From: Gamarada debralockiae
Lineage: Eukaryota > Ascomycota > Leotiomycetes > Helotiales > Hyphodiscaceae
Assembly: GCA_002803225.1 (NCBI GenBank)
Contig: NXFV01000107.1
Span: 1-64,000 of the forward strand
Direction of reading: 5' to 3'
DNA: 64,000 nt
The notes under the pieces: generated by a model
The model's database searches: none
What the model was told of the DNA's origin: nothing
The model's input: only the letters and a program-made list of their open reading frames with translations
Translations under genes and position numbers: made by a program
Shown here: one piece after another, positions 1 through 64,000 of the stretch
Layout of the letters: every line of letters begins with the position of its first letter
Numbering within the stretch: position 1 is the first letter of the stretch

Positions 1-1300
1 GATTCAGACCTCATATCTATAGTACATCAAACAGTCGGTTTACGAACAGTTTACGGACAGATTTTACCGTTATTGGTCGTATTCCTGTTCCTTCAGGATT
101 ATTCCTTCAAGGCCTCCTGACACCTGAACCTAGGCTTGTTACACCATAGATATCACCGTACCTTCTAGGCTTACCAACACACCCAGCCAACAAGAACATA
201 ACTGCGGAGTTTGCACCAGAGATTTATGGCGTTAAGGATCTGGCTGAGGAGTTGAGAAGTGTTCTTTTTGCAGTCGAGAGCTGGTACCTTTCATGGGAAC
301 CTACAAAGACCGCAGCGTCATGTATAGAGGAATGATCAATGTATTCAACAAGGCAATCAGCAGTGTGGAAATGGAGGCGCAGGTAAATGCTTGAGGTGAG
401 ACCTTGGCATCAGCATAGTATAGCGTACTGTTGGCACCTTTGATGTGAGTTTTGTTCTTTGCCTTTTTGCTAGGGCGCGTCATGGGGCCCCATGGTGCCT
501 CAAGTGACCCTTGGAACTGCTCCATGTGTCGATCTGACCCGCGGTGGGGAAGGAGAGGTCAAACCGGCCTATGTGGGCCCCTAAAGCGGTGGTGAACCGT
601 CTTAGCTTTATATATAAGTATATGTGAGCTAATATTACACATACTTAAATATAAACAAACATAACTATATGTATTTCACACGTAAAAAAGTAAGTTATAG
701 AATCCTATATATTACTTTATACTCTTTATATTAAGTACATGTGACTAGATTCGTATGTAAGATAGCTTGAATCCGATTATTTCGAGAGCTCTTGATCTCA
801 GCTCATAAATTCTCGAGTCTTAGGCTCTTTAAGCTCTTTAAGCTCTCTTGATGCCTTGTGCTCGTATTCAGGTTGTTTTAATCTCGCTTATGCCTTGATT
901 AGTAGCTAAGACTCTCTTGATAGACTAGGCTTATCTTAAGCCAAGGAGTAAAACACTCTATTAAAAGCAAGCCACTTAGAGCTTTCCTATCTTGCTGCAA
1001 GTGATATGATTTAGGATTCAAACCCAAGAGTCTAGAAGAAGAAGAAAGAGAGAGAGCTTTGAAAATCAAGCTTAAAATCAGGTTAAACTTAATCATGTGT
1101 GTATTAATTTCTATAGTATAAGATAAAAAAAAGTAAATAGAATATAAAAAAGAAGAGAAGAAATACTTCTATAAGATCGTTTAAAAAGCTAGAGATAAAA
1201 GAGCTTCTATATTAGAGAGCGTGTGTGGATCACGTGCGTTAGCCCTATAATCCACCCGCATATGGTGAACCATAGGTTCTGGTATACTATAGTGGAATGC
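1..1300. other. Gene-poor, partly AT-rich stretch
   Basis: No convincing gene is visible. Positions about 600-1215 are strongly AT-rich, with many TA-rich words and short AGCTCTTTAAGCTC-like repeats near 820-850. That composition suggests repeat DNA decayed by C-to-T mutation. A minus-strand open frame at 301-525 has no recognisable domain and is probably chance or a remnant. Confidence 0.5.
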
Positions 1301-1303
1301 GTG

Positions 1304-1732
1304 TTAAACACATGGTTGCTTGGGTCTAACTTCCCCTCGACCCGGCCCACAGTTCAGACCCATACCGCGGTGCACCGCAAACCACGGCGCACCATGACGC
1401 GCCCTAGTCTTCCTCTCGGACCACTGGGGACCAGCGCGCCAGTCAATCTTTTCTCGAAATATCAATCTTTCAAAGCAGAAGTCACCATAACCCATGTCGT
1501 AGGAAAGCCTCTCGTTCATGACCATGGCGGTGGAGGTTGGGGGTTGGGAGGGATCTTCACCTGTGGGGAAAGCCATGTTGGTGAATATCGGTGGATGGTG
1601 ATCGTTGACGAGAGTTGAAGGATTATATCGCGAAAGGAGTTTCAAATTCGAAGAAGAAATACCGAGGACATTACGTTGTAGAAATTCACTTCGGAAAAAG
1701 CGTGAAATTTGAAGTACCGAAAACCAACGCAT
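1304..1732 (-). pseudogene. Fragment of unknown gene family (G-x-GDFCF-x-RLI motif)
   Basis: A 142-residue open frame with no family I recognise. Its middle, starting at an internal Met (MAFPTGED...), contains LSYDMGYGDFCFERLI. A very similar string, LSYNTGHGDFCFGRLI, can be read on the minus strand near 9.8 kb, so the two are probably related copies. After this motif the frame runs into GC-rich, low-information sequence and no continuation is found. It is probably the 5' part of a truncated gene. Function is unknown. Confidence 0.4.
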
Positions 1733-2124
1733 TTGGCAGTTACTTTGGCAGAAAGAGAAACTCGAATTTGGATTTGGCGGGAAGGTGGCTGGTGTCCCTA
1801 TCTTGAATCAGCAAACTAATTTGAGGAGATCTAGATTTATGAAACCTGCTAGAGTAAGTTCTTTGATTGGTGACATGGAGAGAATAATTCAGATCTTATA
1901 TTGCAATATCTACGGTACAGGTTTCCCATACAGAAAGCTTGAATCAAGGACGTCCCAACCCAGAAACTGCCACGTAACTCCTAGGAACATCCCTCAAACG
2001 TGCTCGTGGTCATTATCTTGGTCATTACCATCATTTTCACTACCTTCGTCTTTATCCTCATTAAAGCTGTCTTCCGAAACTCTATACACAAGTCCTATTC
2101 CTCCTTGGCCGCCATCATATGCGC

Positions 2125-3832
2125 CTATACTCTCCATCCTCTGGCTTCTTCTCTTTCAATGCTTTCCTCCACACTAAACTCGCTTCTGCTGGACGCAGCA
2201 CCTCCTATATCCACTAACTGCACAAACTTTGACCCCTTCCCATTGGGCTTGGTATTATATTCAATAGAATATGACGTCGTGTGCTGGATCCCACTGGCTA
2301 GGTTCTGGGTGATCCGTCCACCCGCAGGCGGTGGTCCTGTAGCGAGTCCCGTACTATGCTCGTAGGAGCTACCAAGAATTTGAGGAAAGAAGAACGTGAG
2401 AAGAACTCGGATAGAAGGCATGCATGCACAGATGACGCCAATGTTTACCTCAACAATGGACCAGTACCCAATAGAGTAGTAATCATCTATCTCATGTTAG
2501 CATTGCTTCTGGTCCCAACACTTTGAGTGAATGATATAACCATACATGTGGGATTAGTGGTATTCCTGAAGTGAACAAGCGACTGTAAGCGTAAAATGCT
2601 GACGGTCGTTACGCTATATTTTGGGTAAATCTATGTTTTAGTTCACGAGTTTTGCTTTGAGAAGGCGAAAGGAGACAGGATGGGGTAGACATACAAGAAG
2701 CCAACACCAAACATGAGACCAACACTGAGTTTCTTCTTCCAATGAAGGTTGAGGTGCCGTATTTGATGTAAAGGCAGACTAAGCATCACAAAATCTATGA
2801 TGATACCGGCGGCAGCAAGAGACCACGCTGGGCCGCTAGGGCTAAAACATTTTCCTGGTGCGCCATCCCATTGCCTCCAGTAATGATCGATTGGCATGCA
2901 CTGAAAGGAGTCTACGCATACAAAGGTTATAGCTGTGAGGACAGAGACAACGATTAGGAACCAGGTTATCCGACGAAGGATTATGCCGGGGAAGATGCGC
3001 AGGTAGAAAAACAGGATTGAGGTTTTGGTGATTATCAAAATAGCTCCGTAGAGTATCTCCGCGAAAAAAAATTGCTGTGTAAACACATGAGCTTGACAGT
3101 CTCCAAGGAGAAAAGGGGAGAGACAAACGTGGAAGAAAATAATTATGTCTTCCAGAGGAATAGCCCATATGTCTTTTCCAAGGCGACCGATAGAAGCTAT
3201 ATAGCTCAAGGCTGTGAATGGTATTAGGAGGGCCTGAGACTTTTAGTAACCACTTAGGGTAGGGGAATGGTAGCACAAACAGCCGTGAAGATAATAGTCC
3301 AATCATCCCACCAAAAACCTCCACCCAGCGACTTGAACCTCGAGAAACACCTCAAGGCTACCGCACTTATAGCAAGTATTCCGCCAGTAGTCCCAAGAAT
3401 CCCAATAACGCGACTGTGATCCCGGGGTTTTATTCCACAAAGAGTTGAGGTGATGTTCTTAGTCGCTTTCCAGCTATTAGCAAAGCTAAGAAGAATGTGC
3501 AAAATGGAGAAGAGGCCATACTAAGTCCTTCGTTGATCGTGCAGCTTCTAAATACGCAGCTTTCGACTTGTTCATTGAGCTTAGTATCGGTACACTGGCA
3601 TGCTATGTCGGTGGCAGCACAGGTCGAATTTGAAAGACCGGAAAGCAGGCAGGTAAGCTAGATGCGGAACGCGGTCAGCATGCTCTTTGATTTGAGGTAT
3701 AAGTTAAAGGAAAGAAGAACAAACTGCACAAGGAGGAAGACTGGCTATCGCAGTTGAAAGTGTCAAGTTGTCGGCTCTCGCCACTGGAAGGATCGCCAGG
3801 AGACAAGTAATGAGACCCAGGATGAGATTCAT
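2125..3832 (-). CDS. CFEM-domain rhodopsin-type (PTH11-like) membrane receptor, six exons
   Basis: A predicted plasma-membrane G-protein-coupled-receptor-like protein. In plant pathogens this family senses surface or host cues. Exon 1 (3832-3725) encodes a signal peptide (MNLILGLITCLLAILP) and the start of a CFEM domain. Exon 2 (3657-3522) completes it with the pattern C-x-C-x-D-x-x-L...C...C-T-x-x-E. Exon 3 starts at 3465 and carries the first membrane segments and WWDDW. The exon from 3211 to 2695 carries LGKDIW and further helices. Exon 2613-2546 encodes VTTVSILRLQSLV, and the last exon (2486-2125) encodes the conserved ICACMPSIRVLL and a polar tail. Introns 3724-3658, 3521-3466, 2694-2614 and 2545-2487 have good GT-AG borders. 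The third intron is uncertain: family length expects the exon to run to about 3257, where no phase-compatible GT exists. A donor at 3276 works but drops seven residues. Confidence 0.82.
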
Positions 3833-5570
3833 TATGTGCTGAACAAACCACCTAAAAGTGACGAGATAATTAACAATCACCGTTATTCACATGGGCGAGG
3901 AGTCGGATTTGGAGTTCTTTCATCAAACTCATTCGATCAATATTGCCAAAACGGCGGCCAGTGGTCCGGGAAGCAATTAAATCGAAAACCGACAGCTTGT
4001 TCTTGCATGCCCTGGGTCCATCCCTTCCCGCATTTGGGACCATTATCAGGTGATGGATAGGGGGTAGTAGGTTTCACAACTTCACGACACTAGCTCCTTA
4101 CGGCATCCCTTTCCGGACGAACTCGAGGCGGCACAAGGAGCCACAAAAAGCGGGGTATATGGTGGCCAACGTGCATGAAACGTGGGGACAAGGTGATAAG
4201 GACGGACTTACATAACCTTTTGGTTTTGGATCCATGTCCCAAAAAGGGGCACAACCTGCGTGGGCTTAGCGAGTCCACTGGTCATGGTTGAACTGCAGAA
4301 AAAGAAGCGTTCTCGAACCATGCTCGGGCCTTCTGGAACTTTCTTAAAAGGTACATGAGCCACCAAACGCACAACAGACCAGCAACGCGGAATTTAGGTC
4401 CTTGCGCGGTATCCAATACAAAAGGCAAATAAGTCCTCTGGCCACTTGCCACTTATCAATTTCAGAATTTGTGGCGTCCCATTCTAGATTGGCAAGGGTC
4501 ACACGCAGCATGTGTGGCGGCGTTTTGCAGGTACCTTACTTACTGTACAGTAGGTATAGACCAGCACGCTTTCTACCCGTCCTAAGGCCCTTGCGTCACC
4601 ACTCCCTACTGTGCTACCTCGCTCTATCAATGCCGTCGCCATTATTTAGTTATTCTGAAGTTTCACTAGAGCATGACCTGCGAATTATAGAGCATATCTT
4701 TTGAAGTTGGAAGAAAGTTTACCTTTCAGTTCAAACCCCTAGGCCGCTCCAAAAGCCGTGCGTCGGAGTGAGGCATTTGTTACGGAGCATTGTTGCGAGT
4801 TAGCGGGAACAAAACGAGTTTTAACCCATGTCCGTGGCGCTTTTGGCGTTTTTGACAACACTTAGAGGGGTTAGCGGGCCCAATGCCAGAGCCAATCACG
4901 AAGCCGGCTCGGGGGGTTCGGCAAAGTGGGGTTAGCGTATCCAACACTCCGCAACATTACAGTTCAGTAGAACGTGGGGTGTTGTAACTCTCCGCGGAAT
5001 ATCCTAAAGAGTACCATATCCCTTGTTATAGCCTGAAACGACTTTACTATTTTAGGATTGATTTCACGCGTGTCACGTATGCCGGCGAAGGAACAACGAA
5101 AAGGCCGCAACTTGATATTTGAATGGCAAATAACTGGCAAGCAATATGATTCAATCCAAGAAATTTCAAACAAAAAAGTTTATATTGCAAGGAAAGATAA
5201 GCAATGAGGATCAAGGATCTCTGACATGAGTTTCAGAAAAGCTCCGGGTCAGGTGCGCTAATCTCTCCCGCTGCACTAGACTATTATGTACGACCTGGGA
5301 CTTCCTCCTGGAAGTTCAGAAGAAGCAAGTAACTATCCGCGGACCCGGCCAAGCCCCGGAGGAAAGCAAAATACCAATGCTGAATGAAAGATTCCGTGTC
5401 TAAGCACTGTGCTCCTCTCCGTCTAAGTGTTTTCTGCATGTTGGTTGAATGAATTCATTGAGATAAAAGCGGATGATAGGTCCAAGGAGTTTAAGAGTCA
5501 GTTTTCGAGTAAGTTTTCACCATTGGGGAATCGCAAAAGTACGTACCAGAGCGTTGAAGAAAGTCCATGG
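3833..5570. other. Intergenic, no gene recognised
   Basis: Only short open frames without domain features or consistent splice signals are present on either strand (for example 4402-4704 plus and 4964-5173 minus). I see no repeat arms or RNA genes. Confidence 0.5.
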
Positions 5571-6010
5571 TTAATTGTTGAACCATTGCCGAATATTCAC
5601 TGAAACGGAGGAAGGAGATGTTTCGAAATTTCCAAAATTTCGAAGGCAACGCCTCATCTCCTCCTCAAATGCCGCTGCTGTCCTTGAGCTTCTAAGGACG
5701 TCGTGATCCCAGCCTGGAACTAAATACTTGTCCATCTCCGTTGGCTGGGGACGGAGTGTATCAGACATCCATGAGTGTTTGATCTTGGGATAATGGAGAG
5801 CATATAGCTTTTCTTGATATTCTTCTGCTTTCTTATCATCGTCATCATTGCCAAATAGCCTTTGGTCGACTGAAACTTAGCCCTCTGCTGATTTGAAGCT
5901 TTGTTGACCTTCATCTTCTGAAACACAGCCAAGTTCTCTCCAGACGAGAATGCAATAATGTCGATCACTCTTCTGGGTAGCAAGGAAGATTGTAAGTGAT
6001 CTAGTTCCAA
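5571..6010 (-). pseudogene. Remnant of unknown gene family, copy A (SDTLRPQPTEM motif)
   Basis: Two overlapping minus-strand frames make sense only if joined by a frameshift. The upstream part reads SGENLAVFQKMKVNKASNQQ. The downstream part contains GNDDDDKKAEEYQEKLYALHY, then WMSDTLRPQPTEMDKYL and a C-terminal RNFGNF. The block closely parallels a segment near 8.6-8.8 kb (MGDDDERDRYRDAFKQHY, then MPDTLRHEPTEMENYL), so these are paralogous pieces. I do not recognise the family. The frame break and the absence of upstream exons suggest decay, although an unseen intron is possible. Confidence 0.45.
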
Positions 6011-8280
6011 TATCGTAGCAATATCGTGATATTAGCTAGGAAATCGGAGTCAATTCAGTTCTAGTTGAGAGCCACGTTGCTACATTGTGGACGTTACATA
6101 GTGAGGCGTCAAGTTATTGAATACAAGTGTTTAAGCGAGCTGCAATTCCGACAGTCCAATTTAGTGAACGATAATGGGAAAGAAACTCCCATGTTTGCTC
6201 ATAAGAAATGAATTATTGGAAAGTTATTCTTTTACCTTCAAATTCCGATCATCGACACTCTTGTCAAGATTTTGGATCAACGGCACTCCCAGGGTCCCAG
6301 GAAGGATGGAGTTTCAAACACTCACTTGTTCCTAATGATTAATAAATCACTGGACATTACTCAAACACAGGACTAAGATGATTGCAATTTTTGACTCGCT
6401 GAAATTAACTCCATGAATGGGAATCTTTCGTCACAGCTAGTGCTTCCTGGAAAGTTCCATCTACACTTCTGAAAAGTGCAGAGGGCTTCCCGATTGCCCT
6501 GCAACTGCACATATACATTTGTGTGACATCTTGGTCTGCAATCTCCCGCAACGCAGCTCCTTACTCTTCAGGGCAGGAGCAGGAGCGCGAGCTGCCTCGT
6601 TGCTGACAGTTGAGAGCTGAAATATTTATCTCGGTTTGTTGGCAGAATCGGAGCGTGTCGGGCATTATGAACTCTCTTATCTTCGGGAAGTAATCCTGCT
6701 CCAGCTTATGAGAGCGCTCGGATTTTTCTGGATTCTTATCCTATCCGTATCCCAATCTTCAAGCTCAAAACTGTTGGCAGGTCTAAAAGGTACGGTGATA
6801 TCTGAACGATTCTGAGAGGTCGTATATACTAGACCTTCTGTAAGACTGAGAGTATCGGGGTAGCCGCCGGTCAGGCCGAATAGCTATAGTCAGGAATAGT
6901 AGATATAAGGAGTAGGTTGAGCCTTGTAGAGAAGATGGTACGAATTGGAGATTTTTAAGCCTATTTGGGACTAGCGTCATATGCACCACAGTATCAGGGT
7001 ACTCATAATAACAAAACCAGCCCCAGTCTAACTTAAATCTTTCTCTACTCTCAGCTTTGGGAATACTGCAAGGTAGCTCAAGTTCCCTGACCTTGCGACA
7101 GCTGCATGATTTCTTTTTTGGCCCCACCCTTGTAGATGCTTCAAACACAATATTGCTGAAAGTTATTCAATGCAGCAAATAAACCTTAAATTACTATAGC
7201 CCGCGTAAGAGTATGGAAGTTCAGACTTAGACGTTTCAGGCCTTTGTGGAGCCTTGCCCTCTCTGTAAGAAGAGGAAGAAGCTGACTTTCCTGCCATATT
7301 TCTTCGCAAACAACGAATGCCCTTCCCCAGAACGCATCCTAACTCTGGTCTAAACGACCCACTCACGTTTGAAACTGCCTGACAAACTCAATCATTGACC
7401 AGTCCTTAGGCCTTAAAGACAAAGACTTTCGGATCGTTCGCATCCTTGCAGGGGCCGTGACTTCGTAATGGCCGTTTCCTTACCGTGTTCTATGAGGATG
7501 TGGTAGTTTGGCATCAAAATGAGACCATTTATCTTTGAGAAATTTCGCCTGTGCTGCCTGTAGGTCCTGAGATAGCGGCTCCAACTTGACTCTTGATCTC
7601 CAATGCCTTCAAGCTAGCTGGGTATCTCAATTGGTGCTTGATGTACAAGGCAGTTTTCGTAGTGACCACTATATTCCTCATTAACACGTAGAGAAGGATA
7701 CCAGTAAGGACTTTAAGCTTGATGTAGCTAGTGCCATCCACGTGGTGATGATCATAGAAAGGGCCAAGGAGGCGGCGAAATATGCTTTGCGAATCTCGAT
7801 CGGAAGCGCGAAAAACAGAAACAAGCCTATCCTAATTAATATGTTAGCAAGAAGTCATTGAACTAAGAACGCGATCTTAACTTGCCTCCAAGTCTGAAGA
7901 GGCGAAAGCACTTGCCTTGCCTATTGACTGGCTTTCAAAAATCTCCTCCATTTCAGCGAATCAAGAATTGCAATCATTCTAAGTCTTCTCTAGTGATATC
8001 CGGGCTCTGTGAAGTAGAATGAGTGATTGAAGTTCGTGCCTTCTTAGAATCTACCTGACCTTCTGAATGAGCGATAAGAACCCCTAATCAATAAAAATGG
8101 AAAGCCAACTTGTAAGCTCTCAATCCCAATTCCCGACGAGTGAATATAATAGATTATGAAACCATGTAATGGAGTCGTAGCTAGCTGCCATGTCCGAACT
8201 TGTTTTCAGGGCCTTCTCACTTCTCTCATCAACACAACGAAGCACAAACAACGCGCCAACTCCTTATCTCAATCACCAAG
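6011..8280. other. Intergenic, no gene recognised
   Basis: Several short minus-strand open frames occur (6783-7148, 7163-7366, 7529-7741). None has a recognisable domain, signal peptide or linking intron. They may be further relics of the decayed family seen on either side, but I cannot support that. Confidence 0.45.
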
Positions 8281-8445
8281 ATGAGTTTAACGAATGCGAG
8301 TAAAGGTAAGTTCATCACGTCCTTCATCTTCATGAGCTGGAGTCCCTTGGCTTGATGACCTTCGCGCTAACACATCACAGTACTCGTTCAGTCCCTGTTA
8401 CTCCCTGCCAAGGATCCTTCCTGCCAGTTCCAGCAGCATCTCTGA
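8281..8445 (+). CDS. Possible very short two-exon gene (29 aa) or truncated gene start
   Basis: An ATG in good context (CACCAAG before ATG) opens an 8-codon exon ending in a GTAAGT donor at 8306. A textbook branch site GCTAAC and acceptor CATCACAG lead to a second exon at 8381, which continues in frame for 20 codons (VLVQSLLLPAKDPSCQFQQH...) to TGA at 8443. The splice signals are unusually good for chance. The product is only 29 residues and unknown, so this may be the preserved 5' end of a gene whose remainder is lost. Confidence 0.3.
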
Positions 8446-8538
8446 CGACATGGTCCGTGGGCAACTTCCAATGATCTTCCAAGTGTGAATATGTATGCCC
8501 CACCAGCAGTTCGTTTCCTTGAGCAGCAAGCAAGAGTA

Positions 8539-10125
8539 TCACATAACTGAACAGCCTGGTCCACCAGAATTTTGCTCACCAGTGTCTTCCACAGCAGGTG
8601 TAAGTTTAGGCTGTTCAGCAACCGGTCGAGAGCTCAAATAGTTCTCCATTTCAGTTGGCTCATGGCGGAGAGTATCGGGCATGAGAAAGTCCTCGATGAT
8701 TGGAGAGTAGTGTTGTTTGAACGCGTCTCTATACCGGTCCCGTTCATCATCGTCGCCCATCCAGCTTAGCATTTCGATGTATCTAGACTGAGGTGGAAGC
8801 GCTTGTAGACCTTGAGATCCCGCAAGATGGACAGGTATTCTTTCCTTGTTGCCATGCCAATGCAATCAGATCTGTTTCTTGACAGCCGAGGGAGGGTATG
8901 AACTGCTCCAGCTTTAACTTGGTAGACATATACCGGATACAGGCCACGAATTGTTCCTCCGAACTTGGCCAAAGCTCGTCGTCCTGAAAATCCAGACTAA
9001 GAACTTTTAGATCGCAGTGAATTGTGGGCCTTTCTTCGAGGAACGGAACGATTTGATATAAATTTCTGGGTCTTTCGCAGCTGACATAGCCTCTTCCCCA
9101 AAACCACATCGGCCAAGCTCGTGTCTGAATTGAGTACTGACGTGAGAAAGCTCTCGGGCAAACTCGTTCATGAATCTATTAGAACACTTCCACCAATATT
9201 TATCATCATATCGTTCCATTACAGGACGAGCAAGTATTTTATAAAGGCCCGTTCCATCAAATGTTCGATGATGATGAGGTAGTTGAGCATGTCAGTACTC
9301 ACGCTTGTCATTCTCTTAGTCTCAGCAGCCTGTCGCTCTTCTAGAGAAGGAACTCTTGGGGTTCCGGCAGGAATAATGGCCGCAAATACACTTGCTTGAC
9401 GAGCTCGTTCTGCAACGTAATCTTCGTAGTTTTCATGGTATTGCTCGTCCAGAGATATAACTGACTTCCAGGAACTCAAGTTGATTTGGATGAATGAATC
9501 TCGGCCGTTTTGTTAATAGGTCTTGTAGAAAATTCCACAGGAATGATTGTTGAAGAAAGGGTCGATCCGAGACGCAGTATTTTCTTTCGACTTTCAATCG
9601 GAAGTTTGAAGAAGGGAAAGGGGCCAGATCTATAGCTACTGTTAATTAAAAACTTCTAAATAGTTTACCATGAACGTACCTTTGGAAATCTCCAAGCTCC
9701 TCGAATCGGACATGTTCGGTTCGAAATCATGAATAGGGAAAAGGTCATTCTTGCGTCCGATCAGTCGACCGAAGCAGAAATCGCCATGGCCAGTATTGTA
9801 GGAGAGTGTTCAGGGTGATAGAGTGATGGCAGAGGCTATTTGATGTTCTAAGAGCTCTTGCCCATGAAAGGGATAAGTAGAGGAGGATTCGATTCTGGTG
9901 ATGGCCTTTGAAAGCGTTGAGGCGGAGTCGGACTTCGACGTCGAGAATGAACTCAAGTTGGTGGACAAGCCTTGGCATTATTTGGGGGATTTCAGAAGTT
10001 GACAATGCATCTTGAACTGCACCAACTGACTGGGAGTTTGAGGTGGAGGTTGAAGAGGTGTTGGGGTTGAAGAGCCTATGGAAACAGGTCAGTATAAAGG
10101 TGATGAGACGAAGGAACGTGAACAC
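8539..10125 (-). pseudogene. Decayed gene of unknown family, copy B, multiple frameshifts
   Basis: Minus-strand pieces in changing frames line up head to tail. Near 9.8 kb is LSYNTGHGDFCFGRLIGRKN, interrupted upstream by a stop. At 9479-9219 is a segment with SVISLDEQYHENYEDYVAER. At 9219-9007 is ERYDDKYWWKCSNRFMNEF, at 9109-8783 is LDFQDDELWPSSEEQFVACI, and at 8865-8539 is RYIEMLSWMGDDDERDRYRD followed by PDTLRHEPTEMENYL. Some joins could be introns, but near 8850 the sense moves among three frames within a few codons, which argues for frameshifts. The family is unknown to me. It is related to the fragments at 1.4 kb and 5.7 kb. Confidence 0.5.
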
Positions 10126-10129
10126 GAGG

Positions 10130-12173
10130 AGATTCTCGAGTCCAGGGGAACTTGTCTTGCAATAAGGTCACGTGATGGAAGAGAAGACAGGAATAAGGAG
10201 TGATCAAGTTGGATTATTAGGTTGCAAAGATACTGAAGATACTAATGAACAAACCATGTACAGTAGTCTGCACTTATAGACAGGGATCTCTCTATTACTC
10301 ATAGAACACGTCACACCGATTACTCATTCCAACATAGCGCTATGACTGCTGATCGATTTATCTGTTTTGGCCTCGGAAGAACTCATCTTGGCCGTGGTTG
10401 TGTTTGCTTTGTGCTTTGTCTTGTGGTGTTGTTCGAAAGGGAAGGTGGAGAGCTCAGAAATGAGGCTCTTAAGTAGAAGTTCTCAAGCGAATTCAGATTC
10501 ATTCAACTCTGGAGACCGATGCGAAGTGGATTCTGTTTCATTCTTGACCAAAATTCAAATTGAAAGAGTGCCTAAGAAAGCTTTGGCCGAATGGCTATCT
10601 AAGCCTGGACATCAGAAGCAAACCTTTTCAGATTTGCAATTAGCCATACTTTCATGAAACTTGAAACTTTGAAGCAGTGGGAGGAGCGTTGAAAATGGCA
10701 GCAAGGGAGAAATTGACAATTGATATCAGCGGGTTGTACGAAGTTGGTAAAATTAAATGAAAAGCGATTGTTTACAATGACAGAGCTAATGAGTGCCTCT
10801 GGCGGATCTAGTACCTGGACTCATAGGTGGTCGACAAATCTTTCTCCTTGCACCGTTGAAGCCAAATAATATCGACACAAAATGAAGCTTAATGCTCTTT
10901 GAGACATGGCTGATTCGCTTATGCTTGCGCTGGGGAAGGAATCGCACACCCCGCATTGCCAACCTCGCTTGGAAACGATGGGCATGTCTCATTTTGCGAA
11001 TGGCTCCAGAATTCGCGTCGCCATAGGTTGCAAAACACGTGAAATACGGGTGGGCTTGAAACGGTCCTAAAAGCACCAACATTGGCTAATTCATCCATAC
11101 TCAATTGGCCGAGTCAAAACGACGTATCACAATCGCGTCGTCCACAAAGTTATCCCAGGACTGTTGTATTTGCATTGCGCTTGGACTCAAGAGTTCGGAA
11201 GACTTCCGGTAATATGGATTTGGTATAACTTTGAGCAAAGTAAGTTAGCACAAAAAGGAAAGATGATATCACCTAGTCAGCCGCGGCGTACAATATATGC
11301 TAAATGTCCCAAGGCTGGGCTATCTTGTCCACATAATCACCCAAGAGACATTGATGAATCAGAAATCCGGCAATGCCAGCAGGTACCGGACAAGACCCGT
11401 TCCCGAATTCTCCAGAGAAACAGGTTGCGCTGACTCCCTTCTGATATCAATTGCATACCTTGGTCAAACCCAGGTGCCGGGTTGCGAAGCAACGCTTTCA
11501 TCGCGAATCACTCCCTGGCCATCCCAACATGACTGCTGTAATTGGATAGCCAGATTCATTTCAAACGTAATAAGATCCGCCTGGACATAAGATTTGCCAA
11601 GATTGCGTGATGCTTGCATAAGCCTGGGGCAAAGGTGCTGAGGTGCTGAGATCTCTTTGAAGGGGCGGTAGAACCCCAGCTCAAGAAAATCCAGATCATG
11701 ATCTTGCGCAATAAAACTTCAAAAGAGCCTCAGCTATTGAACTGGTGTCTGGGAAAAATCCAAAGACAGGTTCTTCCGAGATGGTCCCAGAATGCAGGAG
11801 GATAGAAAGCAAGCATGAGCAAGAATATGATTCCCCAAACCCATGGTCGAGATGAGACGAATGTCCCGTCGGGAATTTCCACATTGCTTGAGAGTTGCTG
11901 CTGATCCGTACTCGTATCTCTCGTTTTGTGGTAACACGGTGGTGAGCAACTCAGCTTTCAATCAAGTTCTTCAATGACAACTAAGAAGCATTTGATGATC
12001 GGTCCAAAGAAAAGATGAAAGGAACCTCAACAACTCGTGCCTGATCTTGGCGCTGCAGCCTCATATCCAAGGCAACAGGCTGCAGGGACCACATTAGCGA
12101 TTTTGATAACACCTCCACCAAAATTCAAGAGCTCCCAAAGCTTCGCAGAATATCACCCCACAACACCGCAATC
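10130..12173. other. Intergenic, no gene recognised
   Basis: A plus-strand frame at 10367-10657 begins with a hydrophobic helix (LILAVVVFALCFVLWCC) and could encode a small membrane protein. It lacks an ATG at its start, and no upstream exon is evident. The other open frames look like chance. No RNA genes or repeats were seen. Confidence 0.45.
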
Positions 12174-13040
12174 ATGGCGCCAGGAATGTCTCTCTTCTCC
12201 GTCAACGCGATTATAATCCTCAGCTCAGAAGACGGCTCCCGCGTCTTCGCAAAATACTACAATGCGCCCCACCATTCCCACGGTCCCAGTACGTCTCTCT
12301 CCAGTCCCTTCTCCTCTCCCCTCAATTTCCACCACATACCCCTCATTACATTTCACCAAAAGAAATCCCCCTTCTTTTCCAGTACCAAACTTCCAGAAAC
12401 CCTAGGCTAACGCCCCTCTCATCACAGAAGACACACAACCCCCCACACAACCCTACGCAGATCTCAAATCCCAAAAAGCCTTCGAGAAAGGCCTCCTCGA
12501 AAAGACTGCCAAGCAAACAGCAGACATCATCCTCTACGACAACAGAATCGTCCTCTACAAGTCTGAAAGCGATGTTATGATGTACGTGGTGGGCGGCGTG
12601 GATGAGAATGAGATTATGCTGTATAATGTCATTCTTGCACTGAGAGATAGCCTGCATTTGTTGTTTAAGTACGTCTTCCCTTCCTACATTGTCCAAGTCC
12701 CAAAATCCAGCCAGCGTGCTTTACTGGAGTGGGAAGGATGGTATAGATTTTGGGTGAGATGTTGTGGATAATAGTTGCTAACGAATTGGTGTGAAGACAA
12801 ACTGTAGATAAGCGCACAATCATCGAAAACTACGACCTCCTCTCCCTCGCTATCGACGAGATCGTAGACGACGGCATCATCCTCGAAACAGACCCCACCA
12901 TCATCGTACAACGTGTTAGCAGGGCGCCCACGCAGGATGTTACCAACTTGAAGAGTATTGATTTGTCTGAGCAGGGTATGAATAATTTGGCGCAGTTTGG
13001 GAAGGCTAAGTTGGGGGATTGGCTGCGGCAGGGTCTGTAA
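12174..13040 (+). CDS. RET3: Coatomer (COPI) subunit zeta
   Basis: The small zeta subunit of the COPI vesicle coat, which acts at the Golgi in retrograde transport to the ER. Three exons (12174-12288, 12428-12668, 12797-13040) give 199 residues, the usual family length. The N-terminus MSLFSVNAIIILSSEDGSRV and the longin-like core (ADIILYDNRIVLYKSESDV, then GGVDENEIMLYNVILALRDS) are diagnostic. Exon 3 encodes VDKRTIIENYDLLSLAIDEI and DDGIILETDP. The junctions use GTACGT donors. The acceptor at 12796 is chosen over a closer AG at 12808 because it keeps the frame and gives LLFKQTVDKRTI, matching the family. The gene is convergent with SUA5, whose stop lies 182 bp downstream. Confidence 0.95.
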
Positions 13041-13221
13041 GTGGATGATGGGGAAAGAGAGATGGTGATGTGTGGGGTGTGGGAAGCAAAATTTGGGAGT
13101 AGATGGGCGTTCTCATACTGGCTGGGCATAAAGTTTCCTGGCATGGAAACTCAATATCAATTCAAGTTGTCATTGCATTGTGTAGCTTGGTAGATTTGTG
13201 ATGGGAGACGGAATCTACTTT

Positions 13222-14712
13222 CTACCTTTCAATGACGGTAGCCGCCTTGCGGAGTCTATTCATGACAGCCGCAGCAATACCCCCCTCGTCCTCGATGCCT
13301 TCGACAAAAATGACATCCACACCCCTTTGATCCAACTCCCTGAGTGCAGAGAATAGACCATGCGCGATAGCCTTTGTCTCTTTTCCAAGAGAAACCTCAA
13401 TGACATTCGCGATATGCTGATCAGTTGACCTGTGGGACCATTCGCCGTCGCTGAGAAGATCGTTTCCCAGCCAAAGCTCTCCTTGCTCCATCCCAAAAGC
13501 ATTCTTAGTCTCGATGGGCTGCGCGTGAATGACCTTTGTGGAGATATCCTGGCGATCCTGGCCATGTTGGTCGTCCCAACTCCATTTCGCCAAATTCAAC
13601 CCTGCCCAGTTACTCCAATGCCGCGTTGAGACGATCCCAATGAGAGGCTTCCTGTCCAAGGTTTTGTAGCCAAGATGTTCCATCTTCCCAGCTGGCGCAG
13701 AGACGATCCTCCACACTTCCAACGGTATGCCTGTATTTGCCTTTCTTCTATCAGCAGCAGCTTCGTACAGCACAACCTTCGCCTTCGGACTGTAATGCTT
13801 GTATTTCATCCCCGGTGCCCGTGGTGCATGACTCCCAACTTCACTGGCGTCTTTATACCCCTTCACCACCTTCTCCCAGCCCTCACACTCTCTTATCCGA
13901 TCGATGCTCACTCCTCCCGGTCTTAACACAACAGGTGGATCACATAATCCATCCACAACAGTGCTCTCCACACCCACCTGACAAGCTCCTCCATCCAATA
14001 TGATCTCAATCCTCCCATCCAAATCATGCAACACATGCTGTGCAGTCGTTGGGGAGGGTTTAGTCGAAGCATTCGCAGAAGGAGCAGCGAGCGGTACACC
14101 AGCGAGATGGATCAGTGAAAGAGCGAGTGGAGACTCAGGCATACGTGCGCCGAACGAAGGGAGCCCAGCTGTGACCTCTGGTGCGAGCTTGCTCGGAGTT
14201 GGGTTTGGGAGGAGGATCGTGAGAGGGCCGGGCCAAAACTTCTTTATTAATGGCTTGTAGATCTCTGGTATAGAATCTGGTGCAGAGCCATTTGTGTGTT
14301 TGGGAGAGGATAAGAGGCTTCGTAGCATCGTGAGGTCGCAGACGTGTATGATGAGCGGATTGTCGGATGGTCTGCCTTTCGCTTTGTAAATCCCCTTCAC
14401 GGCATCACTCCTCGTTGCGTCTGCACCGAGGCCATAGACTGTTTCTGTGGGGAAGCCAACTGGTATGCTGCTGTGCTTGAGATGGTCTGCGGCTTCGTGA
14501 AGGCTCTCGAGGCCGGATGTAGGGAGGATCCATTTCTCGAGTGATTCTGGGTCATCGAAATGTCCAAGATCGTTGGTGGCGACGGGTAGGATGCGAGCCT
14601 TGAAGACACCGCCGTTGGGATGAGTGGACCCCATCGCGAAGTATTGTTTGAAGATTCGGGGGAGGTTTGTGCAGATCTTTGAGGGGATTTGGACTGCCAG
14701 CGTGATGTTCAC
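13222..14712 (-). CDS. SUA5: Threonylcarbamoyl-AMP synthase (Sua5/YrdC)
   Basis: Makes L-threonylcarbamoyl-AMP from threonine, bicarbonate and ATP, the first step of t6A37 tRNA modification. It is a single 496-codon exon. The YrdC domain covers roughly residues 75-270: PVGFPTETVYGLGADATRSD, the K-x-R nucleotide motif in KAKGRPSDNPLIIHV, APSANASTKPSPT and a GGACQVGVESTVVDG loop. The C-terminal Sua5 domain ends in NRLRKAATVIER. A second in-frame ATG lies at 14634. The 26 residues before it contain Lys and Arg but no acidic residue, as in a mitochondrial presequence. The first start could therefore make a mitochondrial form and the second a cytosolic form. The partner enzyme Qri7 is encoded at 58.3-59.8 kb. 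Confidence 0.95.
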   Translation of the reverse strand: MNITLAVQIPSKICTNLPRIFKQYFAMGSTHPNGGVFKARILPVATNDLGHFDDPESLEKWILPTSGLESLHEAADHLKHSSIPVGFPTETVYGLGADATRSDAVKGIYKAKGRPSDNPLIIHVCDLTMLRSLLSSPKHTNGSAPDSIPEIYKPLIKKFWPGPLTILLPNPTPSKLAPEVTAGLPSFGARMPESPLALSLIHLAGVPLAAPSANASTKPSPTTAQHVLHDLDGRIEIILDGGACQVGVESTVVDGLCDPPVVLRPGGVSIDRIRECEGWEKVVKGYKDASEVGSHAPRAPGMKYKHYSPKAKVVLYEAAADRRKANTGIPLEVWRIVSAPAGKMEHLGYKTLDRKPLIGIVSTRHWSNWAGLNLAKWSWDDQHGQDRQDISTKVIHAQPIETKNAFGMEQGELWLGNDLLSDGEWSHRSTDQHIANVIEVSLGKETKAIAHGLFSALRELDQRGVDVIFVEGIEDEGGIAAAVMNRLRKAATVIER

Positions 14713-15478
14713 CGCCGCCGTATCCTGCGACTTCTGCGTTTGTGTGAACCGATTAAATCGCTTTGTAATCCGCTGAACATGCTTCTTCTCGAGTTATGCA
14801 AAGATGGCGTAAGATCTCAGAGATGCATTGGTGGTAGGTGTTTCGTGTTGGATTTCTTTGAGTGTTGGAGATCGAACTGATGGATGACTCAAATCCGCCG
14901 TGAAAATTTGGCGAGGCTGTGGAAGTGTTTTGCGCAAGGCTGAGACAACATCACGTGTTCAAAATTTCCTTTGGAGAAACATTTTCTCCTCCCGCTTTCT
15001 TGATCTCGAATGCATCGTATGAATACAAATTTCACCCAAGCATCAATGAGTTCCTATGAATACGCGAACAGGTTTGCTATGCAAGCCCTACATTGCATTA
15101 TTGAAGGGTAAGGCCGAGGATAATAGTTCCAATGGTCTACATTCTCTCAGGAGCTTCAAATTGAAGCAACGGCAATAAGAACCTACGGCAAAGGACCCGA
15201 ACACATGCGCCAAATAGGTAGTTTGAACTTACATTCATTATGCCTCTTTGTTTCGCTGCTACTCTGCTATGTCTGGGTTTTTTTCTACCTTTCATCTCCT
15301 TCGGTCTCCTTTGTCCGCAACAAGCACCGAGAAAGTACGCACAACTCAGCACCTAGCAATAAAATTTTCATAGAAACCCTGAAAGCGGTGTGCTTCTACT
15401 TTTTTGTATTCTCTCGTTGTCAATCGTTCCCGCCGCAAGAACTTTCCAGATGGTTTGCACTCACATCCATCGCCGAAG
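14713..15478. other. Intergenic, no gene recognised
   Basis: Upstream region of SUA5 and of the kinase relic. No supported open frame. The pyrimidine-rich sequence at 15230-15310 is unremarkable. Confidence 0.5.
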
Positions 15479-16836
15479 ATGGCCTCAGTGCCAATCCCTC
15501 AAAACGCGAGCGTCACAGCATGGTCACCACAAGCTAATATAATTCGTCCAACTAATCTCACATGTCCAGGCCAAACAATTTGCTGGTGCAAGAAGGCACT
15601 CTCTCGGAGCTTTCTACCAAGTAGCGGATCCTACTGAACTTGATGCCGTAACTCCATTCGAAAAGGCCGCCTGGCTAGCGACCAAGTCCAATTGGGTCAG
15701 CAGACTAGGAGACGACTACAAAAGTGTTAAAGAGTTGGGAAGCGGCAGCCACGGCGTAGTGGGACTGTGGCAGACCGGAATCCTATCGAGGCTCTGCGGA
15801 ATGAGGGAAGGCTATTGCGCAAGCTGGGGCAGTGCAGGACGAAACATATCGTCTGGGATGTATAGACAGGTGTGTGTTGAGCGGGGCCTTGACACCAAAC
15901 CCAGGTTTGATCCTCATCCAGATGGGCCGCAGGAAGGAGATGTGGGGTGGAGGTATCTGGAGTTTTGCGGGAGGGGTAATCGTAACAAGTTGTTCAGATA
16001 CTGTACGCCGTTGATTCCTCTCTCACGTGTAGGCTTGCTGACTCGGAGATAGAAAATACAATACACAGGATCCATCACTAGAGAAGCTTATTGGATGATA
16101 TTTAGGTGTCTTGCTTCGGCTTGTGTTGTGATAGATACAGGAAGTGAAATTCTCACCGGTGTCAAATAGAGTGGTGTCAGAAATCATGGGGATATTGTGC
16201 ATTTCGATATCAAGAAAGCAAATGGCACGTCATCATGCCCTCCTTACAAGTCTGCTGCTGATTTGAAATAAACAGTTCTTGTGGCCTCAAATGATTATAA
16301 TCACAGAGAGACACCTGTCTGCATAGTAAGTTGCCATTAGACAGCCACTCAGCAGCCAACTGGCAAAGCGGTAGATCATAGACTTCGGTATCACAGTAAC
16401 AGTTCCACCCCCAAAGGGCAAGATGGCGGATTCCTATCCTAAAACGAAGACCTGGCACCGAATCCTGCGGTCACCAGTAAGCCCTCCTCACATTCTTCCA
16501 AGCCTTAGCTGAAACATCCCGCAGGAACGGCACGATACCCGCGATATCCCAGACGATGAACTCGTCTACTATACGCCCATGAACGTCTGGCAAATCGGGA
16601 AGATAGTGTACACCCTTATCACGCGGAGTCACTCCTTTAGGCCTACACCGAAGGCGTTCTAAACTTCTACGCCGAGCTCAATGATGGGCATACTTTCACT
16701 CAGATCATGGGTAGTACGTTCCTTGATACGCTGCACAGTAAGGTAGTCCACAAGGCAGTATTGAGATGCCTGGCGTATTTGCCCTCGAGACGTCCAAGCC
16801 GGGGAGATCTTGTCGGAATCATCGATGTGGCCTAGC
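15479..16836 (+). pseudogene. Decayed fungal protein kinase
   Basis: Kinase landmarks appear in order on the plus strand but in several frames. After an acceptor-like CCAG at 15569 an open frame reads TKSNWVSRLGDDYKSVKELG and then the glycine loop GSGSHGVVGLW. A frame change gives RNPIEALRNEGRLLRKLGQC and KHIV (helix C and beta-4). A return to the first frame gives MYRQVCVERG and DVGWRYLEFCGRG. Near 16100 comes REAYWMIFRCLASACVV, then a stop, then the catalytic-loop motif HFDIKKAN at 16200. Near 16560 is DELVYYTPMNVWQIGKIVYT (C-lobe), and near 16780 SRRPSRGDLVGIIDVA. The beta-3 lysine segment is missing. Frameshifts, stops and gaps indicate a pseudogene. Confidence 0.7.
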
Positions 16837-17235
16837 AACTAGCGCTTAAGCCGGGCCGGGCAATCCAGAGCCACAACTTGGGCAGGATTGGGATTCGAAT
16901 CCAGATGTTAGGTTTGATAATCGACCTCCACCTCCACCGGCATCCCCCACAACCCCAAGCAGCGCCACAGTCTATTATTCAAGAAGAACTAGATCGTATC
17001 GCACAAGGGCTGCTACCTCGGTGTTCGCAACAAACAGCAGCAGGTTCAGCAATCCATGCGGTCCTCACATTTAAGAGAGCCGCCAGTGCATAGTGACTCG
17101 ATCACCGATCCGGTTTTGCATCCACGTCTTGGGCTGCAATAGAGGGATATCAATTCGCATGGCGTAGAGTGGGAGGAAACTTCGTCATGAGAGATAGGAT
17201 TGTTTTCATTACCAAGGAAGACAGTTATGGGGTTG

Positions 17236-18745
17236 TCAAGCATCACGTTCTTTCAACACCACAAGGCCTCCCACAACGGCCTAGTACAACCTCCCACCCA
17301 GTCCGATCGCATTTCCCTGGAAATCATCATTGAAAATCCCACCAGAACCCATCCTCATCTTCCACATCACATCTCCCGTCTCCCAATCCCTGGCTGTAAT
17401 ATACCACACCTATTCCCCTTCTGCTTCCCGCTCATCTTGCTCACACGCATACAACAATCCCGTCTTCATTGATAGAATCGGAACAGCTTTCGTCCGCATT
17501 TCGTCCTCCCATTTCAACCCATATTCGTCACCTGAAAGCGTCTAACTTCGCCTGCAATCACCGCAGCCTGATTATTAAACGCCCCATTAATACCCACTGC
17601 AGGTGCCGCTACTCAAGGGTAGAGAGGAGGTCCGTGGTAATCATTGAGCAGGAACGCACTATACGCATTCTTACTCGCGTGACCGATTGCCCTGATGTCA
17701 ACAGCACTTCCTCCAGGGCCAAACAACAACTGATTTGAGGGATCAAATTGGGGGATTGATGGTAGATGAGGAGATGGACTTGTGTGTCTGCGTTATCTGT
17801 GATAGCGAGATACTTGTCACGGAGCAGTGTGGGTGTGGTTCCTGATCCACGTGCCCAACCGCCGGGCTTGATGCTCGAGTCTGCGTTGTATGTTTCGCTC
17901 CAGAATGTTTGGATTGCTGACGAGTTCGAGGAGTCGCACTCAGAGGCGCTTAAGGCGAACATTTGCCCCGTGGAGTTGTGCGTATCTCTGTCTGGTGGCC
18001 CAGTTATGATATAGACTGTGCTCCCACTGACGACCATCCCATTTTGACAGCCTGATATGGGATGCGTTGCAAATGGACTTCGTTTCGGGGCGTGGTGTAT
18101 CCCACGGTGGTGCTGTTCTCCGCTGCACTCAAGCCAAGGATGGAACCCGTCGTGAACCAAATATTTCCTTTGCTATCAAGCATGGAATTCAGCAACTCCT
18201 CTCTCTCTCCCCAAATACTCGCTAGCATCAAACATGCCTCGACGTCTCGAAACCTGGCGGCGCAACAGAGTTGTCCCTATGCAAGATAAATACACCCCTT
18301 ATTTCGAAACTACCTATCTCGTTGTTGGACATGGCTTGCTGCATATACACGACATTGAGAACTTGCCCCGCCGGAGGAGTCCAAATTGAGAAGACCTCCA
18401 ACGCTTCCAGATTGATGGCGTTTAGGGAGAAGATTGTTCTATTTGATGAACCGGCTGAGATTCCACTCTCGATACCGAAGTGGAGGGGTGCGTAGCGCAC
18501 AGCAAATGTGGAGATGTAGAGGTTCCGTCCTGTTGGACTAACAGTGTTGGTTGAGCTTGCTGCGTCTTGATACATTGAGACATCTGGTGGGTATTTAGCC
18601 ATTGACACAAGGGATTGGAGGTTGGAGGCATTGCCTACGAACGCAGGACCTGCAGGAGAGGTTGAGAGTTGGCGATTGAGGGGATGTGTGAGGCGGCTGC
18701 TCGACTGAGAAGTGCCACGAGAAGGATGACATGACGAGGAACCAT
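17236..18745 (-). pseudogene. Decayed secreted beta-propeller-like (quinoprotein-like) protein
   Basis: An ATG at 18745 opens a clear signal peptide (MVPRHVILLVALLSRAAAS). The sense then moves frame to GPAFVGNASNLQSLVSMAKY and VSPTGRNLYISTFAVRYAPL. It moves again to LASIWGEREELLNSMLDSKG with GNIWFTTGSILGLSAA, then to GCQNGMVVSGSTVYIITGPP and GTTPTLLRDKYLAITDNADT. Further frames give GPGGSAVDIRAIGHASKNAY, and finally TARDWETGDVMWKMRMGSGG and AVVGGLVVLKERDA, with in-frame stops. Repeated blade-like motifs (GNIWFTTGS, LAITDNAD, ITARDWETG) resemble quinoprotein-type propellers. The family call is tentative. At least four frameshifts make it a pseudogene. Confidence 0.65.
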
Positions 18746-19402
18746 AGCGCAGAATTTACAAGAGAAAAGGAAGAGTAATGACAGGCTCTGGAGACCACAG
18801 ATGGAGGAGCATTTCGCCCATGTTAGATAATTGAACGAGGAGCCAACTTGATACACTCTACCTCAGGAGCAAGGCCAGCTTGATTTACGGTCTCTTGACC
18901 CACCTTCATGCCTGCTTGCAATGTGCCAAGCCATTTGAATGCTGTGGGGGCGAGATTTCTACCGACAGAATGGAGCCTCATCATCATCGCCGCCTACGTT
19001 TGTAGTTCGAGATGTCTTGTCGCGCAGTGTTGTCGAATTAGCGAGCTGGAAAAGACGTTGGCTCCACTCACGTCAAAAATAGGAGTGGAGGACAAGTGGG
19101 GCCGCTTCGTCCAATGAAAAGAGCGTCGGAGCGAGGTGATCGACAGCAGGGGCCTTCAGGGGCAAAGATGCGGACGCCAAAGTCACGACCTTATATCTTT
19201 TCCTTCGCTCCCAAGTCTTCTTGATTCGATATTTCTCTTTGTTCCTGCGCCAAATCTCACTGTTGAGTACAGTCGTTGCCTTTGGCTCTGTTCCTCATTT
19301 CTACATTGATTCGCTGATTGGTTTTCGTCACTGCTGCATTTGTGTCCCTTTGTTTCAGGTATCGCACACTAGTTGAGGGGCAAGTGACATTGGTGGGATG
19401 AG
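18746..19402. other. Upstream region of the Zn2Cys6 gene
   Basis: No supported gene. This stretch separates the secreted-protein pseudogene from the Zn2Cys6 gene that reads in the opposite direction. Confidence 0.5.
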
Positions 19403-20682
19403 ATGCCGAGAATCCATAGGAAAACGAGGACAGGGTGCACACAATGTAAACGGCGCCGAGTCAAGGTCATCTTACAGTCCTCACGTTTGAACTCAGTGCT
19501 TACGGTATTCAGTGCGACGAAAGGAAACCCTCATGTGCAAACTGCAAGAGGAACGACCTGCAATGCAACCTTGAATTTCTCATACCAATGACCTCTTCAT
19601 TCCGAGGCAGATCCATCGAGAATTATTCTCTCCACACTCACCCACAAGCCCCGCCTAGAGGATCATATCCCTTCACAACCAGCCTCAACCGGGAACTTTC
19701 ATCATCCCCTTTCGATGCTCAGACCAACGAACTCCTTCATCACTACACAACTACCGTCTACATGTCCCTCTCCGGAAACCGCAAGCCCTCTGTCTGGCGT
19801 ATTGCCATGCCACAAATGGGCCTCGCCCATCCCTTCCTCCTCTCTGGCATCCTAGCCCTCTCCGCCTTGCACCTCTCCACCCTCCTCCCGCATCGCAAGC
19901 AGGAGCTGCAGACCTTAGCCGTAGCGCAAGAATGCGCAGCTCTACCATCCTTCCGCCTCTCCATGAGATACCCGAACTCTGAGAACATCCACGCTATTTT
20001 CGCCTTTGCTGGCTCTGTAGTCCATTATATCATGGCGTCACCAGACGTTCTGTATACCGGAGAGAAGGTGGATAGATGCAGGTTGCCCAGTAGAGGCGAC
20101 GATCATCCGCATTGGTTTCAAGCGATGAGAGGCGTGGTAGCCTTACTAGCGAAACACTGGCGCGAACTTGAGAAAGGGCCGTTTTCGCCGCTCCTGGAAA
20201 GCGATCCTGGACCGAATTACGCTTCGGATAACCCGAACGACGAACAGCTTGCGAAATTAGATGGGATGTTTCCTCATTCTTTCCCTTTATCATCTCCAAT
20301 GCTACCTCCATCGTCCCCCTTTTGCTCCGCGACCTCCTCTCTGCTATCTCGAGAACACAGAAGTCTCGAGGTTTGTAGGACGGCGTTGAATGAGTTGCGC
20401 AGAGTTTCGGCACTTCCTTATTCGCCTACGAAAACGATATGTATCAAGACAACAGTGCATGTGTGGCCTGGTAGTGTAAGCCAAGATTTTGTGGAACTGG
20501 TATATCAGAGGGATCCGAGAGCATTGGTCATCCTGGCGCACTACTGCGTGTTGTTGAAGAGGATGAATCATGTTTGGTACTTGAGGGGGTTGGGAACGGG
20601 GCTGTTGGAAAATATTTGGGAGGCACTTGGGGAAGAGTGGAGGTCTTGGATTCAGTGGGCAATCGACCAACCTGTTTCATGA
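19403..20682 (+). CDS. Zn(II)2Cys6 fungal transcription factor
   Basis: A predicted nuclear DNA-binding regulator of 410 residues. Exon 1 (19403-19465) encodes the start of the zinc cluster, GCTQCKRRRVK. A 47-nt intron (19466-19512, GTCATC...TTCAG) interrupts it exactly before the third cysteine. Exon 2 (19513-20682) continues CDERKPSCANCKRNDLQC, giving C-x2-C-x6-C-x6-C-x2-C-x6-C. The middle region (LLHHYTTTVYMSLSGN, then PFLLSGILALSALHLS) is the usual fungal-specific C-terminal regulatory region of the sterol-uptake-regulator-like subgroup. The intron inside the cluster splits the motif, so an annotation without it would miss the domain. The gene is convergent with the FAD oxidase, and the two stops are 88 bp apart. 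Confidence 0.9.
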
Positions 20683-20770
20683 AGGGTAGATTCGTGAACT
20701 CAAGGACTAAGACTCAACTTGATTATATACTGTAGATATTTTGGAAACAGGATCAATTCCAATCATTCTA

Positions 20771-22130
20771 TCAATGTTTATCTTTGTTATAAATATCGTT
20801 ATAAGTCCCCAACGCCTTCTTCCTCAGCACCTCCGCATTTTCGTCCCGAAACCTCATGGGATCAAACGCCTTCCTCAACACCTCATCCTCAGCTACCAAT
20901 TCCTTTTCGGCCACGATATCAGCCATCAGCCTCGCCACTCCTGCCGCATGAGTGATCCATACCGCAGCCGCCACATACAGTCCAGGAAGCTGTGGGATAG
21001 CTCCAGCGAAGGGCATACTATCAGGTGTGAGGGCGAATATCCCGTTGAAAGAAGTGTATGGGATTTTAGTGTCACGCTGCTGAGGCTGCGAGAATACAGA
21101 TAGAGCCGATTCGAGAATCTTCCTACATGACCGTCTCAGTATTTAGCTTAAATTACTATAGGGCATAGGTTAGCATGAGGGGGGGCTCGCGACTTACGTA
21201 TCAGGACCCTGTTCAAAAACAGCACTGTTACTAGGCTTACAAGGGATACTCTTATGGTCATAACTCCCAAACCCATCACACTCCCCATGATCCATCGCAT
21301 ACACATGCCGTTCCGGCCATCTCACAAACGGCTGCCGCTTCTCTCTCATGGCCCTCTTCGGTCCATGTGCGTACGGATGCGCCACTGGAATAATTCCTAC
21401 CTCAATACCCAGCATCTGCAACAGCGACGGAGTCCAGATTCCCGCTGCGACAACGATTTTATCCGTTTTCAAGTCTCCCTGATCTGTCGTCAAGGATATC
21501 TTTCTCTCTTTCTCGACAGAGATACTGGAGACTTTCGCAGCAATTATCTCAACGCCTTGAGCTCTAGCTTGTTCTTGATAATACTTCACGATCTTGAGCG
21601 GATCCGCTGTCCCATCACCCTCAAAAAACAACCCCATCGAATTCCCATCTTCGGCATGGAAATCAGGAGCTAACTCCGACACTTGTTTCGAAGTCAGTAC
21701 TCTCGCCTCAAGCCCAGAATCCCTCGCGATCTCCCTCCTCCTCTCTAGCTCCCCAATCCCCTCCTTCGTCCTCGCAATCTCCAATCCCCCAACGCACTGG
21801 AAACCTCCTGCAACCCGCGATTCAGCTTTTGATCTTTTTCAAGATGATTAAGTGGTACTTACCAGGTATTTTCTTATACGCTGTAACAGTTTCTTTGGCG
21901 ATGGCAGTAAGAGTAGGGAGGGTGTTTAGTTGCCCGACGAGACTGGGAGCGATGGTTGTTGAGCCGTTGGGAGAAGAGGGTGAAGGGTCCAGGAGGATGA
22001 TTTGAGCAGTGGGGAGACGAGTACTGAGGTTGTAGGCGAGGGCTGAGCCAACAATGCCGGAGCCTATGATTGTGATTCGTGCTTGGGTTGGCGACTGGAG
22101 GACGGGGAGTTGGAGGGGGAAAGGCGTCAT
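20771..22130 (-). CDS. FAD-dependent amine oxidase (DAO / sarcosine-oxidase-like)
   Basis: A flavoprotein of the D-amino-acid oxidase/sarcosine oxidase superfamily that likely oxidises a secondary or primary amine or amino acid; the substrate is unknown. Three exons (22130-21863, 21807-21198, 21122-20771) encode 409 residues. The N-terminal Rossmann motif is ITIIGSGIVGSALAYNLS (G-x-G-x-x-G). The middle has the FAD-family strand DKIVVAAGIWTPSLLQMLGI. The C-terminal part reads GIFALTPDSMPFAGAIPQLP and GLYVAAAVWITHAAGVARLM. Introns have GTAAGT donors and CAG/TAG acceptors. There is no signal peptide. The product could be cytosolic or, since the C-terminus KDKH is not a clear PTS1, elsewhere. Confidence 0.9.
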
Positions 22131-22316
22131 TACGATTGATGCGTGATGTCGAGTTTGAGGGAGCTTGTGGTCGTAAATTAGTTTATTGAAGGAGAGAGAA
22201 GCTGACGAGGGGCAGAGTTATATTTTTTCAAATGTACTTGCAATGGAATGGGATTAGGGAAGAATGTGGAAGACTCAACGGACTGCCTGTCGAGGGAAGG
22301 GCGCGGGCTGAAGTTA

Positions 22317-22352
22317 CGAAGATCGCGGCATAAAGTGCCAGGATTATAGGTC
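22317..22352. repeat. Left terminal inverted repeat
   Basis: 36 bp beginning CGAAGATCGCGG and ending TATAGGTC. It is the exact reverse complement of 24240-24275 and abuts a TA. Confidence 0.95.
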
Positions 22353-22489
22353 ATAAAATTATGCAGTCCACTGTAGGCCCTGTAAGGTCTCACTTGGTCC
22401 CCTGTAGCATATAATTCGCTTAATTGGTCGACGCCAGGGGGTCTGATTACTCTAACTGTATACTGCAATCTTCTCTTGACCCTTCTTTC

Positions 22490-24001
22490 TCCCTTCCTTA
22501 TACTCATTTCCGCCTTCTAGGCGTATAACCTCTTGAATATGGTAAGGGATTGCCTTAATCCACTCTTGAATCTTCTCTTGAGGCAGGTTCTCCCAACACT
22601 TCTCCTACCTTACTCTTAGCTTCTTCCTATTACTCCTAGGCCCCCTTTTTGTAGTTTCCTTCTTTATCCAAAACCACGCAGACTCAATTGCGTTCAAGTC
22701 AGGGGAATTACTTGGCCATAGCATCTTCATTACCTCCCAAAGGTTAAAGACTTCTTGTTGATACTTGGACGCGTGTGCAGGCGCATTATCCTCTTGAACT
22801 AAGGTCATAGGCCTGTCCTTCTGGTACTCGCGTGCAAAGGGTAAGAGCTTTGGAATCAGGACCTTCTTTTGGTATCTGTACTAGTTGATTCCACCTCTTC
22901 CAGTCTTTACAACAAAGACCCCTGTCGATTTGTTATGTACCCACTTCTTCCTCGTTCCTCCTAGCTTCCTACTATGCGCTTTCGTCCAGTCCCTTAGCTA
23001 CTTCCTTTGCTACTTCTCTCAACGCTGCTTATTTGCCTTCTTAATCAAAGAGTTTTTGCATCTAAGTCCGCCTTCCTATCCTTCTTTTCTTGCGTAGTCT
23101 CTAGCTCCTAGACATGGCAAGGCCTTTTCTTATCGTACGTAAAAGACCCCCAAAACATAAACTTAGAAAAGCCCTTCCAGCGTCTCCTAATTACATGGCG
23201 ATAGTAAGCCTCCCTAGGCTTCCTCTATACCCTTCTCTTCCCTCTTACTCCTCCTAATTACACAGCTGTCTCATTTGTAAAGATTACGTTTTTCCACTGC
23301 TCTAGTGTCTAATGCTGGCGCTCAAGGCACCAAGCAAGACGTGCTGCCTTCAGCTTATTTAGGCCAGGCTTTACTGTCAGCTTATATTGTGAGTAGCCTT
23401 GCGCAGTAAGAACCTTCTACACAGTCCTAGGAGCTACTTCATAGCCTCTCTTTCTTACTTCCTTTGCAATCGTAGCACAAGAGAAGCCGCGTGTAGTTGA
23501 ATTCTAAAGTACAACCTTCAAGATACAAGCGATTACATTAGTCTAGATAGGAGGCCTACTAGATCGAGGGGCATTCTCCACATGATAGACCTCAAGGACT
23601 ATATCAGTGTCTTGCTTCCAACCACGCTCCCTAGCAACAGCAGCAAGGGCATAAACACGCGATCTACTTATGCCTGTAACAGCTAGGATTTGTCCGGCAG
23701 ATTGCTTCTCATTAAGCATATAAATAGCTTTAATTCTAGCACTAATAGAATGCTCTTTGCGTATAGGGGTAGTAATAATAAAAGTAGTTGGAGTAATAGT
23801 AGGGCGCAAAGGAAGAGTAAGGACTGGTAGTGTATCTTCGTCGTCGTCGTCTTCTTCTGAATCTGAGGGCATATTATACCACGCATCGTCTTCGTCTTCA
23901 GAGGCTTCACTAGCAATAGAATCAGGAGGGTCTGAAAGCTCTGACTGGTCATCAGAGAGCCTGTAGTCGGGGAAGTCAAATAAACCACCATAGTCAGCCA
24001 T
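22490..24001 (-). pseudogene. Tc1-type DDE transposase with RIP-like nonsense mutations
   Basis: The first ATG of the conserved frame is at 24001 (MADYGGLFDFPDYR). An acidic low-complexity stretch follows, then a helix-turn-helix region (SARIKAIYMLNEKQSAGQIL, then GISRSRVYALAAVARERGW). The catalytic part reads VQEDNAPAH and, 34 residues after that Asp, the Glu in SPDLNAIESAWFWIKKE (D34E type). The frame is interrupted by TAG codons where neighbours imply Gln or Trp: the first at 23545-23543, others before NSTTRGFS, before KVLTAQGYS, before TLEQWKN and in LRVR-stop-EKCWENL. Changes of CAG or TGG to TAG fit C-to-T mutation at CpA on either strand. The product is non-functional. Confidence 0.88.
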
Positions 24002-24239
24002 GAGTGCAATAACCAAAGAATTATTAGGCGGGGGGAAGCCAAACTACCCCTCTATAGACTGTACCCCGCGCACTACCGATAGCGGAGACGCCCTATAATT
24101 ACAGGGCCCAATAGGCTCAAGGCCCCACTAAAAGCGGATAAATGTTACAGCGTATGATACAGAGTATAGAGCCTGTAATTATAGTGGATTAGGACTTACA
24201 GGGTTCCCTAGCGACCTACAGGGGCCTTTAGTGGAGTAC

Positions 24240-24275
24240 GACCTATAATCCTGGCACTTTATGCCGCGATCTTCG
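24240..24275. repeat. Right terminal inverted repeat
   Basis: 36 bp beginning GACCTATAATCC and ending GATCTTCG, an exact inverted match to 22317-22352, followed by TA. Confidence 0.95.
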
Positions 24276-24277
24276 TA

Positions 24278-25885
24278 CACGTGACTTGGGGCTTGTATGA
24301 AGATCGCCGCATTGCAATGGCAAAATATCATTGGGAGGTTGAATCCTGGGATTCTTAACTTTGAACTAAGTTTAAAACAATATCATGACGCTCATTTGAT
24401 GAGGTATGGCAGTAACGACGTAAAGTACGAAGGCTGTAATAATATGGGGTGTTGCGTTTGCACTGCGTCGTCACGGCATCTCTATTGGAGCATCTTCCCA
24501 ATTAATCATTTCTCAATAGACTAGAAATATAACTCACATTAATCATCCTTCATGTACTTCTTATTTCCAAATTCCCACTGCACATTATTTTCTGCCGACT
24601 TCTCCATCAAACCCCTAACTCTCTATTAGATTCTTCAATTATAGGGTTCTAGCCCTAAGGTCAAGTGAGTTTTAAGTAGCCTCCATATCTAGTGCTTTTC
24701 GACCGATTTCGCGCAAAAATAAGTTAAAAAGAAACCTGAGAGTTAGTTACTATCAAGCAAAATCAAGGCGGGAATAACCATTAGAGTCATCAGGCATGAG
24801 CAACGCCCATCCGGCAGCGAACCATTCCCTCACCCCAACCAAAAGCCTCGAGTTAACCGATACAATGGCAAAACGCAAAGCATATGATCGAACGGGGGAT
24901 ACCCTTATCAAACCCATCCGCTAAAGCGAGAAACATCCAACAAGCAAAAGATCCTGCCCCCATTTCATCGTTTTACCCTACGCAAATTCCTATTTGGTAG
25001 AATATGACTACCACCCTCACTTCACTTGTTTAGCAATACCTCGCCTTCACACCGATCAACGTCTTCTGCATCCTTTCTACACCAAACATCAGCTTCATGT
25101 CGGTTCCCTCTCCCAGACATTTCAATATATCACCAAACCCTGCTGGCCTCCCCCAAGTCCCAAACAGCTGGCACGCTGATGCCAACCATACCCTACGATA
25201 CTATGACGGAAAAGGAAGTTCACGATCATAACTCCTAAGAGATTACGGTGATCTATGCCGCAGAGCAGCTGAGTCGTATCGTATGGTGCCGGCAGTTGCC
25301 AGATGATGGTCGAGCTCATTGTCTACAGAGAAGCGGTTCATGAGTTGGCAGAACATGGAGGAGGAAATTCTACCTCGACTTGTCACGCCTCAATCTGGCC
25401 CCAATCTAAATGAAGGTTCTCGTGACATTCATAATCCACTCTACTGGAGGGATTTCTTAAAGGCTCGTCCTTCCTCCCCACCTCTCCCAAGAAAATGGAT
25501 CCAGAGACGTTTATCAGACAGCATGATGTTTATCTTCTTGCTAGATCGTGTGTTCTTTGCCAAAACAAACTGTCAAGACGTACATCTATTGCCGATGCAT
25601 GGACTGGCAGCAGGAAGAGCTCTTGTATAAGGAAATTGGAACGCTTAAACACAGGACGAAAATCACCCACCAATCATGAGCTTACTCATTGGCCATGTCA
25701 ATGTCCAAGGCCTTTCACCAGACAATTTTCAAGTCTGTTGTCAGCTCATGGACACCATTTATGATTTCTTATTCGTGGCTGAGACCTGAGAGAGAAGATA
25801 GGCTTCTCTAAAGATCTACTGTACATGCAGTAGGCGAGGCTCTTGGACGCCCGAGACATGGGAGCACCCGTGGTATTCGTGATAT
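24278..25885. other. Intergenic, no gene recognised
   Basis: Short open frames occur (24994-25764 plus strand), including one reading PETFIRQHDVYLLARSCVLC. None has a domain, supporting intron or clear start. Possibly a decayed gene, but I cannot assign it. Confidence 0.45.
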
Positions 25886-27679
25886 TTACAGGCATTGAGA
25901 GTAGTACGGATTTGAGTACTCGCATGTATATGGGCTAACGCAAACAGTGCAGCCGGTGAAGCCAGTTCCGCCGCACTGGGAGTACTGCGATGACATGCAG
26001 CCGCCGCTGCCACCACTGGCTGTAGAGGTGGTAGTCACAAGCGTTGTAGTGGGCTTCGAGGTCGTCGTGGCGGTCGAGCCGCCCGTAGCAATGGTCGTGG
26101 TGGTGCCGGCATTGGTCTCGCCGCTGGTGAAGGAGATGACTTTGATAGAGCCACCGAGGGCCTCGGTGGCAAAGTTGAAGATGCCGAAGCGGTATCCCGT
26201 AAAGTACTGCCACGTGTTGTCCATCGTGAAGGTGTTGCCCAGCTGGGTGAAGCTGGACCCGTCCGTGCTGTAAGAGAAGGTGGCGCCGCGGCTGCCGTTG
26301 GGCCGTACGTCCATTGATACGCGCAGGTATACAACACCCTTGGAGATGGACGCTGTCGCCTGGGTCGTGCCTGTGCTCGTTGTTACCCAGTTGTTGCTTG
26401 AGTTCTGCGTTGCTCCTGATACCATGGAAAGCGTATAGCTGGTGCCACTGCGACTGACGCTGATAAACGCCGTCTGGTCACGGAACGCTGCCAGTCCGCA
26501 TTTATCACCGTCAGCCATGTTGCTGAAGTCGATCTGAGCTGTCCCAATAGGGTAGCCGCCGTCAGTGCGATGGGTTAGGGTGTTGCGGGCCATATAGAGA
26601 TCGCTGGTTACTGTGGCAGTTTCTAGTGTGAGGCCATTGTTGACGCTGAACTTAGTACTGTCCGGGCTGAAGTTCCACTCCCATGCAGGGCCAAGTGACG
26701 TTCCTGTAAAATAATCGGTGCCCGTCCAGGCTGGCATAGGGTGAGCCGTCGAACCTGGAAACGGGTATGTGACGCCCCATTCGCCATTGGAGCCCCGTGT
26801 CAGTGACGGCCATCCATTAGTCCACGTAATAGGAGCGAGGACGGGAATACGCCCCGCTGGGTATGACCAAGAGCAGGACATGAAATACCATTGCCCATTG
26901 GGTGCTTGGACGAGACTTCCTTGGTCGATTAAACCACCACCGGAGATGGGAGAGCCAATACCGGACTGGAGGATTTCGTTGGTCCAGGAACCGTAGATAC
27001 TAGAGGACTTCCAGATTATGGTTGTGCCCGAGGGATCATCGTCAAGGACGTAGTAAGTCCCGTTGATCTTGTACAGCCGATTTCCTTCAATGTCGGGGTA
27101 TGCAGACGGAGCGCTGAAGACCTGCTGCGTCTTTACCTGTGTGAGACCATCCGACGAAAGCTGAGCAATATAGACATTAGTGTTGCCGTAGACCACGTAC
27201 ATAGTGTCGTCGTCGTCGATCAACAGACCACAGTCATAGTAGCATGTACCGTAGAGTGTAGAGGCGAGGGACCATGGTCCGGTTACCGAGCTGGCGGTAT
27301 AGATGTACGTGTTGGTGAAGCCAATGCAGCCGATCCAATACCACAGGCCGTTACTCTGGCGGTATCGCATCGTGGAAGCCCAGACGCCTCCTACATAGGC
27401 AGGAGTTCCTTGCATCTGGTATGTGGCGCCAAAGGCCGCCACATCTGGGACGGAATGGCCGATGATTTCCCAGTTGACCAAGTCAAGCGATTTTAGAATA
27501 GGAGCGCCCGGGGAGAACTGAAAGCTCGAAGCGGAGAAGTAATACGCGCCATCTGGACCGAGCGAAACGTCGTTGTCCGGGAAATCGGAATAGATGACTG
27601 GGTTGCTGAAGGTGGACTGGCTAAGGACTGCCGGCAAGAAGCCGACAATAGCAATGGCAGCGGATTGCCAGTAACGCAT
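25886..27679 (-). CDS. Secreted glycoside hydrolase family 43 with C-terminal CBM1
   Basis: A secreted 597-residue plant-cell-wall enzyme, most likely an alpha-L-arabinofuranosidase or beta-xylosidase acting on arabinoxylan. It is an intronless gene. Residues 1-20 are a signal peptide ([20 protein letters not shown]). The five-bladed GH43 domain follows, with [20 protein letters not shown] (first catalytic Asp region), [20 protein letters not shown] (pKa-modulating Asp region) and [20 protein letters not shown] (general-acid Glu). A beta-sandwich module ([15 protein letters not shown], then [17 protein letters not shown]) comes next, then a Thr/Ser-rich linker. A CBM1 cellulose-binding domain ends the protein ([16 protein letters not shown] and [10 protein letters not shown]). 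It is divergent from the GH30 gene at 29.4 kb. Confidence 0.92.
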
Positions 27680-29408
27680 AATGGCTGTAGAAATCGGACG
27701 CGCAAGGGGAGGTTAGAGAGAACTGAACAGGCCTCTTCGAGACCTGGAACCATATATATACTGCTGCTCTTGTCCTGCCCAAGAGGTAAGGCGGCAGCTT
27801 TGCTTCCGCTGTCAGGAGAGAAATACTTTGGACCAGCTTGTCACAATTACCCAGCGGTCTCATAGAGGATTAGCAACTGGCTGTGTCATAGAACTTAATC
27901 GGTGATGAAAGCAAAATAACACGGAAGGTCTTGAGTCACATCTTCTGTGATCCGCGCATTACCATAGTTACTCGTCCATCATTACTTTGACTGTATCCGC
28001 GCGAATAAGTTGCGTTCCGGCCTATAACCGCACCACCCAAAATATTGTACGGTAGCGAGACCGGGGCCCGCAGGCTCGCAGAGGGCCAGAAAACAAACCA
28101 AACTAGTTTAAATGTTCCACTTTTACCCCGGTCTCGCTACCGTACAATATTTTAGGTGGTGCGGTAGCACTTCTACTCTGCAAAGGCGCTGCAACTTCCA
28201 TGTTTTCATGTTGTATAACGTCCACTAGCCAAACATTGTTTCAACGGGCCGTTGGAATCTAGCGGGAATGTTTTGTCTGGCCTGAAATTACGTTTAGGCT
28301 GATACCCCGCATTTCGGAATCTAATGCCGAATTCCTACATGGCTGACCCCCCGCGGGGAAATTTGAAGCTTTGTAACGCCACCTGTATGCTGTCTAGCTG
28401 TAACTATATTAACTGAAAAAACCTAATTATATTAAAATTCAGTCTCCTGTGTGACATAATACCTTTTTAATGGAATATCTCCCTCATCTGCCGCTAGGAC
28501 TGTCTGGAGCCTCCTGGGAAAACATGTTAATCTGTCCTAGGGTGGAATGTTTGGAAAGGGAGAGTGTTGAGAAAGGTCCGAGAGCGACTGTTATTTGCTC
28601 TTTCGGATTGCGGCTAAGGACAGTGACACATGCTTACATCCGACGAGTAAGCCGCAAAGGGCTCGCCTAAATACAACATAACGTCGTTGCCGTCCGTGCT
28701 TCGCTATTATGCAGCAGTAGAATATGTTCAACCTCTTTTGGTCGTGTTTTTATTGGTGGATTTCATTAGTGGAGGTAGTGAAGCAGAATGACTGAACTTT
28801 CTTCAGGCGGACCTGAGACAAGGTAACATCGCTTAGATTCCGACCTTAATGTTGCTGTTATTAATATATGTGCGGCGAGTTCATCCGAATCGGGCATGTG
28901 GGTCAATCCGCTATTTGAAGAAGTAACCAGGGATGAATTTCTTATGTCTAAGCTCCTTCAATATTTGAACTGAATAGTGAGTAATCTCTTTGACTTTCAT
29001 AAAGGAGCACTAATCTCAACTGATTTGTTTATTGTCTCAGTCCTTATAATTTCCACCAGCACTAATCTGGCTCACAGATAATCTAAGTTTGAATCCGATA
29101 ACGGTTTCGTCCATCTCTTCTCATGTAGTCGTATTAAACCTAAGTTAATTGTTTAGGGGTTAAATTAGACAAGGATTCCCCGCTTTATACTCGAACATCA
29201 GACCCGGAGGCTGATATCACAGACGGTTCATCGGGATGTTCTTCCCATACGTGGAGCAAGCCAAGCGGCTTGAGAAACACTATTAATGTCCGATATGTCT
29301 TGGACGAACTTAAACTTGATGTTTAAACTACCTTCAGGCCATGTAAGAGAATTCCTCCTCTTTTGCAGTCCCTTTTGAGAATTGAGCGTTATCGATTTTT
29401 AGTACAAA
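27680..29408. promoter_or_regulatory. Shared upstream region of divergent GH43 and GH30 genes
   Basis: A 1.7-kb gap between two outward-facing secreted-hydrolase genes. It contains a palindromic MITE at 28027-28165 and a TATA-like ATATATA at 27751-27757 close to the GH43 start. No open frame is supported. Regulatory sites of xylanase regulators may lie here, but I did not establish any. Confidence 0.45.
28027..28165. mobile_element. 139-bp palindromic MITE-like element
   Basis: Two 40-bp arms (28027-28066 and 28126-28165) are inverted copies with one mismatch (39 of 40). They start ACCGCACCACC and contain AATATTGTACGGTAGCGAGA. A 59-bp spacer separates them. The element has no coding capacity and would fold into a strong hairpin. 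Size and arms fit a miniature inverted-repeat transposable element. A target-site duplication is not obvious, so the superfamily is not assigned. Confidence 0.8.
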
Positions 29409-31051
29409 ATGCTCCTAGGTGGTGTTCTTGTTGCTCTGGGTGCCCGAATAGCCCTTGGGGCTCCAAACGCGATGTTGCCAAACTTCTTGAGTCCAAGGGC
29501 AACGACTGTAACAGTCAACGTCGCCGAGACATACCAGACAATGGACGGATTTGGCTTCTCCCAGGCTTTTGGTCGAGCCACAGATCTCTACAACCTACCG
29601 TCCACACAGAGAACAAATGCGCTTGACCTCCTCTTCAGCACTACTTCAGGTGCAGGTATGACTATTCTACGCAACCGCATTGGGTCCGGAGGTACTGGTG
29701 ACAGTATTGAACCAAACAGTCCGGGATCACCAAGTGCGCAGCCGAGTTATGTCTGGGATGGCAGCGACAGCGACCAAGTATGGGTATCTCAGCAAGCCAA
29801 GAGTTATGGCGTCAAGACCTTTTATGCGGATGCTTGGAGTGCTCCTGGTTTCATGAAGACAAACGACAATCAGGATAATGGTGGATATCTGTGTGGTGTT
29901 AGCGGAGAATCGTGTTCCTCCGGTGACTGGAAACAGGCATATGCCAACTTCATAGTCCAATATATAAAGGACTATGCCTCTGTGGGCATTACAATTACTC
30001 ATGTTGGCTTTCTTAATGAGCCGGACTTTACGTAAGTATTTATCATCTCCCAAATAGTTACCCATATTAACATGTTCGTTACAGAACGTCTTATTCTTCG
30101 ATGCTCTCATCGGGGACTCAGGCCGCCGATTTCATTAAAGTTCTCTATCCTACTTTACAAGAAGCTGGACTTAGCAATGTTGGCATCAACTGCTGCGATG
30201 CTACTGGCTGGAATGTTCAAACGACAATGACAGCTCAGCTTATATCTTCCGGCGTTGAAAACATGATCTCAAGAATCACCTCTCACTCCTACTCTTCCGA
30301 CCCAGGCACACCGATCTCGACTACTCGACCAGTATGGGAAACAGAATATGCAGACCTTGACGGCAGTTTCAGTACTACCTGGTATGCTAATGGGGCCTTG
30401 GGCGAAGGGCTAACCTGGGCGAACCTCATTTACACGGGAATAGTGGATGCAAATCTCAGCGCGTATCTCTACTGGGAAGGCATCGAAGACGGAACCACTA
30501 ATTCCTGCCTTATTCAAATCTCTGGGTCGACTGTGACTCCATCAGCAAGGCTCTGGGCGTTCGCCCAATGGAGCCGATATGTGCGTCCCGGTGCTGTCCG
30601 TCTTGGCACATCTGGCTCAATTTCTGGTGTCAAGATTAGTGCCTTCAAGAATATAGACGGCTCCATATCTGTCCAAATGATCAATACTGCCAGCTCCTCT
30701 CAAGCCGTCAGCTTGTCTACAACTGGGGGCTTTACTGCGACAGCCGTTAAGGCATATATCACGAACAACAGTAACAATAACGTAAATTCGATGTCCGCCT
30801 CTGTCAGTGGTGGGATTATTGGTGCCACTGTTCCAGGATATTCTATGGTCACATTTGTCCTCACAGGTGGCACATCTTCAGGTGGCACCACGACTACCTC
30901 TTCTCAAAGCACGACTCCCACAACGACATCAAGTAGTGCCACGCAGACACACTATGGACAGTGCGGTGGCACTGGATATACGGGCCCGACCATTTGCCAG
31001 TCTCCCTACACGTGTACATACTCTAATGCCTACTATTCGCAGTGTTTGTAA
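29409..31051 (+). CDS. Secreted glycoside hydrolase family 30 (xylanase type) with CBM1
   Basis: A secreted 529-residue enzyme, probably a fungal GH30 subfamily 7 xylanase or glucuronoxylanase. Exon 1 (29409-30031) and exon 2 (30085-31051) are split by a 53-nt intron with a GTAAGT donor and TTACAG acceptor. The N-terminus [17 protein letters not shown] is a signal peptide. [17 protein letters not shown] opens the GH30 barrel. [11 protein letters not shown] carries the acid/base Glu, and [13 protein letters not shown] carries the nucleophile Glu. The side beta-domain ([18 protein letters not shown]) is followed by a Ser/Thr linker and CBM1 ([16 protein letters not shown] and [10 protein letters not shown]). 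The two CBM1 modules of this gene and the neighbouring GH43 are very alike. Confidence 0.93.
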
Positions 31052-31890
31052 GAGTGAAGGCCAGCTGTTAAAGAGCATGTGATGGAGAATTTTAAAAATG
31101 TATTCCTGGTTGTACATAATTTTTTATTTTATTTTATTTAAATATAGATGAAGGGCATGTTCAGCAAGCATAACATTTGAATGACCCAAGACCCGAAGTT
31201 CCTTGTGGCCGACCAGCACTTGATCTGCTCGACGTCGAACTCTCAACGTTGCATGTAGTTTGAGCTTCTGCATGTAGTGTCATGTAGCCGTGTATAGCCA
31301 TCCTCCGTTTGGTGCAGCTTGTCTTGTTCATTTGATGTGCGAAGTAACTGTCCATTGGTTGCAAACTTGAGTTTCTGATTGGATTGCAGCGGGAGAAATA
31401 TGGGTACATGCCGGAATAGAAAGAAACAGCCATTGTTCAATGTCATAAGATACTTTTTACAGCATTTGAGTGCCGGAGAAGCAGCAGATACCGTCTCCAA
31501 TTTTTGAACTCGAATCATGTCAGTTGGGAAGGAGAAAGTACTTGGCCTTGCTGCGGCGACATCCATACTCGCAGAAGCAAGCCACCATCTGCTAAAGCTC
31601 CCCGAGGGATATCTTGACGGTCACTCTTTGACTGGGTTGGTGCTGATATCATGGTGTTTTTCTCCAGTCAAAGGCGCCCTACCAGAAAATAATGTCTCCG
31701 CAGCCAATAATGACACGTGACCAGGCGACTTGCTGGTTTGCGCCTGAGGCAACCGGGAAACTACCAAACTGCTGACGCGACCAAGCTGCCTGAAGCTCCA
31801 TCAAGTAACGAAAGCATCGCAATCTCACCTCCACAATTCTATCACCATCACTCCATTTCCCTTCAAAACACTCCTCCACAAGCATCCAAG
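31052..31890. other. Intergenic, no gene recognised
   Basis: 3' region of GH30 (AT-rich TTTTATTTTATTTTA run near 31125-31140) and promoter of the proteasome gene. No supported coding sequence. Confidence 0.5.
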
Positions 31891-32900
31891 ATGGATACCC
31901 TCGTCGCACAATACAGCAAGCCGATGTTCGAGAAGGAGAACTACTCCCAAGATGACCAAATGGAGCTGTACCAGCCTGCCCCGAGTTTGTCCTTGAAATT
32001 CGCCATGCCTCCTGTAGCTCAAGTAAGCCTCTCCCCTTCACTTCTCCTCGTCTCTGAAGCTTCCAAAGCTTTGGGATATCGTGTACTGATGATATTCTGT
32101 GATACAGCCCTCAGCCTGGCTTCGCGCAGCAACAGACGACAATGCCAACCCCAACTGCCCCATTAAGATCGCACACGGTACCACAACCCTCGCATTCCGA
32201 TTCCAAGGCGGCATCATCGTTGCCACGGATTCAAGAGCTACAGCAGGGAACTGGATTGCATCGCAGACGGTCAAGAAGGTCATTGAGATCAACAATTGTT
32301 TATTGGGTACTATGGCTGGTGGTGCTGCTGTACGTTGTGCTCTCCCCAATCAACACCCTATCAACAGTATCGTTGGATATACTAATTTGTATCTGGGAAT
32401 AGGATTGTCAATACTGGCTCGCATACCTAGGAATGCAATGCCGCCTCCATGAACTCCGCCACAAACGCCGCATCTCCGTCGCCGCCGCCTCCAAAATCCT
32501 CGCAAACCTTGTCTACTCATACAAAGGCATGGGGCTCTCCATGGGAACCATGTGCGCCGGCGTAACTCCCTCCGAAGGCCCTGCGCTCTACTACATAGAT
32601 TCTGATGGGACGCGTCTGGCCGGCAACCTATTCTGTGTGGGCTCTGGACAAACCTTTGCTTACGGAGTCCTGGATGCGGAATACAGATACGATCTGACGG
32701 AACAAGAGGCGTTGGAGTTGGGAAGCAGAAGTATTTTGGCGGCTACGCATAGGGATGCTTACTCAGGTGGTTTCATTAATCTGTATCATGTTAAGGAGGA
32801 TGGGTGGGTCAAGCATGGGTTCAGTGATACGAATCCGATTTTCTGGAAGACGAAGTTGGAGAAGGGCGAGTTTTCGAATGTTACTAGCGAGCTTGTGTAA
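31891..32900 (+). CDS. PRE2: 20S proteasome subunit beta-5 (chymotrypsin-like)
   Basis: Catalytic beta-5 subunit of the 20S proteasome core, made as a precursor. Three exons (31891-32022, 32108-32329, 32403-32900), all joined in phase 0, encode 283 residues. The propeptide ends in HG before the N-terminal nucleophile Thr of [20 protein letters not shown]. Exon 3 starts [20 protein letters not shown] and contains [20 protein letters not shown] and [20 protein letters not shown]. The C-terminal half ends [19 protein letters not shown]. The start at 31891 follows CCAAG in good context, and the leading part ([20 protein letters not shown]) fits fungal orthologues. Introns use GTAAGC and GTACGT donors. 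Confidence 0.95.
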
Positions 32901-33334
32901 GATGGAACATCATAGACGGATGGATAGATGGAAAGACAGGGTGGGAGATGGGGGTATGGATGGAAGAGATTTTCTTGACTGTCTCAATAACAAGCATGGG
33001 TTTGGATCGCATCAGACGCTGGGCAGAGGAGGCCGTGTACACTACTACTTCACTTCACAAGTGGTATTAAGAAATCCGGATCTTTGAGGCATGCTTCCAT
33101 TCGCATTGCGCTTTTGATGTATGCATTCTACTGCATCCTCCGCTCCTGCGGTAATGAAGTAAATCTTCCAGTCTCCCAATCTCAATCCGAAACCTAAACC
33201 GCAATGTAATCCCTCACTCCATTCGCATGCAACCAGTATGGCAAGTGCCTTTCGCCCTCAATCTTGCACTCGGTTAAAACGGCCTCTCATCTCCCCTCCC
33301 CAGTGGCGATACTTCTCAAAAGTCGAACCATCAG

Positions 33335-35461
33335 TCATAGTCTACCAAAGTCAGCCCTTAATCTCAAACCATCCCGCCTCAACAACTCGACAGCACTTAC
33401 GGGTTCTTGATATCTCTCACGCTTATTATCACGACCATAAACCTCATCCTCTGTCTCCTCGTCGTTGGCCTCATATCGAGTCCTCTTATTACCTCCACAA
33501 CTGCCGCTGCCGGAATCGTGACACTGCGTCGATGCAGCGGAGTCGACGGAAGGCTCTCGAACCGATTGTTCATCGAAGTATGAGGCAGAAGATTGGAAAT
33601 GGTTATCCCGACGGGCCTCAAAAGTATCCAAAGTTTCGTTCAGAGCCTCGTCAATGCTGGCTGAATCGTAGCGCTGTGTGGATGCAGCGGATGGACTTTG
33701 GGTATACTGTGGGTATCTCTCCATGTTCTGCTCGTGGAAATCCCAGTCAGATTCAGGGGTGTCAGATGTCAGGTCGATGTAATCCGTTGACGATGGTTGG
33801 TCGATTTCGTAGTCGGCTTCTTCAATAACGGAGAAGTTGGAGAGGGAGGTGGGATACGTGCGTCCGTAGGTGACTATTGGTGGTTCGTCCTCTGACAAAG
33901 ACTCGTAGTCGGCATCGGGTTCGGAATCAGTCGTGAGGTCGATGATGCGGGCAGGAGCGTTGGTAACGTGGTTCTTCTCATATAACAGACCTGAAAGTGA
34001 TGGTGAGGGTGTGTAAATTGGACAGCGCATGCTAGAGACCAAGCGCCGGCGAACGTTCTCGAAGTCCATGTCCATCTCTTTGCTGGCGCCGAGTAGGTTA
34101 TCGAACTCTTCGTCACTATCCATTTCCCAGCCTTCGAAGTCTGTGTCGCTGTCCGTTTGCACAGCTTCGTAGTCGCCCATCTCGGATGAGTGATTGGTGA
34201 ATTCGTTGGATGAACTAAAGGGGGTAATGGCGCGAGGTGGAGCATCATAACAATCGTACTGGTACCCATCCTCGAACTCAGTGATTTCGCCTTCTTCGCG
34301 CTCGGATTCGGCCGCGGACTGTCGAGCAGCAACTGATTGGAGTTGATTGTAATGAGCCTCGAGTTCCTCAATCTCCGCTTGTAGCTCCCGCTCGCGGAGG
34401 TTCTTCTTCTCAAGAAGATCATCGTATTCATCAGCGTGATTTTGGATCTCTGCCTCTGCTGCAGCAAGTTTCTCTTGTCGATCGTTAGAGAGATCGGAGA
34501 TGTGGTTCAGCTTGCTCTGAAGATACTTGATATCTTCTTTCTTTTCTTGGAGCTCGCTTTGCAGGCACTCGATTCTATCAATGAACTCAGCTTCCAGGCG
34601 TCGAGTTTGCTCCTTGACTAATTCCCGCATTGACTGAAGATGTCCAACCACAGCTCCCTTCTCCTTGAGGTCAGTCTCGGCGTTCTTCTCGTCGATGGTC
34701 TGCTGCAGGTTCCTCGTGCTCCACTTGAGGCCTTTGATTGTTGCATTCTTCTCGATGAGTTGTTGGTAAAATAAGTCCCGGGTGAAGATACGGGCATTGT
34801 TGCTTGCTGTCAGTTTTTCGATTGTTTTGGCTTGCTCGTCGATCTTTTCCTCGTGCTTCTCAGCCGCTTTGTCCTTCTCCTTGATAGTTCGCTGGAGTTC
34901 GTCGATTTGATGGTGTTGCTTGTCCATATTATTGTGGTGTGTGATCATTTTATCGATTTGCTTCTCATAATCAGCCCCAAGTTGCTGAATGAAGGTTACA
35001 TTTTTGGTCTTGACATTTGTCAGATCATAGCAAGCAGCCTTGAGCTCAGCGATCTCCTTCTCGTGTTCCTTAGCCTTCTCTATCTGGCTAGAGATGAAAG
35101 TCTGTTGGCTGCTGCTGTAGCGCTGGAAAGTGTTGAGTTTGGCGTTCGACTCGTGAAGCTCTTGTCCCAATGCCACAATGCCGCTTCGGAGTTTGGGGAG
35201 AGTATGGTTTATGTATGGATAATCCTTCACCAAAAGATCGATGTCGGCGACCATGTCTGCCACACGTTGGGTATGAGCAAGCTGAGTATTAGCTGGGGGA
35301 TGTGGACGACACGGAAAACGCCTTCTTACTTGCGGGGGAGATTGTGGAGCGCTGGCATTGCCAGAGGTATTGCTGAGAGAATTCATCATGGTCGAATCTA
35401 TGCGTTGTAAGACTTGTTCACGGGTGCGCGTGAGGATTCGTGCAATGCGATGCAAGCTCAA
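33335..35461 (-). CDS. Large coiled-coil protein
   Basis: A 708-codon open frame of unknown function. From roughly residue 100 to 380 it is almost continuous heptad-rich coiled coil (ENATIKGLKWSTRNLQQTID, RELQAEIEELEAHYNQLQS). Acidic, low-complexity sequence follows, including three similar LTSDTPESD/LTTDSEPD-type motifs. A 48-nt segment at 35328-35281 has all marks of an intron (GTAAGA donor, GCTAATAC branch, CTCAG acceptor) and is a multiple of three, so splicing would remove 16 codons in frame. The start could be 35461 or the Met pair at 35389/35386. It is one of several minus-strand coiled-coil genes between 33 and 57 kb. No enzymatic motif is seen. Confidence 0.7.
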   Translation of the reverse strand: MSLHRIARILTRTREQVLQRIDSTMMNSLSNTSGNASAPQSPPQVRRRFPCRPHPPANTQLAHTQRVADMVADIDLLVKDYPYINHTLPKLRSGIVALGQELHESNAKLNTFQRYSSSQQTFISSQIEKAKEHEKEIAELKAACYDLTNVKTKNVTFIQQLGADYEKQIDKMITHHNNMDKQHHQIDELQRTIKEKDKAAEKHEEKIDEQAKTIEKLTASNNARIFTRDLFYQQLIEKNATIKGLKWSTRNLQQTIDEKNAETDLKEKGAVVGHLQSMRELVKEQTRRLEAEFIDRIECLQSELQEKKEDIKYLQSKLNHISDLSNDRQEKLAAAEAEIQNHADEYDDLLEKKNLRERELQAEIEELEAHYNQLQSVAARQSAAESEREEGEITEFEDGYQYDCYDAPPRAITPFSSSNEFTNHSSEMGDYEAVQTDSDTDFEGWEMDSDEEFDNLLGASKEMDMDFENVRRRLVSSMRCPIYTPSPSLSGLLYEKNHVTNAPARIIDLTTDSEPDADYESLSEDEPPIVTYGRTYPTSLSNFSVIEEADYEIDQPSSTDYIDLTSDTPESDWDFHEQNMERYPQYTQSPSAASTQRYDSASIDEALNETLDTFEARRDNHFQSSASYFDEQSVREPSVDSAASTQCHDSGSGSCGGNKRTRYEANDEETEDEVYGRDNKRERYQEPVSAVELLRRDGLRLRADFGRL

Positions 35462-36806
35462 TGACTCGATCTCGCAAAGTCCGTATTAAATGTCGCTTTT
35501 CGGGATGGCGTCCGTACGATGTGCCTTGCAAGTCGCAGGTCCGAATACTTTGTCGTGTTTTTGCATGAAGATGCCGAGTATGCAAAGTTGCAAAAGAAGT
35601 CAGAGATTTTTAAGAGGTGGGAGAATTTCGAAGTGGTCTGAATTCCAATTCAATGGTACGATGACTTCATTCATTGTATCCGTACCATGTTACAACTCGC
35701 TTCACGAGGCTTAGCGTCAGAGGTCGGACCAATCAGAAGCTCCACCCATTTTTATTTTCCCAAAGCGGTAACTCTTGTCTGCCCACTCTCAAGGCTGAAA
35801 CACTGAAAATTCCTCTCTTGATTGACTTATGTAGCCAATTTGATAGGCTTGCCGAGTTAGGCTATAGCCTTTATTATCGTGAATTCATCCAAATTATGTA
35901 TTTATCTATTTTTATATTTGAGGTAGTCGTAGCGGGGCGGAGAAAGTCAACTTACCTGATAATCTTCGCCTCGGGCAATGAGACCACGATCGCCTTGAGT
36001 TCTGGACTGGTTGTGGGCTGCTTGTTATGTATTTATTATTGAATCATTATGACATTTACTGCATCGCCATTTCGAATTATCCCAGCGGGTGTCCTTCGAT
36101 ATCTCTAAAGCAGACATTCTTGGAATCATGTTCAATCTCGGAGAACCCTGAGCCCCAGAAATGCTTGGGATGTTGGCATCACCAGCTCTTCCCTTCTTGG
36201 CGAAGAATCTAGTGAAGGTGTAATTATTTAATGTTTGACAGCTTGAGGAAAGTAGCTTGCGGTCTGATTGTCTAGCAAGTTTCAAGTTTGTATCACGGCT
36301 CAATTGATTGCACGGTATGTTGAAATAAAGACTGATTGCTATTCCACTGATGCTACAACAAATCATTGAAAGCATCATGAACTAAAACATTGCCGGGCTG
36401 TACGAACCCATGGGTACAAACAGACAGCACAACGCAAAATCCATCCATCCAACCCATATCCCGACTTGAGCCACTTCAGGAACGTTAATCGATCGAGAAA
36501 GAATCAAAATAGAAAAGACATCTACCCATCAAACTCATGTCCCAATCTGCAGACGCTGCCAGAGCTTCAATGGATGGAAAAAGAATCAGAAGAGGAGAGA
36601 ACATGCAGTAGTAAGCAGAATTCTTCGAAGCCTGGAGAACAGCTGAGCATATGAAAACAGGAACCCGGGAAAATGGGAACGGCGGGGAAACAAGGCGCCC
36701 TATTCATATCTCCTGCCCACTTGAGGTTACATAAACTGTCTTAAAGAAAGGAAAAGAAAATGGAAAGGCAGCTGAAATATGTAGGTCCGGAGATCCCCTA
36801 TTATTG
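35462..36806. other. Intergenic, no gene recognised
   Basis: Only short unconnected open frames. Between two same-strand coiled-coil genes this region should hold the promoter of the 35.4-kb gene and the 3' end of none on the plus strand. Confidence 0.5.
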
Positions 36807-38904
36807 TCAGAGAGCAAGGAAGTTGGAGATGAAAGTGGTGTCAGCCTCGCCTTCAGACTCGACAGCAACCTCGAAACCCTCAACGACAGTCTTATCAGCA
36901 TCGATTCCACCAAGGCTACGCTCAACATCGGCGAGAAATTCGAAACCACGAACAGGCTCTCCACCCTCAGACATCTGACGATAGTGCTCTCTCAACGTGT
37001 CGATTGCCTGCTCTGCAAGAAACCAGGTCAGTAAACTTGTTTTGAATTGAATGGAATCCGTCTGGGAGAACTTACTAACTGCACTCTCACGAGCCTCAAC
37101 CTTCTTGTCCTCAGCAGCCTCCGTGGTAACCTCATGAACCGATCCCTTGCTCTTAGGAGTGGCGGATGGGGAGTGATCAGGAGAGAAGTATTGACCGTAC
37201 AAACCAGCCTGAGCATCGTAGTAGTTACGGTAGAAGTCGAAATGCTTGCGCATGCCCTCAATAACCTGTATCGCAGTGATCTTGGCTTGCTCCGCACCAT
37301 TTGCACGGATACGCTCTGTCTCCAACCGAGCCTCCATGTATTGAATCTGCTCAACCAAGCTACGCTTCTCACGCTCAAGGTTGACAAGCTTGTTGGAGTG
37401 GACACGGCGCTCAATGTCGGCCTCACGAGCCTTAATCTTGTACTGGTGCTCCCAGGCAGTTCTAGCCATGTCTGCTTGCTTTATCTCCTTGATGGTGGCG
37501 TCGAGGCGAGCCTCGATGGCTTCAACCTTGCGGTAAGCGTTGTCAATGAGAGCAGCTCCCTGAGTAATTTCATTCTCCTTCTGGCTCAAAGCGTAGCGAA
37601 GATCATCAACTGTGAAGATTAAGAGTCAGCATTGGTTCAGAAATGAAAGTGTGAGGAAGGAGGGAGAAATCAAATGTTTTTTGTGCTTTGAATTCACGTG
37701 ATACGCTCTCAACGTAGGTTGGAGGAGTAGAACCCTAGCAATTGGAGGGGAGAGAAAGGGATCGCTAAGAAAATTACTTACTCTGGTGGTCGGCATGCTT
37801 GAGAGCGATGAGTTTTTCCCGGCGAAGGTCGCAGGAATGCTCAGTAATGGAGTTCTTCAAAGCCTCAAGGTCACAGCGTATCTCAGGGTGCTTCTCAATG
37901 AAGTCGTCGATGGCGACGAAAGCAACTCCGTTGCAAGTGGGGATGGAAAGGTTGTCAGGGGTGATGGATCGGGCGCGAGCCAAGAAATTTCTGCTCAAGC
38001 GGTGGTCGAGCAAAACTCGCTGGGAGATGGTGATCACGCTCGAAGTTGAGTTGGTGCGGCCGAGGGTGGTTGAAGGAGGGGAGTTGCTACGAGCAATGGC
38101 GGAAAGAGCACTGCCAGGGCGGACAGACCCAGAGCTAGAAGCTGAGCCGGTGCTGCCAGTGCTGGAAACTGAGGCAGCGCTCAGTTGAGCGTCAGAGCTA
38201 TCTCTGGGAATGAGACCCTGCTGAGATTCACGAGAGTTCTCGCGCGACATGTTGAGAGGCATGGTTGGATCAGCAGGATTGGGATCAGCGGAATCGGTGG
38301 AGTCTGTGGAGTGGGTAGAATCGGTAGCAATTGAGGAATATGGGTCTGGGTTGATGAGGTCAGAAAGGGTGGTCTGCTTGTTGCGAGCGAGGTCGTTGAT
38401 GACGGTATGATAGTTGTCAAGCGTGCCACGCTTGGCATGTCGCTTAACAAATGTGATGCGGTCCTCTTCACCTTCGGTGAATGAGAACAGAGATGGGGTG
38501 GATTTGGAATGAATGGATGGCAAAATCGTGTAACCGCCGTTGAGCTGGTCAACGGAGCTAAGGTGTGTCATGTCGACGTTCTGAAGAGGGTTTTCGACGC
38601 CATCATCGAAGACGAATCGACCGGGGTACGGCTCACGAACGGCTGAGTTCAAGTATCGCTCGAGACCTGGGTCGCTGGTGGTGCCACCGGTGGTGTCGAC
38701 GGTGGTGGGCTTATACTCAACGAAGGCCTTAGCCTTTCCATCTTCAACGACCACAACCTTTGGCGAAGCGATCTTAACCCAACCATCCTTTATCAAAGCA
38801 CGCAATGAGGGGACTCTCGTGTTGGCGATCGGTGCCAGGGCGCGACCTGTGATCGGGTTGATAAATTGGCACGCGGGGCGTTGACCTGCCACGGCGAGAG
38901 ACAT
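36807..38904 (-). CDS. Coiled-coil protein with FI-x-x-x-PEI...KNSI motif
   Basis: Three exons (38904-37782, 37609-37076, 37012-36807) joined by introns with GTAAGT donors and CACAG/TTGCAG acceptors. The start at 38904 (MSLAVAGQRPACQF) is preferred. The frame is open upstream to a Met at 39105 with 67 low-information residues. The N-terminal part has PITGRALAPIANTRVPSLRA, an ordered-looking segment, then a Ser/Thr-rich linker rich in STDS and GSTGSASSSGS. After this comes DDFIEKHPEIRCDLEALKNSI, closely matching AFIDENPEIEIELDDVKNSI in the gene at 42.9 kb, and then a long coiled coil. Function is unknown. The shared motif suggests a local gene family. Confidence 0.75.
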
Positions 38905-39699
38905 TGTGGTGGCTTTGAGTTTAGTAGAGTGGGTGTTGAGGTTGCAAATCGGGTTGAAAGAGGAAAGCGGTGACACTGCAGAAGCAATGCTTGAGATTGT
39001 TTGTGTTGGAAAAGCTGTGGTGATTGCGGAAGTGAGAAGAGTATAAGTAGGTTGGCGGCAAACGTGAGTCGCACGGGGTAGCCAAGGTGAAATCGTGACT
39101 GGCACAGGTCGCTAAAGGTGAGCTCCTGAAATAAGCGACAAACTCATCACTTCAACTGATCGTCGCATAACCAGACTTTTAAGCGAGATTTCAGTTGCCC
39201 TTGGTCCTTGAAGCTTGGGGTTTACAGTTTGCAAATGAAAGAAAGTTCTGATCGGATTTTATTAGCTTAGATCATATGACTTGAATTGGAAGCAAGTCAG
39301 GGAAGGAGGACTTTGTTCAAGCTCTTCAATGCCTCATCCGTACATGAGTTTCTAGAGCAGAGATCCCGAACCCCATGGCTTTGAATCCACTTGAAAATCT
39401 TTTTATCTCAACTTCTAGCTGACCAATTCTCTGTTAGAATTCTTCGCTGGAGTCTTTCTTAGAGGCTGTTGACTGATCAGCGGGTGACATCTTGGTAGGC
39501 ATGTGTGATAGCCTCCTTTACCGGGGTAAGTTCATAAGTTTGGTGGAGATTGTGGAGATGGTGGGGTCGGTGGAGTAGATGGTGGATGGGAAGGAGGGGG
39601 AGGCATTGTACTCAGCGGCGAGTTGATCGAAGGCGAAGTGTGGTGTAGGAAATCGCTGAGTTGCTGTCAATTTTTTGTCTCAGAGACTAGAGACCGAAG

Positions 39700-40856
39700 T
39701 TGCTAGTTATTTTCTTTACAGCAAGGCTCATCGTCGAAGCTGCGCAGTCCTCATAGTGTCGTATAATCTCCCCCGGTTGCACCTCCTCGGCTTTGAGAGC
39801 TTCACATTCCCTTCGCACCTCGCTGAGATTACTCTCCAGCTGCTGGGTGTAGTCGCTCTTGCCCTAGATCTCGGACGTGTTCTGTTTTTACCGAGTCGAT
39901 CCTGACTGCCAGAGCCACTTTCTTTTCCTCGAGCGCTTCCACGTCTTTCTCCAAAGATTCATTTGTCCTAGCGAACTGCTCCTAGCCTGATAGAAACAAG
40001 TTCTTGTTGTTTAAAGATTGCATCTTAGCCTGCAGTTTCCCCGGTTTCACATGAACCGCTCTCTGATCCTGTGAGTTCTGAGATATGTTTTCAATCTATT
40101 TGAGATTCTGATTGGCTTTCCTGAGCTTCTCACTGCCTTTTGGAAGTCGGCGATTGTGTTCGAGTCTTTTGTGGCCTGGTTCTTCCAACTTTGTCTCGTC
40201 TGGCTCAGGTCGTACTCAGTCCAAAGGACCTTGCTTTCTTCCCTTAACGATTCGACGGAGCGGTATCCAGAATTGGAGGGTGATCTCCATGTTTTGTAAT
40301 TCGACTCAATTTTGAGGGTTATTTCGTATCATGCGTTTAAGGATTTGAGTTGGGTATCTGAAAGATGGACTTCCGTCCTCGACTTTCACTTTATTGACAG
40401 GGGCAGTCAGATGAGATCTGTGCTCTTGTTGGTTGCTATGGTAACAGTTTGTTTACATATATCTCGGGTCCTGGCGGCCACGATTCTTCCTCCTTAGATA
40501 TCAATACATACATGATTTTGCCTCACAATATCGTCTGGTTCGACAGGGGCTGACTGGTAGCGGGCCGGAAGACCACGGCTGAACGGTTGGGTGGGCATTT
40601 GCGGACCTGGACTTATGGGGGGTGGGATAATTTCTGGGGACCATGATAGTGGATGTAGCTTGAGTGAGGTGAGAGTAGTAGTAGGAAGGAGGATGATTTC
40701 GTTGTTGCCAGCCGTGAGTGCGCAGTAGGAGAAAGAACTTTCGTAATTCTCATTGCGAAGGCAAAGATATGATGAAGGATTTTCGAATTCGGAAGGTGTC
40801 GCAGTCTGTTGCTTAAACCAGCTGCAGATTTGCTTGTTGAGAAGACGGTCAATCAT
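39700..40856 (-). pseudogene. Decayed coiled-coil gene
   Basis: An ATG at 40856 opens 120 codons (MIDRLLNKQICSWFKQQ, a middle with PTTTLTSLKLHPLSW, and a proline-rich PPPISPGPQMPTQPF) before a stop at 40494. Downstream on the same strand, broken frames carry clear coiled-coil sense such as QAKMQSLNNKNLFLSG, then a TAG, then EQFARTNESLEKDVEALEEK. More stops follow. This is a coiled-coil gene that has lost its frame, matching its intact neighbours in strand and style. An unusual intron set cannot be fully excluded. Confidence 0.55.
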
Positions 40857-41551
40857 TAGCTTGTTGTAAGTACGCCCAAAACTGCAAACTTCTTATACTC
40901 TTTCTGATCCTTTGACCATACTTTTCCACTTTCAATGTTTCCAGCAAACGGAGGTCGCTTTCAATCATTAATGCGTTGTCGTGGGATCTTGCAGTATTTC
41001 AGAATTAGAAGCAGCGAAGAAGGCAGAACGTGATGGAAGAAGCGGTGAGCAAGTAGCTGCAGCGCACTTAAACACCTGCATTTGAGGATGTAAAACCGCA
41101 GATTCTCATAACAAACGCGCTCACTACCTCAATATATCATGAGGGTCAAAGAAATCCTAGTTTAGATAACTAGTCTCTGGTTTATGGCCATTTTCTGCGG
41201 CAGTTCCTGCAGCTTGCAGCCAGCTTTCTCGGCAAGATTGAATAAACGCACTGCAAACCTCCACATGGCCTGGCAGCTTTCGACGCACATCAAGGATAGA
41301 AATAAATGATCATAATGCCTAAGGTCAAGTCACTGATATTTCAGTATTATTTATTGTCTGTCTAATTCTGTAAGGTTGGTATGCTGCTTTGGGGTATGCG
41401 CGCTCCCCCTCCACTCCAAACTTGATCTCTCCAAAGGGACAAAGTTTCTGCATTCCGCCAATAATAGCAGTCTCGCCCCCAAAACCAACAATTATACAAA
41501 GCCTGCTTCTATTGTCTCCTCCATATTAAGCAATTGACCAAGGTATATCCA

Positions 41552-42317
41552 TCACTCATCTCGAATCAGCGCCGCTCGCGACGGGAGAGAATCGGTTGAC
41601 TTATTCTGAAGTTTTTTGTACTCTGTCTGAATTCTCCTAATCTTGAAATCCTTCTGGTCTACCTGTAACTTCAAGTTCTTGATGGCATCTTGGTGTTGGT
41701 GGTCCTTGTCGAGGAGACATTGCTTTTGTGTTGGAAGCTTGAGTCCGGTCTCGCTCCAAGGCTTCAATTCGTCGACGAAGAGCGCTCTCGTTGGCATTTA
41801 CTCGTTGATGATGGCTTGGTCTGGCAGATGTAGATTGGTGACTTGTCTTCGAAGACCGGATCTCGTATTCCTTCTCCTCAGGCTCTTGGCGCAATGTCGC
41901 GATGTCCTCAACCTTCCCCTTCAATTGTTTGGCCATCGACTGGGTCGTCTCCTCCATCCCTCCTGCACTGCTCTTGCTTGTGGTGACCTCCTTGTCCTTT
42001 GCTGCTATGCTGTTCTTTAATTTGACAATCTCGATGCCCTTGGTCGCCGAGCCAGCTTCCCAGGCGCGGACTCGCTTCTCGAGCTCTACAACTCTCTCCT
42101 TTGCTGCTTGAAACTCAGCAGACGAGCCAGACAATTCTTCAACCTGCTTTCTCAAATTCTTGATTGTTTCGTCGAGGTACTGCCTCTCTCCCAGGTCCAG
42201 ATATTCGCCTCCTCTTTCTGCTCTTGAATAACTGTCTCTTTGGCAATTTGCCGAAGCTTGGACCGATCTTCTCGTAGGGAAGTCGGTGTTCAGCGTGACC
42301 ACTTGCCGTTCATGCAA
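41552..42317 (-). pseudogene. Coiled-coil gene with frameshifts
   Basis: The main frame (42317-41637) holds QYLDETIKNLRKQVEELSGS and FQAAKERVVELEKRVRAWEA coiled coil. The continuing coiled coil at the 3' end is in another frame (KDHQHQDAIKNLKLQVDQKD, then KIRRIQTEYKKLQNKSTDS) and overlaps it, so a frameshift near 41750 is likely. A second shift near 42200 is suggested by a coiled-coil-like SLREDRSKLRQIAKETVIQE in a third frame. No splice sites resolve these. Probably a decayed member of the local coiled-coil family. Confidence 0.55.
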
Positions 42318-42319
42318 AA

Positions 42320-42805
42320 CTAAAAAGAAAAAGGCACCTCAAAGTCTTTCTGTATTGAGATTGAAAGTTCGAAGAAAGCAGAATGGCAAGGAATTATGCT
42401 CTTGCGTTCTGCGCAAAGTTTCCTGACCCTGATGCAGTCCTCGAGACAGCTCGCATATGCCGCATCATGCATCCCATTGGGCAAAAATTTCAAAGAAACC
42501 ACCTGTACCTCCAATAATCCTTTGAATGCTTCTATTGATATCATCCAATCCTCCCACAAAACATGTATATCCTTCGAATCCCGCTCTCAATCTCCATCCA
42601 CGCGAATGATTGCAAGCGATTTTGCTCCACTATCCTCAGCTGCTTCCGACTCCAATATTTTCTTGTTCTTCCTGACTGGATACTTTCGGAAATGCTGCAA
42701 GGTTTCGTTAGCCTCTTGAAAACTGAAGGGAACAGGAAAGGGAGGAACGGTGCTTACCTCTCTGACGTGATAGTAACCCACCGGCGCCCAGTGTTTGACC
42801 TTCAT
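42320..42805 (-). pseudogene. Unknown ORF interrupted by one TGA
   Basis: From an ATG at 42805 the frame reads MKVKHWAPVGYYHVRE. A possible 35-nt intron follows (GTAAGC...CTTCAG), although that is very short. Next comes EANETLQHFRKYPVRKNKK, ending IIRVDGD-TGA. Past that stop the same frame stays open for 89 codons (WEDWMISIEAFKGLLEVQ, CLEDCIRVRKLCAERKSI, FFELSISIQKDFEVPF). One stop in an otherwise open reading suggests a nonsense mutation. The family is unknown. Confidence 0.4.
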
Positions 42806-42877
42806 CGTAGCCTTCGGCTCGTACTCCCTCTTGACCGTTGGTTCACCATCAGGAACAGAGCCAACAGCCTTGGCCGT

Positions 42878-43546
42878 TTACTTCTCCGCGTGGGCAACCT
42901 TTCGCTTCTTCGATGGTCCCTTTTGAGCACCTGAAGCATCATTGAGCTCCTTCTGAAGCTTGAGTTTTTCGTTCCTCAAAGACGTAATTACATTCATCAA
43001 GGACTCCTCGCGCTGCTCGAAAGAAGTCTTCTCGCTCTTGAGCTGTCGAAGCATATCTCTGGTAAACTCCGTTTCCTCCTTGGAATTCTGCATCTTGATA
43101 TCTGTAGCATTTAGCTTGCCCTTCAACTCATTCAACTCGGTATCAAACTTGGCCTTTGTCTTATCCTTCAACTCGAGCTCATTCTTCAGCGATGCCGATC
43201 GTTCCTTCAAGGCGTTGGCGAAATGCTCCTTTTGAGAGTTGGAGGCTGCGAGACTCTTGTGAAGTGATTGCACCTCCGCCTGCAATCCCACCTCAGCTGC
43301 GGCTTTGGCTTTGGATAACTCTTCAGCATTGTTCTTAGCTGCGCGCTCCAGCTTGAACAGTTTGGCTTGCAGATCGGAAATAACGTCCTCCTTATCCTTC
43401 AGGAGTTGTGCATGTCGGCCTTCGGCGAAAGTGATGGAGTTCTTGACATCGTCGAGCTCAATTTCGATTTCTGGATTTTCGTCGATGAAGGCTTGAAGCG
43501 TACGGAGGGTTTGAGAAGGTCGGTTGCGGGATGTTGAGGAAGACAT
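42878..43546 (-). CDS. Small coiled-coil protein with C-terminal basic tail
   Basis: An intronless gene of 222 residues from the Met at 43546 (MSSSTSRNRPSQTLRTLQ). The frame extends upstream to 43729, but that part is low-information. Residues about 17-36 read AFIDENPEIEIELDDVKNSI, the motif shared with the gene at 36.8-38.9 kb. An uninterrupted coiled coil follows (DVISDLQAKLFKLERAAKNN, then KFDTELNELKGKLNATDIKM). The C-terminus GPSKKRKVAHAEK resembles a classical nuclear localisation signal. Function is unknown; it may be a nuclear structural or scaffold protein. Confidence 0.7.
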   Translation of the reverse strand: MSSSTSRNRPSQTLRTLQAFIDENPEIEIELDDVKNSITFAEGRHAQLLKDKEDVISDLQAKLFKLERAAKNNAEELSKAKAAAEVGLQAEVQSLHKSLAASNSQKEHFANALKERSASLKNELELKDKTKAKFDTELNELKGKLNATDIKMQNSKEETEFTRDMLRQLKSEKTSFEQREESLMNVITSLRNEKLKLQKELNDASGAQKGPSKKRKVAHAEK

Positions 43547-43759
43547 GGTTGATGGTTTGTGACGTGTTGAGGTAGGTTTGGGGTTTGAGGGTGAGTATTT
43601 ATTGCGATGACGCGGGGAGAAGGTTTCGATGACTTTGAAAGTTTGATGTAACTTGACAACTTGTAGTGGTGCTTTCGTGGTTTGAAGGAGAAAAGGGGCT
43701 TTATTGGCGTGTCGGAACGTGATAGGCATGGGTCGGAATTAGTTGAAGATGGGAAGAAC

Positions 43760-44460
43760 TGTCTAAGTTACGCCAAAAAATAATATATATATATATTAAA
43801 TTTAAAATAAATTGGTTCAGAGTGTTAGGATCAAAATTGAATGCATCTCTCTGAAGAAGTTGAGGAGATTATATCCCTGGGAATTGGAGGAGAGAGTGAA
43901 TTTCTTTTGTTTATATGACTCAACCTATTATTATCACCCTCTAATATATAACTTTAAAAATTAAGTTTATTATTAACATTAAATAAATCTAGTAAGTTAA
44001 AGTTTATTTTAATTAAGAAACCTTTAGACTATTATATTTTAATATTTTAATTATAATTTAAGGTCGTGTTGTGGCTATTTAGTATTATAGCTTTAAGAAC
44101 TAGGACGTCATGCGCCCAGAGCATGTGACTAAGCAAGCCCTTAGGATTTTCCCAAGGTCTTTTACCTTCTCTAATATATACTCTTTATTAGCAATATATG
44201 CTTAACCCAAGCCCTAGCCCTATGTTGCTGTGCCTACGTGATTAGGTCATTACTGAATCAATATTTTAAATAATTTAAAAATAAAAATTATATATAGAAA
44301 AATTATTACTATTTTATAGCTTAAGTCATAACTTTAGTACTTTTTCTTATTTAGTTATAAAGATATTATTCTATAGATTCGATTATTTAAACCTCTAATT
44401 CTAAGATCTTTAAGTTGTGCTATTAATATTTAATTTATTATTTAAGAATTAAGGTCCAAA
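43760..44460. other. AT-rich island, decayed repeat DNA
   Basis: Very AT-rich, full of TAATAT, TTTAATT and TATATATATA words, with no coding potential. The sharp shift against the flanking genes suggests repeat DNA altered by RIP-type C-to-T change. Confidence 0.65.
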
Positions 44461-45030
44461 AAATCGATCGTATTGCTAAAAAACGATCATTTCGCTGAAG
44501 CCCACGATTAATACTACGTATCGCCTGCCCAAATACGACCGGGTTTCCCATGCGATCTTGTTCTGCGGGTTGGTTCTTGCAAGGTATGATATGACAGCGA
44601 GCATGGGTTATCTCAACACTTGCCCTCTTAGTTGTGAGTCTCTTAGATAGCATCGTACGCACAGACCAGTAACGCATGGACCACTAATAGGGTTGAGCCT
44701 ATCAAGTTAAGTCACATGAATATTGACAACATTGGTGCCCACTGCCGGAAACAACCACAAAATATGATTGGTCTATGCAATCACCCCAGCCAACGCAGCT
44801 TTCTCTCCTCAGTCGGGCGTCACTTGCAGCAAGGTGGAGGCGCAGACGCTACAACTCCTCAATTTACAGGAAAGCGTATTGTAACGGAATAAGTCATAAA
44901 ATTGATAATATTCGGTTTGGGAGACTGTTGTTTTCGCTCGACTACAATACCCTGGGAGATCTGTTGCCTAAGGCTCCGCATTCCTAGTATCGTTCAGAGA
45001 AGGCCTCGCCATTTTACCGTCTGGTTAGAA

Positions 45031-47349
45031 ATGGCTCTCCAGTATCAATTCGACGTCGCGAAGGCTGGCGAAGTATCTGGCACTGTAGTCCTCAATCTCC
45101 TTAAAGCATGCGCCGAGGACGATATCCAACCCATCGTGATTCCTTCTCTCGAGGTATTCGGCTCCTGGCTTATGGCTGATAGAGATCGTATCAACATGGC
45201 AGGAGACGCTCTAAGGAACTCCCGAGACAAAACGGTGGCTTTCCTTAAACTCGTCATCGGAATGCCCAAAGCCCTTTCAAAGATAGTTAGGGATAATACG
45301 CATTTGACCTCTTCCTTTCTTTTTGCACTTGGTTGTTCGAACTGCTTCGACACCCAAAAGACTGGGCAGCTAATGTACGAGATTATGGGACTGAATGGCA
45401 CTTTCGGGACCTATAATGTCTCATCGCATCTCATTTATCAATTCGTCGACAAACTAAAAGGCCATGGAAACTTCCTCCAAGGGGATTCGCCGTCCCAGAT
45501 ATTCAACGATATCATAGCGGCTACTTCGGTGCCACTAGTCCAGCAAAACCTTCGACTGGATGATCTTTTCGATGATTCTGAGGCCCAAAAGCTTGCGAAG
45601 ATAATTCATGAGGTCTTTGAAGGCTTGAGAAATGAAGATATTCGGCACCTTACACTCGAGGGAAGTCGATCAGGAGCGTGGCTAGCTTCATTATTTGTGT
45701 GGCTACGTCCAAAGGAAGTCGACGTGTCAGTCAACAATTTCCGAGTCTATCCGCCTGCTGAGGGCAAGGCGGGAAGGGACGCTGTACGGCTGTCGATCAA
45801 CTTCGTGCCCCCCCTGGACCTCAACTCCAGCTCCTGGCGTATTAGAAGGTGGGAACCACAGAAAAAGATAGAAGATCTGGTCATCAGAATGAACGAGGAA
45901 ATTCTAATTGCGAAGAAACACCCTTCACCACTGGGTAACGCTAGATATCAAGTCGCCACGTCTGTATCTTCTCAAGAAGCTGTGGACGCAATCGGCTACC
46001 TGGCTTCAGCTATCGTGGTTGTTGCAACTACACGAGGCAATCTGTGTAACAAAGATGGCTCCTCATCAATGCACCTCATCGACCTGTGTTCGGAAGATTT
46101 TCTGAATGCCTACCCGATGATCATGGAACGATTTGGATGGCAGAACCTGAACAGGGTACGCCGGGACAATATGGTCAAGACTATTGACGATTGCATCAGA
46201 AATGGTGTATATGAGAAGAACATCGAAGACGATGTCGAGCTCCAGGGAAGGCTTATATCTCGCTGTTCTCGGGACTACTTTGATCGACTTGGAGAACCGA
46301 TGCTCACAAGAGATGATGTTCGAGAGAGAGAGATTATCGAATACGCCATACACGTTGCCGCTGAGGCTCTGCTATTCAGTCTTTGCTTTGAATGTCCAAA
46401 GAACCCGAAATATAGGCCGTTCGAAACCAACATACTAAATAGAAACGCTAAGCTCCTCCGCGGCATTCTTCTTGGACCTCACCAGGCCCCTGGATCTCGT
46501 CAACCCACGGCGGCCCACGGGTACCCTTTTTGGGAATTCAGAGCACAGGTCATCGACGCTATGGTTCCGAGCGCACTGGCTCTCAATTCCACGGATCTGG
46601 CAGTTGCTGGTGACGGGAATATAGCCTATTCGGCCGCCTTACTTGCAGTAGATTCAGATATGACAGACAGACGTAGAATTGCCGCAATTTGTTTGAGCCC
46701 CGGGGCTCTGAAGAAGGAAGGCGTACAAGGTCAATTTGAGAGGCTCGTTGAGGTCATCAACCCTACCCGAATGGCTGCCCGCACATTAGATATCATATCA
46801 CGACCTGTTGAACTTTTCGGCCCTGGAGGCAAATTTCAAGGGATCGACGAACGCTCCGCTCGCGACAAGCTCGGGATCAAGATAGAGCACCTAACCAGCG
46901 CTTCAGACGACAAAAGAAGCATTCTGTACTTCACAACTTACTTACGCGAGCTCTTTAAAGGCGGCTTGGTCATGAGTCCAGATTATGAAGGAGCTATACT
47001 ATCCATTCCAGCTCAATGGGAACGATCGATAGATGCCGTTACCTTTGCCAGTCACATCAACCAATACAACTCACTCCCTGAGCAACATAAATCCCTTGCC
47101 GAAAGTTGGAGGTCGAAGGACTACCTTGGTGACAATATACGATGGTGCTTAGTTGGTAGAGATGTCATGCCAAAAACAAGATACATCACAACGACTAGCG
47201 ATAGCGAACAACTCCGTTTCTTCGAAGCAGGAAATGTTTCTCCTGGACGAAAGGTGTTCATCCGACAACGGCAGGTGCCACTGATACACTGCGTCAAGGA
47301 AGCTATGGAGGCCTATGGGGAGAACCCAAATTGGGTTATAATATCCTAG
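45031..47349 (+). CDS. Large uncharacterised fungal protein (772 aa)
   Basis: A single long open frame. The preferred start is the Met at 45031 (MALQYQFDVAKAGEVSG), and the frame is open back to 44902. I recognise no catalytic motif. Notable segments are HLTLEGSRSGAWLASLFVWL, PPLDLNSSSWRIRRW and AIGYLASAIVVVATTRGNL. The composition is that of a globular protein with no signal peptide or clear membrane helix. It lies between an AT-rich island (43.8-44.5 kb) and repeat debris (48-50 kb), typical of accessory genome. The intact long frame argues it is under selection. Similar unassigned proteins exist in other filamentous fungi as far as I can judge from style, which is inference. Confidence 0.8.
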   Translation: MALQYQFDVAKAGEVSGTVVLNLLKACAEDDIQPIVIPSLEVFGSWLMADRDRINMAGDALRNSRDKTVAFLKLVIGMPKALSKIVRDNTHLTSSFLFALGCSNCFDTQKTGQLMYEIMGLNGTFGTYNVSSHLIYQFVDKLKGHGNFLQGDSPSQIFNDIIAATSVPLVQQNLRLDDLFDDSEAQKLAKIIHEVFEGLRNEDIRHLTLEGSRSGAWLASLFVWLRPKEVDVSVNNFRVYPPAEGKAGRDAVRLSINFVPPLDLNSSSWRIRRWEPQKKIEDLVIRMNEEILIAKKHPSPLGNARYQVATSVSSQEAVDAIGYLASAIVVVATTRGNLCNKDGSSSMHLIDLCSEDFLNAYPMIMERFGWQNLNRVRRDNMVKTIDDCIRNGVYEKNIEDDVELQGRLISRCSRDYFDRLGEPMLTRDDVREREIIEYAIHVAAEALLFSLCFECPKNPKYRPFETNILNRNAKLLRGILLGPHQAPGSRQPTAAHGYPFWEFRAQVIDAMVPSALALNSTDLAVAGDGNIAYSAALLAVDSDMTDRRRIAAICLSPGALKKEGVQGQFERLVEVINPTRMAARTLDIISRPVELFGPGGKFQGIDERSARDKLGIKIEHLTSASDDKRSILYFTTYLRELFKGGLVMSPDYEGAILSIPAQWERSIDAVTFASHINQYNSLPEQHKSLAESWRSKDYLGDNIRWCLVGRDVMPKTRYITTTSDSEQLRFFEAGNVSPGRKVFIRQRQVPLIHCVKEAMEAYGENPNWVIIS

Positions 47350-49095
47350 AAGTCTAGGAAGCTCTAAAAGCTTGTGTAGTAAAGGTCTCGCTAACAAGAT
47401 ATTGCATTTGATGTATATATCTCCAGGAATCAGGAGAGCAGAGCGCGTTCTAATGGTTTTTCGTTTCAAATAATCCTTGATTTCTATAGTACTGCTCCTT
47501 TTGGTTTTGAAACAGAGTGGAACATGGGCGGCAGAATTGCAAGAAAATCCAAACTCATCATGATATCTTTTTTGCTTCAGCAGTTCCCTCTTTGACGTTT
47601 GTGTGGCTGGCTTCGTGAATTGTGCTTTTGAGGACTGTCATATAAACTTCATTCAGATGGCGCTCCGGTGCTAAAGTAGAAGTGGTGCTAGCACCGCCTC
47701 CGCGGTGGCACTTTCCATTTTTGGCATTACCATTGTGAGATGTTTTTGCGCCTTTAGGATCGCTCAACCAAATTAAGGAGCTTTTTGAATGATGTTCTGT
47801 ATTCGACGAATGGTGACGAAGTGTTTTGTTTTGGTGGTTGTGTTTACAGGTTCTCGGCTCTCTCCTCTGGGCGAAGCGGTGAAGTCGCGACAAGTCAGAG
47901 GCCAGGCCGCCGCGCTCGGGCCAATCGGCTCAGCAGCTTAGCAGGTTTCCCCTAAAAATCGCCCTCCCTAGCACTTAGTTTCTATGCGAAATTAGCCTCC
48001 ACAAAGGCTAAGGCACTAAGGTATAAGCTGCGCTAGAGGTCTTCCGATCACGCGACCACGTCTATCCCCTGATTGACCGCGGTCGACCCACTGATGCGGG
48101 TTCAAGGGAGTTCAGGAGATACATGCCGTGACGGGAAATGGCCCATTTACCTTGTAAGATTGCCGTATTATCACTACCAGGACTACATCCTAGCAAAACC
48201 AGCCTTGAGAAAAGTGGCATGCTACATGAAAAATGCCCTCAACCACCTATCTTCGCTTTCCCCCCTACACTCCAGCTCCGCCACCCTTCTCCTACCATTC
48301 TCAAACAGGATGTGATCATTATGGTTGTGCAGGATCGTGCAGTATACGTTCTGGGCTGCCCGGGGTAATTCGCAATTTCACCTGCAATTTCTCCTGCTTC
48401 GCCCAGCGCGTTCTTGGCATTTATGGCGAGGCGGAGGACGGCCATATGAAAGCCTGCTGTTCTCCTTCGAGGTAGTCTAAGATCTCAGCATTTGCATCTT
48501 TCTTGGCCTATTTTATTTGATAATCTCAATTTCTTGTCATGGCTGCTGTGGATATGCGCCGTGTGCATTTCTGGCTGCCACCTGATTTTTCTCCTACTAC
48601 GCCGCGCAATGCTTCGCACAAGCATCGACACAGGCCTGCCTCCGCAACCGCTAACTGTCGAAGCTACGTAGTGCCATTGTACAACAAAGAATCAATCGTC
48701 GACTAGAGCGGCAAGTCTAAATCTGTAGTTGTTGTAAGCCAAGGGCGTGAGTCGTTAACCCAATGTACATGTGAAGCCGAATATTTTCTCGAAGAATATA
48801 CTAATATGCTATGAAAATAGCAGCCTGCGATCTAGCTCCCGCTAGCTGTAATGACGAAGACGTACGCTTCCTATCTCTTGAAGAGTTCTGGAGGGAGAAG
48901 AATGCGAAGAAAGAATGCCAGAATGCTCAAGATACCACTTAGCTTATCGACGACTCAAGTCCTGACACAACGAGAAGCTGCCCGGCACAGTTGATAGTGG
49001 AAACTAGTGGGAGCCATAACTAAGGCACTCGAGGTATGTGCAACAGCCAACTATTGATTTAACGAGCAGATTCCTAATCATACGCAGAAAGTCCG
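47350..49095. other. Intergenic, decayed sequence
   Basis: A minus-strand frame at 47558-47893 has no ATG at its start and no domain. The remaining open frames are short. Nothing supportable. Confidence 0.45.
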
Positions 49096-50200
49096 GTGAT
49101 TCTCGAGGATGACGAGATAATTACCCCCTCTATTGAAGCCGTAGCCGCGTCCGTCTTAATTGACGCTGGTGCTGATTCAACTACTGAGCTGAACAAGCCG
49201 ACCGATACTCTTAGCCAGGATGCATGGTATGATGTTGAGGATGGCGTTGTCCTCGAGGGGGATGCCTTAGCTCCTATACTCGCTCAGGACCATCATCGCT
49301 CGCCTGGGTTACTGTAAAACCAGATCGACCAACATAACGATGGAACACCCAATGTACCTTTGGACGGGCCAGGGGCCGAAACTTTGGCTTAACCGTTGGA
49401 TGAGGATGGCGGACGATAGTGTGGGAAAAATATATCTTAGCTCGAGAGGGATACGCTACTGGCTTTCAAAGAACAAGAGAACTTGTCGTCGGCTGCTCGC
49501 AGCTCCATACTCCCTCCCTGAGCCGACGCACCATCAAATGGACCAAGAACAGGATCAGAGTAGAACTAGCTGTGGCGGGCTAGAGGAGCTGAGACATGGC
49601 TCTCTGCTTCGTAGTCAATATCAGGAGGAGGCGGAACACGAAGATAAGCGGAGGCGGAGCCGATTCCACTCGACCAGCAGCAGCTACAGGAGACAGTAGT
49701 ACATGCGGTGAAGGAGGTCGAAGATGGCGGAAGTAATCCTGAGCAAGTAGAACAGGCCGAAAAGCGGCCGCACTAGGATGAGAGGAACGAGGCAGGTAGT
49801 AACATCCACCTGTCCGAACGTAGCGGTTCCGGTCACAACATAAACGATGAGAACGACGAGGATGATGAGGAAGACGAAGACCCACGGCCTGTAAAGCGGC
49901 GAAAGCGGGATTCGTAAGTTATCTGCCAAACTCCTGTAGAGGTCGAACACTGCGTTTCACAAAAGTCTCGAAGTCCCTCCGCCGCACGAGAGTCTGGACC
50001 TGTTGCAGAATATCGAGAGTGGCCCTTTCAGGCTTCCTTAAACGCACGAGGATCGGGAATGACACAACATACAATCTCGAGTTCAAATTGCCATGTACCT
50101 TAGAGCGACTTAACCTGCCAATTGAGGTGCTATGGATATTTATTTGCTCAGTGTATGCCGCTTGCCCGTGGGTGCCGCTCATCCGTGGGTGCTGATTGTC
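49096..50200 (+). pseudogene. Remnant of a repeated fungal ORF
   Basis: In one plus-strand frame, readable segments are separated by stops. They start with ILEDDEIITPSIEAVAASVL. An acidic stretch NDENDEDDEEDEDPRPVKRR follows, ending in a basic motif and a stop. A little downstream another frame reads GFLKRTRIGNDTTYNLEFKL and LNLPI. This style (acidic tail, KRRK, then RIGNDTTYNLEF) is familiar from multicopy fungal ORFs of uncertain, probably transposon-associated, nature. That assignment is from memory of the style and is tentative. The stops and frame breaks mean it is inactive. Confidence 0.45.
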
Positions 50201-50373
50201 GTGTGTGCCACTCGCCCGGGTGTGCTGATCGTTAGAATAAGTATAACCAGATATTGCTCTACTTTTGATTTGGCCATTATTTTACCAAATCACCTTTCTT
50301 CGTTTCTATAATCGATTAGACTATATCAACTTTCCAATCCTTTATCTAGGGTTCAATCAGGTCCTATTTAACA

Positions 50374-51770
50374 ATGCGTGTCCAAGCACTGGTCCTCGGG
50401 TTGATGGTCGCACTAACAGTCGCTTTGCCAACGGACTTGCCAGTGAATTTGAAGCAATCACTTGAAGCTAGAGTAAGTGTCCTAAGACTTTATAGTCATA
50501 GGCATCGATGATGAGTACCAATGGCTGACTGCGCGCCGGATGGTGGAATAGGATGTAAGTGATCTTGCACTGAGTTTTGACTAGCTGTTATTATAATAGA
50601 TGGCTGACTGTGCGCTAATGGTGGAATAGTGTGTAAGTGATCTTACCCTCTATTATATTAGTAGATAGCTGACTAGATACTGGATGGCGGAATAGCCTGT
50701 AAGTGATCCTACGTCCTGTATTGACAGGCTGTTATGGTAGTAGATGGCTGACTAGGTGCTGGATGAATGGAATAGGATGTAAGTAATCTTACAATTAGTT
50801 TTGATGAGCTGCTATGAGATGGCTGACTAGGTACTGGATGGTGGAACAGGATGTAGGCAATCCTGCGCTCTGTATTGACAGGCTGTTATAGTGGTAGATA
50901 GCTGACTAGGTGCTGGATGGTGGAATAGTGTGTAAGTATCTTACACTTAGTTTTGACGAGCTGCTATGAGATGGCTGACTAGGTACTGGATGGTGGAATA
51001 GTGTGTAAGTAATCTCGCCCTCTTGACAGGCTATTATAATAGTAGATGGCTGACTAGATACTGGATGGTGGAATAGTTCGTAAGTGAACCTGCGCTCTGT
51101 ATTAACAGGCTATTATAGTGGTAGATGGCTGACTAGGTGCTGGATGCTGGAATAGGATGTAAGTGATTCTTACCCTCTATATTAATAGGCTATTAGAGTA
51201 GTAGATAGCTGATTAGATGCTGAATAGGCAGTAAGTGAACCTGCGCTCTGTATTGACAGGCTATTATAGTGGTAGATGGCTGACTAGGTGCTGGATGCTG
51301 AAATAGGGTGTAAGTGATCTTGCCCTCTATATTGGCAGGCTATTATAATGGTAGATGGCTGACTAGATGCTGGATGGTGGAATAGTTCGTAAGTGAACCT
51401 GCGCTCTATATTAATAGGCTGTTATAGTGGTAGATAGCTGATTAGATGCTGAATAGGCAGTAAGTGAACCTGCGCTCTGTATTGATAGGCTGTTATAGTG
51501 GTAGATAGCTGACTAAATGCCGGATGGTGGAATAGGGTGTAAGTGATCTTGCCCTCTATATTGACATGCTATTATAATAGTAGATGGTTGACTGGGTACT
51601 GGATGGTGGAATAGTGTGTAAGTGATCCTGTACTCCATATTGATAGGCTATTATAATGGTAAATGGCTGATTAGGTGCTGGATGATGGAATAGTTCGTAA
51701 GTGAACCTGCGCTCTGTATTGACAGGCTGTTAGGTAGTAGATGGCTGACTGTGTATTGGATGGGAAGTGA
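50374..51770 (+). CDS. Candidate ultra-fragmented gene: secreted Cys-rich peptide from sixteen single-codon microexons
   Basis: Exon 1 (50374-50472, 33 codons) encodes a signal peptide, MRVQALVLGLMVALTVALP, and a short pro-region ending SLEAR. It stops at a GTAAGT donor. Seventeen intron-like units of 63-79 nt follow, modal length 76. Donors are GTAAGT in 16 of 17 (GTAGGC at 50853), branch sites are CTGAC/CTGAT-like, and acceptors are AATAG in 15 of 17. Between units lie exactly three bases, at 50552, 50630, 50696, 50776, 50850, 50929, 51002, 51077, 51156, 51228, 51307, 51386, 51457, 51536, 51615 and 51694. These read GAT TGT CCT GAT GAT TGT TGT / TTC GAT GCA GGT TTC / GCA GGT TGT TTC, then TGA at 51768. 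All are phase 0. The predicted product has 49 residues with four cysteines. No homologue is known to me. Splicing is inferred. Confidence 0.7.
50473..51767 (+). repeat. Tandem array of 17 intron-like units, about 63-79 bp each
   Basis: Units share a core reading roughly GTAAGTGAwCyTGCsCTCT, then TATTGACAGGCTrTTATAr, TGGTAGATGGCTGACTAGGT and GCTGGATGGTGGAATAG, with point changes and small indels. Unit boundaries coincide with splice sites. The first unit differs in its 5' half and the last has GGGAAG instead of GGAATAG, as expected for array edges. The three bases between units are the only unconstrained positions between two strongly conserved blocks. Confidence 0.9.
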
Positions 51771-53272
51771 ACCGAACCAAAAGCTTCAAAGGCAAACTTT
51801 GGGTGCAATGAAAGGTCTAGGAGTGATAGGATCGGAGATGCTTGTGAAGTGAGAGAAAAGTCTCGTTGAGGGTTTTGTCCACAGTGTGGTTTCCCCTTAG
51901 CCGCGGACGAATGTCGAGACTAGGATAGAGAATAAATTGGGCTGTGAAACCGCTTCCTATACCGTGATTCATACTGCCGGCTCAGTTAGGAATGTATTCT
52001 GTATGATCAGACCTCCTTCTGCGCGAATTATGGGATTCATCCAAAGGAATTGCCTCGTTTCGTAGGAGCGGGAGGGTAAGTCACGGTATGAGTCGCCATT
52101 ATTCCATCGCCTTCTACAACCTTCCTTCCTCCAAGATAAAAATAACATCACTTCTTAATCACATGTCTATAGAGGTAACCTTCTAGAACTTCCAATATGC
52201 ATACTTCTTCGTATTCAGGGACCATCACTCGAGGCAAAATTCTCGTGCTCTCTTATGTATACTACCACCAATTCGACACTCTCATCTGATGACGAAACAT
52301 GTCCTTGGTGTCGACTTTTGTGCGAGGTCTAGGCTCGACTTGGCGGTCTCTAAGGCATTGCTCGACGGTGGAGGCGGGGTTCTAACTTTTGTGTTAGGCC
52401 TATCTTGCGTGTCTAGGCTTTGAATCAAGCCTGGTCTTGGGGTACGATGCAACAACGCGGTCCAAGAATGGGTAAATGAGCTAGGCCGCGGGCCCTCAAT
52501 AGGCTCCATATTCCCAGATCATTAACGGAGCATATTGCGTATGAACAAGGGAGGCAAAGCCGAAGCCAAGCTATCTTCATAAGGTGCCAATATTCGTAGA
52601 GGATCTCAAACGCCTCGTAGGCATAGTCAGCCCGCAGCTGCCACAAGCCTGTGAGGGTGGCCGAGGTAAATGGCCCGTAGAGTGCGTGATACAGACGCTA
52701 GTGGGTGGTGGGCCTGTGTATGTTAGTGCCACCGCCAATAACTGAGCGTCTGCAATCAATATTCTCGCTCGTAGGAGAGGACTCTATATGTCTTATTCTA
52801 AGTTGAATGAGAGTTGAAAGCCACACGAATGGTGTTAAGAGACGGAGTTGTCTTGCGTGATAGTGTATTCGCGTGTTGCAAAAGAGGAAGGAGTGTCGTT
52901 TTAATGTTGTGGTATCGGACTTTAATTCCTAGGGAGACGTTGGCCCTCAGATGTTACTTTTTAAGTAGGTAGAAGCTCTTGCAGGAAAAGGGTCGGGAGG
53001 AAGACAAAGCGCTGCAAGGGCTACAGTGACTATCTGAAGACTGCCCAGTCGCTTTCATCTTTCGTTAACATAATGGAATATATAGATCATTCACTTAAAC
53101 TTGGGAGAGACTTTTGTAGAAGATTGTCACCGTATACATTTCAGGCACATGCGTTCCACCAGCTGTATGTCAAGGAGCTACAAAATCCGCACTGAAGTCT
53201 GCATTTCCCAAGTCTGTTCTTCGTGACAAATGTCCAGAAGAACGCAAAGACAAGTACAAGCCGTTTTCCAGT
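51771..53272. other. Intergenic, no gene recognised
   Basis: Minus-strand open frames at 52282-52759 overlap in different frames without clear sense. Possibly decayed repeat. No RNA gene or arms were found. Confidence 0.45.
51931..51936 (+). terminator. Possible polyadenylation signal (AATAAA)
   Basis: An exact AATAAA about 160 bp after the predicted TGA of the microexon gene, at a plausible 3'-UTR distance. Confidence 0.35.
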
Positions 53273-54149
53273 TCATTGAGAATCCTCTCCAATACCAGTA
53301 GTCACGATCTTCTGTGACCATCCGTAACTCAAATCCAATACCCAATACACTCCTCCGAGACCAGTAAGCCCAATGATACGCTGGTTAACGTGCCCCATAC
53401 CTCGATTAACTTCCGATCCGAGCCTCTCAATTACCATCAATCCGTCGACACTTTGCAGCTCTTCCATTTTCTTCATTCTCACCAACAGGGAGCTCTACAT
53501 TCTTCCAGGGCTCAACAATCTCGCCCAGCTTTGGATTCTGTTTCTCTAACTTCTTGATGCGATTCTCCGCTCGGATGATAGCCACCTCCTTCTTCTCATT
53601 CTTGATTTCAACCCCGCTGAAGGGTGTGTTGCATTTGCTCATTGGAATGATTGACTTGTTGCAGCGAAGTCTTCATCGCAAAACCTACCAAGGTCAACGC
53701 AGTGTTGTCGTCCTGGGGAGCCTGGGCACGAGCCTTGAGCTCTGCCACCTTCCTGGTCGATAATTGAGGTGTTTTCTGAACGGACGAGGAAAGAGCACGA
53801 TACGGAAACTGAGTACTTCGATAGTTGTAATGCTTCCAGAGCTTCTTCAAGTCGAGCCATCTTCACCAAGGAGGGACTCGAGGTGATTCTCTTTATAGCC
53901 CTTGACTCGATTCAACCGGAAGTCCATGATTTTGTCTGTGGCTCCTGTAGCTGGAACCACGGGCTCTCTCAGCTTTCCTGTCTTGCTAAATTGTTCTAGT
54001 TGGAAATCAAGCTTCGGCGCTGGGAAGTTCACGAGGCCAGGGAACTCAGGTTTGTAAGATGATGGCCAGGAAGGAGGCATTTTGGTTGACGATAGAGCGT
54101 CGGAAAGGCGTGACGAGCTTTTTGTTGATGAGTTGTTGCTTGATGGCAA
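53273..54149 (-). pseudogene. Decayed coiled-coil gene
   Basis: An ATG at 54149 opens a frame with MPPSWPSSYKPEFPGLVNFP and DKIMDFRLNRVKGYKENHLE. Sense then passes to another frame near 53850 (TPQLSTRKVAELKARAQAPQ, then TSLQQVNHSNEQMQHTL). It passes to a third near 53620 (EVAIIRAENRIKKLEKQNPK) and a fourth segment at 53485 (GLMVIERLGSEVNRGMGHVN). No splice signals fit all joins, so frameshifts are likely. The strand and heptad content match the coiled-coil genes at 33-43 and 55-57 kb. Confidence 0.5.
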
Positions 54150-55726
54150 GAGATTGCGATGGAAAAAGTGTTGACTTTGTTCGGAGAAAAAAGTGCGTTG
54201 TAGTGTGCAGAGGGTTTTACGGAGTTACTCCCAGTGTAAGCAAAACGCTCTGCTGCGGTGCAATTTTTCTTGATAGTGAATGGTCGACGGTGTGAGAGAC
54301 CTAGATTTGAGGTTTGGAAAGATGAGACCGTTGGGTGAGGTCTTGGGTGAAGAGTATGCGACCAAAGAACGCGTTGTTGTGAGAGGCGTGTGTAATGTGG
54401 ACGGTTTCGAGAAAAGTTGCGGTTGCGAGGATGCAGGATAGAAGTGAAATGTTCTGTAAACAATGCAATTGTCAGAAAAATACGAGCCAGGGTTCAGTTG
54501 GCTTTGTCTCTTCAAGAAAGAACGCGTAGGGAAAATAAGGGAAGGAGCCCTATGTGATAAGGAACCCTTCCAAGGACTATTCACTGGCAAATGAGACGAA
54601 AGAGGTGGAGAGATTTGGCTTGGCAGATGCCACCTTTTCATAAAGCATTCATTAGCACAAAGAAAGTGATGTGTCCGTAGGAGTGAATTTTCAAATTACA
54701 TCGGGCAATCTGAGGGATTCAAAAAGGCGAACTTTATGTTAGTCAGTCGAAGAGTCCGAAATATCACCACAACAGTCCCTTTACTAGTCTATTGGGACAG
54801 CTCTACACCCCGCCCCCTAAATTGCCTTCATGAAAGTAATAAATGAACCAAGGAGCAAGATGCCAAAAAAGCCAATCCAATTATCCATCATGAGAACCCA
54901 CATCGTCCAAATTTTTATCTTTGTCAGTGCTCTCTTCTTATGACCTGCTCCGAACTTTGGTCTCTGTTTTCGGTTTCTATGTTCTGAGCGCCGTCTCCTT
55001 AGTCCTGGTCAAGGGTGTGCACTGTTTGTTCCTCTTGGTCTTCGCCTTCTTCTTTGCGTTCTTTTTCTCCTCTTCCAGATCAGCCTTAATGTCCGCCTTA
55101 TACGCTCAAGCTCGGGAAAAACCGGGGCGCCATCAACTAGGACGGCCGCTTCAGACAACTCGGCTCGTCCCCGAAATCGATCCTCCCACACCTCCTGCGC
55201 TGTATTGATCCCTTCAATATCCGGGGCTAACAGGTATGCCGGAACCCTTCTTTTCCAGATCTCATTGGACCGTCAGCCCTAGGCTGAGTTGCAGGTTGAG
55301 ATTTTTGATGAGATTCTGGAGCTCGAGGGACTGTCGGAACTTTGGTATCAATTCAAATTGACGGGGCTCTGGAGCTCGTAGGTAAAGATGGTGATATGGT
55401 TTACACTTGTGGCAATGGTGCAAAAGAGTGGCTATTTAGAGTTGAACAATTCTAATTGGACGTATGAGACGAACTTCAGATTTCCCCAACATTAGTTCTT
55501 TTGCAATCATGGACTGGGAGTGAACTCGTGGAAGAGATTATGGATAGCGAGGTGGCTACCTCGAGTCATTCAAAGTAAACGAACGATTGAGAAAGCAGAT
55601 TCGTAAAGACTTTTCAATTCCTGTTCCCAAGTGAACGCCTCATATCTACTTTACCCCGCAGGAGACGAAAGGGCCTCCTTCATCTATCACACGCAATGAC
55701 TCTCCCACTACGAATCCAATTTAGAC
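54150..55726. other. Intergenic, no gene recognised
   Basis: Overlapping open frames at 54225-54641 minus look like chance readings of low-complexity DNA. A plus frame at 54921-55208 begins with hydrophobic sequence, but no gene structure is evident. Confidence 0.45.
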
Positions 55727-57053
55727 TTACTCCTCCATCAACGAGCTCTCCAATTGCTCAACCGGAGCTAACGATCCATCCTTCAATCCCTCCTCACCCT
55801 GATCAGTCTTCTTTCCCTTACCCTTCAATTCCTTAAGCTCACCTAACAGCTTCTCCTTCTGTGCAACCAAATCGTCAACCTCAATATACAAGTTAACCTT
55901 CCGCTTCTTCAGGTCACGAACACGCTCAGCCTCATAATCCTCTTCCATGCCGCGCTTACCAATGCTGCCCAACCGGATCTCGCCATTCTCCTCGTCGAGC
56001 TGAATGCCGTGCGGAAGGAGACACATCTTATATTTGCCGATGATCATGTCTTTGTGAGCGATGGAAGCGTCCTTCTCTGCAACGATTCGGTCTTTTTCAG
56101 CGATTTGGAATTGGTGGGTGTTGGTCAACTCCTGCATCTTGTCCTCCAAATCGGTATTTTCGTTTACGAAGTGGACGATGGTCTTGGTAAAGTCTGCACG
56201 TGCTTCGCTGCGCTTTCGGTTGACGGCCGCAAGTGTGGCTTGGACTGCAATGTAGGAGTTAGTAATCGCTCAATGTCATTGAAACCATTGTGAATCGAGG
56301 ATAGAACCTTATAAAAACAGCATAGATAGAGGGGGCCAATGACTCACGTTGGGCAATCTGATCCTTTGGATCGAGAGGGACGGGCGCGCGACCGAGCAGG
56401 GATGAAGTTGCAGACGCGAAACCATTAACAGGTCCGACAGCAAGCGGAGAAGGTTTGACGGGTGGGAAGGCTTTTCCAAAACCAACTGGTTTGGCAGCTT
56501 GCTTGTACTTCGAAGCGCTTGCGAGAGCAACCAAGCCTTCAGCAGCATCATTTCTGGAAGCGGAGCCACCTTTGGAAGAAGATGCCATGGAGCTGTCAGT
56601 AGACTTGCGAGCCTTAGTAGCAGCCCGAGTGGACTTGCGACGCTTGGGAGCAGCAGAGCCAGTCTGGCCTGGGTTGCGCTGGTTGCCGATGATTTGATAA
56701 TTGACCTCAGGATCGTAGTTGTACCAACTCGGACCTTCGAGGCGGATGCGAAGTGCAGTGAGGGTTGTCTTGGTAGTGTGCAAGTAGGAGTGTAGGTTTT
56801 GATATGTGGTGATTTCGGAAGGTTCGATCTGGCCTGGTGGCAAGGAACATGCCTTCTCCTCTAAAGCCTTGATAAGACTGAACGCAGTCTTGTCGGCTTT
56901 TTCGAGATCCTCGCTGCTGAATTTGGCAGATACAAAAATGGAATGTTCACCGAATGTTCCCTCCAAGATCCAGTAGTCGCTGGAAAGCATTTGCAAGTCG
57001 CTGTAGATGTCCGTCAAGGTTGACATAGAGAGAGGTGGGAGATGGGGCGACAT
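55727..57053 (-). CDS. Two-exon protein with basic linker and C-terminal coiled coil
   Basis: Exons 57053-56348 and 56244-55727, with a 103-nt intron (GTGAGT donor, TTGCAG acceptor), encode 407 residues. The N-terminal domain (TDIYSDLQMLSSDYWILEGT, ADKTAFSLIKALEEKACSL, SYLHTTKTTLTALRIRL) is ordered. A basic linker follows (AAPKRRKSTRAATKARKS), as in nuclear proteins. The C-terminal coiled coil includes TIVHFVNENTDLEDKMQELT and the Asp/Lys repeats of EKDRIVAEKDASIAHKDMI, then DLKKRKVNLYIEVDDLVAQK. Function is unknown. It could be a nuclear or chromosome-associated scaffold. The start at 57053 or the next Met (MSTLTDIY) are both possible. Confidence 0.75.
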
Positions 57054-58304
57054 CTTGGCGGTTGGTTACTATTCCATGAGATCCGTTAGCTTGGAAGAAA
57101 ATTTTTTGGAGTTGCTCAATTGAGATGAATGATTGCGACAGTTGACAGCGGGCTGAGGTGAGCTATTGGGGATGCAAAGAAAGGGGAATAGCAACTGCTC
57201 AATCAATGAATTGAGAAGAACAATTGAAAATAGATGTGATTTGGCCAACCAAGGGGAAGCCGGACGTCAATCCGCGGCTGAAGCTGGGCGGTGGAAGTTG
57301 TGTAAGAAGGGAAAAGTCGCGGAAAGGCAGACGCACAACAGCTACTCCAGCGGAATGATTGAGAAGCGAGCATCAGAATGTATTGGAGAGGTAGATAAGG
57401 TGATGGCTGCTCTCAATCGTGGAAGTTGATCAAGAGATCTGACATCGACATGAAGGTGAGGGATTGAGAATGTGCAGGTGAATCACGGCTTGCGAACTCT
57501 GACTTGCTGACTCCAGCAGAAGTAACGAAGTCTGAATGACTGAAAGATTTTGATCATACGAGGAGCACACATGACACTGAGCGTCGCGAAGGTAGCGCCC
57601 TTGCACGCGCCAAAGCATCGACGTTGATCTAGAAGTATCAACATTCACCTTTGGCGTCCCGCACGCCGCGCTCAGGGAAATAAGAGAAGAAAACAAAAGA
57701 AACGAGGGCAGTTTACCAGAACAGCTCGAGCAAAGGTGCGAAGTGTATGCAAATAGTTCTTGTCGTAGTCGTTGAGGCCGTTTACGAAATGTTGTTGTGA
57801 TGAAGCTTTAAAGTCAAGGTCAGAGAGCGAGGTTTGGTTTTCAAAAGCATTATGATGGCGCTAGTTGGAGATAACGAAGGTCTAGTGAATTGGACATCGG
57901 CGATACGGAGGTTGGGAGGAGGAGAGATGGGACGGAGGACGTCATTGCGAAGAGGGCAGAGAGTTCGGCTACTGAGAGTTTGTGCGTTGGGAATGATTTT
58001 AGACGATACGCCTTTACAAACCCGAACTCAAGAGTCTTGGATAGCCAAGAGTAAGGGATGGGCGTATACATGCGGGTTCTTTATACCTAGGGTCGAGAAG
58101 GACAAAGACGTTGCTTGTGCTCCTTCGATGATTGTCAAAGGAGGCCGCAATCAAGGGTATGGAGACAAAGCAGGAAATGCAGCTTGTCACTAAAGGGAGG
58201 CACATTTATGCATTGCAAAAACATAATGAAGTGGGGTATATTGAAACACGTATGCTTACGAAGTCAACCTTCAAACCGAATTGAAGACCGCAAGACCTAT
58301 TCCA
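57054..58304. other. Intergenic, no gene recognised
   Basis: Several open frames lack ATG starts or domain features (57166-57429 plus, 57430-57696 minus, 57834-58193 plus). No gene is supported. Confidence 0.5.
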
Positions 58305-59783
58305 TCATTTCAAAGGAATATTTTCCCAATTAGCACCCTCCCCCAACTTAACCATTCTCCACCCATCCACCCCAAGTATTCCCCCATCTTCAGCATTAGG
58401 GTCAATAGCCCACTTCCTCAACGGCATAACATCCAAGCTGGTCCTATACCCCGCATCCCACATCTCCATTCCAGCCCAAGCAATCATAGCGGCATTATCC
58501 GTGCAAAACTCAACAGGGGGAAACACCAGCTCCATTGCCTCGTGCCCATTGACATCCAATGCCGTTCTGATTATATGCTTGAGGTACTGATTGCTCGCCA
58601 CTCCACCAGAAACAACAAGGGTTTTCAGACTAGATAGTTGAGGGGATTTAAGAGCGAGAGTGATCCGGGATGCGAGATGTTCGAAGGCTACACGCATCGT
58701 CTCTCGTGCTAGCAATTGTCGTTCTGCATTGTCCATGGTAGGGTTTTGCTTCAAGAAGCGTTTGACTGAACTGCCTATTCCGGCGAAGGAAAACATGCCA
58801 TTGTATGTCTTGGCTTCTTGTGGTGTATGGTTCTGTAGTGGAGGAGTAATTGACCAATTTGGTGACTTCGATTCTCCCTTGCTAGACGATTGCTTGTAGC
58901 TATATTGTGCCTCTCCATCTGGAAATGCAAACTTCTCCAGCAGAGGCCCGTAACTCGCGCCTTGTGTCTCCTTCAACACATCTTCAAGAAGAATGTCTCG
59001 TGCACATTTGTCAATCATGTCTCCAACAGCGATGTCCGTCATATTTGCCAGAACTTCGTGGTCACAGAGACCTTTGGAGTGAACCAACATCGTATGTCCC
59101 CCAGACACAAGCAGCGTGAGGAAGGGGAAAGCGGGATTGGCAATGCGTTGATCGCCAGTTTTATAGATCGCGGAAACCAGTCTAGGTGTCAGAGCATGTG
59201 CTTGCATATGGTTGACACCCAGCAATGGGATCTGCCACGCAACAGCCAGTCCCTTCGCAGTATCCAGCCCAGTTATCAGATTCGCCCTCATGCCTGGCCC
59301 TCTCGTAACCGTTATGAAGTCCGGTTTCTTCCTGCATATTTCCTTCTCATCACGATCTTTTGGGAGATAGAGCCCATTTCTCAGGTGTCCACTCTCTCGA
59401 TGTATCCTGACCTTGTAGGGAGGGAGCTTCTGCAGCGCCTTGTCGATGAGTCTTGCGAGGTTTTTCTGATGGGATTCGTGCGCAACTATGGGATGCACTC
59501 CTCCATATGCTTGATTATCGGAGATGATCTTCTCATGGAAGCGCAGGACTGCGGCGTTCTTGTGATGCCGGTCGAGAATGGCGACGCTGGTATCATCGCA
59601 GGACGTTTCAATTGCGAGGGTAATGAGGTTACGGCGCCGTACGCAGCGTTGGATCGGAGGATGGAAGCGCCTGATGAGAAGACATGATGGCCTCATCAAG
59701 CTGGAATTGGTCGGTCGTTGGGTGATAGAGGTTGAAAGGGGAGCCAGAGGTTGAATAAAAAATGTAGCTCCAGCCACACTCAC
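58305..59783 (-). CDS. QRI7: Mitochondrial tRNA N6-threonylcarbamoyltransferase (Qri7/OSGEPL1, TsaD family)
   Basis: Transfers the threonylcarbamoyl group from TC-AMP to A37 of ANN-decoding mitochondrial tRNAs. It is an intronless 492-codon gene. The N-terminus is Arg-rich with no acidic residue before the domain (from Met 59696: MRPSCLLIRRFHPPIQRCVR), a good mitochondrial presequence. The ASKHA-fold signature opens TLAIETSCDDTSVAILD. Also visible are VTRGPGMRANLITGLDTAKG, the metal-binding H-x-x-x-H in VNHMQAHALTPRL (usually HMEAH, here Gln), LVSGGHTMLVHSKG and FCTDNAAMIAWAGMEMWDAG. Its partner SUA5 is encoded 44 kb away at 13.2-14.7 kb. Confidence 0.95.
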   Translation of the reverse strand: MSVAGATFFIQPLAPLSTSITQRPTNSSLMRPSCLLIRRFHPPIQRCVRRRNLITLAIETSCDDTSVAILDRHHKNAAVLRFHEKIISDNQAYGGVHPIVAHESHQKNLARLIDKALQKLPPYKVRIHRESGHLRNGLYLPKDRDEKEICRKKPDFITVTRGPGMRANLITGLDTAKGLAVAWQIPLLGVNHMQAHALTPRLVSAIYKTGDQRIANPAFPFLTLLVSGGHTMLVHSKGLCDHEVLANMTDIAVGDMIDKCARDILLEDVLKETQGASYGPLLEKFAFPDGEAQYSYKQSSSKGESKSPNWSITPPLQNHTPQEAKTYNGMFSFAGIGSSVKRFLKQNPTMDNAERQLLARETMRVAFEHLASRITLALKSPQLSSLKTLVVSGGVASNQYLKHIIRTALDVNGHEAMELVFPPVEFCTDNAAMIAWAGMEMWDAGYRTSLDVMPLRKWAIDPNAEDGGILGVDGWRMVKLGEGANWENIPLK

Positions 59784-60131
59784 ATGCTTCAGCCACCATC
59801 AATCAACTTTATCTCCGTCGATCTTCTCCCGAAACAACCTGTGTAACATTCAACTAAGCAATCCACTAAGTAATCTATACTTTTAGGGCCCAGATCAACC
59901 AAGAAACGACAATGATCCCGCCGTCTATGATGCAGCTTCCAAGCCGTGTGCCGCTGGGGCGGTGCGATGGCAACGACATGTGTGATTCGACGTCCAACAG
60001 AGGACCAGCGCGAAACACAACGAGGAGGAAGTTGCATACAGATATATTGTACAGCGGATCCTAATCACGAAAACCCCCTCCCTTAATGTCTCCTACCCCC
60101 AACGAAGCAGCCAAAGAAGCATCGGGCAAAG

Positions 60132-62158
60132 ATGCAACATGAAGAAGCGTGCACCAGCCAAGGAGCCTCCTTTCCCAAACGCTCGAATCGCGAGAAGGCA
60201 TGCCTTAAAGACAGAGCTAAAGCGAGAGCTAAGAAGGCGTTGAACCTTGAGTCCTCATCCGAAGACGACTCCTCAAAGACTCCCTACGAGGCAGCCTACC
60301 AAGAACTGAACGAAAGCCCTACCTTCAACTCCTCCAAGTTCCTCAACAAGGCGCGAATCGGTCCTACAGGAATTCCAGACAAGACCATTGCCTTCGTACG
60401 AGGCACCGCAGAAGCGTTGATCAATCCAAAATCAGCAGTCAAGAGGCGCGCAACACGAAATGCGGCGGGGAAATTGGCAAAGAGTAGGCCATACTCAAGT
60501 CGGAAGGCGGACCTAGATCTCTTGGAAGCGCATGATGATTTGAAACGGGCAGAAGGCGCGGATGGCGGGGATGAGGCAGGGCATGCAAGGAAGAGACATA
60601 ATGTCAACGATTGCGAGGATCATATCCAGGGGATGGAGCGCATTGGGCAGAGCATGAGAGTTGCGTGGGTTACAGCTAGACATGTGCAGAGGGTGCGGGT
60701 TGTGGATGCTATACCTCCTCCACCATTCCCGGATGACTCTTTCTTCAAGATGAAAGATGATTGTGGATATACGGAGTTTCAATGGGGGAAATGGGTTGCT
60801 CATGTGAGTTTTGAGAGCACCTTGTATCCGGGTCATAGACTGATGAATGCAGAAACTGCTACATATAACGCATCAATTTACAGCGTAATACATAGACGAT
60901 TTTGAGGAGCTTCCTTTCGATTCTGATACCCTACGGCGACATGTGGAGAGACTTATCATAGCCAGCGCTCCATTGCAAACCTTTATTTCTGATATTCGGC
61001 GAATATACAGGTAGGAAGATCCAGCTCGGACTGGGAGATGGATGGCGGTATTTTTCTGTATTTGGTATGTTTCTCACGTTATGACATTTTTTGTAAGCAC
61101 CCCAACGTATCCCTTTCCACCAGAACCCGTACTGACCGTGAGAAGTACGGATATATTTTTTATTCAGCTATCATGAATTTCTACTACCCGAATCCCCTCG
61201 AAGATCTCCGTCAAGGCATCGAACGAACCATAGATCGAGGAGCCACAGCTTTCAAAGTTGGTGAATTGATGGACAAACACGGTTCGAATCACTGGCTTGG
61301 TCCCTTGTTAGAAGAACTACGACCAAGCATCCAAGTCCGCGTTGCAGACTTCGCAAGCCTGCTCGAAGCATACTATAACTTCTATCATTTCCGCATCCAT
61401 ATGCCACCCTCTCTTCCCTCTACCTCGTCGCCACATTATTCGCCGTTTCCGCGTTCAGGAGTTCAGAGTTTGCTATGAAGGTATGGTGATTGATAGTCGG
61501 TCTTACATTTTTCATCTGCTTCCGCATATCCTCCCGCTGGCCGCGCTATCGCCATCTTGTCGCGCCGTGGAAGTGGACGATCTGGCATGTTCCAACGCAC
61601 GCGGAATGGTGCTTTCAGTACCTGCGAGAGCTAGCTGCAATTGTCAAAACGTCTCTTCTGTCAGCCTCTGAAAGAGATAATCACTACATCTGCATGGGTG
61701 TATCGCAACCCAACACACCTACAGATGATGCATACGATTCAGATTCCGACGCAGACTCATTCATGAGTGCCGTATCCCTCCCGCTGGACCAAAAGCGTGA
61801 CATACTCTCCTTCGGTTGCACATACCTCCTCACGCTTAGTCGGCTTGTTATATCAACGACGTACCTCCGTTTCGAGTCGTCAGTGGGCAAAGTTCTTCAA
61901 TACGAAGCCTTCGATACAACATACACAGAGCTCGTCGAGATGAGCAAACGTCAGACTCACGCTTCTGTCCTTAAACCATGAGCAAAGGTCACGACGGGTT
62001 TGGACAAACTTGAGCTAGTCTTTCGAGGCGAGGAGGGAGGCGCGGTTATATACTCTATAGGAGAGAAAGATGTTGCGGAAACAGTGATGCTGGAGAACAT
62101 GAGAGAAAGGGATAAGGCTTTCAATGCCATCATTGGTTTTAGTGGTGTGCGATGGTAG
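60132..62158 (+). pseudogene. DUF3292-family membrane protein gene, decayed
   Basis: The reading follows the DUF3292 family (uncharacterised, membrane-associated, fungal) along its length. It runs from SKFLNKARIGPTGIPDKTIA and RHVQRVRVVDAIPPPPFPDD through an intron (60804-60852). After it comes KLLHITHQFTA-TAA-YIDDFEELPFD, where TAA (60886) replaces an expected CAA. Then come RRIYRWEDPARTGRWMAVFF, a second intron (61093-61145) and LEDLRQGIERTIDRGATAFK. A frameshift falls before HPYATLSSLYLVATLFAVSA, a TGA at 61487 after AMKVW, and a TGA at 61979 before AKVTTGLDKLELVFRGEEGG. Introns keep good splice sites, so decay is recent. Confidence 0.75.
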
Positions 62159-62669
62159 TGTTTATAGTAGAAACGAAAGAAGAGGAAGAAGATCTCGCCG
62201 GATGGGGAAGTTAGGAATGAATGATAATAAGAGGAGACAACCTGAAAGCTCCCATTGACTTCGGTTCCCCTTTCTCAATGCAGGGGCACTCTCGCATCCG
62301 ATTAACGAACAGGGGCTGAAAATCCCACCACTGATCCAGATCTCGAAACTTGCCCAGCAGCGTCTTCTCCAATTGGCTAATACATCGCCACGTCTCGTTC
62401 CCCCCCAAAAAACATCTATATGATGAAGTATTATACCTACAAACAATTTATCTCCTTTATCCTATACTAGCTTGGAATTTAGGCTCTTACAGCTGGAACC
62501 CAGTGCGGCTAAAAACGTAGAATACAGCCTAAAACCCCGCATCACGCGTGTCCACCTAGGAGTTCCAAATCCGGCACCTTCTAAAGCTTGACACGTTGTT
62601 CTTAGATTATATTGTTCAATAATTCTGTACTTCTTGAATTTCCCTTTCATGAACTTAGCGCATCTCATC

Positions 62670-63611
62670 ATGGATCCCGCCGAACGTGAACAAGATGAAG
62701 AGGAGCAAGTATTCCTTCCTAAGACTCACGAAGACACCTCGTTCTCTGAGAACGATTCACGACAGACGACGTTGCGTTCGAAAAGTTATTTACGACTTAT
62801 TTTCGAGATTGTGATGGCGTTCACGATAGTTGTTCTGTTCATTCGTCCCTTTTCCGACCGCCAAACAGGAAAACGATCTCCAGTACCGAGCTGTATGTTT
62901 CTCACTGGACATCTAAAGTCTAAGGAGGAGAATATAGTTGCTAACATGAAGCGAGGAAGTTCCAACAAAGACCTATACGTTCATCGAGAATCCAAGATAT
63001 TTGCACGAGGACATGTTCGCTAATCAGGAGGACACCCTTCATACGCTCCACAACTGGATCGAATTGAGCGCGGGTTGGTAAATCTTTTGTTCGATCAGAA
63101 TCAGAGAAATAAGACTAACAAGCCCTCTCGTAGACGGCAGAGGATTTATCAAAATTGACGATTGGGAGTCTTTTGGTTTGAGTCAACCTTACGACCAGAA
63201 GATAAATTCTACGGATACCGAGGGGGTTTATATGGTGTCCGTTTTCCACCAGCTTCATTGCCTGGTTCGTACCATTCCCAACCAAAGTTACAATAGAAAG
63301 TGGCATACTACACATACTGGAATCATATGCTGACGTCCTGAAAGTCATACCTTGTGCAGCATTATCAGATCGCATTCGAAGAAACAAAGTTGAGCCAGGA
63401 AATAGCCCATCACTCTGCGCACTGCTTTGACTATCTTCGACAGTCGATCATGTGTTCTGCAGATACCAGTCTTGAGGGGAAAACGGACGCTGGCCCAGGC
63501 TGGGGCTCAACACATCAGTGTACAGATTACGATTTATTGCTGGCCTGGGCGAACGAGCACACTGTTTTCAAGTGGAGAAATCAACTCCTGCCTGATGAGG
63601 CCGTGCTCTGA
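62670..63611 (+). CDS. UstYa-like (DUF3328) protein
   Basis: A member of the UstYa family. Characterised members are oxidase or cyclase components in ribosomal-peptide and other fungal secondary-metabolite clusters. Four exons (62670-62892, 62960-63073, 63134-63264, 63345-63611) encode 244 residues. A single N-terminal membrane helix (LRLIFEIVMAFTIVVLFIRP) is followed by IENPRYLHEDMFANQED and WIELSADGRGFIKIDDW. The diagnostic motifs HQLHC (in VYMVSVFHQLHCL) and HCFDYLRQSIMCSADTSLEG come next, then TDYDLLLAWANEHTVF. Introns have GTATGT, GTTGGT and GTTCGT donors, and a GCTAAC branch is visible in the first. The start at 62670 (MDPAEREQDEEEQVFL) is preferred over 62634. The gene sits at the window edge, so cluster partners could lie beyond. 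Confidence 0.88.
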
Positions 63612-64000
63612 GGTGGATTGCCCTTGAAGACAGGTACATACACTACTGTACCAACTCAAAACAATTTGCTCCTAATATAATCAAGTCCCTGGAGGAACTT
63701 AGGGCTTCTTACCGCAGATCTTCAGGCCATGATGGTCGATGCCTTGATTCCCACTGGCTTCTGGCAAGACGCCGATTCATTTACATGGAACGCCATAGCT
63801 CGGTCGATCCCAGCGCAATCCCAGGCCACTTGCAGAGCCCACAGGATAGATTAGCGACCCGCAAAGCTGCATGGTCTCTGAACCCGTTTCACGCAGGGGT
63901 GCTGAAAATGGTTTTCATATTGGAAGCCTTGGTGCTGACATCTCATTCCATCTTCATCGATAGCCAAGTCAGGCAAGCCGATTCCCAAGGCATTGAGTTT
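63612..64000. other. Window end, no gene resolved
   Basis: Short open readings exist on both strands (for example DLQAMMVDALIPTGFWQD on plus), but no family or structure can be assigned within the available sequence. A gene may continue past the edge. Confidence 0.35.

Follow-up and report, generated by a model that had tools for sequence, protein, structure and literature searches.

An array of predicted one-codon exons in a putative secreted-peptide gene of Gamarada debralockiae, one of several such arrays in the genome

Anatomy of the array

The window analysed here, a stretch of 64,000 nucleotides on contig C835, carries a gene in which a signal-peptide-like first exon is followed by 17 intron-like units and 16 spacers, each spacer being exactly 3 nt long without a single deviation. 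The elements of this gene are listed below by their positions in the window.

50321..50328, + strand: TATA-like stretch CTATATCA, presumed promoter, picked out by eye
50374..50472, + strand: exon 1 (99 nt, 33 codons), signal-peptide-like, MRVQALVLGLMVALTVALPTDLPVNLKQSLEAR, with a phase-0 end on GTAAGT
50473..50551, + strand: intron 1 (79 nt); the repeat unit can be aligned with its 3' half
50552..50554, + strand: predicted one-codon exon 1, GAT (D)
50630..50632, + strand: predicted one-codon exon 2, TGT (C)
50696..50698, + strand: predicted one-codon exon 3, CCT (P)
50776..50778, + strand: predicted one-codon exon 4, GAT (D)
50850..50852, + strand: predicted one-codon exon 5, GAT (D), with the weakest donor, GTAGGC, after it
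50929..50931, + strand: predicted one-codon exon 6, TGT (C)
51002..51004, + strand: predicted one-codon exon 7, TGT (C)
51077..51079, + strand: predicted one-codon exon 8, TTC (F)
51156..51158, + strand: predicted one-codon exon 9, GAT (D)
51228..51230, + strand: predicted one-codon exon 10, GCA (A); the intron before it shares a deletion with the intron before exon 13
51307..51309, + strand: predicted one-codon exon 11, GGT (G)
51386..51388, + strand: predicted one-codon exon 12, TTC (F)
51457..51459, + strand: predicted one-codon exon 13, GCA (A)
51536..51538, + strand: predicted one-codon exon 14, GGT (G)
51615..51617, + strand: predicted one-codon exon 15, TGT (C)
51694..51696, + strand: predicted one-codon exon 16, TTC (F)
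50555..51693, + strand: introns 2-16, each of 63-77 nt, and the interleaved one-codon exons, forming a ~79-nt tandem repeat that also has higher-order periodicity at 150 and 229 nt
51697..51767, + strand: intron 17 (71 nt), acceptor GAAG
51768..51770, + strand: stop TGA, the opening codon of the last exon
51931..51936, + strand: AATAAA, a possible polyadenylation signal

A sequence-only reading of this DNA had described exon 1 followed by 17 introns, sixteen sense triplets in phase 0 (D C P D D C C F D A G F A G C F) and a TGA directly after the array, and the coordinates bear out all three: exon 1 ends at 50472 on GTAAGT, the units stand head to tail, the triplets read GAT TGT CCT GAT GAT TGT TGT TTC GAT GCA GGT TTC GCA GGT TGT TTC (50552-51696), and the TGA at 51768-51770 lies behind the GAAG acceptor. 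From the first to the seventeenth, the introns measure 79, 75, 63, 77, 71, 76, 70, 72, 76, 69, 76, 76, 68, 76, 76, 76 and 71 nt, with all three modulo-3 values represented. Every triplet has AG before it and a donor after it, GTAAGT at 15 of the 16 and GTAGGC at one; over the whole gene GTAAGT makes up 16 of 17 donors and GTAGGC the other, and all 17 units end in AG. Of the 17 copies of AGNNNGTAAGT in the window (1.22 expected), 15 fall inside the array. Exon 1 ranks in the top 5 of the 929 open ATG frames of the window for signal-peptide likeness (a hydrophobicity score, not SignalP), and the product is a putative effector-like, secreted peptide.

A YTRAY branch-like site lies 9-45 nt from the 3' end of all 17 window introns, and each of them uses as its acceptor the first AG that comes 9 nt or more past that site; as background, 381 of the 4338 AGs on the + strand of the window, counting those of the array, satisfy this rule as well. 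The weak signals of the gene are the one GTAGGC donor and the last acceptor, GAAG. Exon 1 could in principle be joined to an exon past the array, and the next 900 bases hold many AGs that open phase-0 tails of at least 15 residues, three of them with an upstream branch-like site; none was convincing, and this architecture was rejected.

Several features of the surrounding DNA may be recorded here. Short tandem repeats with periods of 17 and 33 lie at 50156-50229, about 150 bases 5' of the ATG, in the presumed promoter. Two further short signal-peptide-like ATG frames begin at 40411 (+) and 3832 (-), the latter of which may encode a CFEM-like protein. Genes for Sua5 (13225-14712, -) and TsaD (58308-59783, -), which we take to be enzymes of one tRNA modification, t6A, lie 44 kb apart; among the best 120 of 7998 matches, the highest-scoring relative of the Sua5 protein from a named species is that of Hyphodiscus hymeniophilus (73% identity), and environmental sequences reach 79%. 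This one protein would place the fungus, probably, in the order Helotiales.

Recurrence of the architecture in the genome

The genome (54.3 Mb, 1112 contigs) was searched with a pattern of two successive 3-nt exons, which returned 36 matches, 7 of them single and 29 clustered on six contigs (13 on C835, which holds the window, 6 on C258, 4 on C16, 1 on C17, 3 on C347 and 2 on C332). A backwards-read control of this pattern, available as a total without positions, returned 30 matches compared with 36, so the number of matches is by itself uninformative and clustering alone counts. With the pattern otherwise equal, a 4-nt spacer gave 6 matches at 6 separate places and a 2-nt spacer 9 matches at 8 places, neither forming an array. 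A background sample of 186,560 bases (15 loci together with the window, its array excluded) contained no 3-nt spacers and 0-2 of each other spacer length between 0 and 12 nt; the six array stretches contained 14, 7, 5, 2, 3 and 2 spacers of 3 nt and 0 or 1 of each other length. Counting the window array, the genome has five or more such loci, and at no fewer than four of the others the architecture occurs with other introns. The argument from uniqueness made in the sequence-only reading is better recast as an argument about a class. A DNA search in which the best candidates were scored matched the window unit and exon 1 to their own locus only. The other array loci are as follows.

C258:20800-24900, - strand: HET-domain gene; 13 predicted one-codon exons separate exon 1 from the HET part and keep phase 0 throughout
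C16:85143-85558 and C17:1-241, - strand: second HET gene, its array cut by the contig end
C571:18000-20300: kinase-type gene, five predicted one-codon exons
L038 724-1300 (C347) and L037 (C332): array stretches of two paralogous genes

In the C258 gene, exon 1 has 53 codons and is in phase 0; fourteen introns and, between them, thirteen one-codon exons (AEEPDFPRRRDEM) lead to a phase-0 exon beginning INDTWQYD, with a Pfam HET domain (PF06985) downstream of the array (E 3e-29, 102.7 bits, cut-off 22.5); for its N-terminal 200 residues, none of 405 candidates reached E 1e-3. At C16/C17 about ten triplets are visible (one by eye), six of which, on C16, read TAT GAT TAT GAT TAT GAT. The contig break there is probably an assembly failure in the repeat, and a search for the 5' exon of this broken array found none. 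The exon after the array on C16 is open from its first codon, and this gene also has a HET domain (PF06985, E 2.1e-30, 106.4 bits, cut-off 22.5). On C571 a kinase-like exon (Pfam E 1.3e-17) is followed by the one-codon exons TAT GAG TTC CCC AAA and a phase-0 exon, the array having phase 0 on either side. Its introns of 54, 64, 73, 58, 76 and 65 nt, the 73-nt one being GC-AG, are mutually unrelated (mean alignment z 0.0, 15 pairs); the one-codon exons are therefore the constant element and the repeat is not, and an array is possible without a minisatellite.

The exons that follow the arrays resemble one another, that of C258 matching C16 at 31-32% identity (E 8e-6 and 1.4e-5) and C571 at 34% identity (E 8e-6 and 5e-6), with both matches beginning no more than 3 residues from the exon starts. 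C16 and C571 gave no direct match to each other. Judged by these alignments, the post-array exon of C258 is homologous to those of C16 and C571. A weak match at C536:10900-12300 (25%, E 0.1), by eye one ordinary intron without a one-codon exon, is a possible distant relative. The genes on C347 and C332 are paralogous, encode by eye a secreted-looking protein (MRIQI...) and have four and three one-codon exons, the first of which differs at all three bases (AGT vs GCA); at its fourth site C332 has lost the acceptor in register, and it seems to be losing its array. A G/A-rich tandem repeat with a 16-nt unit (by eye) lies 3' of the C347 array at about 1556-1640 of L038.

When five loci are pooled, a branch-like site is found in 50 of 51 introns and 49 of 51 use the first AG that lies 9 nt or more beyond it, the test being partly circular for 11 introns of C571 and C347, whose borders were picked by eye beforehand. 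The exceptions are one of 14 C258 introns, which has no YTRAY site, and one of five C347 introns, which skips the first AG. Across four loci, 43 triplets contain no stop (chance 0.046). For the window array we agree with the sequence-only reading that the lack of stops is weak by itself, with P 0.32 for 16 triplets at the composition of the array.

Variation of the triplets and origin of the arrays

The sixteen units of the window were aligned without intron 17, units 10 and 13 being placed in register by script, and the same register was used for the pair counts and the tree. Pairwise difference in the triplet is 0.625 compared with 0.202 in the introns, the highest of 71 three-column stretches of the alignment (runner-up 0.48), and the codon columns taken singly give 0.59, 0.78 and 0.51, where 76 intron columns average 0.20. 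The pattern is the same at C258 (11 of 13 units; 0.648 vs 0.196, first of 67) and at C16/C17 (8 of about 10 units; 0.500 vs 0.109, first of 69), where the counts omit the first two C258 introns, which are not repeat-like, and the partial units at the C16/C17 contig ends. On a tree of the window units built from introns alone, the codon columns change 7, 8 and 5 times, compared with a maximum of 4 in any of the 76 intron columns. Transitions and transversions on this tree number 7:13 in the triplets and 74:24 in the introns (Fisher P 0.0009), and since the units are related and exchange sequence, such P values are only indicative. The codons differ in 103 pairs, and in every one of these the difference changes the amino acid. 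The lone codons are thus the fastest-changing letters in the repeat-type arrays tested, and this pattern, in which the bases between conserved splice signals evolve fastest, is unlike the prediction for a neutral repeat. Triplet hypervariability and the existence of the other loci, not the absence of stops, are the main and strong evidence on the nature of the array. Intron differences counted over pairs are transition-biased in all three arrays (window 1239:454, C258 514:195, C16/C17 150:54).

Introns within each of the three repeat arrays are near-copies (z 11.9 over 10 pairs in the window; 10.9 and 13.6 for one pair each in C258 and C16), while likeness between arrays has a mean z of -0.0 to 2.6, with single pairs up to 5.0 (window vs C347). 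In the window and C258, the similarity of two introns is uncorrelated with the identity of their codons, and neighbouring units are no more alike than units far apart; this independence is not what simple tandem duplication predicts. Each amino acid is nevertheless written with a single codon, which random draws from the codon usage of five window ORFs reproduced 26 times in 40000 for the window, 97 in 40000 for C258 and 2690 in 40000 for C16/C17, so that the codons were probably copied. These two results point opposite ways on the origin of the arrays. Intron conversion combined with selection on the codons would be one way to reconcile them, as has been proposed for genes of the Hessian fly in the account given in PMC2955719. 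Exchange of units as the route of growth and loss is supported by the higher-order repeats, by the deletion common to units 10 and 13 and by the single codon that stands for each amino acid.

Could the array be a minisatellite inside one long intron? The splice motifs would then be inherited from an intron-derived unit, splicing would take out the whole array as one 1.3-kb intron, or else the gene would be dead, and the triplets would be meaningless. The ~79-nt tandem repeat with its higher-order periods is indeed present, sixteen stop-free triplets arise by chance in 32% of cases, and the splicing of the array is itself a prediction from sequence. A neutral repeat, however, should vary evenly and gives no reason for a transversion-rich peak at exactly the three bases between acceptor and donor, yet in three arrays the spacer columns differ from the rest. 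The same architecture occurs at C571 with dissimilar introns, the arrays of the C258 and C571 genes link phase-0 frames, and if the last acceptor were joined to exon 1 across 1.3 kb, TGA would follow that exon immediately. We therefore rejected a plain minisatellite on the behaviour of the codon columns and the non-repeat introns of C571, and regard this explanation as highly improbable.

An origin by intron multiplication is compatible with one-codon exons. Introners are multiplied spliceosomal introns, near-identical and dispersed over many genes, and copies of one intron could have invaded an ordinary exon at each codon boundary, leaving old codons between new introns. The independence of intron similarity from codon identity and the lack of closer kinship between adjacent units in the window and C258 speak for such an origin, but the single codon per amino acid (26 and 97 of 40000 draws in the window and C258) makes copying of the codons probable, and we know of no mechanism for phase-0 insertion at every third base. 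Units of the three repeat arrays, moreover, matched only their own loci in the DNA search with the best candidates scored, and dispersed introners were rejected on this ground; we consider an introner-type origin unlikely. Also compatible with real one-codon exons is regulated use of the codons as cassettes, with transcripts including different ones and yielding a mixture of peptides that differ by single residues, as proposed for the micro-exon genes of flatworms. All internal exons are 3 nt long and the frame would survive skipping, but GTAAGT at 16 of the 17 window donors points to constitutive use, and we hold regulated inclusion to be possible but rather doubtful.

Set against these alternatives, the window array very probably consists of sixteen real one-codon exons between short spliceosomal introns and belongs to a class of such arrays. 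The claim of consecutive one-codon microexons made in the sequence-only reading gains support from the distinct evolution of the triplets, from recurrence at other loci with other introns and from the lack of arrays with 2- or 4-nt spacers. What the sequence shows directly is the anatomy of the array with its phase and splice signals, the restriction of arrays to 3-nt spacers, the hypervariable codons and the recurrence at other loci.

Known systems and a possible mechanism

A micro-exon gene has been defined operationally by at least 7 exons, of which at least half are micro-exons (shorter than 70 nt and divisible by three) with a run of at least four, according to PMC7653826. If spliced as predicted, the window gene has 18 exons, 16 of them 3 nt long and in one run of 16, and it would be a micro-exon gene in an extreme form under the definition given in that source (PMC7653826). 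The micro-exon genes of flatworms, in which exons from 3 bp have been reported (PMC10526429, PMC7653826), are by this comparison the closest known kind. Those of schistosomes and tapeworms resemble the arrays in their runs of tiny exons divisible by three and, in schistosomes, in their secreted products (PMC10526429, PMC7653826). In contrast, the schistosome exons described there span 3-81 bp and their introns reach 5 kbp, whereas here all array exons are one codon long and the introns 54-79 nt; the present arrays also differ in being fungal, in occurring in HET and kinase-type genes as well and in having near-copy introns within three arrays. A 3-bp exon has reportedly been described in a Drosophila gene (PMC7392893).

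The SSSGP genes of the Hessian fly likewise combine conserved noncoding parts with a hypervariable mature coding part, for which positive selection and concerted homogenisation have been proposed (PMC2955719); there whole paralogous genes were compared, whereas the present comparison sets unit against unit inside a single gene, one codon at a time. The ratchet points of recursive splicing in Drosophila are similar in their tandem acceptor-donor pairs and stepwise removal, but as described in PMC8605326 they have acceptor and donor juxtaposed, mostly in long introns, whereas here three bases lie between and are predicted to stay in the mRNA. A zero-nt ratchet point (AG directly joined to GT) was rejected because three bases separate acceptor and donor at 16 of 16 sites. 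Stwintrons are another case of unusual multiplied spliceosomal introns in Pezizomycotina, but in the account of PMC9024468 an internal intron splits a splice element of the external one, whereas the introns here are consecutive; with 17 of 17 window units having their own donor, branch-like site and acceptor, a stwintron was rejected. Xlr2 of Trichoderma virens was presented in 2024 as a functional microexon in a filamentous fungus, none having been described before according to that source (PMC11121469), and it stands alone, as a single regulated microexon of a gene for a transcription factor. Among the matches listed from the open-licence literature, titles and the beginnings of abstracts contained no array of one-codon exons, fungal or other.

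Fungal introns are recognised across the intron, and a 3-nt exon between short introns is therefore not impossible a priori. We suggest that the pre-mRNA would be read by intron definition, each 60-80-nt intron offering a donor, a CTRAY-type branch site and a first usable AG. A 3-nt exon could hardly be held from both sides together, which makes a 5'-to-3' order likely; each removal would set the next donor three bases past the growing exon, a ratchet leaving one codon per step. The predicted product of the window gene would be a secreted peptide made of a signal sequence and DCPDDCCFDAGFAGCF. In searches that for so short a peptide reach close relatives only, its 49 residues had no PDB match and shared three 5-residue words with no database protein. 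Array size would change through exchange of intron-plus-codon units, always with the frame kept, while duplication or conversion would homogenise the introns and selection for new residues would presumably drive the lone codons apart. Splicing, its order, selection and the role of the peptide are what we infer from the arrays.

More tentatively, and with somewhat less than even confidence, we propose a codon-cassette system in this fungus and perhaps its relatives, in which a hypervariable segment of secreted and HET-type proteins would be encoded at one residue per exon, with homogenised introns and with residues singly added, removed, reordered or replaced without risk to the frame. The codons would outpace the introns through strong selection or through mutation aimed at the gap, and a 5'-to-3' ratchet would read them out.

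From the sequence evidence we conclude that these are spliceosomal arrays of one-codon exons in secreted and recognition-type genes, with splicing predicted. If they are spliced as predicted, we know of no protein gene for which a more extreme splitting into exons has been proposed: segments of about 5-16 residues would be encoded at one exon per residue, and the arrays would offer a test of how the spliceosome handles serial 3-nt exons. The related exons of C571, C258 and C16 lie behind 5, 13 and about 10 one-codon exons, which makes the origin of the arrays directly testable. We know of no gene finder that calls runs of 3-nt exons, and such protein stretches, if real, would therefore be invisible to present gene prediction. 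If true, the arrays would also show directly how the proteins of secreted and HET-type genes can evolve one residue at a time without endangering the frame.
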